Source of the DNA: Albidovulum sediminis
Lineage (GTDB): Bacteria; Pseudomonadota; Alphaproteobacteria; Rhodobacterales; Rhodobacteraceae
Length of the DNA stretch: 64,000 nt
Assembly: GCF_025380365.1 (NCBI RefSeq)
Contig: NZ_JAOCQF010000001.1
Coordinates: forward strand, 186,001-250,000
Direction of reading: 5' to 3'
A program made the translations under genes and the position numbers. Shown in pieces: positions 1 to 64,000 of the stretch. Under the pieces are notes generated by a model. The model saw nothing but the letters and a program-made list of their open reading frames with translations, had not been told where the DNA came from and did no database searches. Every line of letters starts with the position of its first letter. Within the stretch, counting starts at the first letter, position 1.

Positions 1-1
1 C

Positions 2-1339
2 TGCGCGGCGCTGGTCCTCAGCCCCCGCTTCAAGGGCTCCGACTATGTCGCCATGCTGGCCGAGGTCGTCCCCGAATTGCCGGCGTCCGCGCCCGGCGCG
101 CTGGCGTCGGCGCGGCTCCCCGCGCTGAAGCATGTGATCGTGATGGGCGAGGAACGCCACCCCGGCACCTGGGCCTTCGACGAGATCCTGGCCCGGGGCG
201 AGGGGGCGGATGCAACCGCACTCGACCGGATCGGCGCGACGCTTCGCCCGGAAGACCCGATCAACATCCAGTTCACCTCGGGCACCACCGGCCTGCCCAA
301 GGGGGCGACGCTGACCCACCGCAACATCGTCAACAACGCCCATTTCGTCACCGGCAGGCTGAAGCTGACCGGGGCGGACGGGCTCTGCATCCCGGTTCCC
401 TTCTACCACTGCTTCGGCATGGTCATGGGCACGCTCGGCTGCGTGACCAAGGGCGCGCGGATGATCGTCCCGGCCGAGGCGTTCGACCCCGTCTCGGTCC
501 TCTCCACCGTCGAAGCCGAGGGGGCGACGGCGCTTTACGGCGTGCCCACGATGTTCGTCGCCATGCTGGAACACCCCGATTTCGCGCGCTACGACCTTTC
601 CACCCTGCGCACCGGGATCATGGCGGGCGCACCCTGCCCGATCGAGGTGATGAAAAGGGTGCAGACGCTCATGCACATGCGCGAGGTCACCATCGCCTAC
701 GGAATGACCGAAACCAGCCCGGTGTCGTTCCAGTCCGCCACCGACACGCCGCTGGAAAAGCGCGTGGCCTCGGTCGGGCGCATCCACCCGCATGTCGAGG
801 TCCGCATCGTGGACGAGGCGGGGCGCACCGTGCCGGTGGGCGAACAGGGCGAGTTGCTGACGCGCGGCTATTCGGTGATGAAGGGCTACTGGGACGACGC
901 CGTGCAGACCGCGAACGCCATCGACGCCGAGGGCTGGATGCACACCGGCGACCTCGCGCGCATCGACGCCGAGGGCTACTGCAACATCACCGGCCGGGTG
1001 AAGGACATGATCTGCCGGGGCGGCGAGAACATCTATCCGCGCGAGATCGAGGAGTTCCTCTATACCCATCCCGACGTCAGCCAGGTGCAGGTCTTCGGCA
1101 TTCCCGACGACCGTCTGGGCGAGATCGTCTGCGCCTGGATCGTGCCGAAGCCGGGCGCCGCGCCGTCCGAGGCTGCGATGCGCGACTTCTGCAAGGGCCG
1201 CATCGCGCATTTCAAGATCCCCGCACTCGTCCGCTTCCGCGACAGCCTGCCGATGACCGTCACCGGCAAGCCGCAGAAATACCTGATGCGGGACGCGATG
1301 ATTGCCGAACTCGGTCTTTCGGTCGCACAAACGGCCTGA
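2..1339 (+). CDS. Acyl-CoA synthetase (AMP-binding), 5' end outside the window
   Basis: ATP-dependent ligase of the ANL superfamily that activates a carboxylic acid to acyl-AMP and then acyl-CoA. The reading frame is open from base 2, so the gene begins upstream of the window and about 445 residues are visible. Motifs in order: the phosphate loop [10 protein letters not shown] (visible residue ~91), YGMTETSP, the adenine/ribose motif [13 protein letters not shown], the hinge [22 protein letters not shown] start, and the C-terminal catalytic lysine in TGKPQKY. These fit medium- or long-chain fatty acyl-CoA synthetases, but the substrate cannot be read from the sequence. It stands alone on this side, with a small minus-strand ORF next to it. 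Confidence 0.93.
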
Positions 1340-1371
1340 GCCCCGGGCCGTTACGGGGCGCCTGCGGTGGC

Positions 1372-1584
1372 TCACGCCTCCGGACCGCCCTTGCCCTGCC
1401 CGAGGCGGGCCGCCATCCGGCCTGCGCGCAGGCACCAGATGCAGAAGCGGTCGCCAAGGGCGCTGCACAGGATCATCCCCACGAAGACCGGCGACAGAAG
1501 CACGGCTGCGAGTGCCGCCGAGAACCCGGTGGACCGGGGAACCTGGCGGAATGTCCGGGGCGGCGGCTTCTTGAGCTGTTGCAT
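1372..1584 (-). CDS. Putative small membrane protein, 70 aa
   Basis: Frame with one hydrophobic stretch (about residues 20-42, from FSAALAAVLL to MILCSALG), a basic proline-rich N terminus and a CxxC-like pair (FCIWC). The start chosen is the ATG at 1584, with a weak GGGA about 9 nt upstream. A longer reading frame reaches 1668 but its N-terminal part looks random. I do not recognise a family. It is convergent with the acyl-CoA synthetase and fills most of the gap at 1340-1822. It could be a chance ORF in GC-rich DNA. Confidence 0.4.
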   Translation of the reverse strand: MQQLKKPPPRTFRQVPRSTGFSAALAAVLLSPVFVGMILCSALGDRFCIWCLRAGRMAARLGQGKGGPEA

Positions 1585-1766
1585 GCAAGTCCCAAGAATT
1601 GCAGGAAAAGGAACGGGCGGACTCGCAACGGGGGAGGGCAGGATGGGTCGCCGCTCCGCGCGGATCAACCCTTCGCGACATTCTTTTTTCCGCCCCGATT
1701 GCGCCGCAATTCCGCCAGAATCGCGATCGTGCTGCCGCGCTGCCTCGGCGGTGGCTCAGTTGATGC

Positions 1767-1800
1767 TTGACATATCAGTTCTGATTTACAGATATACAAT
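1767..1800 (+). promoter_or_regulatory. Promoter with an embedded palindrome upstream of the XRE gene
   Basis: Perfect -35 hexamer TTGACA at 1767-1772, followed by an AT-rich segment with -10-like GATATA (1791-1796, spacing 18) or TATACA. Between them lies the perfect inverted repeat ATCAG-TT-CTGAT (1774-1785), inside a wider ATATC...GATAT symmetry (1772-1776 and 1791-1795). The placement suggests an operator for the small HTH protein encoded directly downstream. The hexamers and the repeat are seen; autoregulation is inferred. Confidence 0.55.
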
Positions 1801-1822
1801 CATCCCGTTCAGGACATGGAAG

Positions 1823-2083
1823 ATGATCACCTCTGCCCAAATGCGTGCCGCCCGCGCGCTTCTTGGTCTCGACCAGAAGACGCTGGCGGAACTGTCCGGT
1901 GTTTCGGTCCCTACCATCCAGCGGATGGAGGCGAGTGCTGGCACCGTGCGCGGCGTCGTCGACAGCCTGACGAAGGTGGTCGAGGCGCTGGAGGGCGCGG
2001 GTGTTGAACTGATCGGTGACGGCGCCACGAGCCTGTCGGGGGGGCGTGGCGTCCGGCTCAAGTCCCCCGCCTCGAATTCCTGA
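1823..2083 (+). CDS. Small XRE-type helix-turn-helix regulator, 86 aa
   Basis: An HTH_3-like DNA-binding domain occupies almost the whole protein: MRAARALLGLDQKTLAELSG with the recognition helix SVPTIQRMEAS, then a helical tail ending VVEALEGAGVELIGDG. The ATG at 1823 is chosen because AGGA lies 8 nt upstream and the domain begins there; the upstream in-frame extension to 1367 has no protein-like character. It lies 80 nt before the SulP transporter gene on the same strand. I recall such short XRE genes often next to sulP in alphaproteobacteria, so control of the transporter and of itself is the likely role. Confidence 0.82.
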   Translation: MITSAQMRAARALLGLDQKTLAELSGVSVPTIQRMEASAGTVRGVVDSLTKVVEALEGAGVELIGDGATSLSGGRGVRLKSPASNS

Positions 2084-2163
2084 AACGTCAACCCCGCGAC
2101 GGCGACCGCCGACCCAGAAAGCCGACGATCCCGCCGCTTCCTTGCCCAAGGTGCGGCCCCGAG

Positions 2164-3888
2164 ATGAAAAAACACCGACCCCGGACGAGCGAGGCCGCGA
2201 GTTTCGCGGAACTGTTCACCCCGAAACTCCTGACTGTCCTGCGCGAAGGCTACGGCCTTGGCCACCTGCGCGCGGACGCGGTGGCGGGCCTGACCGTGGC
2301 CATCGTGGCGCTGCCGCTGTCCATGGCCATCGCCATCGCCTCGGGCGCGACGCCCGCGCAGGGCCTTTATACCGCGATCGTCGGCGGCTTCCTCGTCTCC
2401 GCGCTCGGCGGGTCACGCTTCCAGATCGGCGGGCCGGCGGGGGCCTTCATCGTGCTGGTCGCGGCGACGGTCGCGCAGCACGGGATGGACGGGCTGATCC
2501 TGGCCACCTTCCTGTCGGGCCTGATGCTCGCCGCGGTGGGGTTGCTGCGCTTGGGCACCTTCATCAAGTTCATCCCCTTTCCGGTGACCGTGGGCTTTAC
2601 AGCCGGCATCGCCGTCATCATCTTCGCCAGCCAGATCAAGGAGTTGCTGGGGCTTTCCCTGGATCATGAGCCGGGTGAGCTGATCGCCAAGGTCACCGCG
2701 CTCTGGGCCGCGCGCGACAGCGTGGCGCCGGTGGCCGTGGCGGTCTCGGCCGGCACGGTCGGGGTGATCCTGGGCTTGCGCCGCTGGCGCCCGCACTGGC
2801 CGGGAATGCTGATCGCGGTCAGCCTGGCCGCGGCGGCGACGGCGGTGCTGAACCTGCCGGTCGCGACCATCGGCACGCGGTTCGGCGGCATCCCCTCGTC
2901 CCTGCCCATGCCGGCGCTGCCCGCCCTTTCCTTCGCCCGCATCGTCGAGGTGCTTCCCGCCGCGGTATCCTTCACGCTGCTGGGCGCGATCGAATCGCTT
3001 CTCTCGGCGGTGGTGGCGGACGGCATGACCGGGCGGCGGCACCGGTCGAACTGCGAGCTGGTCGCGCAGGGCGTGGCCAACGTGGGCTCGGCCCTGTTCG
3101 GCGGCTTCTGCGTCACCGGCACCATCGCCCGTACCGCGACAAACGTGCGTTCGGGCGCGCACGGCCCGGTCTCGGGAATGCTGCACGCGGCGTTCCTTCT
3201 GGTCTTCATGCTGGTCGCGGCGCCCCTTGCGGCGTTCATCCCGCTGGCGGCGCTGGCCGGGGTGCTGGCGGTCGTCGCCTGGAACATGGTCGAGAAGCCC
3301 GCCATCGCCATCCTCGTCCGGTCGGGCTGGGGCGAGGCGACGGTGCTGACCGCGACCTTCCTGCTGACCATCTTCCGCGACCTGACCGAAGGCATCGTCG
3401 TCGGCCTGGCGCTGGGGTCGGTCCTGTTCATCCAGCGCATGAGCCGGATGACCGCGGTCGCCACCGACCCGCCCTTCGTCGCCCGCGACCAGGCCGACAC
3501 GACAGGCGCGCGCAGCGCCTATGACGAGGAACTGGCGGCAAACCCCGATGTCGTCGTCTACCGGATCACCGGCGCGCTCTTCTTCGGGGCGACGGCCTCG
3601 ATCGGGTCGGTTCTCGACCGGATCCAGGACAGCCACCGCGCGCTCGTGGTGGATTTCAGTTCGGTGCCCTTCCTCGACTCGACGGGGGCCAACATGATCG
3701 AGGGGCTGGCCCACAAGGCCCGCCGGCGCGGCGTCGCGCTGTGGCTGACCGGGGCCAGCCGGGACATCCGGCGCATGTTCCTGACCCATGGCCTGCGCAA
3801 GCCGCTGGTGCGTTATGCCTCAACGGTCGATGACGCGGTGGCGGCGGTCCGTAACGGGGGGCGCAGCCGGAAGGAGGCGGCGGAGTGA
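2164..3888 (+). CDS. SulP family inorganic anion transporter with STAS domain
   Basis: Inner-membrane SLC26/SulP carrier of 574 aa. The N-terminal signature runs through DAVAGLTVAIVALPLSMAIA, with GLYTAIVGG and GGSRFQIGGPAGAF, then about ten to twelve hydrophobic segments to about residue 430. The cytoplasmic C-terminal STAS domain follows (about 455-560), with the conserved LVVDFSSVPFLDSTG loop. The substrate (sulfate, bicarbonate or another anion) cannot be read off; no carbonic anhydrase or sulfur assimilation gene lies beside it. It is preceded by the XRE gene and overlaps the following winged-helix gene by 4 nt. Confidence 0.92.
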   Translation: MKKHRPRTSEAASFAELFTPKLLTVLREGYGLGHLRADAVAGLTVAIVALPLSMAIAIASGATPAQGLYTAIVGGFLVSALGGSRFQIGGPAGAFIVLVAATVAQHGMDGLILATFLSGLMLAAVGLLRLGTFIKFIPFPVTVGFTAGIAVIIFASQIKELLGLSLDHEPGELIAKVTALWAARDSVAPVAVAVSAGTVGVILGLRRWRPHWPGMLIAVSLAAAATAVLNLPVATIGTRFGGIPSSLPMPALPALSFARIVEVLPAAVSFTLLGAIESLLSAVVADGMTGRRHRSNCELVAQGVANVGSALFGGFCVTGTIARTATNVRSGAHGPVSGMLHAAFLLVFMLVAAPLAAFIPLAALAGVLAVVAWNMVEKPAIAILVRSGWGEATVLTATFLLTIFRDLTEGIVVGLALGSVLFIQRMSRMTAVATDPPFVARDQADTTGARSAYDEELAANPDVVVYRITGALFFGATASIGSVLDRIQDSHRALVVDFSSVPFLDSTGANMIEGLAHKARRRGVALWLTGASRDIRRMFLTHGLRKPLVRYASTVDDAVAAVRNGGRSRKEAAE

Positions 3889-4136
3889 CCGGCCAGCCGC
3901 ACCCGGCGCACCGGCGCAAGCGACGCCGGGCGCCCGCCGCGGCCGAGGCGCGCCGCCACACCGTGCTGATCGCGCTGGAAAGGCCGCGCACGCAGGCGGA
4001 GTTGCGCGATCTTCTGGGGTTCTCGAACAGCGGCATCCTGCACCTGCTGCGCCGGCTGGAACGTGACGGGCTGGTGCGCCCGGCCGAACGCGTCGCGGGA
4101 ACCCGCGTCTGGGAACGGGCACGCGGAAGGGGCTGA
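3885..4136 (+). CDS. Small winged-helix DNA-binding protein, 83 aa
   Basis: Starts with GTG in a GTGA overlap with the SulP stop, so it is probably translated by coupling. After a very basic N terminus (HRRKRRRAP), residues ~22-78 form a MarR/ArsR-like winged helix: TVLIALERPRTQAELRDLLG, recognition helix FSNSGILHLLRRLERDG, and wing LVRPAERVAGTRVWE. No ligand domain is present. The coupling suggests a repressor or accessory factor for the transporter unit. Function is inferred only from fold and position. Confidence 0.68.
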   Translation: MTGQPHPAHRRKRRRAPAAAEARRHTVLIALERPRTQAELRDLLGFSNSGILHLLRRLERDGLVRPAERVAGTRVWERARGRG

Positions 4137-4168
4137 GGGGGGCGTCTGCGCCGGATGTGAGGGGGGAA

Positions 4169-4252
4169 TGGTGGGCGACCCTGGAATCGAACCAGGCGTG
4201 GGTCTCCCCGGCGGAGTTACAGTCCGCTGCCGCACCTTGCAGCCCGTCGCCC
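4169..4252 (-). tRNA. tRNA-Tyr (GTA)
   Basis: Class II tRNA with a long variable arm on the minus strand. The acceptor stem is GGGCGAC (4252-4246) paired with GTCGCCC (4179-4173), followed by an A discriminator and encoded CCA (4171-4169). The anticodon GTA is the complement of TAC at 4218-4220. The T arm carries GGTTCGATTCC. It is divergent from rlmB. Confidence 0.95.
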
Positions 4253-4392
4253 GCGGCCGGGTGTGACACCCGGCGCGAGGCGGTGGATAGCGCCCCGCCC
4301 GGAACGCGTCAACCGCAAAATGGGCGCCGCCGCTGCGAAGGCTTGCCACCCGGCGCGGCCCGTGTCAGAGCGGGCCCGAAGGGGGGACCGTC

Positions 4393-5199
4393 ATGGCCGG
4401 ACAGAAGTCGAAAAAGCCGAAGTGGGTGATCGAGAAGGAACGCTCGCGCCGCGCCTCGGCCGCCGAGACTGTGTGGCTTTTCGGCCTGCATGCGGTGCGC
4501 GACGCGCTCATGAACCCGATGCGCGACCGGCTCAGGCTTGTCCTGACCAAGAACGCCGCCGACCGGCTGGCCGAGGCGGTGGCCGGATCGGGACTGACGC
4601 CGGAGATCGTCGATGCGCGCAGCTTCGGCGACCATGTGCCGATCGACGCGGAAAGCGTGCACCAGGGCGCCGCACTCGAGGTGCGGCCGATCGACTGGGG
4701 CCGGCTTGAGGACATCTGCGCGACGGGCGGGCGGGCGCCGGTCGTCGTCCTTCTCGACCGGGTGACGGACCCGCACAACGTCGGCGCCGTCCTGCGGTCG
4801 GCCGAGGTCTTCGGCGCCCGCGCTGTGATCGCGCCGCACCGCCATTCGGCGCCCGAGACCGGGGCGCTGGCCAAGACCGCGAGCGGGGCGCTGGAGCGGC
4901 AGCCCTACCTGCGCGTCGGCAACCTGGCCGATGCGATGGAGACGCTGAAGGCCATGGGCTATGTCCTTCTGGGCCTGGACGGCGCGGCCGAGACGCCGAT
5001 TGCCCAGACGCTTGCCGGGCTTGGCGGCCGGCCGGTGGGCCTTGTCCTTGGCGCCGAGGGGCCTGGCCTCAGGGACAAGACGCGCGAGACCTGCGATGCG
5101 CTGGTGAAGATCCCGTTTCAGGGGGCCTTCGGGTCGCTCAACGTCTCGAACGCGGCGGCGGTCGCGCTTTACGCCGCAGCGATGCGGCCTGCGGCGTGA
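4393..5199 (+). CDS. rlmB: 23S rRNA (guanosine-2'-O-)-methyltransferase, RlmB-like
   Basis: SPOUT (TrmH/SpoU) methyltransferase of 268 aa that methylates the ribose of a 23S rRNA guanosine (G2251 in E. coli). The N-terminal substrate-binding domain begins around WLFGLHAVRDAL. The three SpoU motifs are present: LDRVTDPHNVGAVLRSA (~119), LVLGAEGPGL (~217) and the knot motif IPFQGAFGSLNVSNA (~239). Length is typical. The divergent tRNA-Tyr lies just upstream. The basic N-terminal extension (GQKSKKPKWVIEKERSRR) may aid RNA binding. Confidence 0.92.
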   Translation: MAGQKSKKPKWVIEKERSRRASAAETVWLFGLHAVRDALMNPMRDRLRLVLTKNAADRLAEAVAGSGLTPEIVDARSFGDHVPIDAESVHQGAALEVRPIDWGRLEDICATGGRAPVVVLLDRVTDPHNVGAVLRSAEVFGARAVIAPHRHSAPETGALAKTASGALERQPYLRVGNLADAMETLKAMGYVLLGLDGAAETPIAQTLAGLGGRPVGLVLGAEGPGLRDKTRETCDALVKIPFQGAFGSLNVSNAAAVALYAAAMRPAA

Positions 5200-5323
5200 C
5201 GGGTCACGGCCGGGCACCCGCGTTCACGCTTTCGGGAGACAGGTTTTCAAGGATCGCACCCGGTGCCATCTTGGGCGGAACAGGTGGCCGCCCGCGTGTG
5301 GCCGCACAGATTGGGAGAGACCG

Positions 5324-5785
5324 ATGAGCCTCAGCCGTCGCGCCATCCTGGCGGCCGTGATCGCGATCCCGGTAGCCGGCACAATCCTTCGTCCCGCGCT
5401 GGCGAAGGAATCGGCCGTCTATGCGCCTCAGGGCGTGGCTCTGGGCGGCTATGATGTCACTGCCTATTTCACCGAAGGGCGCGCTGTCCAGGGCACCTCC
5501 CGGCACGAGATCATGTGGCACGGCGCCGTGTGGCGGTTCGCCAGTGCCCAATCCCTGATGGAGTTCGAGATGAACCCCGCGGCCTATGCGCCGCAATATG
5601 GCGGATACTGCGCCTTTTCGGCGTCGAAAGGATCCATCGCCGCGCCCATGCCCGAGGCCTTTGCGGTGCGGGACGGCAAGCTCTACCTGACCCACAACAT
5701 GGAGATGCTGGCGCTCTGGAACGAGGATCCGGAGGGCAACATCGCGCTTGCGGACCGGAACTGGCCGGCGGTGATCGGCCAGTGA
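5324..5785 (+). CDS. Exported YHS-domain protein
   Basis: 153 aa with a twin-arginine-like signal (SRRAILAAVIAIPVAG...ALA) followed by a YHS domain: VALGGYDVTAYFTEG, then YAPQYGGYCAFSASKG. YHS domains are usually associated with metal-dependent or copper-related proteins. Strong ribosome site GGGAGA lies 7 nt before the ATG. It is monocistronic by appearance, followed by the candidate sRNA and terminator. The physiological role is unknown. Confidence 0.85.
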   Translation: MSLSRRAILAAVIAIPVAGTILRPALAKESAVYAPQGVALGGYDVTAYFTEGRAVQGTSRHEIMWHGAVWRFASAQSLMEFEMNPAAYAPQYGGYCAFSASKGSIAAPMPEAFAVRDGKLYLTHNMEMLALWNEDPEGNIALADRNWPAVIGQ

Positions 5786-5845
5786 CGATCACATTCCGGC
5801 GATGGGTCTTTCATAAAGCCTTCATCGTGCCAATATAGAGACATG

Positions 5846-5932
5846 GAAGCGCGGCACCGGAACTGCCGTGCTTCAATTCACTGTCCCTCGTTCCGCGACT
5901 GGCGCCCGACCTCTTGGATCGGGCGCCTTTTT
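5846..5932 (+). ncRNA. Candidate small RNA or structured leader ending in a terminator
   Basis: After a -10-like TATAGA (5834-5839), DNA from 5846 folds into an 11-bp stem GAAGCGCGGCA/TGCCGTGCTTC (5846-5856 with 5864-5874, one G-U pair, 7-nt loop), a single-stranded linker of about 26 nt, and then a perfect terminator (5901-5932). The predicted transcript is about 87 nt with no ORF. Its end lies 6 nt before the ribosome site of the CoA-binding gene, so it may instead be an attenuating leader for that gene. The -35 region is poor, so the promoter is tentative. Confidence 0.5.
5901..5932 (+). terminator. Rho-independent terminator
   Basis: Perfect 9-bp stem GGCGCCCGA (5901-5909) with TCGGGCGCC (5919-5927), a 9-nt loop and TTTTT at 5928-5932. 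It separates the YHS gene and candidate sRNA from the CoA-binding gene. Confidence 0.85.
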
Positions 5933-5948
5933 CTGGCAGGGGTTGGGA

Positions 5949-6425
5949 ATGCCTGACTATTCCGATGCCTTCCTGTCCCAGACGCTCAAGATGGTGCGCA
6001 CCGTCGCCGTGGTGGGGTTTTCGCCCAATCCGGTGCGACCGTCCTATTTCGTCGCCCGCTACCTGGGGCTGAAGGGCTACCGGGTGATTCCGGTCAATCC
6101 CGGCCACGCGGGCGAGGTGGCGCTGGGCGAGACGATCCGCGCCGATCTGGCCTCGATCCCGAAGGAGGTGCCGGTCGACATGGTCGACATCTTCCGCCGT
6201 TCCGAGGCCGTGCCCGCGATCGTCGAGGAAGCGCTGGCCGCGCTGCCGCGGCTCAAGGTCATCTGGATGCAGATCGGGGTGGAAAATGCCGCGGCCGCCG
6301 CACTGGCCGAGTCGCGGGGCATCCGCGTGATCCAGAATCGCTGCCCGAAGATCGAGTACCAGCGGCTTTTCGGCGAACTGCGCATGGGCGGATTCGCGAC
6401 CGGGGTGATTTCCTCGAAGTTGTGA
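5949..6425 (+). CDS. CoA-binding (Rossmann) domain protein
   Basis: 158 aa, a single CoA_binding domain: VRTVAVVGFSPNPVRPSYFV, then LKGYRVIPVNPGH and VIWMQIGVENAAAAALAESRG with the conserved NRCPKIEY tail. The family resembles the nucleotide-binding part of succinyl-CoA synthetase alpha but has no catalytic partner here; E. coli YccU is of this type. The ATG at 5949 is chosen over an upstream in-frame start because AGGGG lies 6 nt upstream and the upstream part overlaps the terminator. Precise function unknown. Confidence 0.88.
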   Translation: MPDYSDAFLSQTLKMVRTVAVVGFSPNPVRPSYFVARYLGLKGYRVIPVNPGHAGEVALGETIRADLASIPKEVPVDMVDIFRRSEAVPAIVEEALAALPRLKVIWMQIGVENAAAAALAESRGIRVIQNRCPKIEYQRLFGELRMGGFATGVISSKL

Positions 6426-6427
6426 AC

Positions 6428-6507
6428 GGGGGCCGTCCGCGGGGGGCGGGGGCCGTTCGCGGGGGGCGGGGGCCGTTCGCGGGGGGCGGGGGCCGTTCGC
6501 GGGGGGA
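6428..6507 (+). repeat. Four tandem copies of a G-rich 20-bp unit
   Basis: Copies at 6428-6447, 6448-6467, 6468-6487 and 6488-6507 with consensus GGGGGCCGTTCGCGGGGGGC. The first has one C for T change and the last ends in A. Each unit has a run of five and a run of six G, giving eight regularly spaced G-runs on the plus strand, a strong G-quadruplex candidate. It begins 3 nt after the CoA-binding stop, in the convergent gap with hisE. Confidence 0.9.
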
Positions 6508-6552
6508 TCGACCCCCCTTGTCCGGGCGGCCGTGCCGGCCGCGCCTCCGGCG

Positions 6553-6579
6553 GGAGTATTTGGACCAGACTGAAAGGGG
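6553..6579 (-). repeat. Dispersed intergenic repeat, copy A
   Basis: On the minus strand this reads CCCCTTTCAGTCTGG, three variable bases, then AAATACTCC. It closely matches the plus-strand segment at 55392-55417. Both copies lie just downstream of a gene in a convergent junction (here 4 nt past the hisE stop). I recall similar AAATACTCC-bearing intergenic sequences in Rhodobacteraceae genomes. Confidence 0.6.
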
Positions 6580-6582
6580 CGC

Positions 6583-6894
6583 TCAGCCCCGCGCGGCCTT
6601 TTCGGCCAGGCCGGAGGTGCCTTCGCGCCGGGCGAGTTCGGCCTGCACGTCGGCCAGGGTCACCTCGCGCGCGGCGAGCATGACGAGGAGGTGGTAGAGC
6701 ACATCGGCCGCCTCGGCGGTCAGGCGGGCGCGGTCGCCCCTGACCGCCTCGATGATCGCCTCTACCGCTTCCTCGCCGAACTTCTCGGCGCATTTCTCGG
6801 GTCCTTTGGCGAGGAGCTTGGCGGTCCACGAGGTTTCGGGATCGGCGCCCTTGCGGGCCGCGATGGTGGCGGCGAGGCGGTCGAGCGGGGTCAT
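6583..6894 (-). CDS. hisE: Phosphoribosyl-ATP pyrophosphatase
   Basis: 103 aa, second step of histidine synthesis: hydrolysis of phosphoribosyl-ATP to phosphoribosyl-AMP. It is an all-alpha NTP-pyrophosphohydrolase with [17 protein letters not shown] and the metal-binding helix [16 protein letters not shown]. The start overlaps the hisF stop (ATGA at 6894-6891), which fixes the ATG at 6894. It is monofunctional; no hisI domain is fused and hisI is not in this window. Confidence 0.95.
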
Positions 6895-7652
6895 GCGAGC
6901 CTCATCGGGATGCCGGCGCGGGCCATGTGTTCCTTGGCCTCGCGGATCGTGAAGGTGCCGAAGTGGAAGATCGAGGCGGCGAGGACGGCAGAGGCATGGC
7001 CCTCGGTCACGCCCTCGACGAGGTGGTCGAGCGTGCCGACCCCGCCGCTCGCGATCACCGGCAGGTCGACCGCGTCGGCGATGGCGCGGGTGAGGGGCAG
7101 GTTGAAGCCCTGCTTGGTGCCGTCGCGGTCCATCGAGGTCAGCAGGATCTCGCCCGCGCCCTTCGCGGCGACGGTGCGGGCGAATTCGACCGCGTCGATG
7201 CCGGTGGACTTGCGTCCGCCGTGGGTGAAGATCTCCCACCGGCCGGGTGCCACGGTTTTCGCATCGATGGCCACGACGATGCACTGCGAGCCGAAGCGGT
7301 CGGCGGCCTCGGCCACCACGTCGGGGTTCGCGACCGCGGCGGAGTTGAACGAGACCTTGTCGGCCCCGGCAAGGAGGAGGGCGCGCACATCCTCGTGCCC
7401 GCGCACGCCGCCGCCCACGGTCAGCGGGATGTAGCACTGCTCGGCGGTGCGGGTCACGAGGTCGAACATTGTGCCGCGGTTTTCATGCGTGGCGTGGATG
7501 TCGAGGAAGCAAAGCTCGTCCGCACCGGCCGCGTCATAGGCGCGCGCCGCCGCGACCGGGTCGCCCGCGTCGATCAGGTCGACGAAGTTCACGCCCTTGA
7601 CCACGCGGCCGTCGGCCACGTCGAGGCAGGGGATGATGCGGGTCTTGAGCAT
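6891..7652 (-). CDS. hisF: Imidazole glycerol phosphate synthase, cyclase subunit
   Basis: 253 aa (beta/alpha)8 barrel that uses ammonia from HisH to form imidazole glycerol phosphate and AICAR. It begins [20 protein letters not shown] with catalytic Asp11; the second catalytic Asp lies in VVAIDAKT (~131). Phosphate-binding motifs are VGGGVR and [10 protein letters not shown]. It precedes hisE with a 4-nt overlap. The next his gene, hisA, is separated from it by a plus-strand methyltransferase gene. Confidence 0.97.
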
Positions 7653-7749
7653 GGGCGGGTCCTTTCGGCACGCTTCTAGACCGGATCGCGGGGCGCGCCA
7701 AGGGCTACGCCCCCTCGCGCCCGGGGCAAATCCGCGCTATGGCGCCGGG

Positions 7750-8877
7750 ATGGATGACAAAGCCGCCCCCTTCGAGATCTTCCTGGCCGCCCTTCCGGGG
7801 TTGGAGCCGCTTCTGGCGGCGGAGGCGCGCGAGGCGGGCTTTGCCGGGGTGGAGGAGGGCGCCGGCGGGGTCACCTGCCGCGGCGGCTGGGCAGAGGTCT
7901 GGCGCGCGAACCTGACGCTCAGGGGGGCAAGCCGGGTGCTGGTCAGGATCGGCGGCTTCCGGGCGTTTCACCTGGCGCAGCTCGACAAGCGGGCGCGGCG
8001 GTTTCCCTGGGGCGATTTCCTGCGGCCGGACGTGCCGGTGAAGGTCGAGGCGACGTGCCGGCGATCGAAGATCTACCACGCCGGCGCTGCGGCGCAGCGG
8101 ATCGCGCGCGCCCTTGCCGAGACGCTGGGCGCGCCCGAGGCCACGGGGGAGGAGGCCGCGGTCCGGCTGATGGCGCGAATCGAGGACGACCTGGTGACCT
8201 TTTCGCTCGACACGTCGGGCGAGCCCTTGCACCGGCGCGGCCACAAGGTGGCGGTGAACAAGGCGCCGCTGCGCGAGACGATGGCGGCGATGTTCCTGCG
8301 CGACTGCGGCTATGCCGGGGCGGAGCCGGTCCTTGACCCGATGTGCGGCTCGGGCACCTTCGTGATCGAGGCGGCGGAGATCGCGGCGGGCCTGATGCCC
8401 GGTCGCAGTCGTGCCTTTGCGTTCGAAAGCCTTGCGGGTTTCGACGCGGGCGCCTGGGCGGCGATGAAGGGCGCGTTCCCCGTCCGCGTTCCCGCGCAGC
8501 GCTTTTACGGCTCGGACCGGGATGCGGGCGCGGTGCGGATGTCGCGCGAGAATGCCGAGCGGGCCGGGGTGGGGGAGTGGTGCGCCTTCTCCTGCCATGC
8601 GGTCGGCGAGCTTGCCCGGCCGGAGGGCCCGCCCGGCCTGGTCATGGTCAATCCGCCCTACGGGGCGCGGATCGGCGGAAACCGCAACCTTCTCTTCGGG
8701 CTTTACGCGGCACTCGGCGGGGTGCTCAAGGATCGGTTCGCCGGCTGGCGCGTCGGGCTTGTAACCTCGGATGCGGGGCTGGCGAAGGCCACTGGCCTGC
8801 CGTTCGGCGCGCCGGGCGCCGAGATCGACCACGGTGGCATCCGGGTGCGACTCTGGAAGGCCGGGCCGCTGCGCTGA
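7750..8877 (+). CDS. THUMP-domain RNA methyltransferase, RlmL-like
   Basis: 375 aa class I SAM-dependent methyltransferase of the RlmL N-terminal/YcbY type, predicted to make N2-methylguanosine in 23S rRNA. The N-terminal ferredoxin-like/THUMP region (residues ~5-160) includes YHAGAAAQRIARAL and FSLDTSGEPLHRRGHK. The catalytic domain has DPMCGSGTFVIEAA (~195) and the target motif NPPYG (~300). The start is the ATG at 7750; the longer in-frame extension overlaps hisF antisense and looks non-coding. It interrupts the his cluster on the opposite strand. Confidence 0.88.
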   Translation: MDDKAAPFEIFLAALPGLEPLLAAEAREAGFAGVEEGAGGVTCRGGWAEVWRANLTLRGASRVLVRIGGFRAFHLAQLDKRARRFPWGDFLRPDVPVKVEATCRRSKIYHAGAAAQRIARALAETLGAPEATGEEAAVRLMARIEDDLVTFSLDTSGEPLHRRGHKVAVNKAPLRETMAAMFLRDCGYAGAEPVLDPMCGSGTFVIEAAEIAAGLMPGRSRAFAFESLAGFDAGAWAAMKGAFPVRVPAQRFYGSDRDAGAVRMSRENAERAGVGEWCAFSCHAVGELARPEGPPGLVMVNPPYGARIGGNRNLLFGLYAALGGVLKDRFAGWRVGLVTSDAGLAKATGLPFGAPGAEIDHGGIRVRLWKAGPLR

Positions 8878-8884
8878 GCGGCGC

Positions 8885-9613
8885 CTAGCGCGGCACGCGG
8901 CGCAGTTCCTCGATTGCCGCCGTGAGGTCGATCGCCCCGTCGTAAAGCGCGCGGCCCGAGATTGCGCCCGCGATCACGCCGGTGTCGCGCAGCGCGATCA
9001 GGTCGGCGAGCGAAGACACGCCGCCCGAGGCGATGACCGGGATCGTGACGGCGCGCGCCAGCGCCTCGGTCGCGGCGAGGTTCGGCCCCTGCATCGCGCC
9101 GTCGCGCAGGATGTCGGTGTAGATGATCGCGGCGACGCCCGCGTCCTCGAAGCTGCGCGCAAGGTCGGTGACCAGCACGTCGGTCTCCTCGGCCCACCCT
9201 TTCGTCGCCACCCGCCCGCCGCGCGCGTCGATGCCGACCGCGACACGGCCGGGGAAGGCGCGCGCCGCTTCGCGCACCAGCGCGGGGTTCTCCACCGCCA
9301 CGGTGCCGAGGATCACCCGCGCCAGCCCCTTTTCCAGCCACATCGCGATGGTGGCCATGTCGCGGATGCCGCCGCCCAGTTGGCAGGGGACGGTGACGCG
9401 GGCCAGGATCGCCTCGACCGCCGCCGCGTTGACCGGCAGGCCGGCGAAGGCGCCGTTCAGGTCGACGAGATGGATCCATTCGCAGCCCGCCGCCTGGAAC
9501 TTTGCCGCCTGCGCGGCGGGGTCGTCGCCGAAGACGGTGGCCTTGTCCATCTCGCCATGCAGGAGCCGCACGCACTGGCCGTCCTTCAGGTCGATGGCGG
9601 GATAAAGGATCAT
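8885..9613 (-). CDS. hisA: ProFAR isomerase (HisA)
   Basis: 242 aa barrel enzyme, 1-(5-phosphoribosyl)-5-[(5-phosphoribosylamino)methylideneamino]imidazole-4-carboxamide isomerase, the step before HisH/HisF. It starts [17 protein letters not shown] with catalytic Asp8; the second Asp is in [10 protein letters not shown] (~130). Phosphate motifs GGGIRD and ASGGVSS are present. The ATG at 9613 has a strong GGAGG 6 nt upstream. Its stop lies 7 nt from the stop of the convergent methyltransferase gene. Confidence 0.96.
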
Positions 9614-9761
9614 GGCTTCCTCCGTCGGAGCGTCGCGTCGGGCTTCGGCGGCTCTTGCCACAGGGGGCAGCCGATGGAAAGGGGCAGGCGCCGCGACGTC
9701 ACGCTTGCACGGAGGGGCCGGCCGGGCCGATGATCGCCCTGCAACCGGCAGGGAGGAGACG

Positions 9762-10157
9762 ATGCGGGCGGCACTACTGGCACTTGCATTCATCGGTGCG
9801 GGAGGGATGGCGTTGGCCGATCCCGTGGAAGGCGTCTGGCAGACCAGGCCGGACGACAACGGCGATTATGGCCATGTCGAGATCGCGGCCTGCGGGGCGG
9901 CCTTCTGCGGCGTGCTGGTCCGGGCCTTCGACGGCGCGGGGGCGGAAAAGACCGCCTCGCCCAATATCGGCAAGCAGATCGTCTGGGACATGACGGCCGA
10001 AGGCGAAGGCGCCTATGGCGGCGGCAAGGTCTGGGCGCCCGACCGCGACAAGACCTACCGCGCCAAGATGGCCCTTGCAGGGGACAGCCTGTCGGTGTCC
10101 GGCTGCGTTCTGGGCGGCATCATCTGCCGCGCGTCCGAGTGGAAGCGGGTCAAGTAG
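9762..10157 (+). CDS. DUF2147 secreted protein
   Basis: 131 aa with a Sec signal ([19 protein letters not shown]) and a DUF2147 domain: [47 protein letters not shown] and the closing [12 protein letters not shown]. Periplasmic by prediction and of unknown function. Strong ribosome site GGAGG lies before the ATG. It is divergent from hisA and its stop is 2 nt from the glsA stop. I recall DUF2147 genes beside hisA in other Rhodobacterales. Confidence 0.88.
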
Positions 10158-10159
10158 GC

Positions 10160-11092
10160 CTATCCGAAGACCGACCAGCCCATCCGGCGGGCCAGCATCT
10201 CGACCGCCTCGGTCCCGAGCTTGGAGTTGCCCTGCGCGTTCAGCCCCGGCGACCAGACCGCGACCGAGGCACGCCCCGGCGCGATCACCAGGATGCCGCC
10301 GCCGACGCCCGACTTGCCGGGCAGGCCGACGCGGAAGGCGAAATCGCCCGATCCGTCGTAGTGCCCGCAGGTCAGCATCAGCGCGTTGATCCGGCGCACC
10401 CGGTCGGCCGAGACAAGGCGCGGCATGCCCGGCGCGCCCATCAGGAAGCGGCCCGCGCGGGCCAGTTGCGCGCAGGTCATCTCGACCGCGCACTGGTGGA
10501 AATAGGCGCCGAGCGTCAGTTCGGGCGGGTTGTCCAGGTTGCCATGCGCCCGCATGTAATGGGCCAGCGCGAAGTTGCGGTGGCCGGTCTCCGTCTCCGA
10601 TCGCGCCACGGCGTCGTTGATGTGGATGTCGTCATCCTCGGCCGCCGCGCGGATGAAGCGCAGGAGCTCGCCCAGGTATTCGCGCGGGGCGTGGCCCGCA
10701 AGGGCCGCGTCCGTCACCACGATGGCGCCGGCGTTGATGAAGGGGTTGCGCGGGATGCCCTGTTCGTGTTCGAGCTGGAGGATCGAGTTGAAGGCAAGGC
10801 CCGACGGCTCCCGCCCCACCCGCGCCCACAGCCGGTCACCGAGCCGGCCCAGGGCGATGGCCAGCGCGAAGACCTTGGAGACCGACTGGATCGAGAAGGG
10901 CACATCCGCATCGCCCACCGAATGCTGGCTGCCATCGGCCAGCGCGACCGACAGGCCGAACTGGCCCGGATCGACGCCCGCAAGCTCGGGGATGTAGTCG
11001 GCGACGCGGCCCCGGTCCGTCGACGCCCGCGCCGCCGCGAGGATGTCGCCCAGAACCGCGTCCAGACCGGCGGTCCCCGGATCGGCGGTCAT
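10160..11092 (-). CDS. glsA: Glutaminase
   Basis: 310 aa serine-dependent glutaminase of the beta-lactamase fold that hydrolyses glutamine to glutamate and ammonia. The nucleophile motif SVSK is at residues 70-73 in [10 protein letters not shown]. Other family blocks are [26 protein letters not shown] and [12 protein letters not shown]. Length is typical. The start overlaps the hisH stop (ATGA, 11092-11089), so it is translationally coupled to the his amidotransferase subunit. Confidence 0.95.
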
Positions 11093-11730
11093 GGCCGCCA
11101 GGTCAGGAAGTTGGAGATCAGCCGCAGGCCCACCGCCTGGCTTTTCTCCGGGTGGAACTGGGTGCCCACCACGGTGTCGCGCCCGACGATGGCGGTGATG
11201 TCGCCGCCGTAGTCCACATGCGCCAGCCGGTGCGCGGGATCATCGACGCGGAAGTGGTAGGAGTGGACGAAATAGGCGTGATCGCCTGTCGCGATCCCCT
11301 CCAGCACCGGGTGCGGGTGGTCGATCACCAGATCGTTCCAGCCCATGTGCGGCACCTTCATCGCGGGGTCCGAAGGGGCGATGCGCACCACCTCGCCCGG
11401 GATCCAGCCGAAGCCCCGCGTATCGCGGTTTTCGCGGCCCCAGGTCGCCAGCATCTGCATGCCGATGCAGATGCCCATGAAGGGCCGCGCGCGGACCGTC
11501 ACCGCCTCCTCGATCGCTTCGAAAAGCCCGGTGAAGCGGGTCAGCGCGGCGCGGCAGGACGGAAAGGCGCCGTCGCCCGGCAGCACGATCCGGTCGGCGC
11601 GGGCGACGTCCTCGGGGCGGGAGGAGACCAGGACCGCGCCCGCGCCGGCCTCGCCCGCCATCCGCTGGAACGCCTTTTCGGCCGAATGCAGGTTGCCGCT
11701 GTCATAGTCGACAAGGACCGTCAGGCTCAC
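11089..11730 (-). CDS. hisH: Imidazole glycerol phosphate synthase, glutaminase subunit
   Basis: 213 aa class I glutamine amidotransferase that supplies ammonia to HisF. The catalytic triad is visible: Cys88 in GICIGMQML, and His193 and Glu195 in FHPEKSQ. It begins [14 protein letters not shown]. The start codon is GTG, overlapping the hisB stop (GTGA). It lies between hisB and glsA in one tightly coupled unit. Confidence 0.96.
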
Positions 11731-12314
11731 AACGCACCTTTCGTCGAGGGCAGCGCACCGCCCATGCGGGCATCAGGCTCCACCGCCATGCGCAGGGCGC
11801 GCGCCACCGCCTTGAAGGCGGCCTCGGCGATGTGGTGGCTGTTGATCCCGTGCACCTTGTCCACATGCAACGTGATGCCGCCGTGGGTGGCCAGCGCCTG
11901 GAAGAATTCGCGCACCAGTTCGGTGTCGAAGGCGCCGATCTTCGCGGTCGGAAAGTCGAGGTTCCAGACCAGGTAGGGCCGCGCGGACAGGTCGAGCGCG
12001 CAGGCCACCTGCGCATCGTCCATCGCCAGCACGAAATGGCCGTAGCGGCGGATGCCGCGCTTGTCGCCGAGCGCGCGCACCAGCGCCTGCCCGATGGCGA
12101 TGCCGGTATCCTCGACCGTGTGGTGGTCGTCGATGTGCAGGTCGCCCTTGGCGCGCACCGTCAGGTCGATGAGCGAATGGCGCGACAGCTGGTCGAGCAT
12201 GTGGTCGAAGAAACCGACGCCGGTTTCGTTCGAATATACCCCCGTCCCGTCGAGGTTCAGCGTCACGCTGATCTCGGTTTCGGCGGTATTCCGCGTGATC
12301 GTGGCCTGACGCAT
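11727..12314 (-). CDS. hisB: Imidazoleglycerol-phosphate dehydratase
   Basis: 195 aa, manganese-dependent dehydratase producing imidazole acetol phosphate. Family motifs: [17 protein letters not shown], the metal ligands in [12 protein letters not shown], and the second half [20 protein letters not shown]. It is monofunctional, lacking the phosphatase domain fused to HisB in enterobacteria. It is the first gene of the hisB-hisH-glsA unit with a promoter just upstream. Confidence 0.97.
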
Positions 12315-12343
12315 GGCGATCCCCCGCTCGTGGTCTCGCGCGC

Positions 12344-12372
12344 CTTATAGGCAGGACTTCCGCCAGCGCCAA
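12344..12372 (-). promoter_or_regulatory. Likely sigma70-type promoter of hisB-hisH-glsA
   Basis: On the minus strand: -35 TTGGCG (12372-12367), 17-bp spacer, -10 TATAAG (12349-12344). The start site would fall near 12337, about 23 nt before the hisB ATG, leaving room for the GGGGGA ribosome site. No attenuator with a histidine-rich leader peptide fits in this short leader. Confidence 0.6.
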
Positions 12373-12514
12373 GCCTTGGTTAGGGCGGAGATGCGCGTCC
12401 CAGTGTTTCCACAGGAGAAATCCACATCGGCGACTGTCTTTCTTTCGCGGAATTGCCACGATCAGGGCCAATTTTCGACACGCCGGGCGGGCTTCATTCC
12501 TTCGGGGGAATGCA

Positions 12515-13186
12515 ATGAGGCTGCCGATGCGGACAGAACCGGGGAAAGTGGGCGCGCGCCTTTCAAGACGAGGCTTGTTTGGGGCGGCACGGGCCGCGAT
12601 GCACGCGGCCGCGCTGACGATCATCGCGGCGGGCGTGTCTTACACGGCGCCGGCGCATGCCGCGGAGGGTGGAACGCTGACGTCCCGCAAGGCGATCGCC
12701 GCGCCGGACGGGTTCGGCGACGTCTGCAGCCGCTACGACTGGGCCTGCGCGGCTGGGCGTAAGGACCGGGTCGACGGGTCGGACCTCCTGGCGCTTGCCC
12801 GCGGGATCAACCGCGCCATCAACCTGCGCTATCGCCAGATCACCGACCGCAGCCAGTATGGCGCCGAGGAGGTCTGGTCGCTGCCCACGGCGTCGCGGGG
12901 CGGCGATTGCGAGGATTTCGTGCTGGCCAAGAAGCAGTCGCTGATCGCCGCCGGGGTGGCGCCGGGCCGGTTGCTGATCGCCACCGTGCTCGACCGCCGG
13001 CGCGCGCTGCACGCGGTGCTTGTGCTGCGCACCGACGCGGGCGACTACGTGCTCGACAACCTGAACAACAGCGTGAAGGGTTGGCAGGAAACCGGCTATT
13101 CCTTCCTGCGCATGCAGAACCCGGAGGCTCCGCACCGCTGGAACGCGGTATTCGCGGGCGGCGTGTTCAACCGCGCAAGCTCCTGA
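12515..13186 (+). CDS. Exported transglutaminase-like cysteine peptidase
   Basis: 223 aa bacterial transglutaminase-like cysteine proteinase (BTLCP, formerly DUF920). The N terminus has a twin-arginine-like signal (SRRGLFGAARAAMHAAALTI, cleavage near AHA). The catalytic triad is visible: Cys in GGDCEDF (~132), His in LHAVLVLR (~166), Asp in YVLDNL (~179). GNAT-independent substrates are unknown; LapG relatives cleave surface adhesins, but no LapD partner is in this window. A GGGGGAA site precedes the ATG. ATG at 12527 is an alternative start. Confidence 0.85.
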   Translation: MRLPMRTEPGKVGARLSRRGLFGAARAAMHAAALTIIAAGVSYTAPAHAAEGGTLTSRKAIAAPDGFGDVCSRYDWACAAGRKDRVDGSDLLALARGINRAINLRYRQITDRSQYGAEEVWSLPTASRGGDCEDFVLAKKQSLIAAGVAPGRLLIATVLDRRRALHAVLVLRTDAGDYVLDNLNNSVKGWQETGYSFLRMQNPEAPHRWNAVFAGGVFNRASS

Positions 13187-13250
13187 AAATGGAGGGATCC
13201 GGCGCTACCGCGCCGGACTCCATCGCGATGAAAGACGGCGGGGCCGAGCG

Positions 13251-13790
13251 CTACTTGCCCTTGCCCGGGTTGTCATTGTCGTCGCAGCCACCGCCCTTGC
13301 AGTCGCCTTCGTCGCCGTTGCCAAGGCCGTTGTTGCCATTGCCGGTGTCGCCATCCGTGCCGCCATCGGTCCCGCCGTCAGTTCCCCCGTCAGTTCCCCC
13401 GTCAGTGCCTCCGTCGGTCCCGCCGTCAGTGCCGCCATCGGTGGTTCCGCCATCCGTGCCGTCATCGGGCACGTCCGGCGTCGTCGTGCCGTCGCTGCCG
13501 TCATCCGCCGCCGGAATGATCGTGGCGGTGGCGCCATCGGTCAGCACCGCGGCGACCGCCGGGCAGGCTTCAAGCGTGTATTGCAGCAGTTCGCCGAAAT
13601 ACTCGCTTTGCTGGATTCTGGTCAGTTCGCTGCGCTTGAATTCCTTGCGCGCGCACAAATCGTCCAGGAACTCTTGCGACATCGAGACATTGCGGATCGC
13701 CGCGGTGCTGCTCGTTGCATAGAGCGACGCCGAGGCGGCCAAGGACAGAACGCCTGCCGCAAGCAGCAGCGTTCCGGATCTGGTAGACAT
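13251..13790 (-). CDS. Secreted protein with TDGG repeats
   Basis: 179 aa. Signal/TM segment (TLLLAAGVLSLAASASLYA), then a conserved helical part (FLDDLCARKEFKRSELTRIQ, LLQYTLEACPAVAAVLTDG), then a low-complexity tail of Gly-Thr-Asp repeats ending in an Asn/Asp/Gly-rich, Cys-containing stretch. GGGGAG lies 7 nt before the ATG at 13790; a longer frame to 13847 lacks this. The conserved part matches the next upstream gene, so the two are paralogs. Function unknown; the acidic repeats might bind calcium. Confidence 0.7.
   Translation of the reverse strand: MSTRSGTLLLAAGVLSLAASASLYATSSTAAIRNVSMSQEFLDDLCARKEFKRSELTRIQQSEYFGELLQYTLEACPAVAAVLTDGATATIIPAADDGSDGTTTPDVPDDGTDGGTTDGGTDGGTDGGTDGGTDGGTDGGTDGGTDGDTGNGNNGLGNGDEGDCKGGGCDDNDNPGKGK
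13350..13445 (-). repeat. Eight in-frame 12-bp repeats encoding Thr-Asp-Gly-Gly
   Basis: Eight consecutive 12-bp units on the plus strand resembling GCCGTCAGTGCC with third-position and minor changes. They encode (GTDG)n in the secreted protein gene. Copy-number change would alter the tail by 4 aa without a frameshift. Confidence 0.85.
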
Positions 13791-13957
13791 CACATTACTC
13801 CCCACACCATCGGGCCCGCCCCCTGCGGCGCCCTTACAATCCTTCATCTTGCCGCCCGCGAACGGGCTCCTGTCAAGAATACGGCAAAATAATGTCCAAA
13901 AAGTGACCTAGCGGCAACCCGCCCGGATCAGTGCTGCAGGAGAGCGCCGACGCGCGA

Positions 13958-14263
13958 TCAGTTGCCGTCCGGCACGGGCGCGCCGTTCGTCGTCACGGCC
14001 GTCGCGCCGTCGGTCAGCAAGGCCGCGACCTCGGGGCAGTACTCCAGCGTAAACTCAAGCAAATCAACGAACAATTCGGATTTCTGGAGGCTGTCGATCT
14101 CGGCCTGAGACAGCGCGGAGCGTTGGCACAGCAGCTCAAGGCTTTCGTTGGTGACGCTCTGGTCGGGCACCAGCGCCAGCGCCGGCGCGACCGTCAGACA
14201 CATCGTCAGCGCCAGCGCGAATGCCAGTCGAACCGGTGTTTCCACTATTTTCGCGGCAGTCAT
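13958..14263 (-). CDS. Small secreted protein, paralog of its downstream neighbour
   Basis: 101 aa. Signal peptide (LAFALALTMCLTVAPALA) and one short domain: LELLCQRSALSQAEIDSLQ, LFVDLLEFTLEYCPEVAALL, TDGATAV. This aligns well with residues ~38-95 of the protein encoded at 13251-13790, but there is no repeat tail. Two cysteines are conserved between the pair. GGAG lies 8 nt before the ATG. Unknown function; the family appears to be lineage-specific. Confidence 0.75.
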   Translation of the reverse strand: MTAAKIVETPVRLAFALALTMCLTVAPALALVPDQSVTNESLELLCQRSALSQAEIDSLQKSELFVDLLEFTLEYCPEVAALLTDGATAVTTNGAPVPDGN

Positions 14264-14473
14264 GATCGGGACTCCAGCACCTCACCCGCCAGAACACAGG
14301 GCGGAATACCGGTCCACCTCGCGCGCACCCTTTAAAGTTGTCAAGAAAAAGGCGCATTCATCCTGAAAACGGCGAAAGTGTGGCAACAATAAGGCCACAG
14401 GCCCCGGAAAGGACGGCAACTGGAAAACGCTGGCCTGACCCTGCATCGTGCGGGCGGGGATGTCGGGGGGCGG

Positions 14474-14502
14474 AAAAAACGAAAGGCACCCGAAGGTGCC
14501 TT
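14474..14502 (-). terminator. Terminator after tRNA-Gly
   Basis: Read on the minus strand: perfect 8-bp stem AAGGCACC/GGTGCCTT closed by a stable UUCG tetraloop (14502-14483), followed by TCG and a run of six T (14479-14474). It ends the tRNA-Gly transcript about 7 nt past the CCA. Confidence 0.9.
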
Positions 14503-14508
14503 GTACGT

Positions 14509-14583
14509 TGGAGCGGGCGATGAGATTCGAACTCACGACCCTAACCTTGGCAAGGTTATGCTCTACCCCTGAGCTACGCCCGC
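14509..14583 (-). tRNA. tRNA-Gly (GCC)
   Basis: 75 nt with encoded CCA. Acceptor stem GCGGGCG (14583-14577) pairs with CGCCCGC (14519-14513). The anticodon GCC is complementary to GGC at 14549-14551, in the loop TTGCCAA. D-arm TAGCTCAGG and T-arm GTTCGAATC are standard. Confidence 0.96.
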
Positions 14584-14663
14584 GCTCCGTGAGGGGCGAT
14601 GTATAAACTTCGCCGGGGGGGTGCAAGAGGAAAATTGCGCCCGCAATCAAGTTTTCCCGCCGC

Positions 14664-15578
14664 TCAGGCCGCGCGGGCGGCGCGGCGCAGTTGCGCCGGG
14701 GTTTCGCCGAAGCGGCGGCGGAATGCACGGGCGAACCCGGCCTCGGAAACATAGCCCACACGCTCGACGACATCGGGCAGGGCGAGGTCGGACCCGGCCA
14801 CCAGGTGCCGGGCCTGCAGCAGCCGCCATTCGGTCAGATAGGCGCCGGGGGGCATCCCCATCGCCTCGTGAAAGCGCGTCGCGAACGAGGTGCGCGACAT
14901 TCCCGCCTCGCGCGCGATGCGGCTCAGGTCGAGGTCGCGCGCGTGGTTCTGGTGGATATAGCTCAGCGCACGGGCCAGGCGCGGGTCGTTGATCGTGGCC
15001 AGCACGCCATGGGTGGGTACGTTGTCCGCGATCCAGGCCCGCAGGAGCGACACGAACAGCACCTCGCCCATCCGGTCGGTCACCGCCGAGGCGCCGGGCG
15101 CGTCGCCTGACTGTTCGGCGGTGATCAGGTCGACGATGGTGGAGAACAGCGCGCCCCCCTCGCGGCCGAGCATGTTGCGCACAAGGATCACCTGCGGCAG
15201 TTCGGAAAACAGCGGATGGTCGAGCGTCCCGTCCCATTCGAAATGCCCGCAGAGCATCCGCGCCACGCCGGTCGCGGGTTCGGGCAACGCGCGCAGACGC
15301 TCTATGATCGAGCCCCCGCCCATCGGTCGCGCCGCGGCGGTGTCGAGCATCGTGTGGGCCGCACCGCGCGGCAGAACCACCGCGTCCCCGGCGCTCAGTT
15401 CGTGTTCCTCCGTCCCGATCCTCAGGATGCAGCGGCCTTCAAGGACCAGATGCACCGGTCCGTTCACGGTCGCGGGGGCGCTGAGGCCCCAGCCGGCTTC
15501 CATGGTCCGGGCGAAGTAGACGCAGGCGCGCAGCCGGACCAGCCGCAAGACCTCGCTCAGCGCATCGTCCCGGATCAT
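14664..15578 (-). CDS. AraC-family regulator with N-terminal cupin
   Basis: 304 aa. The N-terminal AraC-binding-like cupin includes GPVHLVLEGRCILRIG and SAGDAVVLPRGAAH. The C-terminal double HTH includes LSRIAREAGMSRTSFATRFH and VVERVGYVSEAGFARAFRRR. The start is taken at the ATG at 15578 with GGGGGAA upstream; an ATG further upstream (15671) is possible. It is divergent from the metallo-hydrolase gene, with two direct repeats between them, so it likely controls that gene and possibly itself. Confidence 0.88.
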   Translation of the reverse strand: MIRDDALSEVLRLVRLRACVYFARTMEAGWGLSAPATVNGPVHLVLEGRCILRIGTEEHELSAGDAVVLPRGAAHTMLDTAAARPMGGGSIIERLRALPEPATGVARMLCGHFEWDGTLDHPLFSELPQVILVRNMLGREGGALFSTIVDLITAEQSGDAPGASAVTDRMGEVLFVSLLRAWIADNVPTHGVLATINDPRLARALSYIHQNHARDLDLSRIAREAGMSRTSFATRFHEAMGMPPGAYLTEWRLLQARHLVAGSDLALPDVVERVGYVSEAGFARAFRRRFGETPAQLRRAARAA

Positions 15579-15653
15579 GCCATTCCCCCGCTCGTCATTC
15601 CGTTCCGCCATACTGGGCGGTTCCCCCGCATCGGGCAACCCGCGGCGACGGCG

Positions 15654-15683
15654 CTTTGAACGATGCGTCATTTCCTTTGAACG
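15654..15683 (+). promoter_or_regulatory. Direct repeats, probable AraC-type operator
   Basis: Two identical 9-bp copies of CTTTGAACG at 15654-15662 and 15675-15683. They are 21 bp apart, two helical turns, in the gap between the divergent AraC and metallo-hydrolase genes. This is the geometry expected for two subdomains or subunits of an AraC protein on one face of DNA. Confidence 0.55.
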
Positions 15684-15751
15684 GGCGTGACTGAGCAGCG
15701 GCGGGCGTTTGCGCCATAGAGGACGCCGAAACCCGAAAACAGGAGTATCCC

Positions 15752-16723
15752 ATGTCTTCCTTCCTGACCAACCGCCGCCAGCTTTTCGTGGCGGCCGGCG
15801 CGCTTGCGACCGCGCCGATCCTCAGGGCGGCGCCGGCGCGTGCCGCCATCGACCCGGCCGGCGCCGCGCTGCGCGCCGTTCACCGCTTCTCGCTCGGCGG
15901 CATGAAGATCAGCGTCATCGACGACGCCCGCTTCACCTTTCCCGCGCCGATGTTCGCGGTGAACCAGCCCGAGGGCACGATCGCGCCCTTCCTCGAAGGC
16001 TTCGGCCTGCCGGGCGAGACGGTCAGCCTGCACATGCAGATGACGCTGGTCGAAACCGGCGGACGCAAGGTGCTGCTCGACACCGGGATGGGGGACATCA
16101 CCTTCCCCGGCAACGCGGTCGACAACGGGCGCCTGTTCGCCGGGCTGGCGGTGCTGGGCGTGGCGGCGGAGGACATCACCGACGTGATCATCAGCCACGG
16201 CCACCCCGACCACATCGGCGCCTGTGCCATCGACGGGGCACCCGCCTTCCCGAACGCGACCTATCACATCCCGCCGGAAGAGCTGGAGTTCTGGACCCAG
16301 AAGCCGGGCGACGGCCAGGACTTCATGTCGATGATGCTGGCCGTCGGCAATGCCAAGCTTGAGCCCGTGCGCGCGCTGACGCGGCCCTACAAGGACGGGG
16401 ACGAGATCGCGCCGGGCGTCTTTGCGGTGGCCGCGCCGGGCCACACGGTCGCGCACCACGCAATCCTGCTGTCGGACGGGGGCGAAAAGCTTCTGCACCT
16501 GATGGACACGGCCGTTCACTACCTTGTCGGACCCGAACAGCCCGACTGGGCGATGGGCGTGGAGATGGACGTCGAGAAGGCTGCCGAGACGCGCCGCCGC
16601 CTGTTCCGGCAGGCCGCCGAGGAAAAGCTTCTGGTGGCGGGATACCACTTCCCCTTCCCGGGTGTCGGCCGGATCGTGGAGCAGGGCGCAGCCTGGCGCT
16701 ACGTGCCGATGCAGACGGCCTGA
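15752..16723 (+). CDS. Tat-exported metallo-beta-lactamase-fold hydrolase
   Basis: 323 aa. Twin-arginine signal (NRRQLFVAAGALATAP...ARA), then an MBL domain with the zinc motif HGHPDH at ~149-154, preceded by VLLDTGMGD, and later APGHTVAHHAI, LMDTAVHY and a distal histidine in YHFPFPG. It resembles quorum-quenching lactonase/alkylsulfatase-like MBL proteins; the substrate is not deducible. AGGAG lies 7 nt before the ATG. Probably regulated by the divergent AraC protein. Confidence 0.88.
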   Translation: MSSFLTNRRQLFVAAGALATAPILRAAPARAAIDPAGAALRAVHRFSLGGMKISVIDDARFTFPAPMFAVNQPEGTIAPFLEGFGLPGETVSLHMQMTLVETGGRKVLLDTGMGDITFPGNAVDNGRLFAGLAVLGVAAEDITDVIISHGHPDHIGACAIDGAPAFPNATYHIPPEELEFWTQKPGDGQDFMSMMLAVGNAKLEPVRALTRPYKDGDEIAPGVFAVAAPGHTVAHHAILLSDGGEKLLHLMDTAVHYLVGPEQPDWAMGVEMDVEKAAETRRRLFRQAAEEKLLVAGYHFPFPGVGRIVEQGAAWRYVPMQTA

Positions 16724-16738
16724 CCTTGAAGAGGGACG

Positions 16739-16763
16739 GGGGCGGCGCTTTGCGCGCCGCCCC
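16739..16763. terminator. Bidirectional hairpin between convergent genes
   Basis: Perfect 10-bp stem GGGGCGGCGC/GCGCCGCCCC (16739-16748 with 16754-16763) with a 5-nt loop. It touches the pyc stop codon and lies 16 nt after the metallo-hydrolase stop. No strong T-tract, so termination is likely but not certain. Confidence 0.5.
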
Positions 16764-19700
16764 TATTCCAGTTCGATCAGCAGGTCCTTCGCCTCGATCT
16801 GGCTGCCCGGATGGACATGGACCGCCTTCACCGTCGCCGCGCGCTCGGCGTGGATGCCGGTTTCCATCTTCATCGCCTCGATGGTCAGCAAAAGGTCGCC
16901 CGCGTTGACCTTGGCGCCCGCGCCGACCGCAACCGAGGCGACCGAGCCCGGCATCGGCGCGCCGATGTGGTTGGGGTTGCCGTCGGTGGCCTTGGGCCGC
17001 GCGGCGGTCTTCGACTTCACCAGCCGGTTCGGCACGCGGATCACGCGCGGCTGGCCGTTCAGTTCGAAGAACACCTTGACCTCTCCGGTCGCGTCGGTCT
17101 CGCCCACCGCCTGAAGCCGGATTTCCAGCGTCTTGCCGGGGTCGATCTCGGCGGTGATCTCCTCGCCCGGTTCCATGCCGTAGAAGAAGGTCCGGGTCGG
17201 CAGGGTGCGGACCGGGCCGTAGATGCGGTGGCGGCCCATGTAGTCGAGGAAGACCTTGGGATACATGAGATATCCGTTCAGATCCTCGTCATCGACGGCA
17301 AAGCCCAGAAGTTCCTTCGACACGGCGGCGCGGGTCGCGGCCAGATCGACCGGGGGCAGGTGCTTGCCGGGGCGTTCGGTGTTCGGCCGCTCGCCCTTCA
17401 GCACCTTCTTCACGATGACCTCGGGGAAGCCCCCCGGCGGCTGGCCAAGGTTGCCGCGCAGCATGTCCACGACCGAGTCGGGGAAGGCCACGTCGACGGC
17501 GGGATCCTCGACCTGCGCGCGGCTCAGCCCCTGCGCGACCATCATCAGCGCCATGTCGCCCACGACCTTCGACGACGGCGTGACCTTGACGATGTCGCCG
17601 AACATCCGGTTGGCGTCGGCATAGGCCTGCGCGACCTCGTGCCAGCGTTCCTCAAGCCCAAGGCTGCGCGCCTGGGCCTTGAGGTTGGTGAACTGCCCGC
17701 CCGGCATCTCGTGCAGGTAGACCTCCGAGGCCGGCGCTTCGAGCCCGGACTCAAAAGCGCGGTACTGGTGGCGGACCGCTTCCCAGTAGTTCGACATCTG
17801 ACGGATCGCCGCGATGTCGAGGCCGGTGTCGCGTTCGGTATGGGCCAGCGCCTCGACGATGGAGCCGAGGCAGGGCTGCGAGGTGCCGCCCGAGAAGGCA
17901 TCCATCGCCGCGTCCACCGCCGCAACGCCGGCGTCGGCGGCGGCGAGGATCGTGGCCCCGGCGATGCCGCTGGTGTCATGGGTGTGGAAGTGGATCGGCA
18001 GGCCGACCTCTTCCCTCAGCGCCTTGAAGAGGACGCGCGCGGCGGCGGGCTTCAGGAGGCCGGCCATGTCCTTCAGCCCCAGCACATGCGCGCCCGCATC
18101 GCGCAGCGCCTTGCCCATGGAGACGTAGTAGGCCAGGTCGTATTTCGCCCGGTCGGGGTTCAGGATGTCGCCGGTGTAGCAGATCGCCGCCTCGCAGACC
18201 TTGTCGTTCTCGATCACCGCGTCCATGGCGACGCGCATGTTCTCGACCCAGTTCAGGCTGTCGAAGACGCGGAAGACGTCGATGCCGGTCGTCGCGGCCT
18301 GGCGGACGAATTCCTGCACCACGTTGTCGGGGTAGTTGGTGTAGCCCACCCCGTTCGAGGCGCGCAGCAGCATCTGCGTCATCAGGTTCGGCATCGCCCG
18401 GCGCAGGTCGCGCAGGCGCTGCCAGGGGCATTCCTGCAGGAATCGGTAGGCGACGTCGAAGGTGGCGCCGCCCCAGCATTCGACCGAGAAAAGCTGCGGC
18501 AGGTTCGCGGCGTAGGCGGGCGCCACCTTGATCATGTCGATGGAGCGCATGCGCGTGGCCAGAAGGCTCTGGTGCCCGTCGCGCATCGTGGTGTCGGTCA
18601 GCAGCAGTTTCTTCTGGCTTGCCATCCAGTCCGCCACCGCCTGCGGGCCCTTTTCCTCCAGCAGGGTGCGCGTGCCGGGGGCAGGGGCGGCCCGCAGCGC
18701 GGGCACCTTCGGCGCGCGCGCCTCGGCCGGGGGCTTCGGCCGCCCCGCGGTCTCGGGGTGCCCGTTCACGGTGATGTCGGCGATGTAGGTCAGGATTTTC
18801 GTCGCGCGGTCGCGGCGCTTGCGGAACTGGAACAGGTCCGGCGTCGTGTCGATGAACTTCGTGGTGTAGGTGTTGTTGAGGAAGGTCGGGTGCTTCAGCA
18901 GGTTCTCGACAAAGGCGATGTTGGTGGAGACGCCGCGGATGCGGAACTCGCGCAGCGCCCGGTCCATCCGCGCGATCGCCTGTTCCGGCGTCGGTGCCCA
19001 GGCGGTGACCTTGACCAGAAGCGAGTCGTAGTAGCGGGTGATGACCCCGCCCGAATAGGCGGTGCCGCCATCGAGCCGGATGCCCATGCCGGTGGCGGAG
19101 CGGTAGGCGGTGATGCGGCCGTAGTCGGGGATGAAGTTGTTCTGCGGGTCCTCGGTCGTCACCCGGCACTGGAGCGCGTGGCCCGACAGGCGGATGTCCT
19201 CCTGCCGGGCGATGCCGGTGGCCTCGGCCAGCGTCTTGCCCTCGGCGATGCGGATCTGGGCCTGGACGATGTCGATGCCGGTCACCTCCTCGGTGACGGT
19301 ATGCTCGACCTGGACGCGGGGGTTCACCTCGATGAAGTAGAACTTGCCGGAGTCCATATCCATCAGGAATTCGACGGTGCCGGCGCATTCGTAGTTCACA
19401 TGGGCGCAGATGCGGCGGCCCAGTTCGCAGATATCGGCGCGCTGTTCGTCGGTCAGGTAGGGGGCGGGGGCGCGTTCCACAACCTTCTGGTTCCGGCGCT
19501 GCACGGTGCAGTCCCGCTCGTAAAGGTGGTAGATCGACCCGTGCCGGTCGCCGAGGATCTGCACCTCCACATGGCGCGCGCGCAGGATCATCTTTTCCAG
19601 ATAACCCTCGCCGTTGCCGAAGGCGGCCTCGGCCTCGCGCCGGCCCTCGCGCACCTTTTCGGCCAGTTCGTCAGGCCCGTTGATGGGGCGCATCCCCCGC

Positions 19701-20203
19701 CCGCCGCCGCCCCACGAGGCCTTGAGCATCAGGGGATAGCCAATCTCGGCGGCTTCCTTCCTGATCGCGTCGAAGTCGTCGCCCAGCACCTCGGTCGCGG
19801 GGATCACCGGGACGCCCGCGGCAACGGCCACGCGCCGCGCGCTGGCCTTGTCGCCCAGCGCGCGCATCGTCTCGGCCTTCGGCCCGATGAAGGTGATGCC
19901 GGCGGCGTCGCAGGCCTCCACGAACTCGGGGTTCTCGGACAGGAGCCCGTAGCCCGGATGGATCGCGTCTGCCCCGCATTCCTTCGCGACGCGGATGATC
20001 TCGGGGATCGAGAGATAGGCCGCGACCGGCCCCAGCCCGCCGCCGATCCGGTAGGCCTCGTCGGCCTTGAAACGGTGGAGCGACAGCTTGTCTTCCTCGG
20101 CGTAGACCGCGACGGTCTTCTTTCCCAGCTCGGTCGCCGCGCGCATGACGCGGATCGCGATTTCCCCCCGGTTGGCGACAAGGATCTTGCGGAACTCGGT
20201 CAT
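16763..20203 (-). CDS. pyc: Pyruvate carboxylase
   Basis: 1146 aa biotin enzyme making oxaloacetate from pyruvate and bicarbonate. Domains in order: biotin carboxylase (residues ~5-455, ATP-grasp GGGGRGM and FIEVNPRVQVEHTVTEE), allosteric linker, carboxyltransferase barrel (~540-810, DTTMRDGHQSLLATR and the metal-binding FHTHDTSG), and C-terminal biotin carrier with the biotinylated lysine in EAMKME near the end. Full length for the single-chain form. GGAGGG precedes the ATG. It lies downstream of, and in line with, the lactate dehydrogenase gene, across a 162-nt gap. Confidence 0.97.
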   Translation of the reverse strand: MTEFRKILVANRGEIAIRVMRAATELGKKTVAVYAEEDKLSLHRFKADEAYRIGGGLGPVAAYLSIPEIIRVAKECGADAIHPGYGLLSENPEFVEACDAAGITFIGPKAETMRALGDKASARRVAVAAGVPVIPATEVLGDDFDAIRKEAAEIGYPLMLKASWGGGGRGMRPINGPDELAEKVREGRREAEAAFGNGEGYLEKMILRARHVEVQILGDRHGSIYHLYERDCTVQRRNQKVVERAPAPYLTDEQRADICELGRRICAHVNYECAGTVEFLMDMDSGKFYFIEVNPRVQVEHTVTEEVTGIDIVQAQIRIAEGKTLAEATGIARQEDIRLSGHALQCRVTTEDPQNNFIPDYGRITAYRSATGMGIRLDGGTAYSGGVITRYYDSLLVKVTAWAPTPEQAIARMDRALREFRIRGVSTNIAFVENLLKHPTFLNNTYTTKFIDTTPDLFQFRKRRDRATKILTYIADITVNGHPETAGRPKPPAEARAPKVPALRAAPAPGTRTLLEEKGPQAVADWMASQKKLLLTDTTMRDGHQSLLATRMRSIDMIKVAPAYAANLPQLFSVECWGGATFDVAYRFLQECPWQRLRDLRRAMPNLMTQMLLRASNGVGYTNYPDNVVQEFVRQAATTGIDVFRVFDSLNWVENMRVAMDAVIENDKVCEAAICYTGDILNPDRAKYDLAYYVSMGKALRDAGAHVLGLKDMAGLLKPAAARVLFKALREEVGLPIHFHTHDTSGIAGATILAAADAGVAAVDAAMDAFSGGTSQPCLGSIVEALAHTERDTGLDIAAIRQMSNYWEAVRHQYRAFESGLEAPASEVYLHEMPGGQFTNLKAQARSLGLEERWHEVAQAYADANRMFGDIVKVTPSSKVVGDMALMMVAQGLSRAQVEDPAVDVAFPDSVVDMLRGNLGQPPGGFPEVIVKKVLKGERPNTERPGKHLPPVDLAATRAAVSKELLGFAVDDEDLNGYLMYPKVFLDYMGRHRIYGPVRTLPTRTFFYGMEPGEEITAEIDPGKTLEIRLQAVGETDATGEVKVFFELNGQPRVIRVPNRLVKSKTAARPKATDGNPNHIGAPMPGSVASVAVGAGAKVNAGDLLLTIEAMKMETGIHAERAATVKAVHVHPGSQIEAKDLLIELE

Positions 20204-20365
20204 CGGCGGCCCTCCCTGCTGACGGCGCGGACTTTAGGCTTGCTGCACTGCGGCGCAAGTCCCGAATCCGGCAGATCGTCAGGATTCTGCAACATTCCGT
20301 TCTGCATATTCCCCGCAGCGCGGCACTCTGATGCACAAGCGAAGCATAGAGAGCGAAACGCGACG

Positions 20366-21502
20366 TCAGCGGCCGAGAAGCCGCGCCGGCAGGTCGGCCA
20401 GTTGCCGCGCGCCAAGCTGACCCATGTTGGCCCTGAGGTCGCTTGCTAGGAGGTCGATCAGATGCTCAGGCCCGCGGTCACCCAGCGCGCCAAGCGCATA
20501 GTGCCAGGCGCGGCCCAGCATGACGAAATCGGCGCCAAGCGCGATCGCGCGCAGGATGTCGAGCCCGCCCTCGATCCCGCCGTCGAGAATCACAGGCAAC
20601 GTGGTGGCGGCGCGGATGGCGGGCAGCGCCTCGATCGACGCGGGGGCGGCGTCGAACTGCCGGCCCGCGTGATTGGACACCCAGATCGCGTCCGCGCCTT
20701 CGTCCTGAAGCCGCGCCGCATCGTCGGGGTTGAGCACGCCCTTCACGATCAGCGGCCCGTCCCAGGCGTCGCGCAAGGCGCCGAGATAGTCCCAGTCGGG
20801 CGCGGTGCGCAGCAGGTATCCGGCATGCGCGGTCGAGGACAGGCTGGACGTGTTGTCGGCGTAGGCGTCGAGGAAGCGCATCCGCGGCATCCCCAGCCTC
20901 AGCGTGCCCGCGGTCCAGGCCGGGCAGCGCGCCACCTGCGCCAGCAGGCGCGGCGTCAGGCGCGGCGGCTGGGTCAGGCCGGACCGGGTCTGCCGCTCCC
21001 GCCGGCTGGCGACGGGGACATCCACGGTCAGGATCAGCGCGCTGAACCCGGCCGCCTTCGCACGGCGGAGCATGTCGGTCCGGATCGCCGGGTCGCGCGG
21101 CGGATAAAGCTGGAACCAGCCGTGTTGGCCGAGGACGGGGGCCAGATCCTCGGGCGTCCGGCTGGCCACGGTCGAAAGGCTGTAGGGCAGCCCCGCCCGC
21201 GCCGCCGCCGCGGCAAGCCTGCGTTCCGCGTCGGGCCAGATCAGCCCCGACATGCCGACCGGCGCCACCCCGAAGGGCAGGGGGAAATCGTGCCCGAAAA
21301 GGCGCACCGAGGGGTCGCAGGCGATTTCCCCGTGCAGGATCGAGGGTCGGAACAGGACCCTGTCGAACTCCGCCCGGTTGCGCCGCAGCGTCGCCTCGGT
21401 GCCCGTCGCGCTGTCCAGGTATTCCCAGACGAAATGCGGAATCCGCGCCCGCGCGCGCGCCCTGAGGTCCGAAATCGCGGGGAATCTCTGGTGCAGGTCC
21501 AT
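20366..21502 (-). CDS. FMN-dependent alpha-hydroxy acid dehydrogenase (LldD-like)
   Basis: 378 aa, family of L-lactate dehydrogenase, glycolate oxidase and mandelate dehydrogenase. FMN barrel motifs: FPLPFGVAPVGMSGL, YSLSTVASRTPEDL, WFQLYPPRDP, and the catalytic block VSNHAGRQFD containing the active-site His and Arg, then GGIEGGLDI. The ATG at 21502 gives the usual N terminus (DLHQRFPAISDLRARAR). Conversion of L-lactate to pyruvate would feed pyc downstream, but substrate specificity is inferred. Confidence 0.88.
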   Translation of the reverse strand: MDLHQRFPAISDLRARARARIPHFVWEYLDSATGTEATLRRNRAEFDRVLFRPSILHGEIACDPSVRLFGHDFPLPFGVAPVGMSGLIWPDAERRLAAAAARAGLPYSLSTVASRTPEDLAPVLGQHGWFQLYPPRDPAIRTDMLRRAKAAGFSALILTVDVPVASRRERQTRSGLTQPPRLTPRLLAQVARCPAWTAGTLRLGMPRMRFLDAYADNTSSLSSTAHAGYLLRTAPDWDYLGALRDAWDGPLIVKGVLNPDDAARLQDEGADAIWVSNHAGRQFDAAPASIEALPAIRAATTLPVILDGGIEGGLDILRAIALGADFVMLGRAWHYALGALGDRGPEHLIDLLASDLRANMGQLGARQLADLPARLLGR

Positions 21503-21782
21503 GTTTCGATCCAGGGGGCAAGGCGTCGTCAATATCCAGTGCGGGCAGGGGCCTCAGCCGGCATGCAGGCGCGCGGCGCCGATCTCGCGCATCCAGGCCT
21601 CGGTTACATGCTGATAGATCACACGGTTGAGGTACTGGACCAAGCGACTGTTCCCCGTTCACTGCCACCCACAGGTGTAGCGAACCGCGCCGAAGGTGCA
21701 AGGCCGCCGCGCCGCAGGCCATGGCGAACGGACCGGGAACACGGGCTTTCATTTTCTGGCGCCGGGGCATAGATTGGCGGCC

Positions 21783-24155
21783 ATGAGCCGTTTTGCCGAC
21801 GATCCGTCCGACCAAGACATGCCCGGGGGCGCCGCCCTGTCGCTGTCCGCGCGCGCCATGGCGGCGCGGCCTGCGCCCTATCTCGACGGGCTGAACCCGG
21901 CGCAGCGGCAGGCGGTCGAGGCGCTCGATGGTCCGGTCCTGATGCTGGCCGGCGCCGGCACCGGCAAGACCCGTGCCCTGACCGCGCGGATCGTGCATCT
22001 TCTGGCCACCGGGCGGGCGCGCCCGAACGAGATCCTCGCCGTCACCTTCACCAACAAGGCCGCGCGCGAGATGAAGGACCGCGTCGGCCGGCTGATGGGG
22101 CAGGCGGTTGAGGGGTTGCCGTGGATGGGCACCTTCCACTCGATCAGCGTTAAGATCCTCAGACGGCATGCCGAACTGGTCGGGTTGAAGTCGAACTTCA
22201 CCATCCTCGACACCGACGACCAGATCCGGCTTCTGAAACAGGTGATCGCGGCCGCGAACATCGACGAAAAGCGCTGGCCCGCGCGGCAACTGGCCGGCCT
22301 CATCGACCACTGGAAGAACCGCGCCTGGGGCCCCGATCAGGTGCCTTCGTCCGAGGCCGCGGCCTTCAACCACGTCGGAACGGAGCTTTACGCCGCCTAC
22401 CAGCAGCGCCTGCTGACGCTGAACGCCTGCGACTTCGGCGACCTTCTGCTGCATGTCGTGACGATCTTCCAGAAACACCCCGACGTGCTGGCGCAGTACC
22501 AGCGCATGTTCCGCTACATCCTTGTCGACGAATACCAGGATACCAACGTCGCCCAGTATCTCTGGCTGCGCCTGCTCGCCGCGGGGCATCGCAACATCTG
22601 CTGCGTGGGCGACGACGACCAGTCGATCTACGGCTGGCGGGGGGCGGAGGTCGGCAACATCCTGCGCTTCGAAAAGGACTTTCCGGGCGCGACGGTGATC
22701 CGGCTGGAACAGAACTACCGCTCCACTGAACACATCCTCGCCGCCGCCTCGGGGCTGATCGCGGCCAACGCCGGGCGGCTCGGCAAGACCTTGTGGACCG
22801 AGGCAAAGGGCGGCGAGAAGGTACGCCTGATCGGCCACTGGGACGGCGAGGAAGAGGCGCGCTGGATCGGCGAGGAGGCGGAGGCGCTGCAACGCGGCAC
22901 CCGCGGGCGCGACCCCGTCAGCCTCGACCGCCAGGCGATTCTCGTCCGCGCCTCCCACCAAATGCGCGCGTTCGAGGACCGGTTCCTGACCATCGGCCTG
23001 CCCTACCGGGTCGTGGGCGGCCCGCGCTTCTACGAACGGCTCGAAGTGCGCGACGCCATGGCCTATTTCCGGATGGCGGTCAGCCCCGCCGACGACCTGG
23101 CCTTCGAGAGGATCGTGAACACGCCCAAGCGCGGGCTGGGCGACAAGGCGGTGCAGACGATCCAGCGCCAGGCCCGCGAGGACGGGACGAGCCTGCACGA
23201 GGCTGCGCGCTACTGCGCCGCCTCGGGCCGGATCGGTGGCAAGGGCGGGGCGCAGTTGCGGCTTCTGGTGGAACAGATCGACCGCTGGCACCGGGCGGTG
23301 CAGGTCGCCGACTACGACCACGTCCGCCTGGCCGAAACCATCCTCGACGAATCGGGCTACACCGCCATGTGGCAGGCCGACAAGACGCCCGAGGCGCCGG
23401 GGCGGCTTGAAAACCTCAAGGAACTCGTCAAGGCGCTGGAAAACTTCGACAACCTGCAAGGCTTCCTCGAACATGTCTCGCTGATCATGGACAACGACAG
23501 CGAGGATGCGGAGGAGAAGATCACCATCATGACGCTCCATGCCGCCAAGGGGCTGGAATTTCCGGTGGTCTTCCTGCCGGGATGGGAGGACGGGCTGTTC
23601 CCCTCTCAGCGCAGCATGGACGAAAGCGGGTTGAAGGGGCTGGAGGAGGAGCGGCGGCTGGCCTATGTCGGCATCACCAGGGCGGAGGAACTCTGCACAA
23701 TCTCCTTCGCCGGCAACCGCCGCGTCTACGGCCAGTGGCAAAGCCAGTTGCCCTCGCGCTTCATCGACGAACTGCCCGCGCGCGAGGTCGAGGTGCTGAC
23801 GCCCCCCGGCCTTTACGGCGGCGGCTATGGCGCTGCTGCCCCGCAGGCAAGCGCGATGGAAGACCGCGCGACCCGCGCCGATGTCTACAACTCTCCGGGC
23901 TGGAAGCGGATGCAGGACCGCTCCGGCCAGCGTGGCCTGTCGCAGCCGCGCGAGGCGCGCCACGCCGTCATCGACCTTGACGCGGTCTCGGCCTTCACCG
24001 AGGGCGACCGCGTCTTTCACCGCAAGTTCGGCTACGGCACGGTCGAGGGGACCGAGGGCGACAAGCTCGAGATTGCCTTCGACAAGGCCGGCGTGAAGCA
24101 TGTCGTGGCCAGCTTCGTCGTCGCCGCCGAAACCGCGGACGACATCCCCTTCTGA
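21783..24155 (+). CDS. uvrD: ATP-dependent DNA helicase UvrD/PcrA
   Basis: 790 aa superfamily 1A 3'-5' helicase for nucleotide excision and mismatch repair. Helicase motifs in order: GAGTGKT (~57), TFTNKAAREM, VDEYQDTN, GDDDQSIYGWRGA, LEQNYRS, MTLHAAKGLEFPVVF, and RRLAYVGITRAEE. The C-terminal Tudor-like piece contains FTEGDRVFHRKFGYGTVEG. The ATG at 21783 is preferred; the upstream in-frame extension is not protein-like. UvrD and PcrA cannot be separated from sequence alone. Confidence 0.94.
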   Translation: MSRFADDPSDQDMPGGAALSLSARAMAARPAPYLDGLNPAQRQAVEALDGPVLMLAGAGTGKTRALTARIVHLLATGRARPNEILAVTFTNKAAREMKDRVGRLMGQAVEGLPWMGTFHSISVKILRRHAELVGLKSNFTILDTDDQIRLLKQVIAAANIDEKRWPARQLAGLIDHWKNRAWGPDQVPSSEAAAFNHVGTELYAAYQQRLLTLNACDFGDLLLHVVTIFQKHPDVLAQYQRMFRYILVDEYQDTNVAQYLWLRLLAAGHRNICCVGDDDQSIYGWRGAEVGNILRFEKDFPGATVIRLEQNYRSTEHILAAASGLIAANAGRLGKTLWTEAKGGEKVRLIGHWDGEEEARWIGEEAEALQRGTRGRDPVSLDRQAILVRASHQMRAFEDRFLTIGLPYRVVGGPRFYERLEVRDAMAYFRMAVSPADDLAFERIVNTPKRGLGDKAVQTIQRQAREDGTSLHEAARYCAASGRIGGKGGAQLRLLVEQIDRWHRAVQVADYDHVRLAETILDESGYTAMWQADKTPEAPGRLENLKELVKALENFDNLQGFLEHVSLIMDNDSEDAEEKITIMTLHAAKGLEFPVVFLPGWEDGLFPSQRSMDESGLKGLEEERRLAYVGITRAEELCTISFAGNRRVYGQWQSQLPSRFIDELPAREVEVLTPPGLYGGGYGAAAPQASAMEDRATRADVYNSPGWKRMQDRSGQRGLSQPREARHAVIDLDAVSAFTEGDRVFHRKFGYGTVEGTEGDKLEIAFDKAGVKHVVASFVVAAETADDIPF

Positions 24156-24240
24156 TCCGCCTTCTTCGTTGCCTTGAACACGCCCGCCGGGCGCGCGCCG
24201 GCCTGCGCGGGCTGTCGATGCCTGTCCCGCTGCAAGGAAA

Positions 24241-24280
24241 AAAGAAAACGGCGGCCCCTGGGAGGAGGAGGGACCGCCGT
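24241..24280 (-). terminator. CcsR-like hairpin 8, also the array terminator
   Basis: 7-bp stem ACGGCGG/CCGCCGT (24248-24254 with 24274-24280), extendable by four pairs inside, with a loop bearing CCTCCTCCC. It is followed on the minus strand by TTTCTTTTTT, giving a Rho-independent terminator for the whole transcript. Confidence 0.82.
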
Positions 24281-24284
24281 CATG

Positions 24285-24318
24285 ACGTGGACCCCAGGGA
24301 GGAGGAGGGGGCCCGCGT
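24285..24318 (-). ncRNA. CcsR-like hairpin 7
   Basis: 11-position stem with one mismatch and one G-U pair (24285-24295 with 24308-24318) and a 12-nt loop CTCCTCCTCCCT. Confidence 0.75.
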
Positions 24319-24333
24319 TGGGTCGTGAAGGGT

Positions 24334-24369
24334 CGGTGGCGGCTCAGGGAGGAGGAGGAGCCGCCACCG
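24334..24369 (-). ncRNA. CcsR-like hairpin 6
   Basis: Perfect 12-bp stem CGGTGGCGGCTC/GAGCCGCCACCG (24334-24345 with 24358-24369) and a 12-nt loop CTCCTCCTCCCT. Confidence 0.82.
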
Positions 24370-24376
24370 TCTTCAC

Positions 24377-24414
24377 TGCGGCGCACCCAAGGGAGGAGGA
24401 GGGGCGCGCACGCA
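24377..24414 (-). ncRNA. CcsR-like hairpin 5
   Basis: 12-bp stem with a single bulged base (24377-24388 with 24402-24414) and a 13-nt loop bearing CCTCCTCCC. Confidence 0.75.
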
Positions 24415-24470
24415 TGCCTTTGGGCCATCCGGGCCCGAAATCTGTCCGGCGTCCTGCCGGGAAGGGAAGT

Positions 24471-24506
24471 CGCGGCGGTGGCAGGGAGGAGGAAGCCACC
24501 GCCGCG
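24471..24506 (-). ncRNA. CcsR-like hairpin 4
   Basis: Perfect 12-bp stem CGCGGCGGTGGC/GCCACCGCCGCG (24471-24482 with 24495-24506) and a 12-nt loop bearing CCTCCTCCC. It is followed by a 92-nt step to the next unit, which holds only weak hairpins without the motif, possibly a decayed unit. Confidence 0.82.
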
Positions 24507-24514
24507 CTTCGGTC

Positions 24515-24546
24515 CGGAACCCTCAGGGAGGGAGGAGGGGGTTCCG
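24515..24546 (-). ncRNA. CcsR-like hairpin 3
   Basis: Perfect 8-bp stem CGGAACCC/GGGTTCCG and a 16-nt loop containing CCTCCTCCCTCCC, an extended form of the motif. Confidence 0.78.
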
Positions 24547-24554
24547 TCGGTCTC

Positions 24555-24588
24555 GCGGCGACATCAGGGAGGAGGAAGATGCCGCCGC
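24555..24588 (-). ncRNA. CcsR-like hairpin 2
   Basis: 11-position stem (24555-24565 with 24578-24588), all paired in the minus-strand RNA if one G-U pair is counted. The 12-nt loop bears CCTCCTCCC. Confidence 0.8.
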
Positions 24589-24592
24589 TGGT

Positions 24593-24620
24593 CCCGCGCC
24601 AGGGAGGAGGAAGGCGCGGG
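24593..24620 (-). ncRNA. CcsR-like hairpin 1
   Basis: 8-bp stem (24613-24620 with 24593-24600, CCCGCGCC family) and a 12-nt loop bearing CCTCCTCCC. Closest to the DUF1127 stop. Confidence 0.8.
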
Positions 24621-24627
24621 GAATTCC

Positions 24628-24843
24628 TTACTTGCCGTAGGCCGCCTCGATCGAGATCGAGTCGATCATCGACCGGTTGATGCCCAGGTCGCTGAGGTCG
24701 CGGTCGGTCAGGGCGTTCAGTTCCTTGACCGTCTGGCGGTAAACCTTGTAGCGGCTGCGGGCATCCTGCAGGTTGCGGAGGAAAGCGCCGATCCGGTCGG
24801 TCAGCCCCAGTTCAACTCCACTCAGCATCGATACGTTTGCCAT
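24628..24843 (-). CDS. ccaF1: DUF1127 small basic protein (CcaF1-like)
   Basis: 71 aa. The C-terminal half is a DUF1127 domain: YRQTVKELNALTDRDLSDLG followed by INRSMIDSISIEAAYG. AAGGTG lies about 7 nt before the ATG. The gene immediately precedes the eight-hairpin array and ends 7 nt before it, the same arrangement as Rhodobacter sphaeroides RSP_6037 (CcaF1), which I recall as a small RNA-binding protein involved in CcsR maturation and stress-linked control of C1 metabolism. Assignment rests on the domain plus this context. Confidence 0.87.
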   Translation of the reverse strand: MANVSMLSGVELGLTDRIGAFLRNLQDARSRYKVYRQTVKELNALTDRDLSDLGINRSMIDSISIEAAYGK

Positions 24844-24865
24844 TTCATCACCTTTTCATCATCTC

Positions 24866-24883
24866 GACGCCGTCCCTGGCGTC
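24866..24883. promoter_or_regulatory. Inverted repeat in the DUF1127 leader
   Basis: Perfect 6-bp inverted repeat GACGCC-N6-GGCGTC, 23 nt upstream of the DUF1127 ATG. A TTGACG hexamer (minus strand, 24892-24887) lies just upstream. It could be an operator or a 5' UTR hairpin. No convincing -10 or RpoH-type promoter was identified. Confidence 0.35.
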
Positions 24884-25113
24884 CTGCGTCAAGCGCCTTG
24901 TTCTGCGCTGTTGGGGCTAACATGGGCCGGATGCTGCGACTGCACAATAGGTCGCGCAGTCAATGCTGCCATGCAGAAAATGCATAACCCATTCTGACCT
25001 GTTTTCGGGCATTTGCCTTGTCCTTGCGTCATTTTTTAGGCTTGGTGCGGATGCGCCCCTTGCCGTTGTCATGCAACCGTCACAACTCTGGCGCCAAAGC
25101 GAAGGAGCCTGCG

Positions 25114-26184
25114 ATGAGCCTGACCCGTGAAGCCGTCCTTGAAGCCCTCAAGCGCGTGGCGCTGCCCGATGGCGGCGACCTTGTCGGGCGCGACCTTGTC
25201 CGCGCGCTCTCGGTCGAGGGGGGGGCGGTGCGATTCGTGCTCGAGGCGCCCGATCCGGACACCGCCCGCCGCATGGAACCGGTCAGGCAGGCGGCCGAGG
25301 CTGCGGTCCGGGCGCTGGCGGGTGTTGCCTCGGTCTCGGTCGTGCTGACCGCGCACGGGCCGGCCCCGAAGGCGCCCGCGCCCAGCCTGAAGATCGGCGG
25401 CCACCCGACGCCGCAGGCCGGTCCGCAGCCGGTGGCGGGCGTGCACCGGATCGTCGCCATCGCCTCGGGCAAGGGCGGGGTGGGCAAGTCCACGCTGTCG
25501 TCGAACCTCGCCGTGGCGCTGGCGCGGCAGGGGCGGCGGGTCGGGTTGCTCGACGCCGATATTTACGGGCCGTCGCAGCCGCGCATGATGGGCGTGTCGC
25601 AGCGCCCGGCCTCGCCCGACGGCAAGACCATCATCCCGCTCAAGGCCCACGGCGTCACCATGATGTCGATCGGCCTGATGCTGAAGGAGGATGAGGCCGT
25701 GGTCTGGCGCGGGCCGATGCTGATGGGGGCGCTGCAGCAGTTGCTGGGACAGGTCGCCTGGGGCGAGTTGGACGTGCTGATCGTCGACCTGCCGCCGGGA
25801 ACCGGCGACGTGCAACTGACGCTCTGCCAGAAGACGCACCTGACCGGCGCCATCGTCGTCTCCACCCCGCAGGACATCGCCCTTCTGGACGCGCGGCGCG
25901 CCATCGACATGTTCGGCAAGCTCAAGACCCCGATCCTGGGGCTGGTCGAGAACATGTCGACCTATGTCTGCCCCAACTGCGGGCACGAGGCGCATCTGTT
26001 CGGCCATGGCGGCGTTGCCGCCGAGGCGGCGAAGCTGGGGGTTCCCTTCCTCGGGGAGATCCCGCTGAACCTCGACATCCGCCTTGCGGGCGATGCCGGC
26101 ACGCCCATCGCCGCCACAGAGGGGCCCGTGGCCGAGGCCTACGCCCGCCTCGCGCACCGGCTGGTCGCTGGCGGAATGGCCTGA
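25114..26184 (+). CDS. apbC: Iron-sulfur cluster carrier, Mrp/ApbC family
   Basis: 356 aa P-loop ATPase that carries and delivers iron-sulfur clusters. The N-terminal MIP18-like domain (residues ~1-85) is followed by the deviant Walker A GKGGVGKS (~119), [30 protein letters not shown], and the cluster-binding CPNC pair (~286). The ATG at 25114 is chosen because AAGGAG lies 6 nt upstream; the longer frame from 25018 has no domain support. Confidence 0.94.
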
Positions 26185-26186
26185 GC

Positions 26187-26241
26187 CGGGATTTCACGGG
26201 ACCGGCGCGCGCGCCACGGGACCGCACGGGAACGGGCGGGC
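26187..26241 (+). promoter_or_regulatory. CGGG boxes on a 10-bp grid after apbC
   Basis: CGGGA begins at 26187, 26197, 26217 and 26227, and CGGGC at 26237, all spaced in multiples of 10 bp. MraZ proteins are known to bind GGGN repeats at 10-bp period, and the dcw cluster lies downstream. The location, just past the apbC stop and about 330 bp from the better box cluster, makes function uncertain; GC-rich chance is possible. Confidence 0.35.
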
Positions 26242-26263
26242 GCCTACCGCCGAAATTGAGTGC

Positions 26264-26298
26264 GAATCACGCAGCGCGGGCGCGCTGAGGCGTGATTC
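26264..26298. other. Nested inverted repeat with a GANTC site in each arm
   Basis: GAATCACG (26264-26271) pairs with CGTGATTC (26291-26298), and CAGCGCG (26272-26278) with CGCGCTG (26281-26287), leaving a 2-nt loop and a 3-nt bulge. No T-tract follows. The arms carry GAATC and GATTC, which are CcrM methylation sites in alphaproteobacteria. It may terminate apbC or mark a regulatory region. Confidence 0.5.
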
Positions 26299-26351
26299 CG
26301 TGCGATCTTGATCGCGCCAAGGCACTAGATGGCTATGTTTGCCAAAGTTTG

Positions 26352-26386
26352 TGGGAATTTACGGGACATCCTGTCTCCGTTAAGAT
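26352..26386 (+). promoter_or_regulatory. Candidate upstream promoter with a GGGA box pair
   Basis: TTTACG (26358-26363), 17-bp spacer, TAAGAT (26381-26386). The -35 overlaps TGGGA (26352) and CGGGA (26362), which are 10 bp apart like MraZ boxes. It starts the AT-richer stretch (26330-26600) that contrasts sharply with the rest of the window. No gene is recognised in this stretch. Confidence 0.35.
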
Positions 26387-26519
26387 TTCAACATATTGTG
26401 AGCAATCTTCGTATGCTCGCTATTTGTAGCGGCATCTTGAGTAGATGTCATAAATTTCCGTATTTTCTTCGCCTTATCTGGAAGAGCTTTTGTATCGGGC
26501 GGCGTAGTTTTTCCTTGCT

Positions 26520-26549
26520 TCCCGTGAATTCCCATGCAATCCCTATACG
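26520..26549 (+). promoter_or_regulatory. Candidate MraZ box triplet at the dcw promoter
   Basis: TCCCG (26520), TCCCA (26530) and TCCCT (26540) are exactly 10 bp apart; on the minus strand they read AGGGA-N5-TGGGA-N5-CGGGA. The last touches the -10-like TATACG (26544-26549). This matches the known MraZ operator pattern of three TGGGN repeats with 5-bp spacers, in inverted orientation. Autoregulation of the dcw cluster by MraZ is inferred. Confidence 0.5.
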
Positions 26550-26555
26550 TACCGA

Positions 26556-26760
26556 TGAAGACGGGCTCTAAGGGCACAAAGACCCAAACGGCAGAAGTCA
26601 GGTTTCATACAGGCACCCGCTTTCATCGAACCAAGAGATCCGGCGCTCATGCGAGCAGACATCCCCCCAGGTGGCAGGGCGACCGGACAGACCCAGTAAT
26701 GGGAACGAGGGCGGCGGATCGGGCAGTGGCAGCAGCCCGATCCGCCGTTGTCGTTCCGGG
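26556..26760 (+). ncRNA. mraZ leader, UpsM-like sRNA candidate
   Basis: Predicted to start just after TATACG and to end at a long hairpin at 26702-26757: GGAACGA/TCGTTCC (7 bp), a 4x4 internal loop, then the perfect 12-bp stem GGCGGATCGGGC/GCCCGATCCGCC with a 10-nt loop. A second stem CGGGGCC/GGCCCCG follows (26757-26783). Predicted length is about 205 nt, close to UpsM, which I recall as a roughly 206-nt RNA from the R. sphaeroides mraZ 5' UTR. No U-rich tract, and identity by sequence is untested. Confidence 0.48.
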
Positions 26761-26815
26761 GCCGGCCCGTCGGCGCGGCCCCGGATGTGAGGGACAGGTA
26801 CGGGAGCGCGGGCCG

Positions 26816-27322
26816 GTGGCACGCAGGTTCAGAGGGTCGGATACGTTCAAGGTGGACGCGAAGGGTCGCGTTTCCATCCCCGCCCCCTTCCGCCGCGTGA
26901 TCGAGGCCTCGGACCCCGACTGGAAGGAAGGTCTGCGTCCCAACATCGTCATCGTCTACGGCCCCGAAAGCCAGGACTGGCTCGACGTCTATTCGATGGA
27001 AGCCGTGCACGAGATCGACGCGCAGATCGCGCTCATGCAGCGCGGCTCGCCAGAGCGGCTCTGGAACGAGGAACTCATGTACGGCCAGTCGTTCGAGGCG
27101 CAGGTCGACGACGACGGGCGCCTGACCATCCCGCAGAAATACCGCGACAAGATCGGCCTGAAGGGTGAGGCGTTCTTCATCTCGGCCGGCGACTACTTCC
27201 GCATCTGGAACCCGGAAGCCTACGAAGCCAGGGCCACGCGCCACAGCCGCCGCTTCACCGACCAGTACCCCGAGGACTTCGACCCCCGAAGCCTTCTGCC
27301 ACCCCTGCCGCCAAAGGGGTGA
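26816..27322 (+). CDS. mraZ: Transcriptional regulator MraZ
   Basis: 168 aa SpoVT/AbrB-like DNA-binding protein at the head of the dcw cluster. Two MraZ repeats: FRGSDTFKVDAKGRVSIPAPFR, then EAQVDDDGRLTIPQKYRDKIGLKGEAFFI. The start is GTG at 26816 (Val-Ala-Arg-Arg-Phe-Arg context), supported by GGGAG 9 nt upstream and family N termini; upstream in-frame ATGs lie in the structured leader. It represses its own cluster in other bacteria. Confidence 0.9.
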   Translation: MARRFRGSDTFKVDAKGRVSIPAPFRRVIEASDPDWKEGLRPNIVIVYGPESQDWLDVYSMEAVHEIDAQIALMQRGSPERLWNEELMYGQSFEAQVDDDGRLTIPQKYRDKIGLKGEAFFISAGDYFRIWNPEAYEARATRHSRRFTDQYPEDFDPRSLLPPLPPKG

Positions 27323-27325
27323 GAG

Positions 27326-28318
27326 ATGGCTGCTGCCGCAATCCCGACACCGCCGCAAGGTCCCCATATTCCCGTACTGCTGCGGCCGCTGTTACAGGCG
27401 GTCGCACCCGTCTTCGGGGTCTGGGTGGACGGCACCTTCGGCGCGGGCGGATATGCACGCGGACTGCTTGCCGCGGGCGCGGAACAGGTGATCGGGATCG
27501 ACCGGGATCCCATGGTCTTCGAAATGGCACGCGCCTGGGCGGCGCCTTATGGCGACCGGCTCCGGCTGGTCGAAGGCACGTTTTCCGACCTCGATGCGAT
27601 CGCGGGCGGGCCGGTCGACGGGGTCGTGCTCGACCTTGGCGTTTCCTCGATGCAGCTTGACCTTCCCGAACGGGGGTTTTCCTTCCAGAAGGACGGCCCG
27701 CTCGACATGCGCATGGCCGACAGCGGGCCGACGGCGGCGGACCTCGTGAACACCGCGTCCGAGGGCGAGATCGCCGACATCCTCTACCACTACGGCGAGG
27801 AACGCGCCTCGCGGCGCATCGCGCGGGCGATCGTGGCGGGGCGTCCCTTCGCGCGGACGCTGCAGCTTGCCGCGGTGATCGAGCGTTGCCTGCCGCGTCC
27901 GAAGCCGGGCCAGAGCCATCCCGCGACGCGCAGCTTCCAGGCGATCCGCATCGCGGTGAACGACGAATTCGGACAGCTTGTCCGGGGGTTGGAGGCGGCC
28001 GAACGGGCGCTGAAGCCCGGCGGCAAGCTGGCCGTGGTCAGCTTCCACTCGCTGGAGGACCGGATCGTGAAGCGGTTTTTCCAGCAGCGGTCGGGGACCG
28101 AGGGGCAGGGCAGCCGCCACGCCCCCGCGCGCGAAGGCCAGGCCCCCGGCTTCACGCTGCTGACGCGCCGCGCCATCGGCCCCGACGACGCGGAACTGGC
28201 CGCGAACCCGCGCGCGCGCTCCGCCCTCCTGCGGGTGGGTCGCCGCACCGATGCCCCCGCCCGCCCGGCCGACCGCGCCGCGCTCGGCCTTCCGAAACCC
28301 GCGCTGATGGGACTTTGA
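27326..28318 (+). CDS. rsmH: 16S rRNA (cytosine1402-N4)-methyltransferase
   Basis: 330 aa MraW/RsmH. Motifs: [16 protein letters not shown]-binding [15 protein letters not shown] and [20 protein letters not shown], and [14 protein letters not shown] near the C terminus. It lies 3 nt after mraZ in the dcw cluster. Length is typical. Confidence 0.96.
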
Positions 28319-28320
28319 CG

Positions 28321-28668
28321 ATGCGCAACCTGCTTTATGTCCTGACCGCCTTCGCCGTGATGGGTCTGGCCTTCTGGGCCTACCGCGAGAATTACCGCAC
28401 CCAGGCCGAGGTTGCCGAGGCGCGCAGGCTTCAGGCGGAAATCGCCGACCTGCGCGAACGCCTGGGGGTGCTGAAGGCGGAGTGGGCCTATCTGAACCGT
28501 CCCGACCGCCTCAGGGCGCTGGCGGAGATCAACTTTGCCCGTCTCGGCCTTCTGCCGATGCAGCCGCAACAGTTCGGCGACGTGCGCCAGGTATCCTATC
28601 CCGACCTCGACCTGCTGCCCGTCGCCGATGCGGTGGACACGGCCGCGATCCTGGAGGCGGGCCAATGA
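28321..28668 (+). CDS. ftsL: Cell division protein FtsL
   Basis: 115 aa bitopic protein of the divisome. A short cytoplasmic start, TM segment (LLYVLTAFAVMGLAFWAY, residues 4-21), then a periplasmic coiled coil rich in Ala/Glu/Leu (EVAEARRLQAEIADLRERLG) ending near WAYLNRPDRLRALAEINF. It starts 2 nt after the rsmH stop and overlaps ftsI by 4 nt. It is expected to bind FtsB and FtsQ, not in this window. Confidence 0.9.
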   Translation: MRNLLYVLTAFAVMGLAFWAYRENYRTQAEVAEARRLQAEIADLRERLGVLKAEWAYLNRPDRLRALAEINFARLGLLPMQPQQFGDVRQVSYPDLDLLPVADAVDTAAILEAGQ

Positions 28669-30449
28669 TCCGCACGCCGCTGCGCCCGCTGGCCCGCATC
28701 CTGTCGGCCCGCGACCGGGGCGAGAACCCCGATGCGATCGAACGCGCCAACATCCGCGACCGGCACGAGGCGATGCGCGACCGCGCCCGCGCCCGCGCCG
28801 AGGGGCGGCTGCTCCTCCTCGGGGTGGCCTTCTTCGCCGCCTTCTCCGTCGTCGGGATCCGCATGGGCGTCCTGGCGACGACTGAACCCGAAGAGCCGCA
28901 GGCCGTGGCCTCCGGCGCCTCGATCCTCGCGCAGCGGGCCGATATCGTCGACCGGCGCGGGCGGGTTCTGGCGACGAACCTTGTGACCCACGCGCTTTAC
29001 GCGCAGCCGCAGATGATGGTGGACCCCGCGCGCGCGGCCAAGGGGCTGGCGATGATCTTCCCCGACCTGAAGGAGGAAGACCTGCTGAAGGACTTCACCG
29101 GGTCGCGCAAGTTCCTGTGGATCAAGAAGAAGATCTCGCCCGAGCAGATGCAGCTGGTGCACGAGATCGGCGATCCCGGCCTGCTGTTCGGCCCGCGAGA
29201 GATGCGGCTTTACCCCAACGGGGCCTTGGCCTCGCATGTGCTGGGCGGTGCGAGCTTCGGGCGCGAGGGTGTCGCCTCGGCCGAGGTGATCGGCACGGCG
29301 GGGGTGGAACGCACCTTTGACGCCTGGCTGCGCGATCCGGCCAACGGTGGCGCGCCGCTGGAACTGTCGCTTGACCTCACCGTGCAGTCCACGGTCGAGG
29401 AAGTGCTGGACGGCGGCATGAAGTTGATGAACGCCAAGGGGGCGGCCGCGATCCTGATGAGGGTCGATACCGGGGAGATCGTCTCCATGGCCTCGCTGCC
29501 CGACTTCGATCCGAACGACCGGCCGGCCCCGCTGACCAAGGGCGAGGCCGGCGATACGCCGCTTTTCAACCGCGCGGTGCAGGGGGTCTACGAACTCGGC
29601 TCGACATTCAAAATCTTCGCCATTGGCCAGGCGCTCGACCTCGGGCTTGTCAACCCGGACACGATGGTGGACACCAAGGGGCCGATGATCTGGGGCCGCT
29701 TCAAGATCCGCGATTTCCACAACTACGGGCCCGCGCTGTCGGTGCGCGACGTCATCATCAAGTCCTCGAACATCGGCACCGCGCATATCGCCCAGCAGAT
29801 CGGCGCGGAGCGTCAGCAGGAATTCCTCAAGTCGCTCGGCTTCTTCGAGCCGACGGCGGTGGAACTGGCCGAGGCCGCCTCGGCCCGGCCGATCGTGCCG
29901 AAGAAATGGCCGGAGATCACGACGATGACGGTGTCCTACGGGCACGGGCTTTCGGCCAGCCCGCTGCACCTTGCCGCCGCCTATGCCAGCATGGTCAACG
30001 GCGGCCGGCGCGTTACGCCGACGATCTTGCGCGCAAAGTCGCAGCCGCAGGGCGCACAGGTGCTGTCGCCGGAGGTTTCGGCCGAGATCCGCGGCATGCT
30101 GCGCGCGGTCGTCCAGCGCGGCACCGCCACCTTTGCCGAGGTTCCCGGCTACGACGTCGGCGGCAAGACCGGCACCGCGGACAAGCCGATGCCGAGGGGC
30201 GGCGGCTACTACAAGGACAAGGTGATCGCCACCTTCGCCTCGGTCTTCCCGGCGCACGACCCGCAATATGTCCTTGTCGTCTCGCTCGACGAACCGGTGG
30301 AGACCTCGGGGACCGAGCCGCGTCGCACCGCGGGCTGGACCGCGGTTCCGGTCGCGGCCGAGATCATCCGCCGCGTCGCCCCGCTCATGGGCCTCAGACC
30401 CGAGGTTGAACCCACCGCCGCGGACGGAGTAACACTCGTCAGCAACTGA
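28665..30449 (+). CDS. ftsI: Peptidoglycan transpeptidase FtsI (PBP3)
   Basis: 594 aa class B penicillin-binding protein for septal cross-linking. Cytoplasmic tail, TM segment (LLLLGVAFFAAFSVVGI, ~49-66), pedestal domain, then transpeptidase motifs STFK (~312), SSN (~366) and KTGTA (~501). The start overlaps ftsL (ATGA). Length is typical. Confidence 0.96.
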   Translation: MIRTPLRPLARILSARDRGENPDAIERANIRDRHEAMRDRARARAEGRLLLLGVAFFAAFSVVGIRMGVLATTEPEEPQAVASGASILAQRADIVDRRGRVLATNLVTHALYAQPQMMVDPARAAKGLAMIFPDLKEEDLLKDFTGSRKFLWIKKKISPEQMQLVHEIGDPGLLFGPREMRLYPNGALASHVLGGASFGREGVASAEVIGTAGVERTFDAWLRDPANGGAPLELSLDLTVQSTVEEVLDGGMKLMNAKGAAAILMRVDTGEIVSMASLPDFDPNDRPAPLTKGEAGDTPLFNRAVQGVYELGSTFKIFAIGQALDLGLVNPDTMVDTKGPMIWGRFKIRDFHNYGPALSVRDVIIKSSNIGTAHIAQQIGAERQQEFLKSLGFFEPTAVELAEAASARPIVPKKWPEITTMTVSYGHGLSASPLHLAAAYASMVNGGRRVTPTILRAKSQPQGAQVLSPEVSAEIRGMLRAVVQRGTATFAEVPGYDVGGKTGTADKPMPRGGGYYKDKVIATFASVFPAHDPQYVLVVSLDEPVETSGTEPRRTAGWTAVPVAAEIIRRVAPLMGLRPEVEPTAADGVTLVSN

Positions 30450-30475
30450 ACCGGGCGTGGGGGCCTGAGACGACG

Positions 30476-31957
30476 ATGACGAGTGCTACGAAATCGCTGG
30501 CCGACCTCGGGCTGACGGCGCAGGGCGGGCGGGAGGTCCGAGTGACCGGCCTTGCCGTCGACAGCCGGCAGGTGAAGCCCGGAAACCTGTTCGCGGCCCT
30601 GCCCGGTAGCCGGGTTCACGGCGGGGAGTTCATCCAGTATGCGCTGCGCATGGGCGCGGGCGCGGTCCTGACCGACCGCGAGGGGGCCGAGATCGCGGCG
30701 GCAGAGCTTGCGGGCTCGGACGCGGCGGTCGTGGTGACGGAGGACCCACGCCAGACGCTCGCCTTCGCGGCGGCGCTGTGGTTCGGGCGCCAGCCGGAAA
30801 CCGTGGTCGCCGTCACCGGCACCTCGGGCAAGACATCGGTCGCGACCTTCACGCGCCAGATTTGGCAGGCGCTGGGGCGTCCGGCGGCGAACCTCGGCAC
30901 CATGGGGGTGCTGGGCGATTTCACCGCGCCGCTCGCCCACACGACGCCCGAGCCGATCACGCTGCACCGCGTCCTCGCACAAATGGCGGATGCCGGGATC
31001 ACCCACGCGGCGATGGAGGCCTCGTCCCACGGGCTCGACCAGGGTCGGCTCGACGGGGTGCGGCTGAAGGCCGGGGCCTTCACCAACTTCAGCCAGGATC
31101 ACCTCGACTACCACGCCGACTTCGAGGAATACTTTGCCGCCAAGGCCGGGCTGTTTGCCCGCGTCCTGCCCGAAGAGGCGACCGCCGTGATCAACATCGA
31201 CGAGGCGCGGGGCCGCGAGATGGCCAAGATCGCGGGCGGGCGGGGGCTGGACCTGATCACGGTCGGGCGCTCTCCGGTGGCCGATCTCTGCATTGCCTCG
31301 CAACGCTTCGACGCCACCGGGCAGGACCTGCGATTCACCTGGAAGGGCGCGCCGCATCTGGTGCGGCTGGCGCTGATGGGCGGGTTCCAGGCCGAAAACG
31401 TGCTGGCGGCGGCGGGCCTTGCCATCGCCGGCGGCGAGGCGCCGGAGGCGGTCTTTGCCACGCTGTCCGGGCTGACCACGGTGCGCGGCCGGATGGAGCT
31501 TGCGGCCAAGCGCGACAACGGCGCCACCGTCTTCGTTGACTATTCGCACAAGCCTGGCGCGCTCGCCTCGGCGCTGCAATCGCTGCGCCCCCACGTGATG
31601 GGCCGCATCGTCTGCGTCTTCGGCGCGGGCGGCGACCGAGACCGGCTGAAGCGCCCGCTGATGGGGCAGGCGGCGGCCGAGTTCGCCGACGTGGTGATCG
31701 TGACCGACGACAATCCGCGCACTGAAGACCCGGCGGCGATCCGGGCCGAGGTGATGGCCGGCTGCCCCGAGGCGACCGAGGTCGCCGACCGGGCAGAGGC
31801 GATCCTGCGGGGGGTGGATGCGCTGTTGCCGGGCGACGCGCTCCTGATCGCGGGCAAGGGGCACGAGACCGGGCAGATCGTCGGCACCGACGTCTATCCC
31901 TTCGACGATGCCGAACAGGCCAGCGTCGCCGTGGCCGCGCTGGACGGAAGGATCTGA
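30476..31957 (+). CDS. murE: UDP-MurNAc-tripeptide synthetase
   Basis: 493 aa Mur ligase that adds meso-diaminopimelate to UDP-MurNAc-L-Ala-D-Glu. ATP-binding TGTSGKTS (~114), central MEASSHGLDQGRLDG, and C-terminal domain with DNPRTEDP, the Asn-Pro-Arg motif typical of the diaminopimelate-specific enzymes, and AGKGHE. It overlaps murF by 1 nt (TGATG). Confidence 0.96.
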   Translation: MTSATKSLADLGLTAQGGREVRVTGLAVDSRQVKPGNLFAALPGSRVHGGEFIQYALRMGAGAVLTDREGAEIAAAELAGSDAAVVVTEDPRQTLAFAAALWFGRQPETVVAVTGTSGKTSVATFTRQIWQALGRPAANLGTMGVLGDFTAPLAHTTPEPITLHRVLAQMADAGITHAAMEASSHGLDQGRLDGVRLKAGAFTNFSQDHLDYHADFEEYFAAKAGLFARVLPEEATAVINIDEARGREMAKIAGGRGLDLITVGRSPVADLCIASQRFDATGQDLRFTWKGAPHLVRLALMGGFQAENVLAAAGLAIAGGEAPEAVFATLSGLTTVRGRMELAAKRDNGATVFVDYSHKPGALASALQSLRPHVMGRIVCVFGAGGDRDRLKRPLMGQAAAEFADVVIVTDDNPRTEDPAAIRAEVMAGCPEATEVADRAEAILRGVDALLPGDALLIAGKGHETGQIVGTDVYPFDDAEQASVAVAALDGRI

Positions 31958-33405
31958 TGGACCCGCTCTGGACCTCCGCCGATGCCGAAGCCGCGACCGG
32001 GGGCCGCGCGACGCGCCCCTTTGCCGCCACCGGCGTGTCGATCGACACCCGGACCCTGCAACCCGGCGACCTTTTCGTGGCGCTGAAGGACGTGCGCGAC
32101 GGGCACGACTTCGTCGCCGAGGCGCTGCGCCGGGGTGCGGCGGCGGCGCTCGTCTCGCGCCTGCCCGAGGGGTGCGGCGATGATGCTCCCCTCCTGATCG
32201 TGCCGGACGTTCTGGCCGCGCTCGCCGCATTGGGCCAGGCCGGCCGGGCGCGGTCGCCGGCGCGGGTGGTGGCGGTGACGGGATCGGTCGGCAAGACCTC
32301 GACCAAGGAAATGCTGCGCGTCGTGCTGGCCGGGCAGGGCCGCGTCCATGCCGCCGAGGCCAGCTACAACAACCACTGGGGCGTGCCGCTGACGCTGGCG
32401 CGGCTGCCGCGCGACGCCGATTTCGCGGTGATCGAGATCGGCATGAACCACCCCGGAGAGATTGCGCCGCTGGCGCGGCTGGCGCGGCCCGATGTGGCGA
32501 TGATCACAACCGTCGCGCCGGTGCACCTGGAGGCCTTCGCCGACGGGGTGGACGGGATCGCGCGGGAAAAGGCCGCGATCTTCGAGGGGCTGGAGCCGGG
32601 CGGCGCGGCGATCGTGCCGTCGGGCCTGCCCGTCACGCCGATCCTGCTGGACGCTGCCCGCGGGGCCGCGCGCGTGATCCGCTTCGGCGCCGAGGCGGGG
32701 GACGACTGGCGGCTTCTTTCGGTGATCCTGTCGCAGGACGCGACCGTGGTGAAGGCCGAACATGCCGGTCAGCCGATCCTCTTCAAGCTGAAGACCGCCG
32801 GGCGCCACTTCGCCGCGAACGGCCTGGGCGTCCTGGCCGCGGCGGGCGCGCTGGGTGCCGACCCTGCGGTGGCGGCCTGCGATCTCGGCCTCTGGTCGCC
32901 CCCCGCCGGGCGCGGCACGCGCGAACGCATCTTTCTCGACATCGTCGACGAGGCACAGTCCTTCGACATGATCGACGATGCCTTCAACGCCAATCCCGCC
33001 TCGATGGGGGCGGCCTTCGACGTCCTGGCGGCGGCGGAGACGCGCGACGGCGTCGGCCGCCGGCACGAGGGGCGGCGGGTGGCGATTCTTGGCGACATGC
33101 TGGAACTTGGCCCGACCGAGGCGGCGCTGCACGCCGGCTTGGCCCGTCACCCGGCGATGGCGCGCATCCATCTGGTGCACTGCGTCGGTCCCCTGATGCG
33201 CCACCTCTGGCAGGCGCTCCCCGAGGCCCGGCGCGGCGAGTGGCACCCGACGGCGGCCGACCTCGCGCAGCGGGTGCATCTGCTGGCGGACGCGGGCGAT
33301 GTGGTCCTGGTCAAGGGCTCGAAGGGTTCGAAGGTCAGCATCGTTGTTGACGGCCTGCGCAAACTCGGGCAACCGGGCGCGGGCGAAACGCGGGGAACGG
33401 AATAG
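31957..33405 (+). CDS. murF: UDP-MurNAc-tripeptide:D-Ala-D-Ala ligase
   Basis: 482 aa last cytoplasmic Mur ligase. TGSVGKTSTKEMLR ATP loop (~107), EASYNNHWGVPLTL, VIEIGMNHPGEI, DDAFNANPASM and VLVKGSKGSK near the end. It begins within the murE stop codon and ends directly before the mraY ATG. Confidence 0.96.
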   Translation: MDPLWTSADAEAATGGRATRPFAATGVSIDTRTLQPGDLFVALKDVRDGHDFVAEALRRGAAAALVSRLPEGCGDDAPLLIVPDVLAALAALGQAGRARSPARVVAVTGSVGKTSTKEMLRVVLAGQGRVHAAEASYNNHWGVPLTLARLPRDADFAVIEIGMNHPGEIAPLARLARPDVAMITTVAPVHLEAFADGVDGIAREKAAIFEGLEPGGAAIVPSGLPVTPILLDAARGAARVIRFGAEAGDDWRLLSVILSQDATVVKAEHAGQPILFKLKTAGRHFAANGLGVLAAAGALGADPAVAACDLGLWSPPAGRGTRERIFLDIVDEAQSFDMIDDAFNANPASMGAAFDVLAAAETRDGVGRRHEGRRVAILGDMLELGPTEAALHAGLARHPAMARIHLVHCVGPLMRHLWQALPEARRGEWHPTAADLAQRVHLLADAGDVVLVKGSKGSKVSIVVDGLRKLGQPGAGETRGTE

Positions 33406-34488
33406 ATGCTCTACTGGCTCAAGTTTCTGTCGGACGGCGGCGACGTCTTCAACCTGTTCCAGTACATTACCTTTCGGGCCGGGGGCGCCTTCTTCACCGC
33501 GCTGATCTTCGGGTTCATCTTCGGCCAGCCGCTGATCAACCTGCTGCGGCGCAAGCAGAAGAAGGGCCAGCCGATCCGCGACGACGGCCCGCAGTCCCAC
33601 TTCGCCAAGGCCGGCACGCCGACAATGGGGGGACTGCTGATCCTGTCGGCGATGTTGGTGGCGACGCTCATGTGGGCACGTCTCGACAATCCCTATGTCT
33701 GGATCGTGCTGTTCGTCACCATCGCCTTCGGATTGATCGGCTTTGCCGACGACTACGCCAAGGTGACCAAGCAGAACACCAAGGGCGTGTCATCGCGCAT
33801 CCGCTTTGCCATCGGGCTGCTGATCGCTGCCTTGGCGGGGGCTGCCGCCGCCTGGGTGCATCCGGCGGACCTGACCAACCAGCTGGCGGTTCCGGTCTTC
33901 AAGAACCTGCTGATCAACCTCGGGATATTCTTCGTGCCCTTCTCGATGATCGTCATCGTCGGGGCGGCGAACGCGGTGAACCTGACCGACGGGCTTGACG
34001 GGCTGGCGGTGATGCCCGTTATGATCGCGGCCGGGGCGCTGGGAATCATCGCCTACGTGGTCGGCACCTCGACGTTCTCGGCCTATCTCGGCGTCCACTA
34101 TGTGAAAGGCACGGCCGACCTTCTGGTCTTCACCGCCGCCCTGATCGGCGGGGGACTCGGGTTCCTCTGGTACAACGCCCCCCCCGCGGCGGTCTTCATG
34201 GGCGACACCGGATCGCTCGCGCTCGGCGGCGCGCTGGGCGCCATCGCGGTCGTGACCAAGCACGAGATCGTGCTGGCGATCGTCGGCGGCCTTTTCGTGG
34301 TCGAAGCGCTGAGCGTCATCATCCAGGTCCTCTATTTCAAGCGCACCGGCCGGCGCGTGTTCCTGATGGCGCCGATCCACCACCACTTCGAGAAGAAGGG
34401 CTGGGCCGAGCCGCAGATCGTGATCCGCTTCTGGATCATCTCCCTCATTCTGGCTCTGATCGGGCTGGCCACACTCAAGCTCCGCTGA
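33406..34488 (+). CDS. mraY: Phospho-MurNAc-pentapeptide transferase
   Basis: 360 aa polytopic inner-membrane enzyme forming lipid I. Signature stretches: [24 protein letters not shown] with the aspartate pair, [29 protein letters not shown] and [13 protein letters not shown]. Ten TM helices expected. It starts immediately after murF. In most relatives murD would follow; here the dcw run stops. Confidence 0.96.
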
Positions 34489-34500
34489 AGGATTTCAACA

Positions 34501-35391
34501 ATGGATACCCTGAGGGTCTTTGAACCCTTTCCCAACCTTTTCGCCTTCTACGACGGCCGCGTGCCGGGGCATCGCTTCCTGCCCCAGGACAACTGGGTGG
34601 ATGCGGGCGCCATCTCTCTCGGCATCGCGAGCTATGCGCTCGTGTCCGGGACGCGGGCGCTGGTCTACGACACCCATGTGTCGGTCGCCCATGCACAAGC
34701 GATCCGCGCTGATCTGGAGCGCCGGGGCGTGCGGGAATTCACCGTCATCTACAGCCACTGGCACCTCGACCATGTCGCGGGAACGGCGGCGTTCACCGGC
34801 GCCGAGGTGATCGCCAACGCGCGCACCGCCGCGCACCTGGCCCGCCTCAGGCCCGCGATCGAGGCGGGAACGCTGGAGGGCCCGCCCGCCATCGCGCCGC
34901 TGGTGCTGCCCACGCAGGTCTTTTCGGGCGCGCTTTCGTTCGAGTTCGGGGGCGAGCGGGTCGAGCTGATCGAGGCCAACATCCATTCCGACGATGCGAC
35001 GCTCCTGTGGTTGCCCGAACGCGGCGTCCTCTTGGCGGGCGACACGGTCGAGGATACCGTTACCTTCGCGGACACGCCCGAGGACTTCGCCGTTCACCTG
35101 ACTGAGCTTGACCGCGTCGCGGGCCTTGGCGCGCGCCACATCCTGCCCAATCATGGCGCGCCGGAACGGATCGCGGCCGGCGGTTACGGGCCGGGCCTGA
35201 TCGGCGCGACGCAGCGCTATATCCGCTGGCTGACCGACAATGCCGCCGACCCCGCGGCGGCAGAGGTGCCGCTGGCCTCGATCGTGGCGGCGGACATCGC
35301 GGCGGGCGATCTGGTCTGGTGGGGCGAGTACGAGGCGGTGCACGACCACAACCTCGGCCGCGCGCGGGACTGGCGCCTGTCGGGCGGCTGA
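34501..35391 (+). CDS. Metallo-beta-lactamase-fold hydrolase
   Basis: 296 aa MBL protein. Zinc motif HWHLDH at ~86-91, followed by IEANIHSDDATLLW, LLAGDTVEDTV and a histidine in LPNHGAP. It has no signal peptide. It starts 12 nt after mraY but is not a cell-wall gene. It precedes the LuxR regulator and polyamine-type transporter, so may serve that locus. Substrate unknown. Confidence 0.85.
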   Translation: MDTLRVFEPFPNLFAFYDGRVPGHRFLPQDNWVDAGAISLGIASYALVSGTRALVYDTHVSVAHAQAIRADLERRGVREFTVIYSHWHLDHVAGTAAFTGAEVIANARTAAHLARLRPAIEAGTLEGPPAIAPLVLPTQVFSGALSFEFGGERVELIEANIHSDDATLLWLPERGVLLAGDTVEDTVTFADTPEDFAVHLTELDRVAGLGARHILPNHGAPERIAAGGYGPGLIGATQRYIRWLTDNAADPAAAEVPLASIVAADIAAGDLVWWGEYEAVHDHNLGRARDWRLSGG

Positions 35392-35458
35392 CGGGCGGCG
35401 GGCGGGCGGCGGGGCGGGCCGGGACACGAAAACGGTTTCGCCCGGCGGCACGCTTGGT

Positions 35459-36280
35459 ATGATCGCCCCGAAGCGGCCGGGGCCAGACGTGTATCTCAAG
35501 ACCAGCTTGCCGAGCGTGACCACCGAGGAAGCCCTGGGCGCGGCCATCGACGCGGTCGGCCGGGCAGAGTTCATGCCCGCCGTCCTCGACTACCTGCGCA
35601 CGCTCGCCCCCTTTCACGGCTGCCTTGCGCTTCTGTTCGAAAGCGACAAGCGGCCGGTCCATGTCTACGACAACGTGCGGGCCGAACGCCGCGCCGTGGT
35701 AATCGACCGCTATCTCGACGGGGCCTACCTGCTCGACCCGTTCCGCGAATACTTCCTCAACAGCCGGGGTGACGCGGTCGCCCGCCTGCGCGAGGTGGCG
35801 CCGGACCGGTTCCGCAACTCCACCTACTACCAGAGCTATTACAGCCACATCCGGCTTCGGGACGAGATCGGGCTCTTCGTGGGGCTCGCGAACGGCAAGA
35901 CGCTGTTCTTCTCGATCGCGCCGGTCGATGCCGAGCGGGAGTTCAGCCAGGGCGACGTGCGCGCGCTGCGCCGTGCCCTGCCGGTCCTCTCCGCGCTCTG
36001 CCGGCGCCATTTCGACCGCTACGACCACGGCGAGGCCGGCACGCTGTCGGTCAACGTCGAGGAGGTGTTGACCGCCGGGGCGGGCGCCTGCCTGTCGCGG
36101 CGCGAGGGGCAGATCGCGGCGCTCATCCTCAAGGGCCACTCGACCGAGGCGATCGCGCGCCTGATCGGCATTTCCGGCGGCACGGTCAAGCTGCACCGCA
36201 AGAACATCTACCGAAAGCTGCACATCTCCTCGCAAGGGGAGCTTTTCAACCTGCTGCTGTCGGAACTGGCCAAGCCCTGA
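35459..36280 (+). CDS. LuxR-type helix-turn-helix regulator
   Basis: 273 aa. The C-terminal GerE/LuxR HTH (~208-265) includes LSRREGQIAALILKGHSTE, recognition helix IGISGGTVKLHRKNIYRKL. The N-terminal ~190 residues have no autoinducer or response-regulator signature that I recognise (LAPFHGCLALLFE, YLLDPFREYFLN). The ATG at 35459 has only a weak ribosome site; GTG at 35489 is an alternative. The position suggests control of the transporter operon that follows. Confidence 0.8.
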   Translation: MIAPKRPGPDVYLKTSLPSVTTEEALGAAIDAVGRAEFMPAVLDYLRTLAPFHGCLALLFESDKRPVHVYDNVRAERRAVVIDRYLDGAYLLDPFREYFLNSRGDAVARLREVAPDRFRNSTYYQSYYSHIRLRDEIGLFVGLANGKTLFFSIAPVDAEREFSQGDVRALRRALPVLSALCRRHFDRYDHGEAGTLSVNVEEVLTAGAGACLSRREGQIAALILKGHSTEAIARLIGISGGTVKLHRKNIYRKLHISSQGELFNLLLSELAKP

Positions 36281-36367
36281 GCGGTTCGGGTCGCGCGCCA
36301 TCCCCCGCCCGATATATCCCAAGAGGGGTATTTACACCCGTCCGTGCTGCCCTCAGTCTGGGGGGCG

Positions 36368-37507
36368 ATGGGCCGCCGGCGTCAAGACCGCGACAAGGCC
36401 CCGCAGGGAAAGATCAGCGGAGGACGGGACTTGGGCTCGGACGACGGCTTTATCGAAATCGTCGATGTGACAAAGGCCTTCGGCCCGGCGGACCGGCGGG
36501 TGTTCGCGCTCGGGGGCGTGACGGCAACCATCCGGCGGGGGGAGTTCTTCACGCTTCTCGGGCCGTCGGGCTGCGGCAAGACCACGCTTCTGCGGCTGAT
36601 CGCGGGGTTCGAGCTGCCGACCTCGGGCGAGATCCGGCTTGACGGGCAGGAGATCGGCCACCTGCCGCCGTTCCGCCGCCCGGTCAACACGGTCTTCCAG
36701 AACTACGCGCTGTTCCCGCACATGACGGTGGCCGAGAACATCGGCTTCGGGCTGGAGATGCTGGACAAGCCGCGCGCCGAGATCGCGTCGACGGTCGCGC
36801 GGATGCTGGCACTCGTGAAGATGAGCGATCTTGCCGGGCGCCGGACCGACCAGTTGTCGGGCGGCCAGCAGCAGCGCGTGGCGCTGGCCCGCGCGCTGGC
36901 CCCCCAGCCCAAGGTGCTGCTCCTCGACGAACCGCTGTCGGCGCTTGACCTGAAGCTGCGCAAGGAAATGCAGGTCGAACTCAAGCGCATCCAGCACGAG
37001 ACCGGCATCACCTTCATCTTCGTCACCCACGACCAGGAAGAGGCGCTGACCATGTCGGACCGCATCGCGGTCATGGAAAAGGGTCACATCCTCCAGATCG
37101 GCTCGCCGACCGAGATCTACAACGCGCCCGCCGCGCGGTTCGTGGCCGACTTCATCGGCGACATCAATTTCATCGAGGGCGAGGTGGTTTCCTGCGGCGA
37201 CGGCCGGGCCGAGGTCAGGCTGCCCTCGGGCCCGTTGCTGAGCGCACATGCGGGGCAGCCCGTCAGCGGGCGGGTGACGCTGGCGATCCGGCCCGAGAAG
37301 ATCGGGCTGAGGGCGGCGGGGGACGGCACGGCGCAGCTTTCGGGCCGGATCACCAACCTCGTCTATTTCGGCTCGGGCACCAACGTGCATGTCGACGCGG
37401 GGATCGGTGCCGACATCGTCGCGCGCACGACCACGCCCGGCGTCGCGATCGGCGACCGGGTGGGCCTGGACCTGCCCTTCGCCGACCTCTCGGTTCTGGC
37501 GGAGTAG
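36368..37507 (+). CDS. Spermidine/putrescine-type ABC transporter ATPase
   Basis: 379 aa PotA/PotG-like. Walker [11 protein letters not shown]-loop [10 protein letters not shown], signature LSGGQQQR, Walker [14 protein letters not shown]-loop FVTHDQEEA, then a C-terminal TOBE domain with [10 protein letters not shown]. First gene of the four-gene importer. The start is uncertain: ATG 36368 with GGGGGG upstream is used, GTG 36344 is possible, and family N termini begin nearer FIEIVDVTK. Confidence 0.9.
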
Positions 37508-37511
37508 CGCG

Positions 37512-38462
37512 ATGAGTACGCCGGACACCCACGCCCAGGCCGACGCGGCGCTGCGCGCGGCCATCCGCCAGAGGGAGCGGGAGGCGTTTCGCAACCGCTG
37601 GCTGCTGCTTGCGCCGGGCGTCGGCCTGATCGCCTGCGTCGGCCTTCTGCCACTGGCGCTGACGATGATCTATTCCTTCCTGGAACCCGGCACCTACGGC
37701 GGCGTCACCTGGACCTTCTCGACCGGCGCCTACGAGCAGTTCCTGTTCGAACGCGATCTCTTCGACGAGACGCTTTTGACCTTCAACCCGTCCTACGTCA
37801 TCATCTTCGCCCGCTCGATCTTTCTCGCACTCGTGGCCACCGTCGGGACGCTGCTTGTCGGTTATCCCACCGCCTATTTCATCGCCACACGTCCGCGCGA
37901 AAGCCGCAACCTGTGGCTTTTCCTGATCACGCTGCCGTTCTGGACCAACCTTCTGATCCGCACCTACGCGATGCTCCTGATCATCCGGGACGAGGGGCTC
38001 ATCAATGCCGTCCTGATGGGGGTGGGGGTCGTCGAACAGCCGGTCGGCATCCTCTACACCGATTTCGCGGTGTTCCTCGGCCTGATCTACAGCTTCCTGC
38101 CGTTCATGGTCCTGCCGGTCTACGCCTCGCTCGAAAAGCTGGATTTCCGCCTGGTCGAGGCCGCCTACGACCTTTACGCCACGCGCTGGCGCGTGCTGCG
38201 CCGGGTGATCATCCCGGCGACGCGCCCCGGCATCGTCGCGGGCTGCATCCTCGTCTTCATCCCGGGCCTTGGCGCCTACATCACGCCAGAGCTTCTGGGC
38301 GGCGGCAAGAAGCTGATGATCGGCAACATGATCGCGCTGCAGTTCGGCACCGCGCGCAACTGGCCCTTCGGTTCGGCGGCGGCGCTGATCCTGATGGCGA
38401 TGGTGGTGCTGATGCTGGTGTTCCTGATGCGGCGCGGCGGAAGGCAGGTGGGCCATGGCTGA
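37512..38462 (+). CDS. Polyamine-type ABC transporter permease (PotB/PotH-like)
   Basis: 316 aa inner-membrane permease with about six TM helices. The binding-protein-dependent transport EAA loop reads VEAAYDLYATRWRVLRRVII, and ELLGGGKKLMIGNMI is typical of PotB/PotH. It lies 4 nt after the ATPase and overlaps the second permease by 8 nt. Confidence 0.92.
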   Translation: MSTPDTHAQADAALRAAIRQREREAFRNRWLLLAPGVGLIACVGLLPLALTMIYSFLEPGTYGGVTWTFSTGAYEQFLFERDLFDETLLTFNPSYVIIFARSIFLALVATVGTLLVGYPTAYFIATRPRESRNLWLFLITLPFWTNLLIRTYAMLLIIRDEGLINAVLMGVGVVEQPVGILYTDFAVFLGLIYSFLPFMVLPVYASLEKLDFRLVEAAYDLYATRWRVLRRVIIPATRPGIVAGCILVFIPGLGAYITPELLGGGKKLMIGNMIALQFGTARNWPFGSAAALILMAMVVLMLVFLMRRGGRQVGHG

Positions 38463-39267
38463 ACGCAAGGGGCGCCCGTTCAACCTCAAAAGCCAGCCGG
38501 GCTTCACCCAGATCGCCTGGGCCTGCGTGGTGTTCCTCTACGCGCCCATCCTCGTCCTGATCGCCTTTTCCTTCAACGAGAACCGGTCGGTCGTGCGCTG
38601 GACGGAGTTCAGCTTCGACTGGTATGTCTCGGCCTTCCAGAACGACGGTATCCGCAACGCCGCGATCGTGTCGCTGAAGGTCGCCACCTCTGCCACGCTG
38701 ATCGCCACCACCTTCGCGACCATGGCCGCGCTCGCCACAACCCGCACCGCGCCCTTCCGCGGACAGGGCCTGGCCTTCGGCATCATCAACCAACCGCTGA
38801 TGGTGCCCGAGATCGTGACCGCGGTCGTGACGCTGTCGTTCTTCGCGCTGGTCAAGCAGGTCACCGGGCTGACCGGGATCGGCTACCTGATCCTGGCGCA
38901 CACGGTCTTCTGCATCCCCTTCGCCTACATGCCGATCCGCGCGCGGCTCGAGGACATGAACCTGACGCTGGAACAGGCGGCGGCCGATCTTTACGCGACG
39001 CCCTTCCGCGTCTTCCGCCGGGTGACGCTGCCCCTGATGGCGCCCGGCATCCTGGCGGGGGCGATGCTCGCCTTCGTCGTCTCGCTCGATGACGTGATCA
39101 TCACGCTGATGATCTCCGGCCCCGGCGAAACCACGCTGCCGATCTACATCTTCGGCCAGATCCGCCGCGGCATCACCCCGGAAATCAACGCAGTTTCCAC
39201 CGTCCTTCTGGGCGTCTCGGTGCTGCTTGTGTCGTCCTTCTTCCTGATCGGACGGAAGAAGGCGTGA
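38455..39267 (+). CDS. Polyamine-type ABC transporter permease (PotC/PotI-like)
   Basis: 270 aa with about six TM helices. FAYMPIRARLEDMNLTLEQAA leads into the EAA loop (DLYATPFRVFRRVTLPL), and LDDVIITLMISGPGETTLP is characteristic of PotC/PotI. The ATG lies inside the upstream permease gene. Confidence 0.92.
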   Translation: MAERKGRPFNLKSQPGFTQIAWACVVFLYAPILVLIAFSFNENRSVVRWTEFSFDWYVSAFQNDGIRNAAIVSLKVATSATLIATTFATMAALATTRTAPFRGQGLAFGIINQPLMVPEIVTAVVTLSFFALVKQVTGLTGIGYLILAHTVFCIPFAYMPIRARLEDMNLTLEQAAADLYATPFRVFRRVTLPLMAPGILAGAMLAFVVSLDDVIITLMISGPGETTLPIYIFGQIRRGITPEINAVSTVLLGVSVLLVSSFFLIGRKKA

Positions 39268-39303
39268 AACCGCCCGACACGGGCGCAACAAGGAGGTACG
39301 AAC

Positions 39304-40335
39304 GTGAAACACGGCATGCGCGTCCTGATGGCGGCGACGGCGCTGGGGATGCTTCCCCTCGCGGCCCTCGCCGAAGGCAAGCTGAACATCTACAACTGGG
39401 GCAACTACACCAGCCCCGAACTGATCGAGAAGTTCTCGAAGGAATACGGGGTCGAGGTCACGCTCGACGACTACGATTCAAACGAGATCATGCTGGCCAA
39501 GGTGAAGGAAGGAAACACCGGCTACGACATCGTCGTGCCCGGCGACTACATGATCCAGATCATGATCGGCGAGGGCCTGCTGGCCGAGGTGAAGCCGAAC
39601 GAGATGGAGAACTTCAAGAACGTCGATCCGAAGTGGGTCGACGTCTGGTGGGATCCGGGCCGCAACTACTCGGTGCCGTGGCAGTGGGGTACCACAGCCT
39701 TCACCGTCGACACCGAGGTCTACAAGGGCGACATCAACACGCTCGCCCTGCTGTTCGAGCCGCCGGCAGAGCTTCAGGGCCGCATCAACATGCTCAACGA
39801 CATGAACGATGTGATCAACGCGGGCCTGCGCTACCTCGGCTATCCGCGCTGCAACAGCAACCCCGACCAGCTGCGCGAGGTCACCGACCTTCTCATGAAC
39901 GCCAAGCAGTACTGGCGGACGATGGACTATGCCACGATCGAGAAGCTGACCTCGCGCGATGTGGACCTGTCGCAGAACTGGAACGGCGCCGCGATGCGGG
40001 CGCGCAAGGACCGGCCGACGCTGCAGTATGCCTATCCGAAGGAAGGGTTCACCGGCTGGATGGACAACGTCGCGGTGCTGGCCGACGCGCCCAACATGGA
40101 GAACGCGAAGCTCTTCATGAACTTCATCATGGCGCCGGAAAACGCCGCGATGATCTCCAACTTCGCGCGCTACGCGAACGGCGTCGCGGGGTCCGAGGCA
40201 TTCATGGACGCCGAGATGCTGGAGGCGCCCGAAATCCTGATGCCGGCCGACGCGCCCGCGCCCGATTTCGTGCAGCCCTGCCCTCAGGAAGTCGTGGACA
40301 TGTACAACAAGATCTGGACGCGCATCAAACAGTGA
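39304..40335 (+). CDS. Periplasmic polyamine-type binding protein
   Basis: 343 aa PotD/PotF-like substrate-binding protein. Sec signal (MRVLMAATALGMLPLAALA), mature start KLNIYNWGNYTSPELIEKF, then YDIVVPGDYMIQIM, VPWQWGTTAFTVD, and the C-terminal block VDMYNKIW. Strong AAGGAGG-type ribosome site. The exact ligand (putrescine, spermidine, an amide or opine) is not decidable here. A hairpin follows the stop. Confidence 0.92.
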   Translation: MKHGMRVLMAATALGMLPLAALAEGKLNIYNWGNYTSPELIEKFSKEYGVEVTLDDYDSNEIMLAKVKEGNTGYDIVVPGDYMIQIMIGEGLLAEVKPNEMENFKNVDPKWVDVWWDPGRNYSVPWQWGTTAFTVDTEVYKGDINTLALLFEPPAELQGRINMLNDMNDVINAGLRYLGYPRCNSNPDQLREVTDLLMNAKQYWRTMDYATIEKLTSRDVDLSQNWNGAAMRARKDRPTLQYAYPKEGFTGWMDNVAVLADAPNMENAKLFMNFIMAPENAAMISNFARYANGVAGSEAFMDAEMLEAPEILMPADAPAPDFVQPCPQEVVDMYNKIWTRIKQ

Positions 40336-40353
40336 CCGCGTCCTGAACGACAC

Positions 40354-40384
40354 CCCGGGGGCGGCGGATGCGCCCGCCCCCGGG
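40354..40384 (+). terminator. GC hairpin after the binding-protein gene
   Basis: Perfect 11-bp stem CCCGGGGGCGG/CCGCCCCCGGG (40354-40364 with 40374-40384), 9-nt loop, no T-tract. Such hairpins inside ABC operons often protect the binding-protein mRNA 3' end or reduce downstream expression. Confidence 0.5.
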
Positions 40385-40416
40385 AACTCACCGGCACCCC
40401 CAACCCGGAGCACATC

Positions 40417-41649
40417 ATGGCCGGCCACGTGCGCAGCGACGGCTTCACGGTTCCGCGGACGGCGCGGGAACTGGGGATCATGCAGGGGTTTCCGCCCCCG
40501 CCCGAAAAGATTCCGACGGCGTCGAACTGGGACCTGGCCCCGTTCAACCGCCACACCTTCCTGAATGTGCGCAGCTTCGTGCCCACGGTCGACGTGCGCG
40601 CCGATCCGGCCGCGGGCCGGCCCCTGCCGCGCGGCGAGCGTGACGTGGCGGACCTGACTTTCCTGGCCCGCGACGGCACGGTGAAGACCGTAGCCCAGAT
40701 GCTCGCCGAGACCTACACCGACGGGTTCATCGCCCTGTCCCATGGCCGCGTGGTGACGGAGCAGTATTTCAACGACATGACCCCGGCCACGCTGCACCTG
40801 TCGCAGTCGGTGGCGAAGTCGGTCGTCGGCATCCTTGCCGGCGTCCTCTGGGGCGAGGGGCTTCTGGACCCCTCCGCGCCGCTGACGGAATACGTCCCCG
40901 AACTGGCCCGCTGCGGCTATCTCGGCGCGACGGTGGGCGACGTGCTGGACATGCAGTCGGGGGTGCGTTTCGTCGAGGAATACGCCGACCCGGAGTCCGA
41001 TATCGGCCAACTGGACATCGCCTCCGGCTGGAAGCCCGCGCCTCCCCACTACACCGGGCCGACGACGTTGCGCGACCAGATCCTCGGCCTGCGCCAGACC
41101 CGCCCGCATGGCGAGGTGTTCGAATACCGCTCGATCGAGACCGACGTGCTCGCCTGGGCGATGGAGCGCGCGGCGGGGCAAGGACTGGCGGACCTGCTCA
41201 GCGACCGCATCTGGACCCGCATCGGGGCCGAGCGCGACGCCTCCTTCACCGTCGACCGGGCGGGAACCGCCCTGGCCGACGGCGGCTTCAACGCCACCTT
41301 GCGCGACTATGCCCGCTTTGCGCTGATGGTCGCCGCGGGGGGGCAGTGGGACGGCCGCCGGATCGTGCCCGAAGCCTGGGTCGAGGATATCGCGCGCTGC
41401 GAGCCGGCGAAGTTCCGCGGCGACTACCGGCTGCTCGCCCCCAACGGGGCCTACCGGCGCAAGTGGTGGGTGATGGATGCCGACCACGGCGATTTCACCG
41501 CCCGCGGCATCTTCGGCCAGATGATCTACATCGACCGCAGCACCGATTTCGTCGCGGTCAAGCTCTCGACCTGGCCCGACTACCTGATCCCCGCCTTCAC
41601 CGCCGACGCCCTCGCCGGCATGCGCGCGATCCGCGACATTTGCCGATAG
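40417..41649 (+). CDS. Serine hydrolase, class C beta-lactamase family
   Basis: 410 aa cytoplasmic-looking protein of the beta-lactamase/6-aminohexanoate-dimer hydrolase type. The SxxK motif is SVAK in LSQSVAKSVVGIL (~131). The Tyr motif candidate is YRSIETD, and the C-terminal lid contains GQMIYIDRSTDFVAVKLS. No signal peptide is seen. It follows the binding-protein gene by 81 nt in the same direction, suggesting that it hydrolyses the imported amide or ester substrate. The substrate is unproven. Confidence 0.82.
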   Translation: MAGHVRSDGFTVPRTARELGIMQGFPPPPEKIPTASNWDLAPFNRHTFLNVRSFVPTVDVRADPAAGRPLPRGERDVADLTFLARDGTVKTVAQMLAETYTDGFIALSHGRVVTEQYFNDMTPATLHLSQSVAKSVVGILAGVLWGEGLLDPSAPLTEYVPELARCGYLGATVGDVLDMQSGVRFVEEYADPESDIGQLDIASGWKPAPPHYTGPTTLRDQILGLRQTRPHGEVFEYRSIETDVLAWAMERAAGQGLADLLSDRIWTRIGAERDASFTVDRAGTALADGGFNATLRDYARFALMVAAGGQWDGRRIVPEAWVEDIARCEPAKFRGDYRLLAPNGAYRRKWWVMDADHGDFTARGIFGQMIYIDRSTDFVAVKLSTWPDYLIPAFTADALAGMRAIRDICR

Positions 41650-41673
41650 CGCCGGGCAGGCAGCGGCTTCGCC

Positions 41674-41702
41674 TTGACCTTGCCCCGGCCGGCGCGCTTA
41701 AA
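41674..41702 (+). promoter_or_regulatory. Candidate sodB promoter
   Basis: TTGACC (41674-41679), 17-bp spacer, CTTAAA (41697-41702), about 38 nt before the sodB ATG. The -35 is good and the -10 moderate. Confidence 0.45.
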
Positions 41703-41740
41703 GGGGGCGACAGTTGTCCCCGCGCGAAAGGAGCACGACC

Positions 41741-42343
41741 ATGGCTTTCACCCTTCCCGACCTTCCCTATGCGCACGACGCGCTGGCGTCGCTTGGCATG
41801 TCGAGGGAAACGCTCGAATACCACCACGACCTGCACCACAAGGCCTATGTCGACAACGGCAACAAGCTGATCGCCGGGACCGAGTGGGAGGGCAAGTCGC
41901 TGGAGGACATCATCCGCGGCACCTACCAGGCGGGTGCGGTGGCGCAGAACGGCATCTTCAACAACGCCAGCCAGCACTGGAACCACAACCAGTTCTGGGA
42001 AATGATGGGCCCGGGCGAGGGCAAGAAGATGCCGGGCGACCTTGAAGGCGCGATCACCGACAGCTTCGGGTCGGTCCAGAAGTTCAAGGACGACTTCGCC
42101 GCCGCCGGTGCCGGGCAGTTCGGGTCCGGCTGGTGCTGGCTTGTCAAGGACAAGGATGGCGGCCTCAAGGTCACCAAGACCGAAAACGGCGTCAACCCGC
42201 TTTGCTTCGGGCAGACCGCCCTTCTGGGCTGCGACGTGTGGGAACATTCCTACTACATCGACTTCCGCAACAAGCGCCCGGCCTATCTGACCAACTTCCT
42301 GGAAAAGCTGGTCAACTGGGAAAACGTCGCCTCGCGCCTCTGA
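41741..42343 (+). CDS. sodB: Superoxide dismutase, Fe/Mn type
   Basis: 200 aa. N-terminal FTLPDLPYAHDALASLGMS, metal-ligand histidines in YHHDLHHKAYVDN and HWNHNQFWEM, then GSGWCWLV and the ligand pair in DVWEHSYYIDFRNKRPAYL. The sequence pattern fits the iron form used by Rhodobacterales; the metal is inferred. The ATG at 41741 has AAAGGAG upstream and matches the family N terminus. Cytoplasmic, no signal peptide. Confidence 0.93.
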   Translation: MAFTLPDLPYAHDALASLGMSRETLEYHHDLHHKAYVDNGNKLIAGTEWEGKSLEDIIRGTYQAGAVAQNGIFNNASQHWNHNQFWEMMGPGEGKKMPGDLEGAITDSFGSVQKFKDDFAAAGAGQFGSGWCWLVKDKDGGLKVTKTENGVNPLCFGQTALLGCDVWEHSYYIDFRNKRPAYLTNFLEKLVNWENVASRL

Positions 42344-42370
42344 GCCGGGCAGACCCGAACCCCGAAACCG

Positions 42371-42400
42371 CGGCCCGTCCGGAGCGATCCGGGCGGGCCG
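42371..42400 (+). terminator. sodB terminator hairpin
   Basis: 13-position stem CGGCCCGTCCGGA/TCCGGGCGGGCCG (42371-42383 with 42388-42400, one U-G pair), GCGA tetraloop, then TTCCAGTT. It sits in the convergent gap between sodB and the LOG gene. Confidence 0.65.
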
Positions 42401-42413
42401 TTCCAGTTCGTCG

Positions 42414-42971
42414 CTAGGCGAATGCCGCCCCCAGGGCCGCCGCCATCGCCGGCACATCGGCCACCACCTGAACGAACCCGCGCAGGCTTGCGTCGGCAAA
42501 GCCCTCCTCCACGATCCGGTCCAGCGTGGCGATCAGCGGGTCCCAGTAGCCTTCGGTGTTCAGCACGATGATCGGCTTGGCGTGCAGGCCAAGCTGGCGC
42601 CAGGTCAGCACCTCGAAGAACTCGTCCAGCGATCCGCCGCCGCCCGGCAGCACCACGATCGCGTCCGAGTTCATGTACATCACCTTCTTGCGCTCGTGCA
42701 TCGTCTCGGTCACGACGAAGGCGGTCAGGTCGCGCTTGCCGACCTCGCGCCGGAACAGGTGTTCGGGGATGACGCCGAAGGTCTGGCCGCCGGCCTCCTG
42801 CGTGGCGCGGGCGACCTCGCCCATCAGCCCCACGTCGCCCGCCCCGTAGACCAGCCGCCAGCCCCGTGCCGCCAGCAACGCGCCGGTGTCGCGCGCGGCC
42901 TGCGCATAGGCGGGCCGCCCCCCGTGGCGGGAGCCGCAGTAGACGCAGACGGATTTCGTGGTCGGGCTCAT
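42414..42971 (-). CDS. LOG-family nucleoside 5'-monophosphate phosphoribohydrolase
   Basis: 185 aa lysine-decarboxylase-like Rossmann protein. VCVYCGSRHGGRPAY, LVYGAGDVGLMGEVARA, MHERKKVMYMNSDAIVVLPGG and the active-site variant PGGGGSLDEFFE (usual form PGGxGTxxE). Family members release adenine or cytokinin bases from nucleotides. It is convergent with sodB. Bacterial role outside plant association is unclear. Confidence 0.88.
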   Translation of the reverse strand: MSPTTKSVCVYCGSRHGGRPAYAQAARDTGALLAARGWRLVYGAGDVGLMGEVARATQEAGGQTFGVIPEHLFRREVGKRDLTAFVVTETMHERKKVMYMNSDAIVVLPGGGGSLDEFFEVLTWRQLGLHAKPIIVLNTEGYWDPLIATLDRIVEEGFADASLRGFVQVVADVPAMAAALGAAFA

Positions 42972-43067
42972 GGGCGCTCCTCAAGGTTCTTTTGACCGGT
43001 GATAGCGGCGTTGCTAAGGTCGCTCAAGCACCGCCCGAGGGGAGGGCGGCAAAGGGGATGGAAGGAC

Positions 43068-44534
43068 ATGGGCGAAGAAGGCAATCAGGCGCCGTCGGGC
43101 AAGCGGGCGCTGTGGGCGGCGGTGGGGGCAGGGGGCGCGGCGGCGCTGGCGCTGATCTGGTTCCTGATGCTGCGCCCGGAAGAGGCGCCGCCCGCGCCGC
43201 TGGCCGATACGACCGCGACCGCCCCGGCGAGCGAGGACGCCGCAACCTCCGCCCCGACGCAGGCCGAGACGACACAGGCCGAGCCCGAACCCGCAACGGC
43301 AACCGCCGAACCCGCAACCGCCGAACCTGCCGCCGAACCCGCACCAGAGCCTGCGGCCGACGAAGCTGCGGCGCCCGAGGCCGCGGAGCCGGAGACGCCC
43401 GCCTTCGACACCGTGCGGGTGGAGGCTGACGGCGCGACCCTGATCGCCGGGCGCGCGGCGCCGGGCGCCACGGTCGCGATTCTTGCCGACGGGGCCGAGG
43501 TCGCGCGGGTCGAGGCCGATGCCGGCGGCAACTTCGCGACCTTCGTGACCCTGCCGCCTTCGGCCGATCCACAGGTTCTGACGCTGTCGGCCGAGGCGGG
43601 CGGGGCTGCCGTCGCCTCCGCCCAGAGCGTGATCGTGGCGCCCATTGCCGAGCCCGTGGCCGAGCCCGAGGTTGTGGCCGATGCCGGCAGCGATGCTGCC
43701 GCCGGGGCTGCGGCGGAACCCGAAGCCGCCGCCGAAGCCACGCAGGTCGCTGCCTCCGAACCGGCTGCGCAGCCCGAACCCGCCGAGGCGCCGGACGTCC
43801 TCGTGGTGGACGACGGCGGGGTGCGCAAGCTGACCGATGGCGCCCCCGTCGCCGATGTCACCATCGACACGATCAGCTACGACACCGAGGGCAATGTCGT
43901 CATCGCCGGCCGCGGTACAGCGGATAGTTTCGTGCGCCTCTACCTGGACAACAGGCCGGTGGCGATCGTTCAGGTGGGGCCGGGCGGGACCTGGAGCGCG
44001 GGGCTGGCCGATGTCGCACCCGCCGTCTACCGCCTGCGCGCCGACCAGATCGACGCGGGCGGCAAGGTGATGTCGCGCGTCGAAACGCCGTTCCAGCGCG
44101 AGGCGCCCGAGGCGGTGGTGGCAGCACTGGACAAGACGGTGCCGCAGGCGCCGGCAACCGAAGCGCCGGCCGTCGCGGAAGTCGCGGCAGCGGCGCCCGC
44201 GGCGGAACCGGCCGTGGATGCCGCCCCGGCAGAAGCGGCGCCCTCTGCACCGGCCGCCGAACCGGCGCCCGCCGCGACCGCGGGGGACACGACAGCGGCC
44301 GAGGTCGCGGCGGCGCCCGCACCGGCCGCGGACACCGCCGCCGCGCCGGGCAAGGTGACGGGCGCCCGCATCGTGACCGTCCAGCCGGGCTTCACGCTCT
44401 GGGGTATCGCCACCGAGAACTACGGCGACGGCTTTCTCTATGTCCGCGTCTACGAGGCGAACCGGGACCAGATCCGCGACCCGGACCTGATCTATCCGGG
44501 CCAGATCTTCACGGTGCCTTCGCCCGGGAACTAG
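43068..44534 (+). CDS. LysM-domain envelope protein, Ala/Pro/Glu-rich
   Basis: 488 aa. N-terminal TM anchor ([21 protein letters not shown]), then three low-complexity Ala/Pro/Glu linkers separating two Ig-like modules ([16 protein letters not shown] and [18 protein letters not shown]). The C-terminal LysM domain (~435-485) contains [18 protein letters not shown] and [13 protein letters not shown]. It is predicted to bind peptidoglycan. The ATG at 43068 follows GAAGGA. The last 26 nt overlap the ArsR gene tail-to-tail. Confidence 0.85.
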
Positions 44535-44850
44535 CGCCGGGCGCGCAGCAGGCCGAGACCTCGGGGTGCGATCGGCAGCAGTCGTTCAAGAGGTAGCCGA
44601 TGACGCGGCCCACCTGCGCCGTGTCGACGGCATAGAAGACATGGCGCGATTCGCGGCGGCCGGTGACAAGTCCCGCCATTTCCAGTTGCTGGAGGTGGAA
44701 CGACAGCCGCGAGGCGGAGATGCCGAGCGTCCCGGCGATGTCGCCGGCCGACATGCCCGCGGGCCCGCGGCCGATCAGCGCCCGGACAAGCTCCAGCCGG
44801 GTTTCATTGGCGAGCGCGGACAGGGCGGCGAGGACTCGACTCTGCTCCAT
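44509..44850 (-). CDS. ArsR/SmtB-type metalloregulator
   Basis: 113 aa winged-helix repressor. [18 protein letters not shown], recognition helix [19 protein letters not shown], wing [15 protein letters not shown]. The C terminus has two vicinal cysteine pairs (DCCRSH and ACCAPG), suggesting As/Sb or heavy-metal sensing. It is divergent from the Atm1-type exporter, with an inverted repeat directly upstream. The 3' end overlaps the LysM gene. Confidence 0.9.
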
Positions 44851-44851
44851 C

Positions 44852-44883
44852 TTTCAACTACTCATGAACTGTTGAAATGTTCA
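44852..44883. promoter_or_regulatory. ArsR-type operator between divergent genes
   Basis: Perfect 7-bp inverted repeat TTTCAAC-N12-GTTGAAA (44852-44858 with 44871-44877) overlapped by TGAAC-N9-GTTCA (44865-44869 with 44879-44883). It lies 1-33 nt upstream of the arsR ATG and 60 nt before the exporter ATG. Confidence 0.65.
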
Positions 44884-44942
44884 GCCCTTGTTAACCCATG
44901 CCCGCCCTGCGATCAAGCGGCGGGATCACAGCGGACGGAACC

Positions 44943-46856
44943 ATGACGGACAAGACCACCCGGAAAGGCAGCCACCTCAGGACCCTGCGCCGGGTCGCGC
45001 CCTACCTCTGGCCGAAGGGCGAATCCTGGGTGAAGCGGCGCGTGCTCCTGTCTCTGGTCGCGCTGATGGTGGCGCGCTTCGTGTCGGTGTCGACGCCCTT
45101 CTTCTACAAGGCCGCGGTCGACGCCCTAGGTGGCGAGGTGCGGGGCGATGCCTGGCTTCTGGCCGCCGGCGCGGTGGGCCTGACCGTCGCCTACGGTGTC
45201 GCAAGGCTGAGCGCGGTCGGCTTCAACGAACTGCGCGACGCGATCTTTGTGCGGGTGGGGCAGCGCGCGCTCAGGAAGCTTGCGCTCGAGACGTTCCGCC
45301 ACATCCACCGGCTGTCGATGCGCTATCACATCACCCGCAAGACCGGCGGGCTGTCGCGCATCATCGAGAGGGGCGTCAAGGGCGTCGACTTCCTCCTGCG
45401 CTTCATGCTGCTGTCGATCGGGCCGCTGATCCTGGAACTGTCACTGGTCACGATCATCTTCGCGCTGGTCTTCGACTGGCGTTATGCGGTCGTCGTGCTG
45501 GTGACCATCGCGCTTTACGTCACCTATACGTTCAAGGTCACCGAATGGCGGGTGAAGATCCGCCGCCAGATGAACGAACAGGACACCGACGCGAACCAGA
45601 AGGCGATCGATTCGCTCCTGAACTTCGAGACGGTGAAGTATTTCGGCGCCGAGGCGCGCGAGGCCGACCGCTACGATGCCGCGATGGAGGGGTATGAGCG
45701 CGCGGCGGTCAAGACCGGCCTGTCGCTCTCGGCGCTGAACTTCGGCCAGTCGCTGATCATCACCACCGGCCTTGTCATCGTCATGGTGATGGCCGCCTTG
45801 GGCGTGCAGGCGGGCGTGCTGACCGTGGGTGATTTCGTCATGGTCAACGCCTACATGATCCAGATCACCATGCCCTTGAACTTCCTCGGCACCGTCTACC
45901 GCGAGATCCGGCAGGCGCTGGTGGACATGGGCGAGATGTTCGACCTTCTCGGCCAGCCGGCCGAGATCATCGACAGGCCCGGCGCCCCCGACCTGAAGGT
46001 GACGGGCGGCGAGGTGGAACTGGACCGGGTCTCCTTCGCCTACGATGCCGCCCGGCCGATCCTGAAAGGCGTCAGCCTGAAGGTCGGCGCGGGGCAGACG
46101 GTCGCCATCGTCGGCCCCTCCGGCTCGGGCAAGTCGACCATCGGCCGGCTTCTCTTCCGCTTTTACGACGTCACGGGGGGCGCGCTCCGTATCGACGGGC
46201 AGGACGTGCGCGAGGTGACGCAGGACAGCCTGCACCGCCTGATCGGCGTGGTGCCGCAGGACACGGTCCTGTTCAACGACACGGTCCTTTACAACATCGC
46301 CTACGGGCGCCCCGACGCCAGCCGCGAGGAGCTGATCGCCGCGGCGAAGGCGGCGAAGATCCACGACTTCATCCTGTCCCTGCCCGATGGCTACGAGACC
46401 AAGGTGGGCGAACGCGGGCTGAAGCTGTCGGGCGGCGAAAAGCAGCGCGTCGGCATCGCCCGCACGATCCTGAAGAACCCGCCGATCCTGCTTCTGGACG
46501 AGGCGACATCGGCGCTCGACACCCAGACCGAACGCGACATCCAGGAAAGCCTGAAGGAGATGGGGCAGGGCCGCACCGTCATCACCATCGCGCACCGGCT
46601 GTCGACCATCGCCGATGCCGACTGCATCGTGGTGCTGGACCGGGGCGAGATCGTCGAGGAGGGCCGGCACGAGGATCTGCTGGCGCGCGGCGGGCGCTAT
46701 GCGGCGATGTGGGCGCGCCAGTCCGCCGACGAGGACGCGCCGCGCGGTCCCCGGCTCGTCGCGCTGGAAGAGGCCGCGGCGGCGGGCGAGGCGGATATCG
46801 ACAGCGGCGCAGACCTGCCGCCCGGCCGCAACTGGCGCTTCGCGCCCAAGGTCTGA
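44943..46856 (+). CDS. Atm1-type ABC exporter
   Basis: 637 aa half-transporter with six TM helices (~30-310) and a C-terminal ATPase. The ATM1 signature lies in the coupling region (NEQDTDANQKAIDSLLNFE and VKYFGAEARE). Walker A GPSGSGKST (~391), signature LSGGEKQR, Walker B LLLDEATSALD. Relatives export glutathione-based sulfur or metal conjugates. Control by the divergent ArsR protein would fit a metal-detoxification role. An in-frame ATG at 44898 is an alternative start. Confidence 0.9.
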   Translation: MTDKTTRKGSHLRTLRRVAPYLWPKGESWVKRRVLLSLVALMVARFVSVSTPFFYKAAVDALGGEVRGDAWLLAAGAVGLTVAYGVARLSAVGFNELRDAIFVRVGQRALRKLALETFRHIHRLSMRYHITRKTGGLSRIIERGVKGVDFLLRFMLLSIGPLILELSLVTIIFALVFDWRYAVVVLVTIALYVTYTFKVTEWRVKIRRQMNEQDTDANQKAIDSLLNFETVKYFGAEAREADRYDAAMEGYERAAVKTGLSLSALNFGQSLIITTGLVIVMVMAALGVQAGVLTVGDFVMVNAYMIQITMPLNFLGTVYREIRQALVDMGEMFDLLGQPAEIIDRPGAPDLKVTGGEVELDRVSFAYDAARPILKGVSLKVGAGQTVAIVGPSGSGKSTIGRLLFRFYDVTGGALRIDGQDVREVTQDSLHRLIGVVPQDTVLFNDTVLYNIAYGRPDASREELIAAAKAAKIHDFILSLPDGYETKVGERGLKLSGGEKQRVGIARTILKNPPILLLDEATSALDTQTERDIQESLKEMGQGRTVITIAHRLSTIADADCIVVLDRGEIVEEGRHEDLLARGGRYAAMWARQSADEDAPRGPRLVALEEAAAAGEADIDSGADLPPGRNWRFAPKV

Positions 46857-46867
46857 GCGGGGCCGGC

Positions 46868-49800
46868 CTACTCGGCCGCCCGGAGCGGCGGAGCCGGGAC
46901 CCTGTCCCCCGCGGCCGCTTCTGCTGCCGGGTCGCTGGGGGCAGAGGCGTCCACGTCGTCCCAGATCAGTTCCGGCCCGCGCACCCGGCGCGCGGCGCTG
47001 GCCAGCGCAAGGTCACGCGCGGCCATGCTGCCCGACCCCATCGACAGCGCCTTGAGCCGGCGCAGCGACCGGAAGGCGCCGGTCTCCACCCAGACGCGCA
47101 GCGCCAGGAGCGAGGGCGTCAGCACCAGCGTCAGCACAGTGGCGATGCCAAGGCCGAAGACCACGGCCGTCGCCAGCTGCTTCCACCAGAGCGCGGTGGG
47201 GCTGTCGACCGAATAGCCGCCACCCATGAAGTCGAGGCTGAGGCCGAACATCATCGGCGCAAGGCCCGCCATCGTGGTGATCGTGGTCAGCAGGACCGGG
47301 CGGATGCGCGCCTCGGCGGTGCGGGTGATTGCCTCGATCCGCGGCATGTACTGGCTGAATTCCTGGTAGGTGTCGATCAGCACGATGTTGTTGTTCACCA
47401 CGATGCCCGCCAGCGCGACGATGCCCGTCCCGGTCATGATGATGGAAAAGGTCTGGTCCATCACCAGCATGCCGATCAGCACGCCTGTCGTGGACAGGAC
47501 CACGGCAATCAGCACCAGCGCGGTGTTGTAGAACGAGTTGAACTGCGCCAGCAGGATCACGAACATGAGGCCGAGCGCCCCGGCGAATGCCTTCATCAGG
47601 AAGGCCTGGCTTTCGGCCTGCTCCTCCTGGTCGCCGGTCCATTGCCAGTCGACGCCCGCGGGCAGCGGCTTTTCCTCCTCGAGCCAGCGGGTGACAAGCG
47701 CGATGCGTTCGTTCGCGTTGATGGGCTGGCCCTCGGCGTTGGTCAGGCCATCCTCGACGCCGGCCTTCACGTCGAAGAACCGTTTCTGGTCGAAGCGGTC
47801 GATGCGGCCCAGCTTCGGCACCGGGTGGCGGCTGACGAAGTTCGCCAGCGGCACCAGACCCTCGGCGGTGCGGACCTTCATCGTGTCGAGGGTGGAAAGA
47901 TAGCGGTCCCCCTCGGGCAGGCGCACGCGGATCTCGATTTCCTCGTCCGAACTGTCCACCCGCATCGTGTCCAGAAGGATGCCGCGCGTCACCAGTTGCA
48001 CCATCCCCCCCACCGTCGCCACGTCGGCGCCGTAGCGGCCGGCCTTTTCGACGTCGACGTCGATCTGCCAGTCGATGCCGGGCAGGGGGCGGGTATCCTC
48101 TATCCCGGTCACGCCCTCAAGCGAGGCGAGCTTTGCCGTCACCGTTTCCACGGCGCTGTCAAGGGCGGCGAAATCGTCCCCGGTCAGGCGCAGATGCAGG
48201 GGTTTGCCCGAAGCCGGCCCGCGCGACTGGCTGAGCGATTCCACCCGGATTCCCGGGATCTGGCCCAGCCGCGCCACCAGCCGGTCAAGGACGAGGTCGC
48301 CGTCAAGCTCGGGGTTGTCCTTGCGCGTCTCCCAGCGCTGCATCTCCACCTGCACCTGTGCCACGGTGTCGAGGGGGGCCTGCGCGCCGCCGTTGTTCTG
48401 GTCAAGCCCGCCCGAGCCGGCAAAGGCGAAGACCGAATGGACGCCAGGCGTGTCGAGCACGATCGCCTCGGCCTCGGCCAGGATCGCGTCCTTTTCCTGA
48501 AGCGACAGGTTGCCGCGCGCGCGCAGGTAGATGATCGCCTGCTCGGTCTCGCTTTCGACGAAGAACTCCACCCCCCGCGAATGCTGGCCGTAGTAGCCGA
48601 AGACGGAGATGACGACGAAGACCACCCCGGCGATGGTCACGACCGGCATCACCGGGTTGCCGGCGATGAAATGGATCAGGTGGCCGAACGGCGTCCGGCG
48701 ATAGCCGGCGCGGATGGGCCGGCGCCGCGCCGGCGGGCGCGCCGCCTCGAGCGTGATCGAGCCCAGCATCGTGCCAACGATGAAGACGAGCGCGCCGGGC
48801 ACCGACTGGACAAGGCCGGCATCGGCCGGGCGCGTGCCCGACAGGTAACCGGGGTTCAGCGTCAGCATCGCGCCCGCGAAGATCGTGGCCATCGCCGGAA
48901 CGACCAGCGCCGCGCGCACCGCCCAGGGCAGGGGCTTCAGAAGGGCAGCCACCCGCTCCAGCTTGCGCGTCATCCGGCCCGCGACGCCGCCCATCACCGG
49001 CAGGTAGATCAGCGCCACGACGAGCGAGGCCGACAGCACGAAGATCAGCGTGACCGGCAGCATCCCCATGAACTCGCCGGGGATGCCGGGCCAGAACAGC
49101 ATGGGCAGGAAGGCACAGAGCGTCGTCGCGGTCGAGGAGACGACCGGCCAGAACATCCGCCGCGCGGCCTCGGTATAGGCGCGCATCGGCCCCTGGCCCT
49201 CGGAGATCCGCTTGTCGGCGTATTCGACAACGATGATCCCGCCGTCGACCAGCATCCCCACGGCAAGGATCAGGCCGAACATCACGATGTTGGAGATCGA
49301 GATGCCGAACAGCGCCAGCAGCGCGAAGGCCAGCAGGAACGAGGTCGGGATCGAGAAACCCACCAGCAGCGCCGAGCGGGAACCGAGTGTCGCCAGCACC
49401 ACGATCATCACCAGCGCGATCGCGGTCAGGACCGAGCCTTCCAGCTGGCTGACCATGGCGCCCACGGTCACCGACTGGTCGAGCGAGGTGCCAAGGTCGA
49501 CCGCCGCGCGCAATTCCGGCGGCCAGCTTTCGCGCGCCTCTTCGACCGTCTCGCGCACCAGGTTGGCGGTGTCGATGATGTTGTAGCCCTTGCGCTTCAC
49601 GACCTGCAGCGCCAGCGTCGTCTCGCCGTTGAAGCGCGCGGTGCCGGTCCGGTCCTCGAAGGTCAGGCGGATGTCGGCCAGATCGCCCAGTGTCACCACC
49701 CGGTCGCCATTCTTCTTCACCGGCAGGTCGTAGACGTCCTGCGGCGTGTCGAAGGACGAGGGGATCTTGACCGCGAAGGTGCCGGTGGCGCTGTCCACCT

Positions 49801-50449
49801 CGCCCGCCGCGATCAACTGGTTGTTGTTGCGCACGACGGAAATCAGCTCTCCGGCGGTGACGTTGTAGGCCTCGAGCCGGAGCGGGTCGATCACCACCTC
49901 GAGCATTTCGTCGCGCTGCCCGGCAAGGCCCGCCTCCAGCACCGGCTCCAGCGCCTCGAGCCGGTCCTGAAGGTCCTTGGCCAGCCTGATGAGCGTACGT
50001 TCCGGCACCTTGCCCGAAAGGTTCACGATGATGATCGGGAACTGGGAAAAGTTGATCTCGTTCAGCGTGTACTTGTCCGCGCCCGAAGGGAACTTCGCCT
50101 CGGCCGTGTTCATCGCGTCGCGCACGTCGGCGATGGTCTTGGTCTTGTCCCAGCCGAACTCGAACTCGAGCGCGACGCCGCCGTAGCCTTCGGCGGCGGT
50201 GCCGGTCATCTTCTTCAGCCCGTCCAGATCGGACAGTTCGGTTTCCATCACCCGGACCAGCAGCTTTTCGCTGTCGGCGGCCGAAATGCCGGGGAAGGGG
50301 ACCGAGATGAACAGCGCCGGGATCTCGATGTCCGGCTCGCCCTCCTTGGGCAGGCCGATATAGGCCACCAGTCCCGCCGCGATCGACATGGCGATGAAGG
50401 CAAGGACCATCCTTGCCCGCGCGGCGGCCCAGTCGACGATGCCGGTCAT
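46868..50449 (-). CDS. RND efflux permease, unusually long
   Basis: 1193 aa HAE-type resistance-nodulation-division inner-membrane pump. N-terminal TM1, repeated porter regions, MLVDGGIIVVEYAD in TM4, and the second-half TM block VNNNIVLIDTYQEF. Typical members have about 1040 residues; here about 100 extra lie between TM6 and TM7 (~500-595), with two additional hydrophobic stretches (AALVVPAMATIFAGAML and PGALVFIVGTMLGSI). It overlaps the adaptor gene by 4 nt. No outer-membrane TolC gene is adjacent. Confidence 0.93.
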   Translation of the reverse strand: MTGIVDWAAARARMVLAFIAMSIAAGLVAYIGLPKEGEPDIEIPALFISVPFPGISAADSEKLLVRVMETELSDLDGLKKMTGTAAEGYGGVALEFEFGWDKTKTIADVRDAMNTAEAKFPSGADKYTLNEINFSQFPIIIVNLSGKVPERTLIRLAKDLQDRLEALEPVLEAGLAGQRDEMLEVVIDPLRLEAYNVTAGELISVVRNNNQLIAAGEVDSATGTFAVKIPSSFDTPQDVYDLPVKKNGDRVVTLGDLADIRLTFEDRTGTARFNGETTLALQVVKRKGYNIIDTANLVRETVEEARESWPPELRAAVDLGTSLDQSVTVGAMVSQLEGSVLTAIALVMIVVLATLGSRSALLVGFSIPTSFLLAFALLALFGISISNIVMFGLILAVGMLVDGGIIVVEYADKRISEGQGPMRAYTEAARRMFWPVVSSTATTLCAFLPMLFWPGIPGEFMGMLPVTLIFVLSASLVVALIYLPVMGGVAGRMTRKLERVAALLKPLPWAVRAALVVPAMATIFAGAMLTLNPGYLSGTRPADAGLVQSVPGALVFIVGTMLGSITLEAARPPARRRPIRAGYRRTPFGHLIHFIAGNPVMPVVTIAGVVFVVISVFGYYGQHSRGVEFFVESETEQAIIYLRARGNLSLQEKDAILAEAEAIVLDTPGVHSVFAFAGSGGLDQNNGGAQAPLDTVAQVQVEMQRWETRKDNPELDGDLVLDRLVARLGQIPGIRVESLSQSRGPASGKPLHLRLTGDDFAALDSAVETVTAKLASLEGVTGIEDTRPLPGIDWQIDVDVEKAGRYGADVATVGGMVQLVTRGILLDTMRVDSSDEEIEIRVRLPEGDRYLSTLDTMKVRTAEGLVPLANFVSRHPVPKLGRIDRFDQKRFFDVKAGVEDGLTNAEGQPINANERIALVTRWLEEEKPLPAGVDWQWTGDQEEQAESQAFLMKAFAGALGLMFVILLAQFNSFYNTALVLIAVVLSTTGVLIGMLVMDQTFSIIMTGTGIVALAGIVVNNNIVLIDTYQEFSQYMPRIEAITRTAEARIRPVLLTTITTMAGLAPMMFGLSLDFMGGGYSVDSPTALWWKQLATAVVFGLGIATVLTLVLTPSLLALRVWVETGAFRSLRRLKALSMGSGSMAARDLALASAARRVRGPELIWDDVDASAPSDPAAEAAAGDRVPAPPLRAAE

Positions 50450-51549
50450 TCGGCCGCCTCGCGGAAGGTCGGCGCCACCGGCACGCCGTCGGTGACGTAT
50501 TCCTGCCCGCGCACGATGATGTCGGCGGTCGCTGGCAGGCCGGCGACATAGACGCCCTCGGCGCTGTCGCGGATGACCTCGACGGGGACGAAGACGGCCC
50601 TTGTCTGCGCGTCGATCATGCGCAGGCCCAGCCGGCCGCCGTCATCCAGCGTCAGGGCCGAGGCCGGCACCAGGTGGCCCTCGGTCCCCTCGGCGGCGAT
50701 CAGAATCTCCACCGTCTGCCCGTCGCGGATCGCAAGGTCGGGGTTGGCAACCTCGACCTCGACGCGGAAGGTGCGCGTCTCGGGGTCGGCCGCGCGCGAC
50801 AGGAAAGTGACCCGGCCCATGACCTCGCGCCCGGTCAGCAGACGCGCGCCTGCCACGGCGCCGGGGCGGATGCGGTCCACCTCGGTCTCGGGGACGAACC
50901 CCACGAGCTTGATCGGGTCAAGCGCGATCACCGTGGCGCAAAGCCCGCCCGCCGACAGGAGCGCGCCGGTTTCTGCCGCATCGGTTTCCAGAAGCCCGGC
51001 GAAGGGCGCGCTGACGCGGGTGCGCTCGATCTCCTTCCGCGCGGCCTCGACCCCGGCCTGCGCGGCCTGCAACGCCGCCGCCGCCCCCGCCGCCGCGGTT
51101 TCCGAGGCATAGCCCCCCGCCTGCAGCTTGGTGGCCGCATTGGCGCTGATCTCGGCCTCGGCCAGTCGTGCCTCGGCCTCGGCCAGCGCGGCGGGGCGGG
51201 TGCCCGCGTCGATCTCGCACAGAAGCGTGCCCGCCTCGACCACCGCGCCGCGGCGCAGGGGGGAGGAGATCACCGGGCCGGTGGTTTCCGCCCGCACCTC
51301 GACCTGACGCGCGGCCTCGGTCTGGCCGCGCAGGCGCACGCCGGTTTCGATCGGCCGGGCCAGCGAATGCAGCGCCACGACCCGCACCGCCTCGGCCGCG
51401 GCTTCGGCCTCGGGTGTCTCGGCGGCGACGGCGGCGGGGGCCGGTTCCACCTCGCGCCCGGCCAGCCCGAACAGACGGTCCCGCTCGAAGATCAGGAAGT
51501 AAAGCGCACCGCAGACCAGGGCGGCCGTGATGATCGGAAGAATGCGCAT
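50446..51549 (-). CDS. RND periplasmic adaptor (membrane fusion protein)
   Basis: 367 aa. N-terminal membrane anchor (LPIITAALVCGALYFLIF), lipoyl half-motifs around VRAETTGPVISSPLRRGAVVEAG and RVSAPFAGLLETDAAETGALL, an alanine-rich alpha-hairpin between them (LAEAEARLAEAEISANAAT), then the beta-barrel and membrane-proximal domains. First gene of the pump operon, coupled to the permease by an ATGA overlap. The ATG at 51549 follows GGGGA; an upstream in-frame start at 51576 is less likely. Confidence 0.92.
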   Translation of the reverse strand: MRILPIITAALVCGALYFLIFERDRLFGLAGREVEPAPAAVAAETPEAEAAAEAVRVVALHSLARPIETGVRLRGQTEAARQVEVRAETTGPVISSPLRRGAVVEAGTLLCEIDAGTRPAALAEAEARLAEAEISANAATKLQAGGYASETAAAGAAAALQAAQAGVEAARKEIERTRVSAPFAGLLETDAAETGALLSAGGLCATVIALDPIKLVGFVPETEVDRIRPGAVAGARLLTGREVMGRVTFLSRAADPETRTFRVEVEVANPDLAIRDGQTVEILIAAEGTEGHLVPASALTLDDGGRLGLRMIDAQTRAVFVPVEVIRDSAEGVYVAGLPATADIIVRGQEYVTDGVPVAPTFREAAE

Positions 51550-51645
51550 GTCGTCCCCTGCCCGAACGGGCGGCACTCAATCCGCGCGAGGATAGGACAC
51601 CCGCGCGAATTGGCAAGGTCCGTCGCGGGGCTGGCCGGCCGTTTT

Positions 51646-51689
51646 TGAACTGCACGGTTCAGAATACGGGCAGCCGCGGGCGCTTTCAA
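51646..51689 (-). promoter_or_regulatory. RND promoter with palindromic operator
   Basis: On the minus strand: -35 TTGAAA (51689-51684), 17-bp spacer, -10 TATTCT (51666-51661), with the inverted repeat TGAAC-N6-GTTCA (51646-51661) over the start site. The core AACxGxxCxGTT resembles TetR-family operators. No TetR gene is adjacent, so a regulator would act in trans. Confidence 0.5.
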
Positions 51690-51792
51690 GTGGCGACGAG
51701 GTCGGGGCGAAGGCTTGGCAAGCCCGTTCGCTTGCGTGTAAGACGGACAGCGAAAGACGCCCGCGCAGGGGCGCGGAACGGCGGAGACGGGC

Positions 51793-52449
51793 GTGAGCGA
51801 AACCGACAGCTTCATCGAGGAAGTGACCGAAGAGGTCCGCCGCGACCGCCTGTTCAAGCTGATGCGCAAATATGGCTGGATCGGCGTTCTCGCCGTCTTC
51901 CTGATCGTGGGCGGCGCAGCCTGGAACGAATGGCAGAAGGCCAGCGCGCGCGCCGAGGCCGAGGCCTTCGGCGATGCGATCCTGACCGCGCTTTCGGCGG
52001 ACGACCCGGCAGGGCGCACCGCGGCGCTGGCGGCGGTGCCCACCCCTGCCGAGGGGCAGGCCGCACTCCTGTCCTTCCTGGCCGCCGAGGAGTCGCTGGC
52101 CGCAGGCGACACGGGTGCGGCTGAGACAGCGCTGGCGGGCGTGGCGGCGGATGCGACGGCGCCCGAGCTTTACCGCCAGATGGCTCAACTCAAGCTTCTG
52201 ATCCTCAAGGGCCCGTCGATGAGCGCGGACGAGCGCGACCAGGGTCTGGCGGCGCTTGCCGCGCCGGGCGCGCCGTTCCGGCCGCTGGCGCTGGAACAGC
52301 AGGCGCTGGCGCTGGCCGGGGCCGGCAAGGCAGAAGAGGCGCGCGCGCTCTACGCGCAGATCATGCAGGAGGCGGGCGTGCCCGCGGGCCTGCGCCAGCG
52401 CGCGGCTCAGATGATCGTGGTGCTCGGCGGCGATCCCGCGGGGCAGTGA
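51793..52449 (+). CDS. TPR-like membrane protein (YfgM-like)
   Basis: 218 aa with GTG start. Cytoplasmic N terminus, TM segment (YGWIGVLAVFLIVGGAAW, ~26-43), then a tetratricopeptide_21-type periplasmic domain of Ala-rich helical pairs. Directly upstream of bamB and der, the same order as yfgM-bamB-der in gammaproteobacteria. YfgM there associates with the Sec translocon and chaperones. A possible promoter TTGGCA-N18-TAAGAC is at 51715-51744. Confidence 0.82.
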   Translation: MSETDSFIEEVTEEVRRDRLFKLMRKYGWIGVLAVFLIVGGAAWNEWQKASARAEAEAFGDAILTALSADDPAGRTAALAAVPTPAEGQAALLSFLAAEESLAAGDTGAAETALAGVAADATAPELYRQMAQLKLLILKGPSMSADERDQGLAALAAPGAPFRPLALEQQALALAGAGKAEEARALYAQIMQEAGVPAGLRQRAAQMIVVLGGDPAGQ

Positions 52450-52493
52450 CCATTCCGCGCGAAGCGGGGCGGAAACAGGAAAGGGCAGGGGCC

Positions 52494-53849
52494 GTGAAGA
52501 TTACCCGAGGGTTGTGCACCGTGGCGGTTCTGGCGCTTATGGCCGGGTGCTCGGATGGCGAGTTGATCCTGCCGGGCGAGCGGCTCGCGCCCCGCGACGC
52601 GACCCTGCCCGAGGGCGAGGCCGGCCTGCGGGTGTCGGCGACCTCGAACGCCTCGGGTCCGGCGACGGTCCTGCCGGCTGCGGTACCGATCTCGCTGCCG
52701 GGGACGGTGGCGAATGCCGACTGGCCGCAGCGCGGCGGCGGCGGCACCCACAAGGCCCCGCACGCCGCCCTGTCGGCCGCGCCCGCGCTGGCTTGGAGTG
52801 CCGCCATCGGCGCCGGCGACAGCCGCAAGAACCGCATCACCGCCAGCCCCGTCGTGGCGGGCGGGCGCATCTACACGCTTGACGCCCGCGCGACGGTCGC
52901 CGCGACCGGCACCAACGGCGCGCCGCTCTGGCAGGTCGACCTCACCCCGCCCACCGACCGCGAGGGCGAGGCTTCGGGCGGCGGGCTGGCGGCCGACGGG
53001 GGGCGCCTCTTCGCCACCACCGGTTTCGGCGAGGTTGTCGCCCTCGACGCCGCGACCGGGGCGATCGCCTGGCGTCACCGGCTCGACGGCATCGCGGCGG
53101 GCGGGCCGGCGGTGTCCGACGGGCTGGTCTACGTCACCTCGCGCGACGGGACCGCGACCGCGCTTTCGGCCGCGAACGGGCGCGTCGCCTGGCAATTGCC
53201 CGGCGCGGCCAGCCAGTCGGGGATCGTCGGCGTCGCCGCCCCCGCGTTCGACGCGCGCCAGGTGATCTTCCCCTTCGCCAGCGGCCAGATGATCTCGGTC
53301 GAGAAATCCTCCGGCACCGGCCTCTGGGCCGGGCAGGTCGCCGGGCGCCGGCTGGGCCGGGCCTATACCTCCGTCGGCGACCTCTCGGGCGATCCGGTCA
53401 TCGACGGCAGCACCGTCTACGCCGGCACCGCCTCGGGCCGGCTGGCGGCCTTCAGTGCCGAGACCGGGCAGGAAACCTGGACCGCCGAGGACGGCGCGGC
53501 CGGGCTTTTCGCGGTGGCGGGCGGGGCGATCTTCCTTGTCAACGACGAATCCCAGCTTGTCCGGCTCGACGCCGCCACGGGCGAGGCCGTCTGGCGCGCG
53601 GACCTGCCCTATTTCACCAAGGCCAAGGACAAGCGCCGGTCGCGCATCTTCGCCAACTACGGGCCGCTTCTGGCCGGCGGGCGCCTCTGGATCGCCTCCT
53701 CCGACGAAAGCCTGAAGGCGTTCGACCCGGCCTCGGGGGCGCTGGTGGCCGAGATCTCGCTGCCGGGCGGCGCCGCCTCGGGGCCCGTCGTCGCCGGCGG
53801 TACGCTCTACGTCGTGTCGAAGAACGGCAAGCTTCTGGCTTTCCGCTAG
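52494..53849 (+). CDS. bamB: Outer-membrane assembly lipoprotein BamB
   Basis: 451 aa PQQ-like beta-propeller lipoprotein of the BAM complex. Signal with lipobox LMAG before Cys19. Propeller blades show repeated WxxxxG-type motifs: LYVVSKNGKLLAF, VYAGTASGRLAAFSAETG, and ALDAATGAIAWRHRLDG. The GTG at 52494 is chosen because it gives a correct lipoprotein signal and has GGCAGGGG upstream. The GTG at 52446, overlapping the previous stop, would add 16 residues. Confidence 0.9.
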   Translation: MKITRGLCTVAVLALMAGCSDGELILPGERLAPRDATLPEGEAGLRVSATSNASGPATVLPAAVPISLPGTVANADWPQRGGGGTHKAPHAALSAAPALAWSAAIGAGDSRKNRITASPVVAGGRIYTLDARATVAATGTNGAPLWQVDLTPPTDREGEASGGGLAADGGRLFATTGFGEVVALDAATGAIAWRHRLDGIAAGGPAVSDGLVYVTSRDGTATALSAANGRVAWQLPGAASQSGIVGVAAPAFDARQVIFPFASGQMISVEKSSGTGLWAGQVAGRRLGRAYTSVGDLSGDPVIDGSTVYAGTASGRLAAFSAETGQETWTAEDGAAGLFAVAGGAIFLVNDESQLVRLDAATGEAVWRADLPYFTKAKDKRRSRIFANYGPLLAGGRLWIASSDESLKAFDPASGALVAEISLPGGAASGPVVAGGTLYVVSKNGKLLAFR

Positions 53850-53901
53850 GGCGAAACCCGTGTAAGGGGGCGGCTTGCCCCCTGTCGCAGGACCCGGACC
53901 C

Positions 53902-55368
53902 ATGAGCTTTACCCTGGCCATCGTCGGCCGCCCCAATGTCGGCAAGTCGACGCTGTTCAACCGCCTGGTCGGCAGGCGGCTGGCGCTGGTGGACGACCAG
54001 CCCGGCGTCACCCGCGACCTGCGCGAGGGCGACGCCCGCCTCGGCCCGCTCCGCTTCATCGCCATCGACACGGCGGGGCTCGAGGATGCGAAGGACGACA
54101 GCCTTCAGGGACGGATGCGGCGGCTGACCGAACGCGCGGTCGAGATGGCCGATGTCTGCCTCTTCGTCGTCGACGCGCGCGCCGGGATCACGCCGACCGA
54201 CCAGATCTTCGCCGAGATCCTGCGCCGCAAGAACGCCCATGTCATCCTCGCCGCCAACAAGGCCGAGGGCCGCGCGGGCGAGTCCGGCGCGCTCGAGGCC
54301 TATGCACTCGGCCTTGGCGAACCCCTGCGCATCTCGGCCGAACATGGCGAGGGGATGGACGACCTCTACAGCGTGCTGGCGCCGCTGGCCGAGGGCTTCG
54401 CCGCCCGTAACAAGTTGCAGGTGCCCGAAACCGACGTCGACGTGAGCGGCGAGGACGACGAGGAGGGGCCGCGGAAGCCCACGAAGGAACGCCCGCTCCA
54501 GATCGCGGTCATCGGCCGGCCCAACGCGGGCAAGTCGACGCTGATCAACAAGATCATCGGCGAGGACCGCCTGCTCACCGGCCCCGAGGCCGGGATCACC
54601 CGCGACGCAATCTCGGTTTCGGCCGACTTCATGGGCACGCCGATGCGGATCTTCGACACGGCGGGGATGAGGAAACGCGCGAAAGTCACGGACAAGCTTG
54701 AGAAACTGTCGGTCGCGGACGGCCTGCGCGCGGTCCGCTTCGCCGAGGTTGTGGTGGTGCTTCTCGACGTCGGCATCCCGTTCGAGCAGCAGGACCTGCG
54801 GATCGCCGACTTCGCCGAGACCGAGGGCCGCGCGGTCGTCCTTGCCGCCAACAAGTGGGACCTCGAGGAGGACAAGACCGAAAAGCTGAAGGAACTGCGC
54901 GAGGCGTTCGAACGGCTGCTGCCGCAGCTGAAGGGCGCCCCCCTCGTCACCGTGTCGGCGAAGACCGGCAAGGGGCTCGACCGGCTGAACGCCGCGATCC
55001 TGAAGGCCTACGACGTCTGGAACCGCCGCGTCACCACGGCAAAGCTCAACCACTGGCTCGGCGCCATGACCGAGGCGCACCCGCCCCCCGCGCCGGGCGG
55101 CCGCCGCATCCGCCTGCGTTACATGACCCAGGTGAAGACACGCCCGCCGGCGTTCGTCGTCATGTGCACGCACGCCGACCAGATTCCCGAAAGCTACGGC
55201 CGCTACCTCACCAACGGGTTGCGCGAAAGCTTCGACATGCCCGGAACGCCGATCCGCCTGACCTTCCGCGACCAGGGGGCAAAGAACCCCTACAAGGACC
55301 GCAAGAAATCCATCCCCTCGCGGCTCCGCAAACACGTCGAAAAGGGCGAAACCGGCCGCAAGGACTGA
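53902..55368 (+). CDS. der: Ribosome-assembly GTPase Der (EngA)
   Basis: 488 aa with two tandem GTPase domains. G1 motifs GRPNVGKST (~9) and GRPNAGKST (~205); G3 DTAGL and DTAGM; G4 NKAE and NKWD. The C-terminal KH-like domain contains TTAKLNHWL and [15 protein letters not shown]. The linker is acidic ([10 protein letters not shown]). It follows bamB by 52 nt. It assists 50S subunit maturation. Convergent with serS. Confidence 0.96.
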
Positions 55369-55391
55369 GTCCGGGGGAAACGGCCCCCTTA

Positions 55392-55417
55392 CCCCTTCAT
55401 TCTGGCTGAAATACTCC
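55392..55417 (+). repeat. Dispersed intergenic repeat, copy B
   Basis: Reads CCCCTTCATTCTGG, three to four variable bases, AAATACTCC, and continues into a G-run and a GGGGGCTGGCCCCC hairpin. Matches the minus-strand segment at 6553-6579. It lies 23 nt after the der stop. Confidence 0.6.
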
Positions 55418-55449
55418 GGGGGTGTGGGGGCTGGCCCCCACTCCGCCCG

Positions 55450-56742
55450 TCAAACCAGCGCGCCCTCGGCCGTCAGGCGCGTCTTGCCACCGAGATACGG
55501 GACCAGCGCCGCCGGCATGGTGACCGACCCGTCCGCCTGCTGGCCGTTTTCCAGCACCGCGATCAGACAGCGCCCGACGGCCAGGCCAGATCCGTTCAGC
55601 GTATGGACGAAATCCGGCTTGCCGCCGCCTGCGGGGCGGTAGCGCGCGTTCATCCGCCGCGCCTGGAAATCGCCGCAGACCGAGACCGAAGAGATTTCGC
55701 GATAGCGGTTCTGCCCTGGCAGCCAGACCTCGATATCGTGGGTCTTCCTCGCGCCAAAGCCCATGTCGCCGGTGCAGAGCACGACCGTGCGGTAGGGCAG
55801 ACCCAGCCGCTCCAGCACCGCCTGCGCGCAACCGGTCATGCGCTCGTGCTCGGCCAGCGAGGTCTCGGGCGTGGTGATCGACACCATCTCCACCTTCTCG
55901 AACTGGTGCTGGCGCAGCATCCCCGCCGTGTCCTTGCCGGCACTTCCGGCTTCCGAGCGGAAGCACTGGGTATGCGCGGTCATGCGCAGGGGCAGCGCGG
56001 CCTCCTCCACGATCTCTCCCGCGACGGTGTTGGTCAGAGTCACCTCGGAGGTGGGGATCAGCCACCAGCCGTTGGTGGTCTGATAGCTGTCCTCGGCGAA
56101 TTTCGGCAACTGGTTGGTGCCGTACATCGCCTCATCCTTGACCAAAACCGGCGTCATCGTTTCGGTCAGCCCGTGTTCGGTCGTGTGCAGGTCCAGCATG
56201 AACTGCGCCAGCGCCCGGTGGATGCGCGCGACCGCGCCGCGCAGCAGGACGAAACGCGCGCCCGAGAGTTTCGCGGCGGTCTCGAAATCCATCCCCGGTC
56301 TGACGCCCGCGATCTCGTAATGCTCGACGGGGCGGAAGTCGAAGGCGCGCGGCGTGCCCCAGCGGCGAATCTCCACGTTGTCATTCTCGTCCGCGCCCGC
56401 CGGCACGTCGTCATGCGGCAGGTTGGGGATGCCCATCAGGATGTCGCGCAGCCGCGCGTCCTCTTCGCCCGCCTCGGCGGTCAGCCTTGCGATCTCGGCC
56501 TTCGTCTCGGCCACGAGCGCGCGCAGACGCTCGAACTCCCTCTCGTCGCCCCTCGCCTTGGCCGCGCCGACCTCCTTCGAGGCCGCGTTCTGCGCCGCCT
56601 GTGCGGTTTCGGCGGCCAGGATCTTCGCCCTCCGCGCCTCGTCGATGGCGAGAATCTCGGACGACAGCCCCGACAGCCCCCGGCGCGCAAGCGCGGCGTC
56701 GAAAGCGGCGGGGTTTTCGCGGATGGCGCGGATGTCGTGCAT
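55450..56742 (-). CDS. serS: Seryl-tRNA synthetase
   Basis: 430 aa class II synthetase. N-terminal coiled-coil arm binding the tRNA-Ser variable arm (residues ~30-100, Ala/Lys/Glu-rich), then motif 2 [32 protein letters not shown], and motif 3 NGSGLAVGR. The ATG at 56742 gives the conserved [15 protein letters not shown] start. No T-box leader is seen upstream. Confidence 0.97.
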
Positions 56743-56895
56743 GATCGTGTCCTCGGGACTGGCTTTCGGCTGCCTATGCCATATCGGCCGGGCATGTGGA
56801 AGCGGCACGACGCGGCGCGGAATGTGCTATGCTGCCCCACGCGGGGCCGGCCGGGCATGCCGCGCGCGCCGCCCCGCCGGTGGGGAGGGTAAGCC

Positions 56896-57198
56896 ATGAC
56901 AGCGATGAACGTCGTCCGGATGCGCGTGCAGCCCGGACACGAGGCGGACTTTGTCGAGTTCCACAGGTCCCGCGATCTTGCGCCCCTTGACGGGATGCGG
57001 GCGATGCGGCTGGTCCGGACCGGAGAGAGGGAATACCTGGTCGTCGGCGAATGGCGCGACATGGCGGCCCTTGCCGCCGCGCGCCCGGCTATGATCGCCA
57101 TGCTCGACCGGTTCCGCGGCACGCTCGAGGATCTGGGGGGCGGTCTTGGCGTCACCGACCCGCGTTCGGGCGAGGTGGTCGTGGACCGCACGGCCTGA
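56896..57198 (+). CDS. ABM-fold (dimeric alpha-beta barrel) small protein
   Basis: 100 aa resembling antibiotic biosynthesis monooxygenase/YgiN-like proteins: MNVVRMRVQPGHEADFVEFH, then GEREYLVVGEWRDMAALAAA. No cofactor motif. It is divergent from serS and followed by an imperfect tandem repeat. Function unknown. Confidence 0.75.
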   Translation: MTAMNVVRMRVQPGHEADFVEFHRSRDLAPLDGMRAMRLVRTGEREYLVVGEWRDMAALAAARPAMIAMLDRFRGTLEDLGGGLGVTDPRSGEVVVDRTA

Positions 57199-57199
57199 G

Positions 57200-57258
57200 G
57201 CAAGCCGGAAACGGACGGGCGGGAGCGGGCAAGCCAGAAACGGGCAGGGCGGGGGAGG
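57200..57258 (+). repeat. Imperfect 29-bp tandem duplication
   Basis: Two copies beginning GCAAGCCGGAAACGG (57200) and GCAAGCCAGAAACGG (57229), period 29, G-rich second halves. It lies immediately after the ABM-fold gene and upstream of yajC. Confidence 0.6.
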
Positions 57259-57293
57259 CCGCCCGCCCGCACCCCCCTGCTTGCCGCGCTGCC

Positions 57294-57320
57294 TTGCAAA
57301 GCCCCCTTGGCGCCTATAGG
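57294..57320 (+). promoter_or_regulatory. Candidate yajC-secDF promoter
   Basis: TTGCAA (57294-57299), 15-bp spacer, TATAGG (57315-57320), about 53 nt before the yajC ATG. The spacer is short, so the call is tentative. Confidence 0.4.
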
Positions 57321-57373
57321 TTCCTGCCCGACCCAACGGGCGGAAGCGCCCGATCTGACGAGAGGACGCCTCC

Positions 57374-57715
57374 ATGCTCATTTCTCCCGCCTATGCCCAG
57401 GCCGCCGGCGCCAACCCCGGCGCGGGCGCGCTGCTGTCGCAGCTTCCGTTCCTGCTTCTGCTGTTCGGGATCATGTATTTCTTCCTGATCCGCCCGCAGC
57501 AGAAGAAGATGAAGGAACATCGCGCCATGGTCGCGGCGCTGCGCCGGGGCGATCAGGTGATCACCCAGGGCGGGATCATCGGCAAGATTTCCAAGGTGAA
57601 GGACGGCGACGGCGAGATCGAGGTGGAGATCGCCGACGGCGTGAAGGTTCGCGTCGTGCGGTCCAGCATCGCCCAGGTCGTCTCCAAGACCGAACCGGCT
57701 GCCAACTCGAACTGA
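57374..57715 (+). CDS. yajC: Preprotein translocase accessory subunit YajC
   Basis: 113 aa bitopic membrane protein that joins SecDF. One TM helix (FLLLLFGIMYFFLI, ~30-44), conserved RPQQKKMKEHRAMVAALRRGDQV start and GIIGKISKV. First gene of yajC-secD-secF, 6 nt before secD. Confidence 0.95.
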   Translation: MLISPAYAQAAGANPGAGALLSQLPFLLLLFGIMYFFLIRPQQKKMKEHRAMVAALRRGDQVITQGGIIGKISKVKDGDGEIEVEIADGVKVRVVRSSIAQVVSKTEPAANSN

Positions 57716-57721
57716 GCCGTC

Positions 57722-59380
57722 ATGCTGCAGATCCCCCTCTGGAAGCGCATCGTCATCCTGGGGCTCTGCGCCCTGGGGCTGATCGGTGCCGCGCCGAACC
57801 TGTTCTACGACCGGGTCGAGCGTCACAACGATGCCGTCGCCGCGGTCGAACGCACGGGCGTGGAGTCCGAGGACCAGACCGCCGCCATTGCGGCCTGGCC
57901 GTCGTGGCTGCCCTCCGCCATCGTCAACCTCGGCCTTGACCTTCGCGGCGGCGCGCATCTGCTGGCCGAGGTGCAGGTCGAGGATGTCTACAAGCAGCGC
58001 ATGGACGCGCTCTGGCCCGAGGTGCGCCGCGCGCTGGTGAGCGAGGCGAAGGTCGCCGTGCGCCGCATCAAGGGCGCGGAAGGCGAGCTTCGGGTCGAGA
58101 TCGACAATCCCGAGGCGATGGAAAAGGCGGTCGAGGTCGTGCGCGGCTTCGCGAGCCCGGTGGTGACGCTGACCGGCGTCGGTCAGAACGACCTCGACAT
58201 CCGGACCGAGGGCAGCCAGATCATCGTCACCCTGTCGGAGGCCGAACGCACCGTCACCGACGACCGCACGATGAAGCAGTCGGTGGAAATCGTGCGCCGC
58301 CGGGTCGACGCGGCGGGCACGCGCGAACCGACGATCCAGCGCCAGGGCCAGGACCGCATCCTGATCGAGGTGCCGGGCATCGGCTCGGCGGCGGAACTGA
58401 AGGAACTGATCGGAACCACCGCGCAGCTCACCTTCAACCAGGTCATCCGCCGCAGCGCGAACAAGGACGAGCCGGCCGGGGTCGGCAACGTCAACTACCC
58501 CTCGGCCGAGGAGGAGGGCGTCTACTACATCCTCGACGAGCTGCCGGTCGTGACCGGCGAGGAACTGGTGGACGCGCGCCCCGACTTCGACCAGAACGGC
58601 CGCCCCGCGGTCGGCTTCCGCTTCAACGCCTCGGGCGCGCGCAAGTTCGGCGACTACACGGCCGAACATGTGGGCGAGCTTTTCGCCATCGTGCTTGACG
58701 GCAAGGTGATCTCGGCGCCCCAGATCCGCACCCACATCGGCGGCGGATCGGGCATCATCACCGGCACCTTCACGCCGGAAGAGACGGACAAACTTGCCGT
58801 TCTCCTGCGCGCGGGCGCGCTTCCGGCGAAGATGGAGTTTCTCGAGGAACGCACCGTCGGCCCGGAACTTGGCCAGGACAGCATCGACGCCGGCCGCGTC
58901 GCCGCCATCGTCGGCACCGTCGCGGTCGTGGTCCTGATGATCGCGTCCTACGGGCTGTTCGGGGTCTTTGCCGCGGTGGCGCTCGGCCTCAACATCTCGA
59001 TGATGTTCGCCGTGCTCTCTGCCATGGGGGCGACACTGACGCTGCCTGGCATCGCCGGCATCGTCTTGACGGTGGGCATGGCGGTGGACGCCAACGTCCT
59101 GGTGTTCGAGCGGATCAAGGAAGAACTGAAGACCGCGAAAGGGCCCGCGCGCGCGATCGAACTGGGGTACGAGAAGGCCATGTCGGCGATCATCGACGCC
59201 AACCTGACCACCGTGATCGCGGCGCTGATCCTGTTCTTCCTCGGCTCTGGCCCGGTCAAGGGCTTTGCCGTCACGCTGATGGTCGGCCTGATCACCTCGG
59301 TCTTCACTGCCATCTTCGTGACGCGGCTGTTCGTCGTCACCTGGTTCGCGCGCAAGCGCCCCAAAACAATCACTGTCTGA
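57722..59380 (+). CDS. secD: Protein translocase subunit SecD
   Basis: 552 aa proton-driven component that pulls translocated chains into the periplasm. TM1 (RIVILGLCALGLIGA), LGLDLRGGAHLLAEV, the P1 periplasmic domain, then C-terminal TM2-TM6 with GMAVDANVLVFERIKEEL. Lies between yajC and secF. Confidence 0.96.
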   Translation: MLQIPLWKRIVILGLCALGLIGAAPNLFYDRVERHNDAVAAVERTGVESEDQTAAIAAWPSWLPSAIVNLGLDLRGGAHLLAEVQVEDVYKQRMDALWPEVRRALVSEAKVAVRRIKGAEGELRVEIDNPEAMEKAVEVVRGFASPVVTLTGVGQNDLDIRTEGSQIIVTLSEAERTVTDDRTMKQSVEIVRRRVDAAGTREPTIQRQGQDRILIEVPGIGSAAELKELIGTTAQLTFNQVIRRSANKDEPAGVGNVNYPSAEEEGVYYILDELPVVTGEELVDARPDFDQNGRPAVGFRFNASGARKFGDYTAEHVGELFAIVLDGKVISAPQIRTHIGGGSGIITGTFTPEETDKLAVLLRAGALPAKMEFLEERTVGPELGQDSIDAGRVAAIVGTVAVVVLMIASYGLFGVFAAVALGLNISMMFAVLSAMGATLTLPGIAGIVLTVGMAVDANVLVFERIKEELKTAKGPARAIELGYEKAMSAIIDANLTTVIAALILFFLGSGPVKGFAVTLMVGLITSVFTAIFVTRLFVVTWFARKRPKTITV

Positions 59381-59390
59381 GGGTCCGGCC

Positions 59391-60371
59391 ATGGCATTCC
59401 GTCTTCGACTGGTCCCCGAAAAGACCAACATCGACTTCTTCCGCTGGGCCCCCGTCACCTTCGGCGGGTCGGTCGCGCTGGTCGTCGCGGCGATCATCCT
59501 GACCTTCTTCATGGGGCTGAACTTCGGCATCGACTTCCGCGGCGGCACCACGATCCGCACCGAATCGACCCGGGCAGTGGACGTCGGCGCCTATCGGCAG
59601 GCGCTGTCGCCCCTGAACCTCGGCGACGTGACCATCACCGAGGTCTTCGACCCGACCTTCCGCGAGGATCAGCACGTCGCGCAGGTCCGCATCCAGGCGC
59701 AGGAAGGCGACGAGGCGATTACCCCCGAAACCATCGCCAGCGTCGAGGCCGCGCTCCAGGCCTACGACCCGGCGATCACCTTCCCATCGGTCGAATCGGT
59801 GGGGCCGAAGGTGTCGGGCGAACTGATCAAGACCGCGGTCTATTCGGTGCTGGCGGCCACGCTGGCGATCTGCGGCTACATCTGGCTCCGGTTCGAGTGG
59901 CAGTTCTCGGTCGGCGCGGTGGTCGCGCTGATCCATGACATCGCGCTGACGATCGGCATCTTCTCGCTCTTCCAGCTCAAGTTCGACCTGACCATCATCG
60001 CGGCGCTGCTGACGATCCTCGGCTATTCGATCAACGATACCGTCGTCGTCTTCGACCGGCTGAGGGAGAACCTCATCAAGTACAAGTCGATGCCGCTCCG
60101 CGACGTGATGAACCTTTCGGTCAACGAAACGCTGAGCCGGACCGTCCTGACCTCGGGCACCACGCTCATCGCGCTGATAGCCCTTCTGGTCTTCGGCGGT
60201 GACGTGATCCGCGGCTTCGTCTTCGCGATGACCTGGGGCGTCATCGTCGGCACCTATTCCTCGGTCTATGTCGCCAAGAACGTGGTGCTGATGCTGGGCG
60301 TCAAGCGCGACTGGGGCAAGAAGCCCGAGGGCGGTCCGGGCGGGACGCAGTTCGCCGACATCGACGCCTGA
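59391..60371 (+). CDS. secF: Protein translocase subunit SecF
   Basis: 326 aa. TM1, then FGIDFRGGTTIRTES, VGPKVSGELIKTAVYSV, GYSINDTVVVFDRLREN and LSRTVLTSGTTL. Six TM helices expected. 10 nt after secD. Confidence 0.96.
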   Translation: MAFRLRLVPEKTNIDFFRWAPVTFGGSVALVVAAIILTFFMGLNFGIDFRGGTTIRTESTRAVDVGAYRQALSPLNLGDVTITEVFDPTFREDQHVAQVRIQAQEGDEAITPETIASVEAALQAYDPAITFPSVESVGPKVSGELIKTAVYSVLAATLAICGYIWLRFEWQFSVGAVVALIHDIALTIGIFSLFQLKFDLTIIAALLTILGYSINDTVVVFDRLRENLIKYKSMPLRDVMNLSVNETLSRTVLTSGTTLIALIALLVFGGDVIRGFVFAMTWGVIVGTYSSVYVAKNVVLMLGVKRDWGKKPEGGPGGTQFADIDA

Positions 60372-60379
60372 GCCACACC

Positions 60380-61132
60380 ATGGCCGGGGCCCTTGCCGAG
60401 GCGCTGGCGACCGGGGGCTTGGCATGGCTTTTCGCGGCGGTGCTTGCCGGCGGGCTTGTGCGCGGCTTCTCGGGCTTTGGCGGGGCACTGATCTACATGC
60501 CCGCGGCGGCGGCTGTCCTGCCGCCGGTCTGGGCGCTGATCACGCTCACGCTGATCGACATCGCGGGGCCGGTGCCCAACCTTCCCGGCGCCTGGGCGGG
60601 CGCGCGCCGGCGCGAGGTGGCGGTCCTGCTTGCCGGCGCGATCCCGGCGCTGCCGCTTGGCGTCTGGGCGCTGTCGCGGCTGCCGCAGGATCCGTTCCGC
60701 TGGGGCCTGTCGGCCTTTGTCGGGCTCCTCCTCGTGGGGATGATCATGGGCTGGCGCTACCGCGGGCCGCTGGGCGATGCGCTCGTGGGCATGATCGGGG
60801 TAATCGGCGGCTTTCTGGGCGGGCTGACCGGCATGGCGGGGCCCCCGGTCATCGTCTTCTACATGGCCGCCGGGCACGCGCCCGCAGTCATGCGCGCGAA
60901 CCTTCTGGTCTTCTTCCTTGCCGTGGATCTGCTGGTGCTGGCGACGCTGGCCGTCTCGGGCCTGCTCGAGGCGGTGCCGGTCGCCATCGCGGCCCTGCTG
61001 GCGCCGGTCTACATGATCGCCAACATGGCCGGCGCCCGGCTGTTCAACCCGGCCCTTGCGGGCGTCTATCGCCCGCTGGCCTACGGCGTGATCGCGCTTT
61101 CCGCGGTCATCGGCCTGCCGCTGTGGGACTGA
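60380..61132 (+). CDS. TauE/SafE-family membrane exporter
   Basis: 250 aa with about eight TM helices. GLVRGFSGFGGALIYMP and GFLGGLTGMAGPPVIVFYM are the two glycine-rich repeats of the family, which includes sulfite and sulfoacetate exporters. It starts 8 nt after secF and is probably co-transcribed, although functionally unrelated. The 3' end overlaps the GntR gene by 26 nt. Confidence 0.85.
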   Translation: MAGALAEALATGGLAWLFAAVLAGGLVRGFSGFGGALIYMPAAAAVLPPVWALITLTLIDIAGPVPNLPGAWAGARRREVAVLLAGAIPALPLGVWALSRLPQDPFRWGLSAFVGLLLVGMIMGWRYRGPLGDALVGMIGVIGGFLGGLTGMAGPPVIVFYMAAGHAPAVMRANLLVFFLAVDLLVLATLAVSGLLEAVPVAIAALLAPVYMIANMAGARLFNPALAGVYRPLAYGVIALSAVIGLPLWD

Positions 61133-61868
61133 CCCCGGCGCGTTCGCGCCGCGCGCGCCGCACATCCTCGGCCAGCGCGACCGTGTAGTCGGCAAGCGCT
61201 GCAAGGGCGTCCTCGGCGGTGGCGGCATCGCCCGCCTCGACCGCATCGGCGATCTGCCCATGCAGTGCCACGATGCGCGCGCGCGACCGCGCCGGGAAGG
61301 TGATCATGTTCATCAGGGGCTGCATCGCCTCGACCGCGCCGGCAAGCTGGTAGGACAGGACCGGATTGCCCGCGGCATCCACCAGCGCACGGTGAAAGGC
61401 CACGTCCGAGGCGCAGAAGCCTTCGTCCGACAGCCCCGGCTGGCCCTGGCGGAAGATCTCGGCCCGCATCGCGGCCAGGTGGTCGGGCTTGCGGCGCTGG
61501 ACGGCGAAGGGCACGCAGGCGCGTTCGAGCGCATAGCGCGCCTCGCAGGCGGTCTCGAAATCGACCGCGTTCATCGACAGGAGGAGGGTGGAGGTGGTGA
61601 TCTGCTGGCCTGCCGCCTCCTCGTAGGACAGCCGGTTGACGAAGGCGCCGCCGGTGGCTCCGCGCTGGGTGCGGATCAGGCTTTGCGCCGCCAGCCGCTT
61701 CAGCGCCTCGCGCACGGTGGGGCGGGAGACGCCGAACTGCTCGGCCAGTTCCTGCTCCGAGGGCAGTCGCTGATCCACGATCAGCCGGCCTTCGACGATC
61801 GCATCGCGGAGCGCCTGGGCGATGCGCACGGGCAGTTCGCCCTCGGTGCCAAGTGTCAGCCGCTCCAT
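61107..61868 (-). CDS. GntR-family regulator with FCD domain
   Basis: 253 aa. N-terminal winged helix with LPSEQELAEQFGVSRPTVREALKRLAAQSLI, and a C-terminal all-helical FCD ligand/metal-binding domain (~95-235: ARYALERACVPFAV, FHRALVDAAGNPVL). FadR subfamily regulators usually sense a small carboxylate. It is divergent from DUF2182 and has a duplicated operator upstream. Confidence 0.9.
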   Translation of the reverse strand: MERLTLGTEGELPVRIAQALRDAIVEGRLIVDQRLPSEQELAEQFGVSRPTVREALKRLAAQSLIRTQRGATGGAFVNRLSYEEAAGQQITTSTLLLSMNAVDFETACEARYALERACVPFAVQRRKPDHLAAMRAEIFRQGQPGLSDEGFCASDVAFHRALVDAAGNPVLSYQLAGAVEAMQPLMNMITFPARSRARIVALHGQIADAVEAGDAATAEDALAALADYTVALAEDVRRARRERAGVSPTAAGR

Positions 61869-61883
61869 CTTCCCCTCGCGTTC

Positions 61884-61911
61884 AATTGTCAGACATTAAT
61901 TGTTTGACATT
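61884..61911. promoter_or_regulatory. Tandem 14-bp operator for the GntR regulator
   Basis: AATTGTCAGACATT (61884-61897) directly followed by AATTGTTTGACATT (61898-61911), differing at two bases. The first is near-palindromic (ATTGTC-A-GACAT). The second contains TTGACA (61904-61909), usable as a -35 for DUF2182 transcription. It lies 16 nt upstream of the gntR ATG. Confidence 0.7.
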
Positions 61912-61982
61912 TGCCCCGGACCCGTAGACCCTAGGCGCGACGAGGCAATCCGTCCATCCCTTTCCTGGCCCCGGGGGCATCC

Positions 61983-62789
61983 ATGTCCGCACCGCTTGTC
62001 AATGATGGAAGGCGCGCATCCGCGTGGCCGACGCCACGGGCGGCGGGATGGCTGGGCTTCTACGCCACCATCCTCGCGGCCTGGGTCGGCGTGGCGCTGA
62101 TGGCGCAGGGCCTGCCGGGTGAGGGGTTCGACGGCGTGCCCGCGGCTTTCTGGGACGCGCTCTGCGCCTCGGCGGCAGAGGCGCGGCCGGCCGCGCTCTG
62201 GGCGATGTGGGCGATCATGGCCGCGGCGATGATGCTGCCCACCTTCGTGCCGGCGCTCCGGACATTCACCGACCTTTCGGCCACGGGCGCCACCACCGGC
62301 GCCGGCGCCGTGGCGCTGGTCGCGGGCTACCTTGCCGTCTGGCTGGCCGCCTCGGCCCTGGGTGCCGCGGCGCAATGGGCACTGGCGCGATGGGGCCTCC
62401 TGACCCCGGCGGGGGCCAGCCTGTCGCCCTGGCTTTCGGCCGGACTTCTGCTGTTCGCGGGCGCCTACCAGTTCTCCTCCGTCAAGGCGGCGTGCCTGTC
62501 GCGCTGCCGGATGCCGCTGACCTTCTTCCTGCAGCACTGGCGCCCCGGCGCCCCCGCGGCGCTCGCCATGGGGCTGCGCCTGGGCGCGCTCTGTCTTGGC
62601 TGCTGCTGGGCGCTGATGGCGCTGGGCTTCCTCGGCGGCACGATGAACCTGGCCTGGATGGGGGCGGCGACGGTCTTCATGACGCTTGAGAAACTGCCCG
62701 ACATCGGGCGTCGCCTGACCCGCCCCGCGGGCCTGGCCCTGATCCTTGCGGGGGGCGCGCTGGCCCTTCGCGCCCTGACCCTCGTCTGA
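61983..62789 (+). CDS. DUF2182 integral membrane protein
   Basis: 268 aa with about seven hydrophobic segments. The family hallmarks are WAMWAIMAAAMMLPT (~72-86), with its methionine-rich stretch, and GALCLGCCWALMALGFLGG, with paired cysteines, then MNLAWM. The family is annotated as a predicted metal-binding membrane protein. First gene of a three-gene unit with DUF1326 and the DmdA-like gene; function unknown. Confidence 0.85.
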   Translation: MSAPLVNDGRRASAWPTPRAAGWLGFYATILAAWVGVALMAQGLPGEGFDGVPAAFWDALCASAAEARPAALWAMWAIMAAAMMLPTFVPALRTFTDLSATGATTGAGAVALVAGYLAVWLAASALGAAAQWALARWGLLTPAGASLSPWLSAGLLLFAGAYQFSSVKAACLSRCRMPLTFFLQHWRPGAPAALAMGLRLGALCLGCCWALMALGFLGGTMNLAWMGAATVFMTLEKLPDIGRRLTRPAGLALILAGGALALRALTLV

Positions 62790-62801
62790 CGGAGAGACGC
62801 G

Positions 62802-63422
62802 ATGGCCGACCACCTGCCCGAATGGACCCTCAAGGGGGAATTGATCCTGAACTGCAACTGCACCGTCTTCTGTCCTTGCGTGATCTCGCTTGGCGATCAC
62901 CCGCCGACCGAGGGCTATTGCATGGGCTGGGCGGGCATCCGCATCGACGAAGGGCATTTCGACGGCGAAAGCCTGGCCGGGCTCAATGTCGGGCTGCTGC
63001 TCGAAATCCCCGGCAAGATGGGGCGCGGCAACTGGAAGGCCGCCGCCTATATCGACGAACGCGCCAGCGACAAGGCCTATGAGGGGCTGCTGAAGGTCTT
63101 TACCGGGCAGGCGCGCGGCACCACCGGGCTTTTCAAGGTGCTGGTGAGCGAGTTCCTGGGCGCCGAACGTGCACCCGTGACCTTCGAGACCGAGGGCAAG
63201 ACCCGCCGCCTGACCGTGGGCCGCGCCATCAAGGGCGAAATCGCGCCGGTGCCCGGACACGGCGGCAAGGACATCGTCGTGACCAATTCGGAATACTGGA
63301 TGGGCCCCGACATCACCGTGGCCAAGGCATCGAAGGGCCGCGTGCGCGCCTTCGGCCGGGTCTGGGATTTCGACGGCCGCTCGGCCGAGATCTGCCAGAT
63401 CGACTGGCACGGCCCGAACTGA
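62802..63422 (+). CDS. DUF1326 protein
   Basis: 206 aa soluble protein. Cysteine cluster CNCTVFCPC near residue 20 is the family mark and may bind metal. Further blocks are GYCMGWAGIRIDEGHFDG, LFKVLVSEFLGAERAPV, and RVWDFDGRSAEICQIDW. It follows DUF2182 by 12 nt; I recall these two families often being neighbours. Function unknown. Confidence 0.85.
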   Translation: MADHLPEWTLKGELILNCNCTVFCPCVISLGDHPPTEGYCMGWAGIRIDEGHFDGESLAGLNVGLLLEIPGKMGRGNWKAAAYIDERASDKAYEGLLKVFTGQARGTTGLFKVLVSEFLGAERAPVTFETEGKTRRLTVGRAIKGEIAPVPGHGGKDIVVTNSEYWMGPDITVAKASKGRVRAFGRVWDFDGRSAEICQIDWHGPN

Positions 63423-63464
63423 GCCCCGCGGACCCCTATCGCCACCCAGATCGACGGACACGAC

Positions 63465-64000
63465 ATGGCCACCATATTCCCCTCGCGCCGGGTCAGGCGC
63501 ACGCCGTTCTCCGCAGGCGTCGACGCCGCGGGCATGACCGTCTGCACGGTCTACAATCGCATGATCCTGCCCTCGGTCTTTGCCGGGCAGGAAGAGGACT
63601 ACCGCCACCTCAAGACCCATGTGCAGGTCTGGGACGTGGCCTGCGAGCGGCAGGTGGCCGTGCAGGGCCCCGACGCGCGCCGGCTTCTTGACCTGATCAG
63701 CCCGCGCGACCTTGACCGGATGGCGGCGGACCAGTGCCACTACATGCCCGCGGTCGACCGCGACGGCGGCATGCTGAACGACCCCGTGCTGGTGAAACTG
63801 GCCGAGGATCATTTCTGGATCTCGGTCGCCGACAGCGACTACCTGCACTATGTCCTCGGCATATCGGACGCGCTTGGCCTTGACGTGCGGGTGTGGGAAC
63901 CCGACGTCAGCCCGCTCGCCGTGCAGGGGCCGAAATCCGACGACCTGATGGCCCGCGTCTTTGGGCAGGAGGCGCGCGCGATCCGCTTTTTCCGCTACCG
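63465..64000 (+). CDS. DmdA-like aminomethyltransferase-family protein, 3' end outside the window
   Basis: 178 residues visible, open to the window edge. ATG at 63465, then RRVRRTPFSAGVDAAG, TVYNRMILPSVF, HLKTHVQVWDVACERQV, GGMLNDPVLVKLAEDH and EPDVSPLAVQGPKSDDLMA. This is the folate-binding GcvT fold and is very close to remembered DMSP demethylase (DmdA) sequences, which demethylate dimethylsulfoniopropionate to tetrahydrofolate. DmdA identity versus a related demethylase cannot be settled on half a gene. Probably co-transcribed with DUF2182 and DUF1326. Confidence 0.8.
   Translation, partial: MATIFPSRRVRRTPFSAGVDAAGMTVCTVYNRMILPSVFAGQEEDYRHLKTHVQVWDVACERQVAVQGPDARRLLDLISPRDLDRMAADQCHYMPAVDRDGGMLNDPVLVKLAEDHFWISVADSDYLHYVLGISDALGLDVRVWEPDVSPLAVQGPKSDDLMARVFGQEARAIRFFRY

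Follow-up and report, generated by a model that had tools for sequence, protein, structure and literature searches.

We found that the window (the whole 64-kb stretch of DNA analysed) contains a DUF1127 gene followed by an array of hairpins with a constant loop, and several lines of evidence support its assignment to the ccaF1-CcsR (cuckoo, "CIN1") type of locus. The array is a common four-pair form of a stress operon known from this family, and is not unusually large; the window itself is ordinary. It had been described beforehand as a locus of the CcsR/cuckoo type that follows a CcaF1-like DUF1127 gene, and the PF06568 match, the conserved loop, the compensated stems and the terminator agree with that description. 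Directly observed here are the gene, the hairpins, their covariation, the pairing pattern, the synteny and the conservation across the family. Very probably the window carries a ccaF1-ccsR operon, that is, one that would produce a stress transcript with a 3' UTR that is cut into four two-hairpin sRNAs, the loops of which block Shine-Dalgarno sites.

The DUF1127 gene is directly upstream of the array and on the same strand (Table 1). Its product matched PF06568 with a score of 47.9 bits (cutoff 23.3). The stop codon, TAA, is at 24630-24628 and the stem of hairpin 1 begins at 24620 (minus strand), so the earlier placement of the array, 7 nt past the stop codon and on the same strand, was exact. 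The array runs from 24620 to 24247 (minus strand) with eight motif hairpins, and the U-tract extends down to 24238. Hairpin 8 is the stem of a Rho-independent terminator and is followed by the U-tract TTTTCTTTTTT (24248-24238, after unit 8); the array thus closes in a U-tract terminator, as had been noticed. When the window was searched with Rfam 15 at gathering score, the array was unmatched and the sole match was a tRNA elsewhere.

Table 1. Features of the locus and their positions in the window. Weak and strong hairpins are denoted A and B.
Feature	Positions	Strand	Basis
Candidate promoter TTG-N18-CCCATGTT, putatively RpoH-type by resemblance	24919-24947	minus	conserved block
DUF1127 gene, 71 aa, CcaF1-like	24628-24843	minus	ORF; Pfam PF06568
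Hairpin 1, weak (A), loop TTCCTCCTCCCT	24593-24620	minus	fold; compensatory changes in helix 1
Hairpin 2, strong (B)	24555-24588	minus	fold, covariation
Hairpin 3, weak (A), extended loop CCTCCTCCCTCCCTGA	24515-24546	minus	fold, covariation
Hairpin 4, strong (B)	24471-24506	minus	fold, covariation
Two plain hairpins lacking the motif, separating pair 2 from pair 3	24422-24460 (24460-24446, 24436-24422)	minus	fold
Hairpin 5, weak (A)	24381-24409	minus	fold, covariation
Hairpin 6, strong (B), lengthened by an outer GUGAAG/CUUCAC stem	24334-24369	minus	fold, covariation
Hairpin 7, weak (A)	24285-24318	minus	fold, covariation
Hairpin 8, strong (B), doubles as terminator stem	24247-24281	minus	fold, covariation
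U-tract of the terminator, TTTTCTTTTTT	24238-24248	minus	read from sequence

The array has eight minus-strand copies of CCTCCTCCC, with starts at 24610, 24575, 24538, 24492, 24399, 24355, 24305 and 24268. A ninth, lone copy is outside the array at 8147. All nine copies in the 64-kb window are on the minus strand; the number expected by chance is ~0.9 per 64 kb, counting both strands. Of the nine copies of the ten-base form, CCTCCTCCCT, in the whole genome, seven are within the array. All eight copies of CCTCCTCCC sit in hairpin loop regions of the predicted fold, and the motif is fully unpaired in seven of the eight. In unit 3, the predicted fold has one base of the motif paired, and the loop is longer (CCTCCTCCCTCCCTGA). 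The fold of the array had an energy of -210.8 kcal/mol, compared to -155.8 kcal/mol (sd 5.8) for shuffled sequences (z = -9.46). The window array has CCUCCUCCC in the loops of neighbouring hairpins with variable stems. The preliminary description of eight hairpins with diverged stems and a constant loop is borne out by this z-score, by the eight copies of CCTCCTCCC and by compensatory changes in the stems.

We evaluated the stems in two ways. We scored the two arms of each stem against each other and against arms swapped in from other units. In the window, units scored 22-35 with their own arms, compared to a mean of 15.4 for swapped arms; 6 of 56 swaps reached or exceeded the lowest own score. 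For the 1095 units of 137 arrays, the median arm score was 25 for own arms and 13 for swapped arms, and half of the own arms were above the 95th percentile of the swaps. We also aligned six orthologous arrays: that of the window, one from each of two named Defluviimonas loci, two from genomes of the same genus, and one other. Both sides had changed in 31 of 109 pairs, compared to 12.8 in shuffled alignments and 4-10 with slid partners. Pairing was possible in 89.3% of cells, compared to 36-49% with slid partners, a measure on which the structure is favoured, since it was taken from the window itself. Unaided, RNAalifold gave 28 of 91 pairs changed on both sides. The stems covary and are kept by compensation (the 31 of 109 pairs). 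Judged from the arm scores and the alignment, the stems of the array are real. The Defluviimonas loci L040 and L041, both in the alignment, have the two plain hairpins between units 4 and 5 as well (helices 6 and 7), and so does G009.

The hairpins are arranged in pairs. Stem scores in the window, for units 1 to 8, were 24, 29, 22, 35, 22, 34, 23 and 33. That is, weak stems (8-11 bp, scores 22-24) alternate with strong stems (11-13 bp, scores 29-35) to give four pairs. We compared arrays with at least five units (117 arrays) to shuffled versions of themselves. The lag-1 autocorrelation of stem scores was -0.43, compared to -0.13 (sd 0.027) after shuffling, and none of 2000 shuffles reached the observed value; at lag 2 it was +0.13, compared to -0.11. 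Linkers differed too: with neighbours >100 nt apart and score differences <5 excluded, the median was 7 nt from weak to strong (n = 419) and 16 nt from strong to weak (n = 342). The likeness of stem flanks was 0.575, 0.559 and 0.537 at lags 2, 4 and 6 (108 arrays; 93 at lag 6), and was on average lower at odd lags (0.497, 0.531 and 0.506 at lags 1, 3 and 5; 108 arrays). This signal was weak in the window, with 0.52 at lag 2 and 0.50 at lag 1. Alternation of weak and strong was strict in only 13 of 25 eight-unit arrays, and some arrays have threefold repeats (for example G146, G240, G316 and G045). These results show that the repeat unit of the arrays is a weak-strong pair, with exceptions.

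We also considered A+U-rich linkers between pairs as sites for RNase E. This idea was not borne out: the A+U fraction was 0.436 between pairs and 0.481 within pairs, with no enrichment between pairs, so composition lends no support to cutting there. The sequence AGAAT was more common in linkers between pairs (32 of 342) than within pairs (1 of 419).

The size of the window array is common in the family. The 137 arrays are those of the window, of three named loci and of 133 stretches, which were fetched from 131 genomes and picked because they have three or more well-spaced motifs. G373 and G337 each occur twice among them, L042 seems to be the same genome as L049, and loci L043-L048, with no motif, were excluded. 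The number of hairpins ranged from 3 to 26 with a mode of 8 (25 arrays); 70 of 137 arrays had at least eight and 45 had more than eight. The longest had 26 (G146), 20 (G267) and 17 (G045). We therefore rejected eight as a record size. The preliminary description had taken the octet to be exceptional and to imply a larger capacity for processing and dosage; this did not hold up, since eight is the mode of the 137 arrays and an array of 14 is found in G046. Nor did the copy-number ranking across Rhodobacteraceae that had been suggested, and that we did by motif pattern, set the window apart: eight is the commonest size among arrays of at least three. The array in G146 (L052, minus strand of its contig) has 26 copies of CCTCCTCCC; most of it consists of a repeating trimer, and units at lag 3 are up to 100% identical. 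Among the matches listed in our literature search, no title or abstract opening mentions longer arrays.

A three-motif pattern matched at least 132 of 395 genomes of the family, which is a lower bound because G046 was without a match to it. A two-motif (spaced) pattern had matches in 304 of the 395 genomes; by genus, 272 of 351 had a match. As a control we ran the patterns backward and counted matches in 13 of 395 genomes (three-motif) and 56 of 395 (two-motif; 55 of these 56 also match the pattern itself). The genomes examined further among those gained by the two-motif pattern were G046, G356 and G375.

The window resembles the ccaF1-CcsR1-4 locus of Rhodobacter (Cereibacter) sphaeroides (RSP_6037, RSs0680a-d). 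Both have a DUF1127 gene directly upstream of the array and on the same strand, CCUCCUCCC loops, a terminator at the end, and a conserved promoter block. The CcaF1 protein is given in print as 71 aa, also (PMC10253847). The preliminary description stated that R. sphaeroides carries four units. This is right for sRNAs, since four CcsR sRNAs are reported, co-transcribed with ccaF1 and matured by RNase E (PMC10253847), but not for hairpins, since the RS0680a transcript is reported to have two stem loops with the motif in each (PMC3927594). Two stem loops in RS0680a and four sRNAs mean that "four" counts sRNAs; the hairpins would number about eight. The abstract of Billenkamp 2015 is said to give two stem loops for all four CcsR sRNAs.

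We infer that genome G046 is C. sphaeroides from its 98% identity over 3092 bases to a C. sphaeroides KD131 plasmid, and the species label rests on that plasmid identity. Its DUF1127 protein and that of the window are 56% identical over residues 12-70. G046 (L209) has seven pairs of motif hairpins, 14 in all, and we read five of the pairs as near-identical; its last hairpin lacks the full motif. Seven pairs are more than the four sRNAs named in print (CcsR1-4). The window differs from G046 in the sequences of its stems and in having 8 hairpins (4 pairs) and not 14 (7 pairs). G375, of the same genus as G046, has eight motif hairpins.

Cuckoo or CIN1 loci of alphaproteobacteria, as reportedly defined by Reinkensmeier and Giegerich in 2015, consist of hairpins side by side, alike in their CCUCCUCCC loops and variable in their stems, and their consensus is said to be 2 to 4 hairpins per RNA. 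Unlike that consensus, the window has eight hairpins in one 3' UTR; it agrees if each pair is one RNA. The rhizobial sRNA NfeR1 (alpha-r14) is reported to have an ultraconserved CCUCCUCCC on variable stems, to silence ntrB at its ribosome-binding site, and to have three hairpins and its own RpoD-type promoter signature (PMC10746234). The window is like NfeR1 in having CCUCCUCCC on variable stems and unlike it in having a DUF1127 gene and eight hairpins. We therefore rejected a stand-alone three-hairpin sRNA of the NfeR1 type for this locus.

The gene neighbourhood is conserved. A DUF1127-like ORF was present within 700 nt upstream in 132 of 137 arrays, using a profile derived from matches within the same 137 stretches, and was absent from G109, G364, G020, G275 and G301. 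The median distance from its stop codon to the first motif was 22 nt (137 arrays). Of the 137 stretches, 116 have an Mrp gene upstream and 88 have PcrA downstream; at least one of the two was present in 132, and five had neither. Some of these misses may have been cut off, because the stretches are only a few kb. In the window, the PcrA/UvrD and Mrp domains were confirmed with Pfam.

The promoter of ccaF1-CcsR in R. sphaeroides is reported to be of the RpoHI/RpoHII type (PMC10253847, PMC3320616). A block in the promoter region is conserved in seven aligned loci, including the window, with the end CATGTT in six and CATTTT in one; it is also present in the Cereibacter-type genomes G046 and G375. 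Of the 137 arrays, 26 have the motif as spelled on their upstream side; in the downstream control it was found for 1 of 137. We infer, by analogy, that the window promoter is RpoH-type; the class assignment uses what we take to be the RpoH-type consensus. We did not find CATGTT in the stretches upstream of two plasmid loci (L201 and L202, described below). Upstream of the candidate promoter, at 24966-24976 (minus strand), is a conserved palindrome-like sequence, CTGC-ATG-GCAG, which varies in some relatives and which presumably resembles a PhaR-type site.

We propose the following sequence of events, by analogy to R. sphaeroides. Stress would activate the putative RpoH-type promoter and give a single transcript, which codes for the RNA-binding DUF1127 protein and has a long, structured 3' UTR. 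With help from the DUF1127 protein, RNase E would cut this UTR into four sRNAs, each with an A and a B hairpin; the lengths of the linkers suggest that the cuts fall between pairs. The loops would expose CCUCCUCCC, which could pair with GGAGG-type Shine-Dalgarno sequences of target mRNAs and block translation, as in R. sphaeroides and rhizobia. The last strong hairpin probably also terminates transcription. The CcsR RNAs of R. sphaeroides are reported to be processed by RNase E and then PNPase (PMC7866481). Also reported are CcaF1-dependent maturation, turnover by PNPase, dependence on Hfq, and an influence on pyruvate dehydrogenase and C1 metabolism (PMC10253847, PMC8625941, PMC7866481, PMC8307010). 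The ~40-nt single-hairpin species that had been predicted for each unit seem less likely than two-hairpin species of ~65-90 nt.

We searched the genome for possible targets. The full 9-nt complement of the motif, GGGAGGAGG, was found 3-10 nt before an ATG at 11 sites, compared to 1 site for the reversed control; this excess is weak evidence, because Shine-Dalgarno sites are purine-rich anyway. One of the 11 sites is the opposite strand of the array itself. At four of the other ten, the candidate target ORFs were recognised with Pfam as an NhaA-type antiporter, a DUF2189 protein, a protein that matches Peptidase_S15 marginally and an ABC permease. ORFs at the remaining six sites are mostly short or doubtful.

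There are other ways to account for the array. It might act uncut, as a multivalent sponge within the 3' UTR, titrating either ribosome-binding sites or one of the proteins DUF1127 and Hfq, and the stronger the more hairpins it has. In keeping with this, arrays have anywhere from 3 to 26 hairpins but one fixed loop motif, and eight similar loops per RNA are suited to titration. We nevertheless think it unlikely: the CcsR RNAs of R. sphaeroides are reported to be released by RNase E and to target another mRNA (PMC10253847, PMC8307010, PMC7866481), and the longer linkers between pairs suit cutting. A DUF1127 gene nearly always upstream (132 of 137) and a last hairpin that is strong (at or above the array median in 120 of 137, with T4 following in 89 of 137) would also fit hairpins that merely stabilise or terminate the 3' end of the DUF1127 mRNA, with the loop kept for binding a protein and not for pairing with mRNAs. 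Against this, the exact 9-nt anti-Shine-Dalgarno motif is retained over very different stems, and targets of the CcsR and NfeR1 loops have been published (PMC8307010, PMC10746234); the probability of this account seems to us very small.

We give almost no credence to a protein-coding explanation, in which the stretch encodes a protein (for example, the 168-aa ORF at 24174-24680, plus strand) and the repeats are repeats of codons. The stems are preserved through compensatory changes between orthologous arrays and there are single-base gaps in the aligned linkers, even though open frames do span the array on both strands. On the covariation of the stems we rejected coding as the explanation of the array.

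The family picture is more interesting than the window: weak-strong pairs, amplification by pairs or by threes up to 26 hairpins, and copies on plasmids. Arrays in relatives have 3 to 26 hairpins, recent near-identical copies among them. Tentatively, and with rather more doubt than confidence, we suggest that the locus serves as a dosage device that can be amplified. The copied unit would be the A-B pair (a trimer in some lineages), in which the weak hairpin opens to the target and the strong hairpin guards the 3' end after cutting, or terminates. Tandem copying would tune the amount of anti-Shine-Dalgarno RNA per stress transcript, and the scaffold would outlive loss of the loops. Genomes with 20-26 hairpins would lend themselves to tests of dosage effects in a natural sRNA array.

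G356 (L194:1700-2090), from the genus of the window, has eight hairpins at the same positions and five full motifs left. By our reading, three hairpins are without the full motif, including that of the terminator. From this genome, it seems that the hairpin scaffold outlasts the loops.

DUF1127-CcsR-type loci are also present on plasmids. One, on pCBA4604-01 of Paracoccus jeotgali (L201:2516-3062), has seven full motifs and one variant loop in an eight-hairpin layout that resembles that of the window. Another, on pAK2 of Paracoccus sp. AK26 (L202:2459-2930), has four full motifs. Two other plasmid stretches with DUF1127 genes had no motif (L203) or a lone motif (L204).

Elsewhere in the window, at 26705-26754 (plus strand), is a very stable hairpin (z = -8.3 when folded as 26690-26790). 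It is upstream of a likely mraZ gene, which we recognised by eye.
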